Source of the DNA: a virus
Strand: one strand, 5' to 3'
IMG/VR virus record: IMGVR_UViG_3300007799_000017
Span: 1-20,336 of that record
Length of the DNA: 20,336 nt
A model generated the notes under the pieces. That model saw only the letters and a program-made list of their open reading frames with translations. It was not told the DNA's origin and searched no databases. The position numbers and the translations under genes were made by a program. Positions 1-20,336 of this stretch are shown piece after piece. The first letter of the stretch is position 1. Each line of letters begins with the position of its first letter.

Positions 1-1236
1 ACTCTTAAAACTCAATTTGGCGGGTATTCAACTCCAGAAGAATACTTCGATCAATCTCAAGGAGAATTAGAATATCTGTTCAACTCTGTTTATAAAACTT
101 CACAACACTTACTTTTACCGTCAGCTGTTATAGGAACAAATCTTCAGTTAATGAACTTTAGCTTGTTATCTAACGGTATAGATATAGCTCACATGGGTTC
201 TGCAAACAAAGTTGGTGGTGTAGATCCTAAATTAGCTGCTCAAAACATAATTAATAACAATGATGATATTAGGAATACTCGTGAGTTTTTGTCTGATATT
301 TCAGAAAGAGGCTTGGACTTTTATGACAGAGATGGTTTCTTTAATCACGACGCTTTAACTAAAAATTTAGATGTGTTGTCATATCTATCTGAATGGGATT
401 ATTTAAAAGATCAGGTTGCTATTGGTAATAAAGTGAAAAATGAGATTAAAGGTTCAACACAATCTTTAAAAATCATGCTTTCTAACTTGATAGTTAATGG
501 ACAAGAAAGATTTGAAAGTGCTCAAGAGTTAGTAAATCAATATAAAGAAGTAGTTAGAGAGATTGTACAAAACAATCATGATAATTTACTGAAGAAAATT
601 GGTTATGATATTGATATCCAAGGATTTGATTCATTTGACAAATTAAAAAAATCTGTTCTAGAATCTAGTCAGATGAAAGCTGCTCCAGAAAATATTAGAA
701 ACTCTGTAGAGAATTTCTTTTCTGATCCGGATTTAGGATTGGAAGGAGTTCCTATGAAGAATAAAATAGAAAATGTTCTTTTCTCTTTAATTACCAACGG
801 TATCATTAGTTTTGATAGACCTGGTTCAAGTTATCCACAAACAGCACCAACTGGCTATGAAGCTTTAGGATCTAGAAAGTTTAATGAAGATGGAACCCAA
901 AGATCTAACCAAGATACATTGAAGTTTTATAATCCAATTTTCGATGACGATGGAAATATAACTAAAATGGAAGCGGCAGAAGTTATAATGCCGTTACCAG
1001 ATTATTGGATTAAACCATTATTAAGATGGGCAAAAACCAATAACTTAGCCAAAGCATTAGATAAGTTAAATGCTGATATAGAATTAAGACCAGAACTTTA
1101 TGAATTTAAAGGACTGCGTATTCCTAATCAGCAATTATCGTCTAATGATATATTTAGGGTAAAAAGATTTAATTTACCTACGATGCAGAATTATATTGTG
1201 ATTCCATCGGAAATGGTAGTTAAATCAGGTGGGGAT
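1..1236 (+). CDS. Virion RNA polymerase of crAss-like phage, exon 1 (5'-truncated by window)
   Basis: The frame is open from base 1 (412 codons), so the gene starts upstream; the ATG at 151 is only an internal Met. The coding end is set at T1236 by the intron P1/P10 pairing, not by the TAA at 1240-1242. The last ~45 residues run LRIPNQQ..., FNLPTMQNYIVIP, then KSGGD. After joining to exon 2 this reads SGGDFDIDKLN, the DxDxD metal-binding motif of the double-psi beta-barrel of crAss-like/YonO-type RNA polymerases, equivalent to the NADFDGD motif of cellular beta-prime. The upstream R.P.Q / F.P / I.VP pattern also fits that barrel. Family knowledge: such polymerases are packaged in the virion and transcribe early genes. 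The family assignment is from motif and context; the rest of the exon was not matched to anything specific. Confidence 0.85.
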
Positions 1237-2205
1237 TCTTAATTGAAGTTCCCTTTAAATTTTGTTAACTGACGGGAAGTACCTTATAGTTTTGTCTACT
1301 AAGCATAAATAGTAATATATTATGTGGCGAGAGTAATTACCTCGGTATAGTAAAAAAGATAAAAATTGGTTAATCCGCAGCCAAGCATCCTTATAGGATG
1401 AAGGTTCAACGACTAACGCTTAACAATAAGTTCACTAAATGTGTAACAAATCATAATGAAAAGTAAAATAACAAAAGACTCAAGAAATTTATTAATTGCG
1501 TTATTATTGGGGGATGGTACCATCAGTAATAACTTTGTTTTCAAGTTGTCCCATTGTATTGAGCAAACAGAATATTTGCAATGGAAAATTAAACAATTAA
1601 ATAATGCAGGATTAAAAAATAATGGTTTAAAAAGCTATACGTCCAGTTGTGGATATAATATAGGTAGTACCGTTATTTATAGTCAGCTTAGTATTATTCC
1701 TTTTATAAAATTGCTAAGAAGAGTTTTTTACAAACCTAAAAAGATTGTGGGAAATAGAAAACTTTTAAACAGATTAGATGCTAGGGGAATAGCTATTTGG
1801 TATATGGATGATGGACATATTAATCATCGAAAGACAAATGGTAGAATTCACGGATTTTATATAAAGATTGCAACATGTGTATGTAAAGAAGAACTTCAAG
1901 TTATTATAGATTATTTTAAAGAAGTTTGGGATATTTCATTTTATGCTTTTTCTGAAGGAAGAAATACATATTCGTTATGTTGTGGAACAAAAGAAGGAGT
2001 GAAGTTTATAGAAATAGTAAAACCTTATGTTAGTCAAATACCATCAATGACTTACAAAATTCATTATGATTTAAGCCAAAGAATATATGATGTTGAAAAC
2101 AACAAAATACGTCTTTGAGTAGACCTAAATGGTCGAAATGCAAAACATTGTTACGACAATGAAGATATAGTCTACTCTCATACGAAAGTATGAGTTAATA
2201 AAACG
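1237..2205 (+). ncRNA. Group I self-splicing intron hosting a homing endonuclease gene
   Basis: The core can be traced by eye. P1: exon GGGGAU (1231-1236) pairs with 1248-1253, with a U1236.G1248 wobble at the 5' splice site. P3: 1300-1306 with 1416-1422 (one mismatch). P4: 1323-1327 with 1375-1379. P5: CGAG 1328-1331 with CTCG 1341-1344. P6: 1379-1382 with 1403-1406, with P6a 1387-1399. The R-type element GTTCAACGACTA covers 1404-1415, and P7 pairs GACTA 1411-1415 with TAGTC 2168-2172 inside the S-type element AAGATATAGTC. P8: 1442-1449 with 2148-2155; the endonuclease gene lies in its loop. P9: CTCATAC-GAAA-GTATGAG, 2177-2194. The terminal G is G2205. P10: exon 2 UUUGA 2206-2210 with 1243-1247. 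Removing 969 nt joins two in-phase codons. Subgroup not assigned. Confidence 0.95.
1456..2118 (+). CDS. LAGLIDADG homing endonuclease, intron-encoded
   Basis: A 220-residue protein with two LAGLIDADG-type helices. The first is LLIALLLGDGTI near residues 12-23, with Asp20 as the likely catalytic acid. The second is GIAIWYMDDGHI near residues 111-122, with Asp118/Asp119. This spacing and the WYMDDG form are typical of the intron-encoded 'LAGLIDADG_2' DNA endonucleases, which act as monomers with two pseudo-symmetric halves. The expected target is an intronless allele of the RNA polymerase gene around the exon junction, which would drive intron homing. It is free-standing (own ATG and TGA), lies entirely within the P8 loop of the ribozyme, and is not in frame with exon 1. 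Both acidic motifs are intact and no frameshift is visible, so it may be active. Specificity cannot be read from the sequence. Confidence 0.93.
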   Translation: MKSKITKDSRNLLIALLLGDGTISNNFVFKLSHCIEQTEYLQWKIKQLNNAGLKNNGLKSYTSSCGYNIGSTVIYSQLSIIPFIKLLRRVFYKPKKIVGNRKLLNRLDARGIAIWYMDDGHINHRKTNGRIHGFYIKIATCVCKEELQVIIDYFKEVWDISFYAFSEGRNTYSLCCGTKEGVKFIEIVKPYVSQIPSMTYKIHYDLSQRIYDVENNKIRL

Positions 2206-5200
2206 TTTGACATAGACAAACTAAACATCTACTGGGCAGCAGATACACAGAATAAAATATTTGGTGAAGTGTTAGAAGATGAATTATCAGAACAATATCA
2301 AAATTATACAGAAATTGCTAATTCACAAGGAGAAGAAGTAATCAGTTTTGAAGACTTTAAAGTTAATTATAAAACTTCTGTAGATAGGATTTTACTTAAT
2401 TACGAGAGAGAGATTCTACTGCATCCTAGAAATGCACACCATCTACTTTTACCTTTAACGGATGAGATTTTTACTCAGGACATATATAATAATATGGTAG
2501 AAAAAGGAGTTGTCAAAACTCCTCCTAAGTCATTTTTGGCCTCAATGTTTCCTTCTGTTAATGTAAAAAATGCTATAATCTTTGTAAAAGGTAAATTTGG
2601 TGTAGGTATTGCTGCTTTAGGTATTACTAACAAATCTACTAATCAGGCAGATACATTAAGTATTTCTCAAAAATACTCTAATCAAGATGGTGAAGTTAGA
2701 CCAACTAGATTACTATTCAAAGGATTAGAAGGAAACTATAGATTAGATAGTTATACTGATGATAAAGGTACGATTGTATCAGAGAGCCAATCACAACTCT
2801 TAAATACTCAGGTAGATAATGTAAAAAATCCTATCGCTGTATTGATGAACATCAACATGCAGACGTTAAATGTTGTAGATTATTTAATTAGACGAGGAGT
2901 AAATCCTCAAACTATTATTTACTTACTTAATCAGCCGATGATTAAGAAATATCTAACAGCACAGAAATTAAACGAGTCTTTATTCAATAAAAACGCCAAT
3001 AGCGAATTATCTAGAAAAGATTTAATCAAAAACGTACTAAATGACAACGGTTATTTAGACACAGTTCTTCCAGATGCTTACACTGAATTTTCTATAGAAG
3101 ATTCTAAAATGTTAAGTAATATTCAAAAGGACACTTTGGATAGAGAACAGTTGAAATATCTGGCTTATTTTATTGACGAACTTCAACCACAAGCTAGAGC
3201 TTTTTCTGATTTCCAACAATCTCAAACATCTGATACTAAAGGTTTTAAAGACAAACAGATGTTGGATGAAAGTTATATTATTAGAGAACGTGTGAGCTTG
3301 TCTGCAATTATACCAGGATTAGATGTTAACAGATTAGATTCAAGTGGTGTGGTATCTCCATTCTATCAACTAGGTAGAAAGAGATATGAGATTTTTGATG
3401 AATTCTATTCTTTAGCAGATTCTGTATTCGGTGATCTTTTATTCAATTTTAAAAACAAGGCTAGCATAGTTGCTCCTGCTTTAGATAAAGACAAAGTTAG
3501 ACAAACTATTGAGAATGACTTCATGTTATTCCTAATTCATAATTTTGTACTCAATAAAACAGAATTCGATTCTTTATTGAAAGATAATTCTGTTGCTAAA
3601 AGAGTTCAGGAACTAAAGATTCAACTTCCGTCTAATCTGGTTTTAAAAGCATTTCATCCAATGTTGAATAATTCTACAGATAAAACAGACAATCGTAAGA
3701 TTGATAATTTGAGATTATTTGAAAAAGAATTAACTGCTCTAGACAGTAATGATATGAGATTGAGTTTGGAAGAAATTGCTGACTCTGATATTGAGTTGTA
3801 CACTGATATTGTTAAATTGTTAATGTTCCAATCTGGCTTAAACATTTCTCCGTTTAATTATAGAGCTGTTGTTCCAGTAGGATTGAATCAGAACAGGAAT
3901 GAGTTTAATGCATATCAGTATATATATCAAGATTTGTTAAGTAAGGCTGTAAGAGAAATGAGATCTCAGATCAAAACTGAAGGACAAGCTGTTCCTATAT
4001 TTAATCAGTTTATTACTTTGTTTAGTGCTAACAATCCAAAGTTTCTAAAAAAGAATTTTAATCATTCAGAGTATCCATATTCTTTAGCTAAAGAATGGAA
4101 TAGAGGATTGAAACAACATTTACTAAAGCCTGAAAAAGGTAGTGAAAGACAAATTCAATTAGGAGACGCTTACCACAAACAATATTTTAGTGAGTTGATT
4201 AATCCTAATTTGGGTAGTAATGTTAAAAAAGATGTTACACAGGATGTTGATCCAAGGTTTCTTCCTAAACATATTCGTGAACGAATGATTGCCGAACAAA
4301 TGACTAGTGGTAAACTAGTAAAAGAAGACGGTCGGTATTTTATTGCTACAGAAGAAAGTGTTTCTGAAGTAGACATTAATACATCTCAAGATCCTTACAC
4401 AAATGAACCTTTGCCAGCAGATTGGATGACTACTTTTGAGAAAGTTTTTGATTTAGAAGGTTCTTCTAGTAAGAATGTTCCTAATAGTTCTGACGAATTC
4501 TTTCCAACTGAAAGTAATTCAGTTCAAAACAATTCAGTAAATATCGAAAGAATCCAAAAGTTTGAAACACAAGTAGGACTCAGAAATACTGATAACAGTA
4601 GGAAGAGGTTTGTTGAATCTGATTATACATTAGCTTCTAATAAGTTAAAAAGACTTAGTAAGAAGTTCCCAGGTATGTTAGAACTTGTTAAAGTCTTAGG
4701 TGAAAAGGGTGATTCCAGAGTTTATTATAGTATTGTAGTTTCAGATTATGGAAAACGTATTCTTTCAACAGGAGAAACAAGCGATAAAAACTTGCGTGAA
4801 AAGTATTTTAAAGATAGTTCGTCTACAGATGCAAAATCAATTTTACAAAAAATCTCTAAATCAGATAGTAATTTAGCACTACTGGCTAAAAAACTACTCA
4901 GTTACGTTAATGCGAATAACGTTAATGTCACATTGGTTGAAAGTATTGGAGAACCTATATTTGGTGAAAATGGAGACGTAGCTCTTACTAGAGGTGTATA
5001 TTATTCTCGTAATAGTTTGAAAAATCCTAATTCAATAAAAATTTCAGAAAGCGCCTTCTATCCAGGAGGTAGGTCAGAAGGAATACTTATACATGAAATT
5101 CTCCACGCTTTAACCTTAGAAAAGATTTTTGATAGTAATTCTGATGTTGTTAAAAACCTCCAAAAGATATTTGAGTATGTGAAATTAAATTCACCTAAAG

Positions 5201-6312
5201 GAATATACGCGTTATCTAATTTGGATGAATTTATAGCTGGTATTTTTACAGACGCTCAGTTTATTAAACATTTAAAAACAGTTCCTCCATTAGACAATGT
5301 TAAACAATACAAGAACTTATTTGAAGAAATTTTAGATATGTTCAAAAAATTATTTAATATTACAGAACCTTCGGTTTTAGAGCAAGTGATTTCTACAGCA
5401 TCAAATTTAATAAGTGAAGTATCTTCAGAAAAAACATATTCCGATAGTCTTTCATCTATTTCTGAATTAGATCAATCTACATCTAATTACTCTCCGTCTC
5501 TAAAAATGTATGAAGGATTTATTCAACTGAATCAATTATATTCTGGAGAAGAAGTTTTACCATTTGTTGGTGAATCTGAATACTATAGATATTTAGTTCC
5601 GATGCTGTTAAAAATGAATCCTGAAGTTAAAACAGAGTTTACAGAGAATATTAAAAAATCAGTGTTTGTAGAAGCTGTGTCTCAAAAAGTTACCAATAAG
5701 AATTTAGGTATATTGTTAAGGACAAATTTTGATCGAGCTAGTGGAACTTCTGTGGAACTTTTAAATGCAGGATTTATTTCTGATAAAGCAGAAACTAAGA
5801 CTGTTGTACATGAATTGGTACATAGAACATTACAGAAAGAGTATGAGAAAAAGACAGAGTTTTATAGACAAATAAATGATGCTTTTGATCATGCTGTTGC
5901 AAATAGTATGAATAACTCACTGTACGGTTATTCTAGCCCTACTGAATTTTTAGCAGAAGCTTTAGCCAATCCTGAATTTATGGAAGAGTTGAACAACATT
6001 CAATATAAAGAAGAAACTTTATGGTCATATCTTATGACTTTGGTTTCGGACTTTATGAATAACTTGTTAAACGTTGAACTGAAATCAGATTCTGTTCTAG
6101 CAGAAGTTGTAAAAGTATCTGAACAGATACTTAATAACAATGTTAAAGAAATGAGTAAAGAATCTCCTGTCAATAAGTCAGATGTCCAAACTGAAATTCT
6201 CAGTAACTGGAATTCATATTTCCCACAATATGAATGGATGAACGAAAGACAAAAACAAATTACTGCTCAATTAGTTGAGGAAGGTAAAATAACTTTAATC
6301 TGTAAAATATGA
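2206..6312 (+). CDS. Virion RNA polymerase, exon 2: catalytic FDIDK, polymerase C-half, tandem zincin-like domains
   Basis: Exon 2 codes for 1368 residues. The coding start is the 3' splice site after G2205, giving FDIDKLNIYWAAD; the GTG at 2269 is merely internal. Residues 1-~650 continue the polymerase, including a GKFGVGIAAL stretch about 135 residues after the catalytic motif. A low-complexity Ser/Asn region follows (about nt 4440-4560). Then come two zinc-protease-like signatures: HEILH at nt 5092-5106, followed ~45 residues later by an NLDEF acidic segment, and HELVH at nt 5809-5823, followed by SPTEFLAEAL. Each fits the HExxH...E ligand pattern of zincins. The protein may mature by proteolysis, or the protease may act on other virion or host proteins (inference). 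It ends in TGA overlapping the next ATG. Polymerase call confident; zincin roles less so. Confidence 0.85.
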   Translation, partial: FDIDKLNIYWAADTQNKIFGEVLEDELSEQYQNYTEIANSQGEEVISFEDFKVNYKTSVDRILLNYEREILLHPRNAHHLLLPLTDEIFTQDIYNNMVEKGVVKTPPKSFLASMFPSVNVKNAIIFVKGKFGVGIAALGITNKSTNQADTLSISQKYSNQDGEVRPTRLLFKGLEGNYRLDSYTDDKGTIVSESQSQLLNTQVDNVKNPIAVLMNINMQTLNVVDYLIRRGVNPQTIIYLLNQPMIKKYLTAQKLNESLFNKNANSELSRKDLIKNVLNDNGYLDTVLPDAYTEFSIEDSKMLSNIQKDTLDREQLKYLAYFIDELQPQARAFSDFQQSQTSDTKGFKDKQMLDESYIIRERVSLSAIIPGLDVNRLDSSGVVSPFYQLGRKRYEIFDEFYSLADSVFGDLLFNFKNKASIVAPALDKDKVRQTIENDFMLFLIHNFVLNKTEFDSLLKDNSVAKRVQELKIQLPSNLVLKAFHPMLNNSTDKTDNRKIDNLRLFEKELTALDSNDMRLSLEEIADSDIELYTDIVKLLMFQSGLNISPFNYRAVVPVGLNQNRNEFNAYQYIYQDLLSKAVREMRSQIKTEGQAVPIFNQFITLFSANNPKFLKKNFNHSEYPYSLAKEWNRGLKQHLLKPEKGSERQIQLGDAYHKQYFSELINPNLGSNVKKDVTQDVDPRFLPKHIRERMIAEQMTSGKLVKEDGRYFIATEESVSEVDINTSQDPYTNEPLPADWMTTFEKVFDLEGSSSKNVPNSSDEFFPTESNSVQNNSVNIERIQKFETQVGLRNTDNSRKRFVESDYTLASNKLKRLSKKFPGMLELVKVLGEKGDSRVYYSIVVSDYGKRILSTGETSDKNLREKYFKDSSSTDAKSILQKISKSDSNLALLAKKLLSYVNANNVNVTLVESIGEPIFGENGDVALTRGVYYSRNSLKNPNSIKISESAFYPGGRSEGILIHEILHALTLEKIFDSNSDVVKNLQKIFEYVKLNSPKGIYALSNLDEFIAGIFTDAQFIKHLKTVPPLDNVKQYKNLFEEILDMFKKLFNITEPSVLEQVISTASNLISEVSSEKTYSDSLSSISELDQSTSNYSPSLKMYEGFIQLNQLYSGEEVLPFVGESEYYRYLVPMLLKMNPEVKTEFTENIKKSVFVEAVSQKVTNKNLGILLRTNFDRASGTSVELLNAGFISDKAETKTVVHELVHRTLQKEYEKKTEFYRQINDAFDHAVANSMNNSLYGYSSPTEFLAEALANPEFMEELNNIQYKEETLWSYLMTLVSDFMNNLLNVELKSDSVLAEVVKVSEQILNNNVKEMSKESPVNKSDVQTEILSNWNSYFPQYEWMNERQKQITAQLVEEGKITLICKI

Positions 6313-9300
6313 ATTGCGTAACAAAAGAAGATTTTAACTCTGCTATAGAACATCATAGATCTATTCATGATGTACGTGCAAACCAAAATGCAGAAACTAC
6401 AGTTAAGTTTTTAGATTTAACTCAAGAAAATACTGCTAAAATTGACGGTGCTTATAGAGCTATTGGTGGAAAAGCTTCAATCAAGCAATCTGTTACAGAA
6501 AAAGTTGGTAAGAAGTTTAAATATTCTAAGGAAAATCCATTGTTGGAACAACAAGGACAAATTGGTAATTATGGCCATGAATTGATCGAGTTTATATCTC
6601 GGTCAATTCTGGCTGTGACCAGTAGTATGTCTAATGAAGAAGCATATCAATATGTAAAAAATTGGACAGATTTTCCCACAGAAGGTTTAAAAAAAATAGG
6701 AGATAAGTACGGAAAAAGTGTAGACAGTCAATCTGAACAAAATTTATATGAAGGTGTCAAACAGAATCTTTTATCTATTTACAAACAACAACGTGTAATA
6801 AATAGGATTACTGGACAAACGGGGCAGGTTATAATTAAGCTTGAGCAAATTGTATTAAACCCACTAAAAGACATCGGTGGAACCATAGATTTAGTAGCTA
6901 TCTATTCAGATAATACTGCAGCTATTGTAGATTATAAAACTAAAATTATTCCTCAGTCTAATTTAGATGCTTTTGGTAATATTCTAGATGGAGACAAAGT
7001 AGTATATCAAAGAGATTTGGAAAAGTATAAACTTCAAACAGGAGAATATGGTGGTATTTTACGTCAGTCTTATGGAGTAAAATCTATAAGAAGTATTACG
7101 ATAATGCCGATTAAAATGGTTGTTGCTTTAAATGTTAGATCCCAAAAGTATAATAGTAAAATAACAGGATTAGCTTTTCCAGGTCAAGATCCTTTGCTAG
7201 AAAAAATACTTCCCTTTTCTAATAAAACCGGATTCAAATCTTTGGATGAATTTATTCGATCAATTGATTTACAATTAGAAAAGTTAAATAAAAGAGTAAA
7301 GACCAATCCTGAACAAAGAGATGAATTGCGTTCTAGAATAACTAAGTTAGATAACGCTAGAAAAGAACTTCTCATAAATCATAATTTGGATTCTGTTTTA
7401 GAATATGGTAAATCTTTAGCTAAACAAGTAGATGATGCAGAATTGGGGAATTTGACAATTCCAGAATTACAAGACTTGTTAGAAGAATTAAGGTTGCTGG
7501 CTTCTATTGCTTCATCAACATTTGAATATCGAAAATATTTAAAAGAAAACGATATTACTTTAAAAGGTAGATCGGCTGATGAAGTTGTAGAAGAAATAGA
7601 ACTGAAGATTGGATCAATGGTTACAGGGTTAGAAGATCGAGTTGAAATAGTAAAACAGGTTCTGTTTAATGATAAAATTGGCAAACTGATTGAAATCCAC
7701 ACAGGATATAAAATCAACGATGAGTTTGGTAACCTGGTTCCTTTTGCACAAGAAGGGTATTTTGGTAAAATCTTCTATCAACTATCTCAATATGATAATC
7801 CTATATTTCAGACACTGAAGAAAATCTTAAACGATATTAATTACAAAACGAGACAGAATACAGATAAAGTAACTGAAGAAATTACTGAAACTGAAAATAA
7901 AGTATATAGTTGGTTAACTTCATCTGGAAGAACTTTTGATGACTTGATTAAGATCATGCTTAATCCAGAAACAGATAATTTTTGGAGCAGGTATTCTAAA
8001 GAGTTTGCACAGATGTTGGAAACTTTAAAACCTGACGAGCTACATACTTATTACTCAGCTCCAGAGGATCATAAGACTTGGTATGCAGAAGCTTTAACTG
8101 AAAAACAAAAAGAAATTGAAGCTAAAAAATTAAGTACAAAAGAAGCTGATCGAGAACTTAACAACTGGATTAACACACGTAGTCTATCTGTTACTAATAA
8201 CAAAGCCGATCATTCAGAAGCTTGGGCTCATGCTAAACAATTCAATAATCTGACACTAAAAGATTCTCCTAAGAACTATAATGAAAATTATAAATTTATT
8301 CAATCTGTACCAGAATTGAACAACTACTATGCGATGTTTGAGAAATATAACAAAGAATTTAGAAGATTGTTGGGAGTGGATTATGGTAAATTACCGAATA
8401 ACTTTTTACCAAATATCAGAAAGTCGATAACAGAAAGAGTTTCTGAACAAGGAATTTCTGGATTCTCAGAAGGTCTTCAAGATTACTTTAAAGATTTTTC
8501 TATTAGAGAAGAAGATAAATCTGAAGATTCTACTTATAATTCTGACGAACGAATCCCAATCTTCTTTTTAAATAGATTTAGAAATAAAGATAACTCAATA
8601 GATATTGGAGAAAAGTCATATCAGTTTGGAAGATCGTTAATCATATTTGCTAAAATGGCATATCATAATGAAGCTGTAACTCAACGAGAAGCTGAAATAC
8701 TAGCTTTACAACAACATCTATCTGAAAATTCTGAACAAATTGTTCAGTCTAGAGGTAAGAATATGATCGACCAAATGGGTAATCATTTGACAGAGAAACT
8801 TCAAGCTTCAGATATGCCTGTTATCTTTAAATCTTTTGTCGACATGTATGTTTATGGTATTGGTATAAAACCTATTCTTGGTGATAAATCTGGTCGTGCT
8901 GAAAAGATGCTTTTAAAAGCTAAAGAATATTTTACATTAAAAGCTTTAGGTTTAAACGTAGTTGCTGGTTTAGGCTCTTTGATGTCTGCTAAGATTAACT
9001 CTATCATAGAAGGTAACAAAGGTATTATCTATAATAAACAACAGTACAACGAATCTCTTAAACAAAGTTGGACTGATAGAGAAAGGTTTTTAGCAATAAA
9101 TGCGTTTTTTGATCCAATGACCCATAGATTAAATAATCCAAGATTAGTTGAAGAAAAAAAATTTGGTGAAAGACAGTATGGAGATCCTACAATGAGAGGT
9201 TGGGTTAATAAATATGTTAACTCTAGAATGTTAATGAATGTGTTCTCTATTGGTGATCAATATATAGAAGAGTTGGTTACTGTTTCCATGTCTAAGAACT

Positions 9301-10322
9301 ACTATGTAGACAATCTGGGTAATGTCAGAAAAATTAAAAACGATGCTCAATTAGAAGAATTTAAAGATCGAACTATCTGGGCGTTGTTTAGTTATGATAG
9401 AGAAGCTGGTCCAAAATTAAATATACCTGAAGCACAGATGGCTAATGTATTTGAAAGTTTTAGAATAGCTACTCAAGCAGGTCAGTCTAGAATTAAAGGT
9501 ACTATTCCAGAAGAAGATAAAGCTCACTGGCAAAATAACATCATCATGCAGTTAGTAATGCACTTTAAATCTTGGATGCCGGGTATTCTATTTGAACGAT
9601 TTGGTAAAGTAAGATATGACAATCGTATAGATAGTATTTATATGGGTAAATATACAGCCTTGTTTAAAGAGTTTTCTAATCCAGATAAGTTGATAGTTAA
9701 AGACTTTATTACAAAAATACTACTACCGAAAGTAGGAAACTTAATAGCAGATATAACTACCTTTGGAATGTTATCCAAAAGAAGATTGAATGACAAATAC
9801 AATAAAGAACTTGCGTTTGAAAAATGGTTAGATGAAAATCCACATCAAAAAGGAAAGATTTCATTTGCGGACTTTAATGAAGTTCAACAAAAACAATTAA
9901 AATCTGTGATTCAAGAACTTCGAGTGTTGTTATTATTTGCAGCTTTACTTATATTACTGTTGGGTGGAGATGATGACGATCGTTTTTATAAAAGATATCT
10001 TTTAACTAGAAAGTTGGTGGCATTATTGTTAAAAACTCAACAGGAGTTAAGTTTTACATATTCGCCGGTGGCTTTTGCAGGAATGATTAAAAGTCCACTT
10101 CCAATGTTAAGTCTTGTTACCGACCTACAAAAAACTCTCAAGAATACAGGTGACGAAGTTCTTGATGTAATATTCGGTGAAGAAAGATTTATTGGTGGAG
10201 AAAGTAATGATAAAACTCCAATTTTATCACAGACATCCAAATGGGTTCCTGGTGGACAAGGATTTTTAAGATTTTTGGATGTGTTTTCAAATGATACGCA
10301 ATACTTGAACACACAACAATAG
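6309..10322 (+). CDS. Giant virion/cargo protein with N-terminal RecB/Cas4-like PD-(D/E)XK nuclease domain
   Basis: A 1337-residue protein whose ATG overlaps the polymerase stop (ATGA), implying coupled synthesis. Residues ~85-270 show the RecB/Cas4 nuclease pattern: an H90-E91 helix, GGTIDL (Asp194), DYK (Asp208, Lys210) and a QxxxY motif (Gln243-Tyr247). Residues ~310-460 look mostly helical and charged, likely coiled coil. The long middle has no family I recognise. Near residues 1205-1221 there is a strongly hydrophobic LLLFAALLILLL run followed at once by GGDDDD, a possible membrane-inserting segment. Position beside the polymerase, as the last gene before the terminator, matches the giant capsid-cargo proteins of crAss-like phages that are ejected with the polymerase (inference). 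The gene ends at TAG, with a TAA four codons later. Confidence 0.7.
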   Translation: MNCVTKEDFNSAIEHHRSIHDVRANQNAETTVKFLDLTQENTAKIDGAYRAIGGKASIKQSVTEKVGKKFKYSKENPLLEQQGQIGNYGHELIEFISRSILAVTSSMSNEEAYQYVKNWTDFPTEGLKKIGDKYGKSVDSQSEQNLYEGVKQNLLSIYKQQRVINRITGQTGQVIIKLEQIVLNPLKDIGGTIDLVAIYSDNTAAIVDYKTKIIPQSNLDAFGNILDGDKVVYQRDLEKYKLQTGEYGGILRQSYGVKSIRSITIMPIKMVVALNVRSQKYNSKITGLAFPGQDPLLEKILPFSNKTGFKSLDEFIRSIDLQLEKLNKRVKTNPEQRDELRSRITKLDNARKELLINHNLDSVLEYGKSLAKQVDDAELGNLTIPELQDLLEELRLLASIASSTFEYRKYLKENDITLKGRSADEVVEEIELKIGSMVTGLEDRVEIVKQVLFNDKIGKLIEIHTGYKINDEFGNLVPFAQEGYFGKIFYQLSQYDNPIFQTLKKILNDINYKTRQNTDKVTEEITETENKVYSWLTSSGRTFDDLIKIMLNPETDNFWSRYSKEFAQMLETLKPDELHTYYSAPEDHKTWYAEALTEKQKEIEAKKLSTKEADRELNNWINTRSLSVTNNKADHSEAWAHAKQFNNLTLKDSPKNYNENYKFIQSVPELNNYYAMFEKYNKEFRRLLGVDYGKLPNNFLPNIRKSITERVSEQGISGFSEGLQDYFKDFSIREEDKSEDSTYNSDERIPIFFLNRFRNKDNSIDIGEKSYQFGRSLIIFAKMAYHNEAVTQREAEILALQQHLSENSEQIVQSRGKNMIDQMGNHLTEKLQASDMPVIFKSFVDMYVYGIGIKPILGDKSGRAEKMLLKAKEYFTLKALGLNVVAGLGSLMSAKINSIIEGNKGIIYNKQQYNESLKQSWTDRERFLAINAFFDPMTHRLNNPRLVEEKKFGERQYGDPTMRGWVNKYVNSRMLMNVFSIGDQYIEELVTVSMSKNYYVDNLGNVRKIKNDAQLEEFKDRTIWALFSYDREAGPKLNIPEAQMANVFESFRIATQAGQSRIKGTIPEEDKAHWQNNIIMQLVMHFKSWMPGILFERFGKVRYDNRIDSIYMGKYTALFKEFSNPDKLIVKDFITKILLPKVGNLIADITTFGMLSKRRLNDKYNKELAFEKWLDENPHQKGKISFADFNEVQQKQLKSVIQELRVLLLFAALLILLLGGDDDDRFYKRYLLTRKLVALLLKTQQELSFTYSPVAFAGMIKSPLPMLSLVTDLQKTLKNTGDEVLDVIFGEERFIGGESNDKTPILSQTSKWVPGGQGFLRFLDVFSNDTQYLNTQQ

Positions 10323-10332
10323 AAGGTTAAAT

Positions 10333-10370
10333 AAAAGGGGAACTTAGCATACAGCTAAGCTCCCCTTTTT
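10333..10370. terminator. Bidirectional intrinsic terminator at the convergent junction
   Basis: An A4 run then GGGGA-A-CTTAGC, a 5-base loop (10349-10353), GCTAAG-C-TCCCC and T5. The stem is 11 bp (5 + 6, one A/C mismatch), extended by A:T pairs on the outside. It has a U tract in RNA read from either strand. It lies between the stop of the giant + gene (10322) and the stop of the last - gene (10375), so it ends both units. Confidence 0.92.
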
Positions 10371-10374
10371 GTTA

Positions 10375-10575
10375 TCATTCTTTATCGGGTACATGTTCAA
10401 CCTTTTCATAATTAGTCATTATCTCTTCTACATCATCCATTGGATGATAACCTTTGTCTAGAAGAACAATTGCGTTATGAAGTTGACCTAAAGCTATTTG
10501 TTTAATAAAAGGAGCTTTGTCCATTTGTTGAAAGTTGTATTGTGCGTTCTGTAATGCTTCTAATATCGATGCCAT
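10375..10575 (-). CDS. Small protein of unknown function
   Basis: A 66-residue protein, last gene of the - strand unit, ending just before the shared terminator. The sequence is helical-looking and rather hydrophobic in the middle (FIKQIALGQLHNAIVLLDKG), with an acidic tail (MDDVEEIMTNYEKVEH). There are no Cys pairs or catalytic motifs, and no signal peptide or membrane segment. The start ATG is preceded by an AT-only stretch without a Shine-Dalgarno, as in neighbouring genes and as usual for phages of Bacteroidota. It is two bases from the stop of the upstream gene, so co-transcription is expected. Natural composition and tight packing support a real gene; I do not recognise the family. Confidence 0.6.
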   Translation of the reverse strand: MASILEALQNAQYNFQQMDKAPFIKQIALGQLHNAIVLLDKGYHPMDDVEEIMTNYEKVEHVPDKE

Positions 10576-10577
10576 AA

Positions 10578-10844
10578 TTATTTAATGTTGTTTAAATCGT
10601 ATGCGTTTAAAATCGAATCTTTGTCTATTTCTGCTGTTATAGAACAACAAGCACCATTTATACTAATCTCGCTTTCTAAAGTTAAACAAGCATTCTCACT
10701 GATTATTCTAGCTTGTTCCTCACAATGAAGTTTTGCGAATTTAATCATTGCGTTAGAAATGTAACCTACATCTTCTCCCTCATAATTATAAATTGAATTA
10801 TTTTCAATTTCTTGTTCTTCTAAATATTGTTCTGCTGTCATCAT
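10578..10844 (-). CDS. Small protein of unknown function
   Basis: An 88-residue acidic protein. It begins MMTAEQYLEEQEIE and contains a segment running from AMIKFAKLHCEEQARIISENA, which resembles the helical 'AMI.FA..H..A' stretch seen in many short phage proteins of Bacteroidota, followed by a beta-like Cys-containing tail (GACCSITAEID). The two adjacent Cys and single earlier Cys do not form a clear metal site. It has Met-Met at the start, so the true first residue could be either. A 34-nt gap with a tiny inverted repeat (10858-10871) separates it from the upstream gene. Function not inferred. Confidence 0.6.
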   Translation of the reverse strand: MMTAEQYLEEQEIENNSIYNYEGEDVGYISNAMIKFAKLHCEEQARIISENACLTLESEISINGACCSITAEIDKDSILNAYDLNNIK

Positions 10845-10878
10845 AGTTAAAGTTTTTGTATCTCGTGATACGGTACAA

Positions 10879-11490
10879 TTATATTTTATTAATTACCTGA
10901 CGAATATCAAAGGTAAAGAATGCCTGCAAAAGTCTGTAATGTTCTGATTCAGGTTTATTAAGAACATCTTCCATCGAGTCTTTACTACTATACCAAGTTT
11001 TTATAAACGCGTTTTTGAGATAGGGCTTGGCCATATCTTTAATCTCTATCATTTGATCTTTAGTTGTACTCAGGTGTTTACCTGTTGGAACAAACTTGTA
11101 AATCTTATGATTGTCTGATGTATAATTTCCAGTAGCTTGAAAGTTAAGTAATTCAAACACCGCGTTGAAGTTAGAAAGACTGTATCCTTCTTTTCTAAAA
11201 TGGGTCTTCAAACCTGTTTTAGTAACAAGTTTAGCGTCCCCTAGTTCTCTGATGAAATTATCTACTCTAAGTGGACAATCATCCAAATAATAAGTTTTCA
11301 CTTTTCCATCTTCCGTGAAAAGCATGTTTTTGGAGTAAAGACAATCTGTAATGAAAGTTCCACCCCAGTGCAGTGTAGAATGGGTTTGATTTAAAAATAC
11401 TTTAAGTTGGTCTGCTGTAATAGATTCATTGGTTTCAAACCAAAGATCTATGCAGGCATCTACTAATTGTTGTTTTGTGTTAGAATTCAT
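10879..11490 (-). CDS. Unknown protein translationally coupled to the DNA ligase
   Basis: A 203-residue protein whose ATG shares its A with the ligase TAA (TAATG junction), so it is very likely translated by ribosomes finishing the ligase. It has an N-terminal helical part (KQQLVDACIDLWFETNESI), then W/G and short beta-like segments (HSTLHWGGTFITDCLYSK). A middle part, LVTKTGLKTHFRKEGYSLSN, resembles a winged-helix-like arrangement, but this is a visual impression only. No nuclease, NTPase or zinc motif is visible. Adjacent, coupled location suggests a role in DNA replication or repair (inference). Family not recognised. Confidence 0.65.
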   Translation of the reverse strand: MNSNTKQQLVDACIDLWFETNESITADQLKVFLNQTHSTLHWGGTFITDCLYSKNMLFTEDGKVKTYYLDDCPLRVDNFIRELGDAKLVTKTGLKTHFRKEGYSLSNFNAVFELLNFQATGNYTSDNHKIYKFVPTGKHLSTTKDQMIEIKDMAKPYLKNAFIKTWYSSKDSMEDVLNKPESEHYRLLQAFFTFDIRQVINKI

Positions 11491-12566
11491 TAGTTATAAT
11501 CGTTAATGTGTTTTACTGTTGGGAATCTCAAACTCCCGTCTTTTGTTAATCCAAAGTATTTGACAGTTACTTGTTTACCAACTACTGTCTTCTGGTCTCC
11601 CCAGACTTGTTTCATGAACTCTTCAGTTCCAGTCATAGTAGGTTCACAAATTACTCCTGAATCTAACTTGATTGTCAAAGTAGCTGCACATCCCGCTCTA
11701 TTTCCTTCCCCTTCCTTCATTCCTATGATCGCCCATTCGTTATCTATAAAATCCTTCTTTTTTAGAAGTTGTTTAGATCTTTTATTTTCATAAGCACCTA
11801 AATCCATTCTAACAATAGATCCTTCGTATCCTTGGTCTATAAACTGTTTGTGATATCTTTCAATATCTTCTGCATTAAAAACTTCGTATGTGGGAACTAA
11901 TTTAAAGTTACGTGGAAAATATTCATACGTTTTTTTTAAAGCCTCGTATCTTTCAGAAAACACTTTATCTCCTAGATATGGATAATCATATACCCAGTAT
12001 TGAACCAACTTTTTAGATTCTTCTAAGTCAGCAATTGTAGGTTTTGTTTTTCTAACCAAGCTCATAAGCTTGTCAAAATCATTTTTAAGATCGTGATTAT
12101 ATAACTCTCCATCTAAACCATAAAAGTTGAATTCTAGGTGTGGACAGCTAACGATCTTGATTCCTTTCCTAGAAGTATACTTTTTGTTATTTAAATAAGA
12201 CCTCATTCCATCCAGTTTTGGTTGAATAAACGTTCTTACTGTAAACAACAAATGTTCATATTTAGAAAATTCAAAAGCCAACATAGGTTCAAAGAATTTC
12301 TTTTCTGTTGTCAATACTTCATTGTATCCAGAATCTAATTTCTTTTGCCATTTAGCTTGAGCTTCTAACAAAGCTTGTTGCTCATCAGTAGTCTGATTAG
12401 ATTTACCTATATTCTTACCGGTACAATATGTAAACTGAGAATAAGTCAGTTTACCATCTTTAATTCCTTCAATTGTGCAAAAACCGTTAAGTTTGACAAC
12501 AATTTGCCATTCCTGAATTTGTCCTTTAGTTGTGTACTTGTATAATGTTGGAAATATCATTTGCAT
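11490..12566 (-). CDS. ATP-dependent DNA ligase with N-terminal WGR-like domain
   Basis: A 358-residue protein that seals DNA nicks through a lysine-AMP intermediate. Catalytic motifs in order: KLDG at 117-120 (Lys117 is the nucleophile), DGELY at 152-156, YEGSIVR at 247-253, and the LLKKKDF lysines at ~269-271. An OB-fold-like tail (EGEGNRAG, VKYFGLTKDGSLRFP) reaches the C-terminus. Residues ~18-81 look like a WGR domain: EWQIVV, GKNIGKSN, then an EQQALLEAQAKW helix ending at KKLDSGY. WGR modules bind DNA ends and nicks in PARP proteins, so here it probably aids substrate recognition. The start is either ATG 12566 (MQMIF) or ATG 12560, two codons later. The second overlaps the preceding micro-ORF stop as ATGA and is attractive. 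The next gene is coupled by TAATG. Confidence 0.92.
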   Translation of the reverse strand: MQMIFPTLYKYTTKGQIQEWQIVVKLNGFCTIEGIKDGKLTYSQFTYCTGKNIGKSNQTTDEQQALLEAQAKWQKKLDSGYNEVLTTEKKFFEPMLAFEFSKYEHLLFTVRTFIQPKLDGMRSYLNNKKYTSRKGIKIVSCPHLEFNFYGLDGELYNHDLKNDFDKLMSLVRKTKPTIADLEESKKLVQYWVYDYPYLGDKVFSERYEALKKTYEYFPRNFKLVPTYEVFNAEDIERYHKQFIDQGYEGSIVRMDLGAYENKRSKQLLKKKDFIDNEWAIIGMKEGEGNRAGCAATLTIKLDSGVICEPTMTGTEEFMKQVWGDQKTVVGKQVTVKYFGLTKDGSLRFPTVKHINDYN

Positions 12567-12634
12567 TTACAGTTAAATATTGATTGAAAACATTTTGAAC
12601 ATACTTTTCCGTACCACGTTCGTAAAAATATCAT
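12557..12634 (-). CDS. Cys-rich micro-ORF (25 aa) chained by ATGA to the ligase
   Basis: A 25-residue frame beginning MIFLRTWYG, with CSKC in the middle and ending NCKCK. The CxxC and CxC pairs could hold one zinc ion. Its ATG overlaps the stop of the 32-aa ORF upstream (ATGA), and its own stop overlaps the second ATG of the ligase (ATGA). It therefore fills the gap between those genes exactly. A 14-nt direct repeat covers both junctions (12552-12565 and 12626-12639). It could instead be only a ribosome relay peptide or chance; the length is very short. Confidence 0.45.
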   Translation of the reverse strand: MIFLRTWYGKVCSKCFQSIFNCKCK

Positions 12635-12729
12635 TTGCAAATATGTTCAGATCCTGGAGGACCAAGTTGTTGTCCGCAGTGAAGACATTTACCATGACTT
12701 CTAAACAGTCTTTTTAGTAATTTTAGCAT
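12631..12729 (-). CDS. Zinc-ribbon-like microprotein (32 aa)
   Basis: A 32-residue frame: a basic amphipathic start, MLKLLKRLFRSHGK, then CLHCGQQLGPPGSEHIC and a final Lys. The CxxC...HxC pattern after a basic helix is that of a half zinc ribbon, likely a nucleic-acid- or protein-binding microprotein. It starts inside the end of the upstream gene (29-nt overlap) and its TGA overlaps the ATG of the next micro-ORF. The GPPG turn between the Cys pairs and the exact fit in the gap argue for a real gene. No function can be assigned. Confidence 0.6.
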   Translation of the reverse strand: MLKLLKRLFRSHGKCLHCGQQLGPPGSEHICK

Positions 12730-13036
12730 TATTTTCTAGCATTATTTGAAGTAAAATGAGATATATTCTTATATCTCCAAACTTTTCTTGTACCTGACTA
12801 ATATTAATAGGATCTCCGTTTTTGATGTCATTAATGATATCAAAGTAGGAAACCATGTGTTTAGATAAATAACCAGTCAGTTCTAGTTCGGGTGTAGAAT
12901 TATTTAATAAAGCACCTTTTTCAAAATTATGGAAAGGATTGTTATTTCTTCTGTATTCTTTTCCCTTTACTATAACAAGTCGATTTATTTCATCTAAGAT
13001 TTCAGAAAATCGTGCTTCAAAGTCTTTTTCGTTCAT
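12701..13036 (-). CDS. Probable all-alpha nucleotide pyrophosphohydrolase-like protein (MazG/DUF1599-like)
   Basis: A 111-residue, mostly helical protein. The pattern is IVKGKEYRR.NNPFHNFE (Lys24, Glu27, Tyr28), then a GYLSKHMVSYFDII helix (His60, Asp66), then EKFGDIRIYLILLQ (Glu84, Asp88). This K..EY...N.F.NF / KH..S..D / E..GD...YL.LL arrangement is common in small phage proteins related to MazG-like and nucleotide-modification-associated domains, with acidic residues placed to bind Mg2+ and a nucleotide. The likely job is hydrolysing or modifying free nucleotides, alongside the MazG-fold gene at 14690 and the UDG. The stop is TAG, rare here. Family placement is by pattern only and could be wrong in detail. 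Confidence 0.55.
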   Translation of the reverse strand: MNEKDFEARFSEILDEINRLVIVKGKEYRRNNNPFHNFEKGALLNNSTPELELTGYLSKHMVSYFDIINDIKNGDPINISQVQEKFGDIRIYLILLQIMLENNAKITKKTV

Positions 13037-13047
13037 AATTTTATTGT

Positions 13048-13269
13048 TTAATATAAGCCATTTTGACGATGTATCTCGTCACCAATGGCTTGTAATCTTT
13101 TTACGTCTTCTGCATCCCACATATACATTCGGCAGTTAGTTTCTTCACCGTCTTTAAGAACTGTGCAAAATCTGTCTTTATCCATTTCACCAAAAGAAAG
13201 TGAGCCGCTAACAGTAGGTTTATTTAATGTGGGCTTCTTGCCCCCAAATAACCATTTCAGTAATCTCAT
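13048..13269 (-). CDS. Small protein of unknown function
   Basis: A 73-residue protein that starts MRLLKWLFGGKKP, a short basic amphipathic helix like the start of the 32-aa microprotein (MLKLLKRLF). It then has a flexible Pro/Ser stretch and a compact part, FCTVLKDGEETNCRMYMW followed by DAEDVKRLQAIGDEI. The N-terminus could attach to membrane or nucleic acid (inference). Its ATG overlaps the upstream stop as ATGA at 13266-13269, so translation is coupled. No recognised domain. Confidence 0.6.
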   Translation of the reverse strand: MRLLKWLFGGKKPTLNKPTVSGSLSFGEMDKDRFCTVLKDGEETNCRMYMWDAEDVKRLQAIGDEIHRQNGLY

Positions 13270-13943
13270 TGTTGTTTTTTAACATAAGCCATTAATTGAC
13301 CACCATCAACTCTGGCCGTTTTGAGCTTAGGTATAAATTCATTTTCACATTCGCATTTAGATAAAGTACACCCTATCTCGTTGGCAAACATACTACAGTT
13401 GTCAATTTTAGTAGTATCAATTTCCATCTCCAACTCAATGGATTCTTGTCTTAGGGATTGGAATTTAAGCAGTAAATCATTAATAGTATGATATGGAATT
13501 TCTCCATTTGGTAATAAATTGTCTAAATGACACCTCCAACCTTTAGCAACATAAAAACATTCTATTTTTATCCAAAGAGCAAAATCAATTAAATCCTCTT
13601 CAGAATAGCCTTTTTGTTGTGCTGCTGTGTAGCCTTCTTTAAATGAGGCTTTATCATGAGGGAAATCGCTTTTAAATTTACCGACTTCATACCATTCATT
13701 AACCACCTTCTCAACCTCATCTTCAATGATAATCATTGGTACATCTAAACTTATTGAGAAATTTATTGTGGCTATCAAGGCACTTCTGCCTTTTTTATTT
13801 CTTAAATTTATCGACTCTACTCGTTTTGGATCAGTTTCTAAAAAAATAAGATTGCTTTTTGCTTGGTAATAATAGTCTTTTATCTCGGCAGATTCGTCTA
13901 TTAAGACTTTTCCCGCTTCTGTTTCTACAATTTTATGTTTCAT
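13266..13943 (-). CDS. Unknown protein, 225 aa, Cys-containing tail
   Basis: The N-terminal half alternates strands and helices (KVLIDESAEIKDYYY, SNLIFLETDPKRVESINL). Mid-protein, the KASFKEGYTAAQQKGYSEEDLIDFALWI segment resembles the short 'SF..GY.....KGY.EED...A' stretch common in phage proteins of Bacteroidota. The C-terminal part has six Cys, four of them at CSMFANEIGCTLSKCEC, which could bind metal. The downstream gene is coupled by ATGA. Upstream there is a 58-nt gap. It lies in the accessory-looking segment between the ligase and MazG genes. No enzyme motif found; function unknown. Confidence 0.65.
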   Translation of the reverse strand: MKHKIVETEAGKVLIDESAEIKDYYYQAKSNLIFLETDPKRVESINLRNKKGRSALIATINFSISLDVPMIIIEDEVEKVVNEWYEVGKFKSDFPHDKASFKEGYTAAQQKGYSEEDLIDFALWIKIECFYVAKGWRCHLDNLLPNGEIPYHTINDLLLKFQSLRQESIELEMEIDTTKIDNCSMFANEIGCTLSKCECENEFIPKLKTARVDGGQLMAYVKKQQ

Positions 13944-14001
13944 GGACTATTTTAGTGAGTTTGTTTTGTGTGTTGAACCTTTGGGTGCACTTATACACGA
14001 G

Positions 14002-14358
14002 TTATGATGCAATGCTGTCAACATTACAATCTTCATCAATCCGTAAATCTTTTGGTATTTTCAACTGACTTAATTTATTTTTTGAAACTGGGTAATACAC
14101 TTCTCTTATTACCGACTTATCATTATCTGGATGTGAGCAACCATCGTTTTTTCTTCTTTTCTGATGAATTTTACCATTTAATAGATAAACATCATATATT
14201 GATGTTCTTCTATCAAAGCCAAGTTCCCATTCTTTATCAAAAGGTATCTTTTGTTTTAGTATTAACACATCATTTAAGTAATATGATATGTAATTTCTAT
14301 CAGCACCATCTTTATCATGATGCGAATATTGTGTGTTTGTTGTAAGTTTAAATTCCAT
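14002..14358 (-). CDS. Unknown protein, 118 aa
   Basis: A hydrophilic, probably beta-rich protein. Segments such as NYISYYLNDVLILKQKIPF and TSIYDVYLLNGKIHQKRRK look like paired strands. A polar stretch with a lone Cys and His (NDGCSHPDNDKSV) follows, and then a short tail. No signal peptide or membrane segment. A + strand frame of similar length covers the same bases, but it is rich in runs of Phe/Leu/His typical of antisense shadow, while this frame has balanced composition and keeps the strand of all neighbours. It is separated from the upstream gene by ~170 nt containing a strong hairpin, so it may have its own promoter or be controlled by that structure. Confidence 0.6.
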   Translation of the reverse strand: MEFKLTTNTQYSHHDKDGADRNYISYYLNDVLILKQKIPFDKEWELGFDRRTSIYDVYLLNGKIHQKRRKNDGCSHPDNDKSVIREVYYPVSKNKLSQLKIPKDLRIDEDCNVDSIAS

Positions 14359-14391
14359 TTAAAATACGGTTGCTAACAAAGTATATATGAA

Positions 14392-14425
14392 ATATCCAAC
14401 CTACTTCTTTTAGTAAGTCGGATAT
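14392..14425 (-). promoter_or_regulatory. RNA hairpin perfect only in - strand transcripts
   Basis: Arms 14392-14405 and 14412-14425 with a 6-base loop. In - strand RNA all 14 pairs form, with two G.U wobbles. In + strand RNA the same two positions are A/C mismatches. That asymmetry points to a structure used in - strand RNA, the coding strand here. There is no clean U tract after it, so it is less like a terminator than a processing, stability or leader element ~34 nt ahead of the ATG at 14358. Confidence 0.6.
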
Positions 14426-14526
14426 CTAGTTCTATTGATTAGTGTGTTTTTGGGTTAAAGAATTTTAATTCTTTGTTTTCTTTGTGTATCCTGTTATAAA
14501 GGCAATCAAGCTTAATATCTTTTTCA
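14426..14526. other. Gap without a confident gene
   Basis: About 100 nt between the Cys-rich microprotein and the hairpin. On the - strand one frame (14439-14576, 45 codons) is open but lacks ATG, and another gives a 20-codon MKKILSLIAFITG-type peptide. Neither is convincing; it may be an untranslated spacer or a decayed gene end. Confidence 0.3.
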
Positions 14527-14703
14527 TCAATGTATTTTTTCGTGTGGTGGAACAGGTTTTGTGAAATCTGGTGTTCCTAAAGGAAGTTTATTTAATCCAG
14601 CTTTTTCTCGTTGACAATTACAAATTTCATTTTTGTAAATAGTTTTATCACAACCAGGACATTTTATAGTGCGATCGTCTGTTTGTTCTTTAGACTTGTT
14701 CAT
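14527..14703 (-). CDS. Small zinc-ribbon-like protein (58 aa)
   Basis: A 58-residue frame from ATG 14703. After a polar start it has KCPGCDKTIYKNEICNCQ, a CxxC (15,18) and CxC (28,30) pair 9 residues apart, the spacing of a small zinc ribbon. A Pro-rich tail follows (LPLGTPDFTKPVPPHEK). The start lies 14 nt inside the end of the MazG-fold gene, the overlap style of this operon. Likely a nucleic-acid- or protein-binding accessory (inference). Real-gene support: ordered Cys pattern, natural composition and fit to the gap. Confidence 0.6.
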   Translation of the reverse strand: MNKSKEQTDDRTIKCPGCDKTIYKNEICNCQREKAGLNKLPLGTPDFTKPVPPHEKIH

Positions 14704-15175
14704 TAGGGCTCTTGTAGTTAATCGATTTCATTACTTTTCCGTCGGCTCTTTTAACAATCCATAGGTCACCATGTTGTTCAGAATAACAATCTATCTTTTC
14801 ACCAGGTTTGCTTCTATGCATACCCATTTGATATGCCAAAACAGTTGCTGTAGCCTCTTCTCGAGTTGCACAGAATTTAGATTTATTAGAAGCAATAACT
14901 TTACTAAAGTAGTTATAACTGTGTAAGTTATTCATATAATCCCAGTTTGAAATTACAATAAATAAATCTGTAATAGCGTCCATTTGCTCCCTTCTATCAT
15001 TCACTTCAATTGCGTCTTCTAGTTCTTGAAGCTCCTCCAAGATTAGGTTCTTCACTAGAATCCACTGCTCCAGACTTCCCTCCTGTGGTACTCCCGCTGC
15101 CTCCAACCACTGGTGAGTCTCTGTCATTAAATCTTGCTGGCTGGTAACTTTCTCGTTGTAATTCATTTGGATCAT
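14690..15175 (-). CDS. MazG/PRA-PH-fold nucleotide pyrophosphohydrolase
   Basis: A 161-residue protein. The all-alpha NTP-pyrophosphatase signature is clear: ILEELQELEDAIEVND (Glu47, Glu48, Glu51) followed by EQMDAITDLFIVIS (Glu63, Asp66, Asp70). These are the Mg2+-binding E..E / E..D...D residues of MazG and HisE-type enzymes. They hydrolyse nucleoside triphosphates to monophosphates, so it may clean or reshape the dNTP pool or lower alarmone levels. The C-terminal ~60 residues (SKFCATREEATATVLAY, GDLWIVKRADGKVMKS) are an add-on I cannot place. The start at 15175 is favoured because its ATG overlaps the preceding stop as ATGA; Met17 (MTETHQWLEAAGV) is an alternative. Confidence 0.82.
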   Translation of the reverse strand: MIQMNYNEKVTSQQDLMTETHQWLEAAGVPQEGSLEQWILVKNLILEELQELEDAIEVNDRREQMDAITDLFIVISNWDYMNNLHSYNYFSKVIASNKSKFCATREEATATVLAYQMGMHRSKPGEKIDCYSEQHGDLWIVKRADGKVMKSINYKSPNEQV

Positions 15176-15792
15176 ATTGTTTTATTAAGTTTTCTAGATT
15201 GAGAAGCTGCTGCTGGATATTTTTTTCTTTCATAGTTTATAGTTTCTTGATTCATACACGGCGGAATGTCATATTGGCTAATCTCCACCGTAGATCCGTC
15301 GGTTCTACTTTCATATTTTTCAATTGTATAATTAGTATTAAACCACTTATTTAACTGATCAACAAATACTTGTTTATATTCTGGATCCTTAATAAGAACT
15401 TTCTTGGTTTTACTATTCAGACTGAACGTCTGATTTATTTGAGATCTTGATCGATATATATCTGTGTATCTACCTTCTTCAAAAGCATCATAGTTTAAAT
15501 CTGGTTTTAATTCTATTGCATACACATCTTCTGTGTGCATGAAATCATTAATGTATTCTCCGTTGACTTTTAAAGTCTCAATCAACTTCTTAATTCCTAT
15601 CGTATTAGTTCTGTTATAATATAAAATTATTCCAGATTTATTATAAGACACACATAAAAAACTTTCTTTTAAGTCTTTCAATGCTAGATAAGATCTCATT
15701 GTTACTATCACTGGATATAAATAGATTCTGGTTCTATTGAGATATCCTCTATCAACCTCGAACTCTTCTTTGTTATCATATTTCAGCATCAT
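15172..15792 (-). CDS. Unknown protein, 206 aa, within the replication operon
   Basis: A mixed alpha/beta protein. It begins with an aromatic-rich part (RTRIYLYPVIVTMRSYLALK), then FLCVSYNKSGIILYYNRTN and a repeated acidic/aromatic pattern (AIELKPDLNYDAFEEGRYTDIY). The second half is polar and the last ~25 residues are basic and probably disordered. Position between the resolvase-like nuclease and the MazG-fold gene, with overlaps on both sides (17 nt and ATGA), ties it to replication. Its look is that of a conserved crAss-like hypothetical protein, but I recognise no motif and assign no activity. Confidence 0.65.
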   Translation of the reverse strand: MMLKYDNKEEFEVDRGYLNRTRIYLYPVIVTMRSYLALKDLKESFLCVSYNKSGIILYYNRTNTIGIKKLIETLKVNGEYINDFMHTEDVYAIELKPDLNYDAFEEGRYTDIYRSRSQINQTFSLNSKTKKVLIKDPEYKQVFVDQLNKWFNTNYTIEKYESRTDGSTVEISQYDIPPCMNQETINYERKKYPAAASQSRKLNKTI

Positions 15793-16174
15793 CTGTTTTG
15801 TAAGTTTGGATTAGTTTTAGAAAAAAGTCATAGCTTATTGTGACCTGACTCATTTCTGGTTGGGATTTCTTCCCGCCTTCTATTCTATTTAACTTATTAA
15901 TTAAAATATAAGGTAATTTATGTACTGGATGATGTTCTGGAAAATTCTTTACCACCAATTCTTTCATTTGTAAGTACAACTCTTCATACTTTAACCGAGG
16001 TTTGTTGTACCCAGCCTTACATTGTACTAAGAAAGGAAGACCTAAACAGTCGATTTTACAGTCATCTAATAGTTTGGATCCTTCCCGTGTTGTTTTACAA
16101 AAAGGATATTTTTCACGTAAATCTCGGACCACTTGCTGTTCCAATGTATTACCTTTTCTCTTATTCGGGTGCAT
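15776..16174 (-). CDS. PD-(D/E)XK nuclease, Holliday-junction-resolvase-like
   Basis: A 132-residue protein. The order is RKGNTLEQQVVRDL (Glu12 in the first helix), TTREGSKLLDDCKIDCLG (Asp42) and FLVQCKAGY (Gln51-Cys-Lys53). This E...D...(E/Q)xK layout with the preceding R-x-x-S is that of small resolvase-like or Hjc-type endonucleases, which cut branched DNA made during recombination and replication. The usual Glu of the ExK motif is Gln here, a tolerated variant in several families. Overlap of 14 nt with the UDG gene and 17 nt with the next gene shows operon membership. The alternative is a different nuclease of the same fold, for example a VRR- or endonuclease-like enzyme. Confidence 0.7.
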   Translation of the reverse strand: MHPNKRKGNTLEQQVVRDLREKYPFCKTTREGSKLLDDCKIDCLGLPFLVQCKAGYNKPRLKYEELYLQMKELVVKNFPEHHPVHKLPYILINKLNRIEGGKKSQPEMSQVTISYDFFLKLIQTYKTDDAEI

Positions 16175-16889
16175 ATATCCAATTAATTGTTTCTTGTCCA
16201 GATTCTTCTAACTTTGAATTAACTTCGTTATAAAATCCAGTGAATTTATTAGAACCGTAGGTTTCAGCAGCTGGATGATATCTCATAATTTTGTAATGTA
16301 GTTTTTCATTTATTTCAACCTCAAATAATTGCGCCTGTTTACCTAAAAATACAAACACGATGGATGTCATTTCAGGTCTAGTTATTTTAAAATCATTTAA
16401 AACAGATAACAAACTAACTATAAAATCCTCCCATAATTTAGTATGACTTCCAGGTTTAAATGCATTACAACTTAAACTTGAATTAAGTAGCAAAACTCCT
16501 TGCTGTTCCCAATGAAGTAAACTTCCATCAAAGTCAGTTTCTACACCAATGGTCTGATCATCTAAATCATTTCTCAGTTCACGAAGTAAGATCTCCAGAC
16601 TCGGTCTGAATTTAGACTCACATGCAAATGCTAGTCCTGTAGATACATTGGGTTCAGGATAAGGGTCTTGTCCAATAATAACGACTTTGATTAAGTCAGG
16701 ATCTAGTTGTAAACAACGTAAGATTTTATCTGGAGAATCTGGACATAACGTACCTCCTAACTTTACAATAGATTCTATAGTTCTATCTAAGATATCTACC
16801 AATGTTTCTCCTGATTTTGTTGGAGAATTAAGTATATGTAACCATTTAGGATGGATATCTTTTATGGCTAACGCAGTTACTTTATGCAT
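16161..16889 (-). CDS. ung: Uracil-DNA glycosylase, family 1
   Basis: A 242-residue enzyme that removes uracil from DNA. The water-activating motif is GQDPYPEPN at 73-81 (Asp75), uracil recognition LLLNSSLS at 133-140 (Asn136), and the DNA-intercalation/catalytic motif HPAAETYGS starting at His205. FLGKQAQ at ~181-187 fits the strand before the last motif. The usual HPSPLS loop is altered to HPAAET, so its leucine-wedge residue is not obvious. UDG is a regular member of crAss-like replication blocks. It pairs logically with the MazG-fold hydrolase downstream for keeping uracil or other altered bases out of phage DNA (inference). It overlaps its neighbours by 8 and 14 nt. Confidence 0.94.
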   Translation of the reverse strand: MHKVTALAIKDIHPKWLHILNSPTKSGETLVDILDRTIESIVKLGGTLCPDSPDKILRCLQLDPDLIKVVIIGQDPYPEPNVSTGLAFACESKFRPSLEILLRELRNDLDDQTIGVETDFDGSLLHWEQQGVLLLNSSLSCNAFKPGSHTKLWEDFIVSLLSVLNDFKITRPEMTSIVFVFLGKQAQLFEVEINEKLHYKIMRYHPAAETYGSNKFTGFYNEVNSKLEESGQETINWIYAPE

Positions 16890-17238
16890 TATCTAATAGA
16901 GATTGTAATTTACTTTGAGCAATACTGTTAATTACAGTGCTCCAGTCTCTACTAACAAGTAATTCTTGTAGCGGCTGTTCAATCATTGGACGAAATACTT
17001 CTTCTGCTATTTTATTGAAGTCCATCCTACGTATATAAAGGAGTACGTATTTTTCAACAGACTGTTTTAACATTGTATCTAGTACGTCAATAGAAGCATG
17101 TTCTATCTTTCTTTGAAATTCCGTTTCAACCAATTCTTGAAACTCTTTTCTAGTAAACGCCAACACCTGACCTCTTATACAATCTTTTATATATAATCTA
17201 AGTTCTTCGTCGTTTTCTATACTTAACTTAACCGTCAT
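16882..17238 (-). CDS. Unknown helical protein, 118 aa
   Basis: Almost entirely predicted alpha-helical: ELRLYIKDCIRGQVLAFTRKEFQELVETEF, then DVLDTMLKQSVEKYVLLYIRR, then FRPMIEQPLQELLVS. It lacks Gly/Pro-rich loops and catalytic motifs, which suggests an oligomerising or adaptor protein. It overlaps the UDG gene by 8 nt and the upstream small gene by 11 nt. By position it belongs to the replication operon. I do not recognise a family. Confidence 0.65.
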   Translation of the reverse strand: MTVKLSIENDEELRLYIKDCIRGQVLAFTRKEFQELVETEFQRKIEHASIDVLDTMLKQSVEKYVLLYIRRMDFNKIAEEVFRPMIEQPLQELLVSRDWSTVINSIAQSKLQSLLDNA

Positions 17239-17467
17239 CTCCTAATATTTGAATTGGGAGTTCAATTTCCCAATTGTCGTTTACTTTAAGTCCGGTCTCT
17301 GAATATAATTCTCGATATTTATCCATATCCGTATTAGCAGATAAGTCTGTATCTCCTAAATATACATTCTGCTCGCCCTCACCTTCATACCAGCGGCACC
17401 AATCAATTGCCTGCTGTTCTGTTTCAAATCCTGTAATTTTTACACTAAATCTATTGTCTTGTTCCAT
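17228..17467 (-). CDS. Small acidic protein of unknown function
   Basis: A 79-residue acidic protein with the flavour of a ferredoxin-like alpha/beta fold. It has a strand FSVKITGF, a helix ETEQQAIDWCRWYEGEGEQ, then NVYLGDTDL, and a last strand WEIELPIQIL. The 'F.t..qA..w..wy.g.geq' helix is seen in other short phage proteins. Its start lies 28 nt inside the primase end. No enzymatic residues identified. Confidence 0.6.
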   Translation of the reverse strand: MEQDNRFSVKITGFETEQQAIDWCRWYEGEGEQNVYLGDTDLSANTDMDKYRELYSETGLKVNDNWEIELPIQILGDDG

Positions 17468-18408
17468 AATATTAATTTTTTTGTATTGTCTACACCAAAT
17501 TCTTTTATCATTTCAAAAGGATCTTTGGGTAAAACATCTATTGTTTGTGTATTCCAATTATATTTCTCACTTAATTTTTGACTGTGGATAATTCCTGATA
17601 TATCAGAATCATAAAGAAATCTAATGTTAAAGTTTGAATTTAACTCAAACACAACATCTTCGGGAAGATAACATCCCTCGTTCTGAAGAGCTATTGCATT
17701 TACTCCAATAAAATAATCCAGCATCAGTCTATCTTTACCAGATTTAGTAATAACTAAATCTTTAGACTGAGTCAAATAATATTTTAATTTGTGATAACCA
17801 AAGATGTCTTTTGTAGAGCAGTTAGAATACCATTTGTTTTCTGTTTCATTAGGAAAATATAACTTAACGTGATTTGTTTCTGGAAAATAATATGCGACAG
17901 TTGTACTTTTATTAGGATCATGAATAGAATTTTTATTCCATCCAGATTTAGTTTTTATCCAATAATTCTTAACTAAGAAAACTAATTCGTTTTCTAAGAT
18001 TTCACCAGACAACATAAACAAATTTGGTTCTAACCAAGACTTTTTTTCAAATCTGATTTCTGGAACAAATGTTAGAACAGAAGACTTTTTAATTTTGGAT
18101 GTGTTGACATAAGACTTATCCCACAAAAGCTCCAATGATTCTTGAAAAGTACAATGTTTCATAAACATAACTACATCGATACAAGACCAATATAGTTTGT
18201 TATTAAACATTGTATTTTCAACAAAATAAAGGATCCCGGAATACCATGTAAATCGGCATCCGGGATCTTTATCATTTCTAAAAGGACTTAGAAACTTTTT
18301 ACGCAAATCAGGATAAATACCAAGATATTCATAAAAAACTTGTTCTTGTGAAATCTTGTCCAACACATCTTCCTGTTTTCTGTAGGTTGGTTTAGTCCCT
18401 TTAAACAT
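17440..18408 (-). CDS. DnaG-like primase with degenerate zinc region and TOPRIM domain
   Basis: A 322-residue protein. Residues 38-80 match the shape of the DnaG CHC2 domain (LSPFRNDKDPGCRFTWYSGILYF ... WSCIDVV), but the zinc-binding Cys/His set is not complete. Residues ~217-300 are TOPRIM: DLVITKSGKDRLML, NAIALQNEG (Glu244), then FLYDSDISGI with the metal-binding Asp267-x-Asp269. The first TOPRIM acid, usually in an EGxxD context, is Ser in KSGKD, a form often seen in phage versions. The expected role is making RNA primers for the phage replisome. It is about half the length of bacterial DnaG and lacks a helicase-interaction domain. It stands directly after the probable SSB. Confidence 0.8.
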   Translation of the reverse strand: MFKGTKPTYRKQEDVLDKISQEQVFYEYLGIYPDLRKKFLSPFRNDKDPGCRFTWYSGILYFVENTMFNNKLYWSCIDVVMFMKHCTFQESLELLWDKSYVNTSKIKKSSVLTFVPEIRFEKKSWLEPNLFMLSGEILENELVFLVKNYWIKTKSGWNKNSIHDPNKSTTVAYYFPETNHVKLYFPNETENKWYSNCSTKDIFGYHKLKYYLTQSKDLVITKSGKDRLMLDYFIGVNAIALQNEGCYLPEDVVFELNSNFNIRFLYDSDISGIIHSQKLSEKYNWNTQTIDVLPKDPFEMIKEFGVDNTKKLILWNKTIDLV

Positions 18409-18414
18409 TAAACA

Positions 18415-19251
18415 TTAATTCCAGCTAGAAGTTGTTGTAGGATTATCTGGGACGGTATTATAGCAATCTTCCTTTTTAAAGTCTTGATACTTGATTGTAA
18501 ACAAGGCTTTAATAATCGGATATGCCTGTGTTTGGCCTGTACCAACATCTAATGACTTTTGGTATCTTTCCAAAAGTTTAGCTTCCGCCCAATCTGTTAC
18601 TTCTCCATGAAACCATGTATTAGAATCAGTAGCTATATTTTGGTAACGCTTGGTTGTTGGATTACCATTAGCATCTGTGCCGTCTTTTTCTGTCACAACT
18701 AAGACCATACTGATCTTTTTGTCCTTTTCTCCTGCCCAAGCAGCAAGTTCATTTGCACCTTTGTTCTTTCCATCATATAGGGATTGGACATCCAAACCTA
18801 ACTGAGTCATCTGACTATAAAGATTTTCTCCACTTTTCTGATCAAAGTTAATTAGACGAGATACAAAATCAATCCAATCTGCTTCACCCACTTTCAAAGC
18901 TTTATGATCTACAAATTCAGGTTTTACTTGACCTGCTGTCTTAGCCCAAATAATACTTCCAGTAGAAGTACACACTTGATAGTTACCTGATTTAGCAATA
19001 GCATCATCTGTACCAATGTTCAATCTAAAATGTACAGTAACGTCGTCATTCTTTAACCAAATATGGACAGGTCGAACTGTTTTTTGGTTAAAATCTTCAG
19101 CCAAATCATAGTTTGGTTCTTGCACATTATCTCTACCAGTCCAGTCTTCAATTTGAGATACTGTAGGATTTACCCCTAAGAATTTAAAGGCTGTTAATCC
19201 CGTCTTGAGATAATTACCTGTTTGACCTCCTTGTTTTGTTCCTGTAAACAT
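18415..19251 (-). CDS. Probable single-stranded DNA-binding protein
   Basis: A 278-residue, soluble, evenly acidic/basic protein. A flexible start (MFTGTKQGGQTGNYLK) is followed by beta-rich blocks such as VRPVHIWLKNDDVTVHFRLNI and KISMVLVVTEKDGT. A late ITKRYQ-like / ATDSNTWFHG region and a polar Thr/Ser tail ending in Trp-Asn complete it. The combination of beta-rich core with disordered C-terminal tail, and its place between the Sak4-like ATPase and primase, match the SSB-like protein of crAss-like replication blocks. No invariant SSB signature is visible by eye, so the call is mostly contextual; a recombination mediator is the main alternative. Confidence 0.5.
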   Translation of the reverse strand: MFTGTKQGGQTGNYLKTGLTAFKFLGVNPTVSQIEDWTGRDNVQEPNYDLAEDFNQKTVRPVHIWLKNDDVTVHFRLNIGTDDAIAKSGNYQVCTSTGSIIWAKTAGQVKPEFVDHKALKVGEADWIDFVSRLINFDQKSGENLYSQMTQLGLDVQSLYDGKNKGANELAAWAGEKDKKISMVLVVTEKDGTDANGNPTTKRYQNIATDSNTWFHGEVTDWAEAKLLERYQKSLDVGTGQTQAYPIIKALFTIKYQDFKKEDCYNTVPDNPTTTSSWN

Positions 19252-19254
19252 TGA

Positions 19255-19584
19255 TTAAATTTGATTTAGATTAAGTGTTAATTTTGAGTTTGTGCCTGTG
19301 GAATTTCCAACTAAATTAGCAGGATTAGATAAGTCTGTAGTCGATGAATACATGGGAGTATTTATATATGTCATTGTGCCCCAAGGATTCCAGTAAGGAT
19401 TTCTCCAGTCGTTTTTTTGTACAATAACTTCCTTATATATAATACGAGGTTGTACATCTTGCACAAAAGACCAGTGTTCCCAATCTTCTGGAAACCATGA
19501 CATTAAATGATTCATCACATCCGATACTTTAACTGTACCTTCTATGGTAACAGTTTTTAAGTCTGAGTCAATATGTAACTTCAT
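19255..19584 (-). CDS. Unknown protein between SSB and Sak4-like genes
   Basis: A 109-residue protein. The first ~55 residues look like a compact alpha/beta unit: KLHIDSDLKTVTIEGTVKVSDVMNHL, then MSWFPEDWEHWSF. The rest is Trp/Tyr/Pro-rich and low in order (RNPYWNPWGTMTYINTPM), with a Ser/Thr/Asn tail. The Trp-rich part could mediate binding to ssDNA or a partner protein (inference). Its ATG overlaps the ATPase stop (ATGA), so it is translated with that protein. Family not recognised. Confidence 0.62.
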   Translation of the reverse strand: MKLHIDSDLKTVTIEGTVKVSDVMNHLMSWFPEDWEHWSFVQDVQPRIIYKEVIVQKNDWRNPYWNPWGTMTYINTPMYSSTTDLSNPANLVGNSTGTNSKLTLNLNQI

Positions 19585-20273
19585 TCCCCAGAATTATATT
19601 TGTCAATATGATCAGTTACAAATCCCAAATCATTCGGTATATACAAATCCGCAAACATTCCAAGTGGAGATTTGGCCGGGACTTGTCCATCATTATTAGT
19701 GACAAATTGATATTTCATCTTATTATCCGCTCCTTTATCTACTTTTGTATAAAGAATAACTGTGAACAAACCTTCTAATGTAAGATAATCATCAACCATC
19801 TTTCCAACGGTTTTCATCTTTAAATTACCAGAACCATCTCTTTCAGGATGCCATAAAAAATATGTCTTTAGATCTTGTCTGGCAGTTCTTGATGCTTCAA
19901 CAATTTTACCAACATTGACTCCAATGTCTGCGAATTTACCGTATCCAGATTCTTTTGCTCTCTTCATAAATTCAAAAGACATTGTATATTGTGCGTCATC
20001 AATTACAATATTCTTAATGTCTGGACGTTTTTCAGAAATATATTTAATTGCTTTACTGATTGTATCTGAATCAGATGTTTGAATATAATTACCTCCTTCT
20101 CCAATATCCCCAGAATATAACTTCTTCCAACCTCTAAACGGCAGATCTTTACCTGCCACATTAATAACAACCGTTTCTTTAGGATTCAATCCTTTGATTC
20201 CTATTTCTGGGACTTGCCCATAAGAAGTTGACTTCCCTTCACCTGAAGATCCTACTATTGCAATACTTGGCAT
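19581..20273 (-). CDS. Sak4-like RecA-fold ATPase (single-strand annealing/recombination)
   Basis: A 230-residue P-loop ATPase. Walker A is GSSGEGKS at 8-15, very close to the N-terminus. Walker B is NIVIDDAQ at ~88-95. A sensor-like segment is TYFLWHPERDG, then LFTVILYTKVD. The short core-only RecA fold starting at the P-loop is that of the Sak4 family of phage recombinases, which help anneal single strands with an SSB partner; the probable SSB is two genes downstream. It is the first full gene of the visible operon. The start ATG at 20273 follows an AT-rich leader (about 40 nt) with no Shine-Dalgarno. Confidence 0.82.
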   Translation of the reverse strand: MPSIAIVGSSGEGKSTSYGQVPEIGIKGLNPKETVVINVAGKDLPFRGWKKLYSGDIGEGGNYIQTSDSDTISKAIKYISEKRPDIKNIVIDDAQYTMSFEFMKRAKESGYGKFADIGVNVGKIVEASRTARQDLKTYFLWHPERDGSGNLKMKTVGKMVDDYLTLEGLFTVILYTKVDKGADNKMKYQFVTNNDGQVPAKSPLGMFADLYIPNDLGFVTDHIDKYNSGE

Positions 20274-20293
20274 ATTAATTTTAAATGATTAAA

Positions 20294-20320
20294 AGTAAAT
20301 TTGGTTTTTTGGGATTTACT
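20294..20320 (-). promoter_or_regulatory. Weak inverted repeat ahead of the Sak4-like gene
   Basis: AGTAAAT 20294-20300 pairs with ATTTACT 20314-20320 across a 13-base loop. On the - strand it is followed by TTTT, so it might be a weak terminator for the incoming gene or a leader hairpin. The stem is AT-rich and may not be stable. Confidence 0.3.
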
Positions 20321-20336
20321 TATGCAAATTCTGGGA
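20316..20336 (-). CDS. 3' end of an upstream gene (partial, six codons plus stop)
   Basis: One - strand frame enters from the window edge and reads SQNLHK then TAA. Given operon packing a gene end here is plausible, but six codons cannot prove it or show what it encodes. Confidence 0.3.
   Translation of the reverse strand, partial: SQNLHK

Follow-up and report, generated by a model that had tools for sequence, protein, structure and literature searches.

Mobile introns favour conserved sites. The closest precedent for the locus described here comes from phage PhiPA3, where the gp210 intron interrupts a virion polymerase gene. In the beta subunit encoded there, that intron directly follows two conserved Asp, and it carries an HNH enzyme (Birkholz et al. 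2024, PMC11620839). PhiPA3 gp210 nicks the PhiKZ homologue, can disable the rival's virion polymerase gene and yields a competitive gain (PMC11620839). That introns persist where imprecise deletion is not tolerated has been argued generally by Swithers et al. (PMC2814812). Introns are reported to be numerous in crAss-like phages, group I introns being dense in the Delta and Zeta groups, and a LAGLIDADG intron endonuclease has been placed in the transcription block (Fig. 3 legend); breaks in Zeta polymerase ORFs, through stop codons or frameshifts, are described as falling in DxDxD and have been ascribed to unknown mechanisms of expression (Yutin et al. 2021, PMC7886860).

We analyzed a viral DNA stretch of 20,336 nt (IMG/VR record IMGVR_UViG_3300007799_000017), called the window below, from a gut-type phage. 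Its left edge falls within the gene for a crAss-like virion RNA polymerase and cuts off the 5' end of that gene. We consider it very probable that the DFDID motif of this polymerase is occupied by a mobile group I intron that encodes a LAGLIDADG homing endonuclease (HEG), splices out of the motif and homes to it. The RNA would fold into a group I core, guanosine would attack after U1236, and exon joining after G2205 would give an intact polymerase message. When a crAss-like phage whose polymerase gene has no intron infects the same cell, the HEG most likely recognizes the conserved DNA surrounding the motif in that gene and cuts it, and the break would be repaired by copying the intron in.

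Intron fold and exon join

The first reading frame of the window (1-1242) ends GGDS-stop. An earlier note on this DNA proposed a group I intron here, with P1 (U.G wobble at T1236), P3 to P9 and P10 traceable and with both splice sites at codon boundaries. Pairing and covariation over 18 introns confirm, at the level of sequence, that the insert is a group I intron positioned exactly inside DFDID between the first Asp and Phe codons (Table 1). For this analysis, 18 related introns were aligned without their ORF and nine helices were scored (P1, P3, P4, P5, P6, P6a, P7, P8 and P9), with P1 of the window, L020 and L037 placed by hand rather than from the alignment. In this structure 94.8% of cells were paired, compared to 77.3 +/- 0.9 in shuffles. 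The covariation score was 0.513, compared to 0.174 in shuffles and at most 0.096 in slid-partner controls, and 27 of the 47 pairs had changes on both sides. The guide pairing of the window gives a shuffle p of 0.06 alone, and values over the intron family range from 0.000 to 0.07. Group I hallmarks in the window intron include a P3-P9 core with the P3/P7 knot, the T1236/G1248 pair and the terminal G2205; self-splicing with guanosine is predicted.

The covariance model search suggested as a check in the note matched both halves of the core when the intron was searched alone: Rfam RF00028 aligned to 2104-2194 (E=1.8e-7) and to 1270-1416 (E=3.4e-6). A 663-nt ORF interrupts the core, which keeps the score of each half below the curated threshold. 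Two relatives at the DxDxD motif that have no HEG score above the RF00028 cut-off over their full length (64.6 and 63.5 bits). An Rfam scan of the whole window at E<=0.1 gave no match. All copies have a long stretch between the P7 5' and P3 3' strands, the place where subgroup IA introns have additional helices; it is about 60 nt in the HEG-less copies.

Excising 1237-2205 joins SGGD in frame to FDIDKLN with both splice sites in phase 0, so the codon-boundary claim stands. In blastp, the joined polymerase aligns to a crAss-like polymerase, the catalytic subunit phi14:2 gp66, in a single alignment that is unbroken and ungapped at the junction (E=1e-18, 24% identity). The note's claim thus withstood the homologue test that it had set against itself. 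The joined window KSGGDFDIDKLNIY lies opposite phi14:2 gp66 KTGSDFDIDKMYVM, and after predicted splicing the exons would read GGTGGGGATTTTGACATAGAC at the junction. The tblastn matches of the polymerase are Crassvirales. A PDB sequence search with 615 residues of the joined polymerase gave no match at E<=1, this being too weak a method at 24% identity. A search for close relatives with the window's own polymerase returned none, and no intronless near twin of the phage was found.

Table 1. Features of the window intron and its flanks, and introns assigned to each insertion register
Feature	Position in window, or introns	Strand	Basis or detail
5' exon, polymerase catalytic subunit to first Asp of DFDID (…VVKSGGD)	1..1236	+	joined protein aligned to phi14:2 gp66
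P1 exon strand GGGGAT, U1236 in U.G wobble	1231..1236	+	pairing
Group I intron (969 nt, ending in G2205)	1237..2205	+	P1/P10 and frame, RF00028 halves, covariation
In-frame TAA met by ribosome on unspliced mRNA	1240..1242	+	sequence
P10 intron strand TTGAA, partner 3' exon TTTGA 2206-2210	1243..1247	+	5 pairs, read from sequence
P1 internal guide sequence GTTCCC	1248..1253	+	6 pairs, G1248 opposite last exon base
P3 5' strand, partner 2140-2145	1260..1265	+	5/6 pairs changed on both sides, 99.1% paired
P4 5' strand, partner 1374-1379, bulged A in window copy	1270..1275	+	18-intron alignment
P5 5' strand, partner 1368-1370	1280..1282	+	18-intron alignment
P6 1380-1382 / 1403-1405 and P6a 1386-1389 / 1397-1400	1380..1405	+	P6a 4/4 pairs changed on both sides
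P7 5' strand GACTA, partner TAGTC 2168-2172	1411..1415	+	invariant in 18 introns
LAGLIDADG HEG ORF, 220 aa, motifs LLLGDGTI and WYMDDGHI	1456..2118	+	PF03161, phrog_11023, dN/dS
P3 3' strand 2140-2145 and P8 hairpin 2146-2150 / 2157-2161	2140..2161	+	18-intron alignment
P7 3' strand TAGTC	2168..2172	+	18-intron alignment
P9 hairpin 2177-2183 / 2188-2194	2177..2194	+	6/7 pairs changed on both sides
3' exon, FDIDKLNIYW… onward, remaining 1,368 aa of polymerase	2206..6312	+	splice sites, alignment to phi14:2 gp66
Register A, D/FDID	window, L002, L005, L007-L010, L015, L017, L018, L209		
Register D, DF/DID, DY/DID or DL/DID	Zeta-like L022, L124, L147-L160; separately L037		
Register B, DFD/[IV]D	L003, L004, L006, L011, L014, L019, mini-introns L317, L321		
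Register C, DFDI/D	L020		

A broken gene, or halves made as two proteins that assemble, would need no splicing, and split polymerase genes do exist elsewhere. We give this almost no credence: the ribozyme core covaries, with P1, P7, P9, P10 and the terminal G all intact, and each relative preserves the reading frame, with the insertion falling precisely between codons. Further, the 3' part starts inside the motif and its first listed start codon (GTG) comes only at 2269.

Translation of the unspliced mRNA would end at the early TAA, as the note stated, and the sequence there does give GGD-S-stop. The note went on to propose a switch, in which regulated splicing controls polymerase supply and the unspliced message makes a truncated chain lacking the second and third Asp and the whole C-terminal part. 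This did not hold up across 32 introns. The codons read into the intron before a stop number 0-37, with a median of 6 compared to 7 in shuffled introns; an early TAA is therefore the chance expectation. The distance also differs in L005 (11 codons), and a conserved product of the unspliced RNA was not found across the 32 introns. The Rfam scan of the intron found no riboswitch-like or other extra conserved element, no connection between splicing and a signal emerged, and most sampled relatives have no intron at all (see below). A switch is highly improbable.

Among 15 aligned polymerase relatives there are eight invariant columns, and five of the eight are the G, D, F, D and D of the motif. 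The motif is encoded without a break in 80 of 80 loci, which were themselves found by an intact motif. DxDxD is nearly the sole stretch common to these fast-evolving polymerases, which would make it a natural target for spread across distant lineages, and once there the intron would be lost only through exact excision. The claim that the intron chose the most conserved site, where it is hard to delete, fits this conservation, but the word ‘chose’ mixes targeting with later retention. The four registers described below show repeated targeting; targeting and later retention are inseparable in these data.

Two features of the 3' exon lie apart from the intron. Far downstream of the polymerase motif, its polypeptide (2206-6312) has two HExxH-type motifs (GILIHEILHALT and TVVHELVHRTLQ), possibly marking metalloprotease-like domains; Pfam gave only a weak SprT-like match to this region (E=0.1). 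Another large ORF (1,337 aa, with a weak PD-(D/E)XK / phage exonuclease match) follows and begins at 6309, before the polymerase frame has closed at 6312. This ATGA overlap (6309-6312) likely reflects translational coupling of two giant transcription-block proteins.

The homing endonuclease and its probable spread

The HEG ORF, absent from the earlier note, is the most informative part of the locus. It sits downstream of the P7 5' strand and upstream of the P3 3' strand. Its product matches PF03161 (LAGLIDADG_2) with E=2.5e-20 (73.6 bits, cut-off 25) and phrog_11023, a PHROG of LAGLIDADG homing endonucleases, with E=2e-20, and the Asp is intact in both LAGLIDADG motifs. Pairwise dN/dS within the HEG family is 0.07-0.16, indicating purifying selection. 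Some relatives have an in-frame TAG at a conserved Gln (L017 and L018) or TGA at a conserved Trp (L154) of the HEG ORF, which therefore follows the altered genetic code of its phage. The enzyme would cleave intronless DFDID DNA, a target deduced from the position of the insertion.

Relatives (numbered with the prefix L) were gathered with HEG searches, DNA patterns of the 3' junction and the polymerase segment upstream of the motif. The family consists of 29 non-redundant HEG-bearing introns including that of the window, plus L209 and two HEG-less copies, and every one sits in the DxDxD motif of a crAss-like polymerase. Additional Zeta-like cases are found in the assembled genomes L210-L212. 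HEG relatives down to about 48% identity, along with L156 and L160 at 41%, are all in DxDxD. The next relatives examined, more remote HEGs mostly below about 45% identity, are in other genes. The L209 contig (JAGAKD010000106.1) carries a crAss-like polymerase with a related intron and is filed under a Lachnospiraceae metagenome-assembled genome; it is probably a mis-binned phage contig. In L124, from the Zeta-like phage record MT835470, positions 7415-7458 have a sub-threshold match to the CRISPR repeat family RF01363 (38.7 bits, cut-off 47).

The HEGs are 65-80% identical where the flanking polymerases are about 20% identical; the window's HEG is 64-76% identical to those of relatives with a polymerase flank 14-23% identical. 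HEG identity so far above that of the flanking polymerase implies horizontal spread. The nearest relative of the window, L005, is similar in both (HEG 83%, polymerase flank 67%). Vertical descent with a passenger more conserved than its host gene is possible but unlikely because dS exceeds 1 and registers are mixed. Of 80 polymerase genes sampled through an upstream motif, 8 are interrupted at DxDxD and 72 (90%) are intronless. The two HEG-less mini-introns, both at DFD/ID (L317:3283-3555, 273 nt; L321:3283-3574, 292 nt), represent the degenerate stage expected in a homing cycle. Their bodies are 97% identical, and their 5' guide modules differ, each matched to different synonymous exon codons.

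Homing would be compatible with a second role for the HEG as an interference weapon. It would cut the polymerase gene of co-infecting crAss-like phages at an unmutable residue, leaving rivals' progeny without polymerase. Homing into distant rivals would be rare, and the benefit to the host phage would retain the element. PhiPA3 gp210 is a precedent for such competition; the HEG is under purifying selection and its target is a catalytic motif; and with flanks only about 20% identical, repair by recombination should often fail. However, plain homing also predicts purifying selection, HEG-less copies persist and intronless polymerase genes are the large majority of those sampled. The competition and cleavage evidence comes by analogy from PhiPA3 rather than from crAss-like phages, and we see this role as possible but doubtful.

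Four registers in one motif

The introns use four successive codon boundaries (D/FDID, DF/DID, DFD/ID and DFDI/D), which are all of the internal boundaries of the motif (Table 1). Insertion is always at a codon boundary, and once the exons are joined every relative encodes G(S/G/F)D-x-D-(I/V)-D; intron length modulo 3 varies among relatives. A single HEG clade limited to the DxDxD motif of crAss-like polymerases, and its four registers, appear to be new here. No description of the four registers was found in the literature searched, which covered the main text of openly available papers.

Guides and exon codons are fitted to the register, as described by the following counts, which come from related, non-independent introns and are descriptions rather than tests. 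T is the final base of the codon preceding the splice site in all 29 introns. The first Asp codon is GAT in 10/10 genes at register A compared to 25/80 intronless genes, and the Phe codon is TTC in 6/6 at register B compared to 16/80. When the U.G pair is required, an intron's own boundary is the best guide fit among the four for 25 of 29 introns. Without this rule, guide-to-boundary pairing does not discriminate (13/29) because P1 and P10 pair with one continuous stretch of the joined exon. In the window itself the guide pairs slightly better with the neighboring boundary DF/ (18 versus 13 on a crude score). The motif's codons, GAY-TTY-GAY-ATH-GAY, would allow a T at three off-boundary positions, none of which is used as an insertion site.

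The polymerase-motif introns group together as a single clade (100/98) when the HEGs are placed on a tree, and several register changes are required within it. For the non-Zeta part of the tree, register A as a single clade was rejected with AU p 0.004 and register B with AU p 0.0005; these values apply to register labels known beforehand, non-independent sequences and a tree in which 5 of 15 forks are strongly supported. Pairs of relatives show the same pattern. The polymerases of L003 (B) and L007 (A) share about 59-70% identity in the region of the motif, the value varying with the alignment used, yet their registers differ. L006 (B) and L209 (A) have introns 85% identical over 817 nt, including ribozyme and HEG, and polymerases 61% identical, and again the registers differ. 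In L209 the 5' guide module is 90% identical to that of L018 (register A) and the body 84% identical to L006, so this intron looks like a chimera in which the P1 module was replaced (the 5' module comparison leaves out the window and L020).

Alternatively, the four registers could be independent first insertions of different introns with related HEGs, swapped between resident introns. It is known that HEGs can pass from one intron to another, the Zeta-like DF/DID introns form one well separated clade (100/100), and 5' guide modules can differ while bodies agree. We find this unlikely: the ribozyme bodies of introns in different registers are related too, as in L006 and L209, and L209 has an L018-like guide module on an L006-like body.

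We instead favor changes of register within one lineage. The insertion register most likely changed several times, codon by codon along the motif, with the guide refitted each time, and the motif looks like a landing site that has been hit repeatedly. Shifts may have come about by recombination replacing the P1 module, perhaps while homing into a partly matching site. Reverse splicing into neighboring positions was considered as another route, and a one-nucleotide ‘slide’ is described for fungal rDNA introns (PMC1299323). Recombination is preferred because all shifts are whole codons and L209 looks like a P1-module chimera. In its fullest form, which we see as possible but doubtful, the motif would be a walking homing site: the intron would move in whole-codon steps by swapping only its 5' guide (P1), enabled by the T-ending quasi-repeat, and would also cut rivals' polymerase genes at unchangeable residues.

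Comparison with known systems

Here one intron lineage occupies every internal codon boundary of the same catalytic motif in a widespread group of gut phages. Two questions thereby become accessible to direct experiment: by what small steps a group I intron shifts its insertion site, and whether an HEG aimed at an unmutable residue serves phages as a weapon when they co-infect a cell. A further gain is a rule for repairing the annotation of crAss-like polymerase genes. In particular, Zeta-like introns at DF/DID or DY/DID may explain at least some of the reported disruptions of the Zeta DxDxD motif.

By blastn, the intron core (1257-1427) matches intron sequence of Twort-like, SPO1-like, N4-like and PhiPA3 phages. 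The DNA polymerase-type introns of Twort, SPO1 and PhiPA3 are 70-75% identical to the window's core over 150-170 nt. These introns are in other host genes; every relative of the HEG at the level of about 70% identity is found in a crAss-like polymerase. Gp17 of Salmonella phage PVP-SE1, a LAGLIDADG_2 HEG beside the DNA polymerase, is homologous to the window HEG (30% identity) but belongs to a different host gene and a different phage group.

The window intron is like PhiPA3 gp210 in pairing a putative group I intron with a homing endonuclease in a phage virion polymerase gene, beside invariant Asp codons. PhiPA3 gp210 is an HNH nicking enzyme in a beta-type subunit of a nucleus-forming jumbo phage, at one register. 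In contrast, the window family has a LAGLIDADG enzyme at the DxDxD motif (beta'-type) of crAss-like phages, in four registers.
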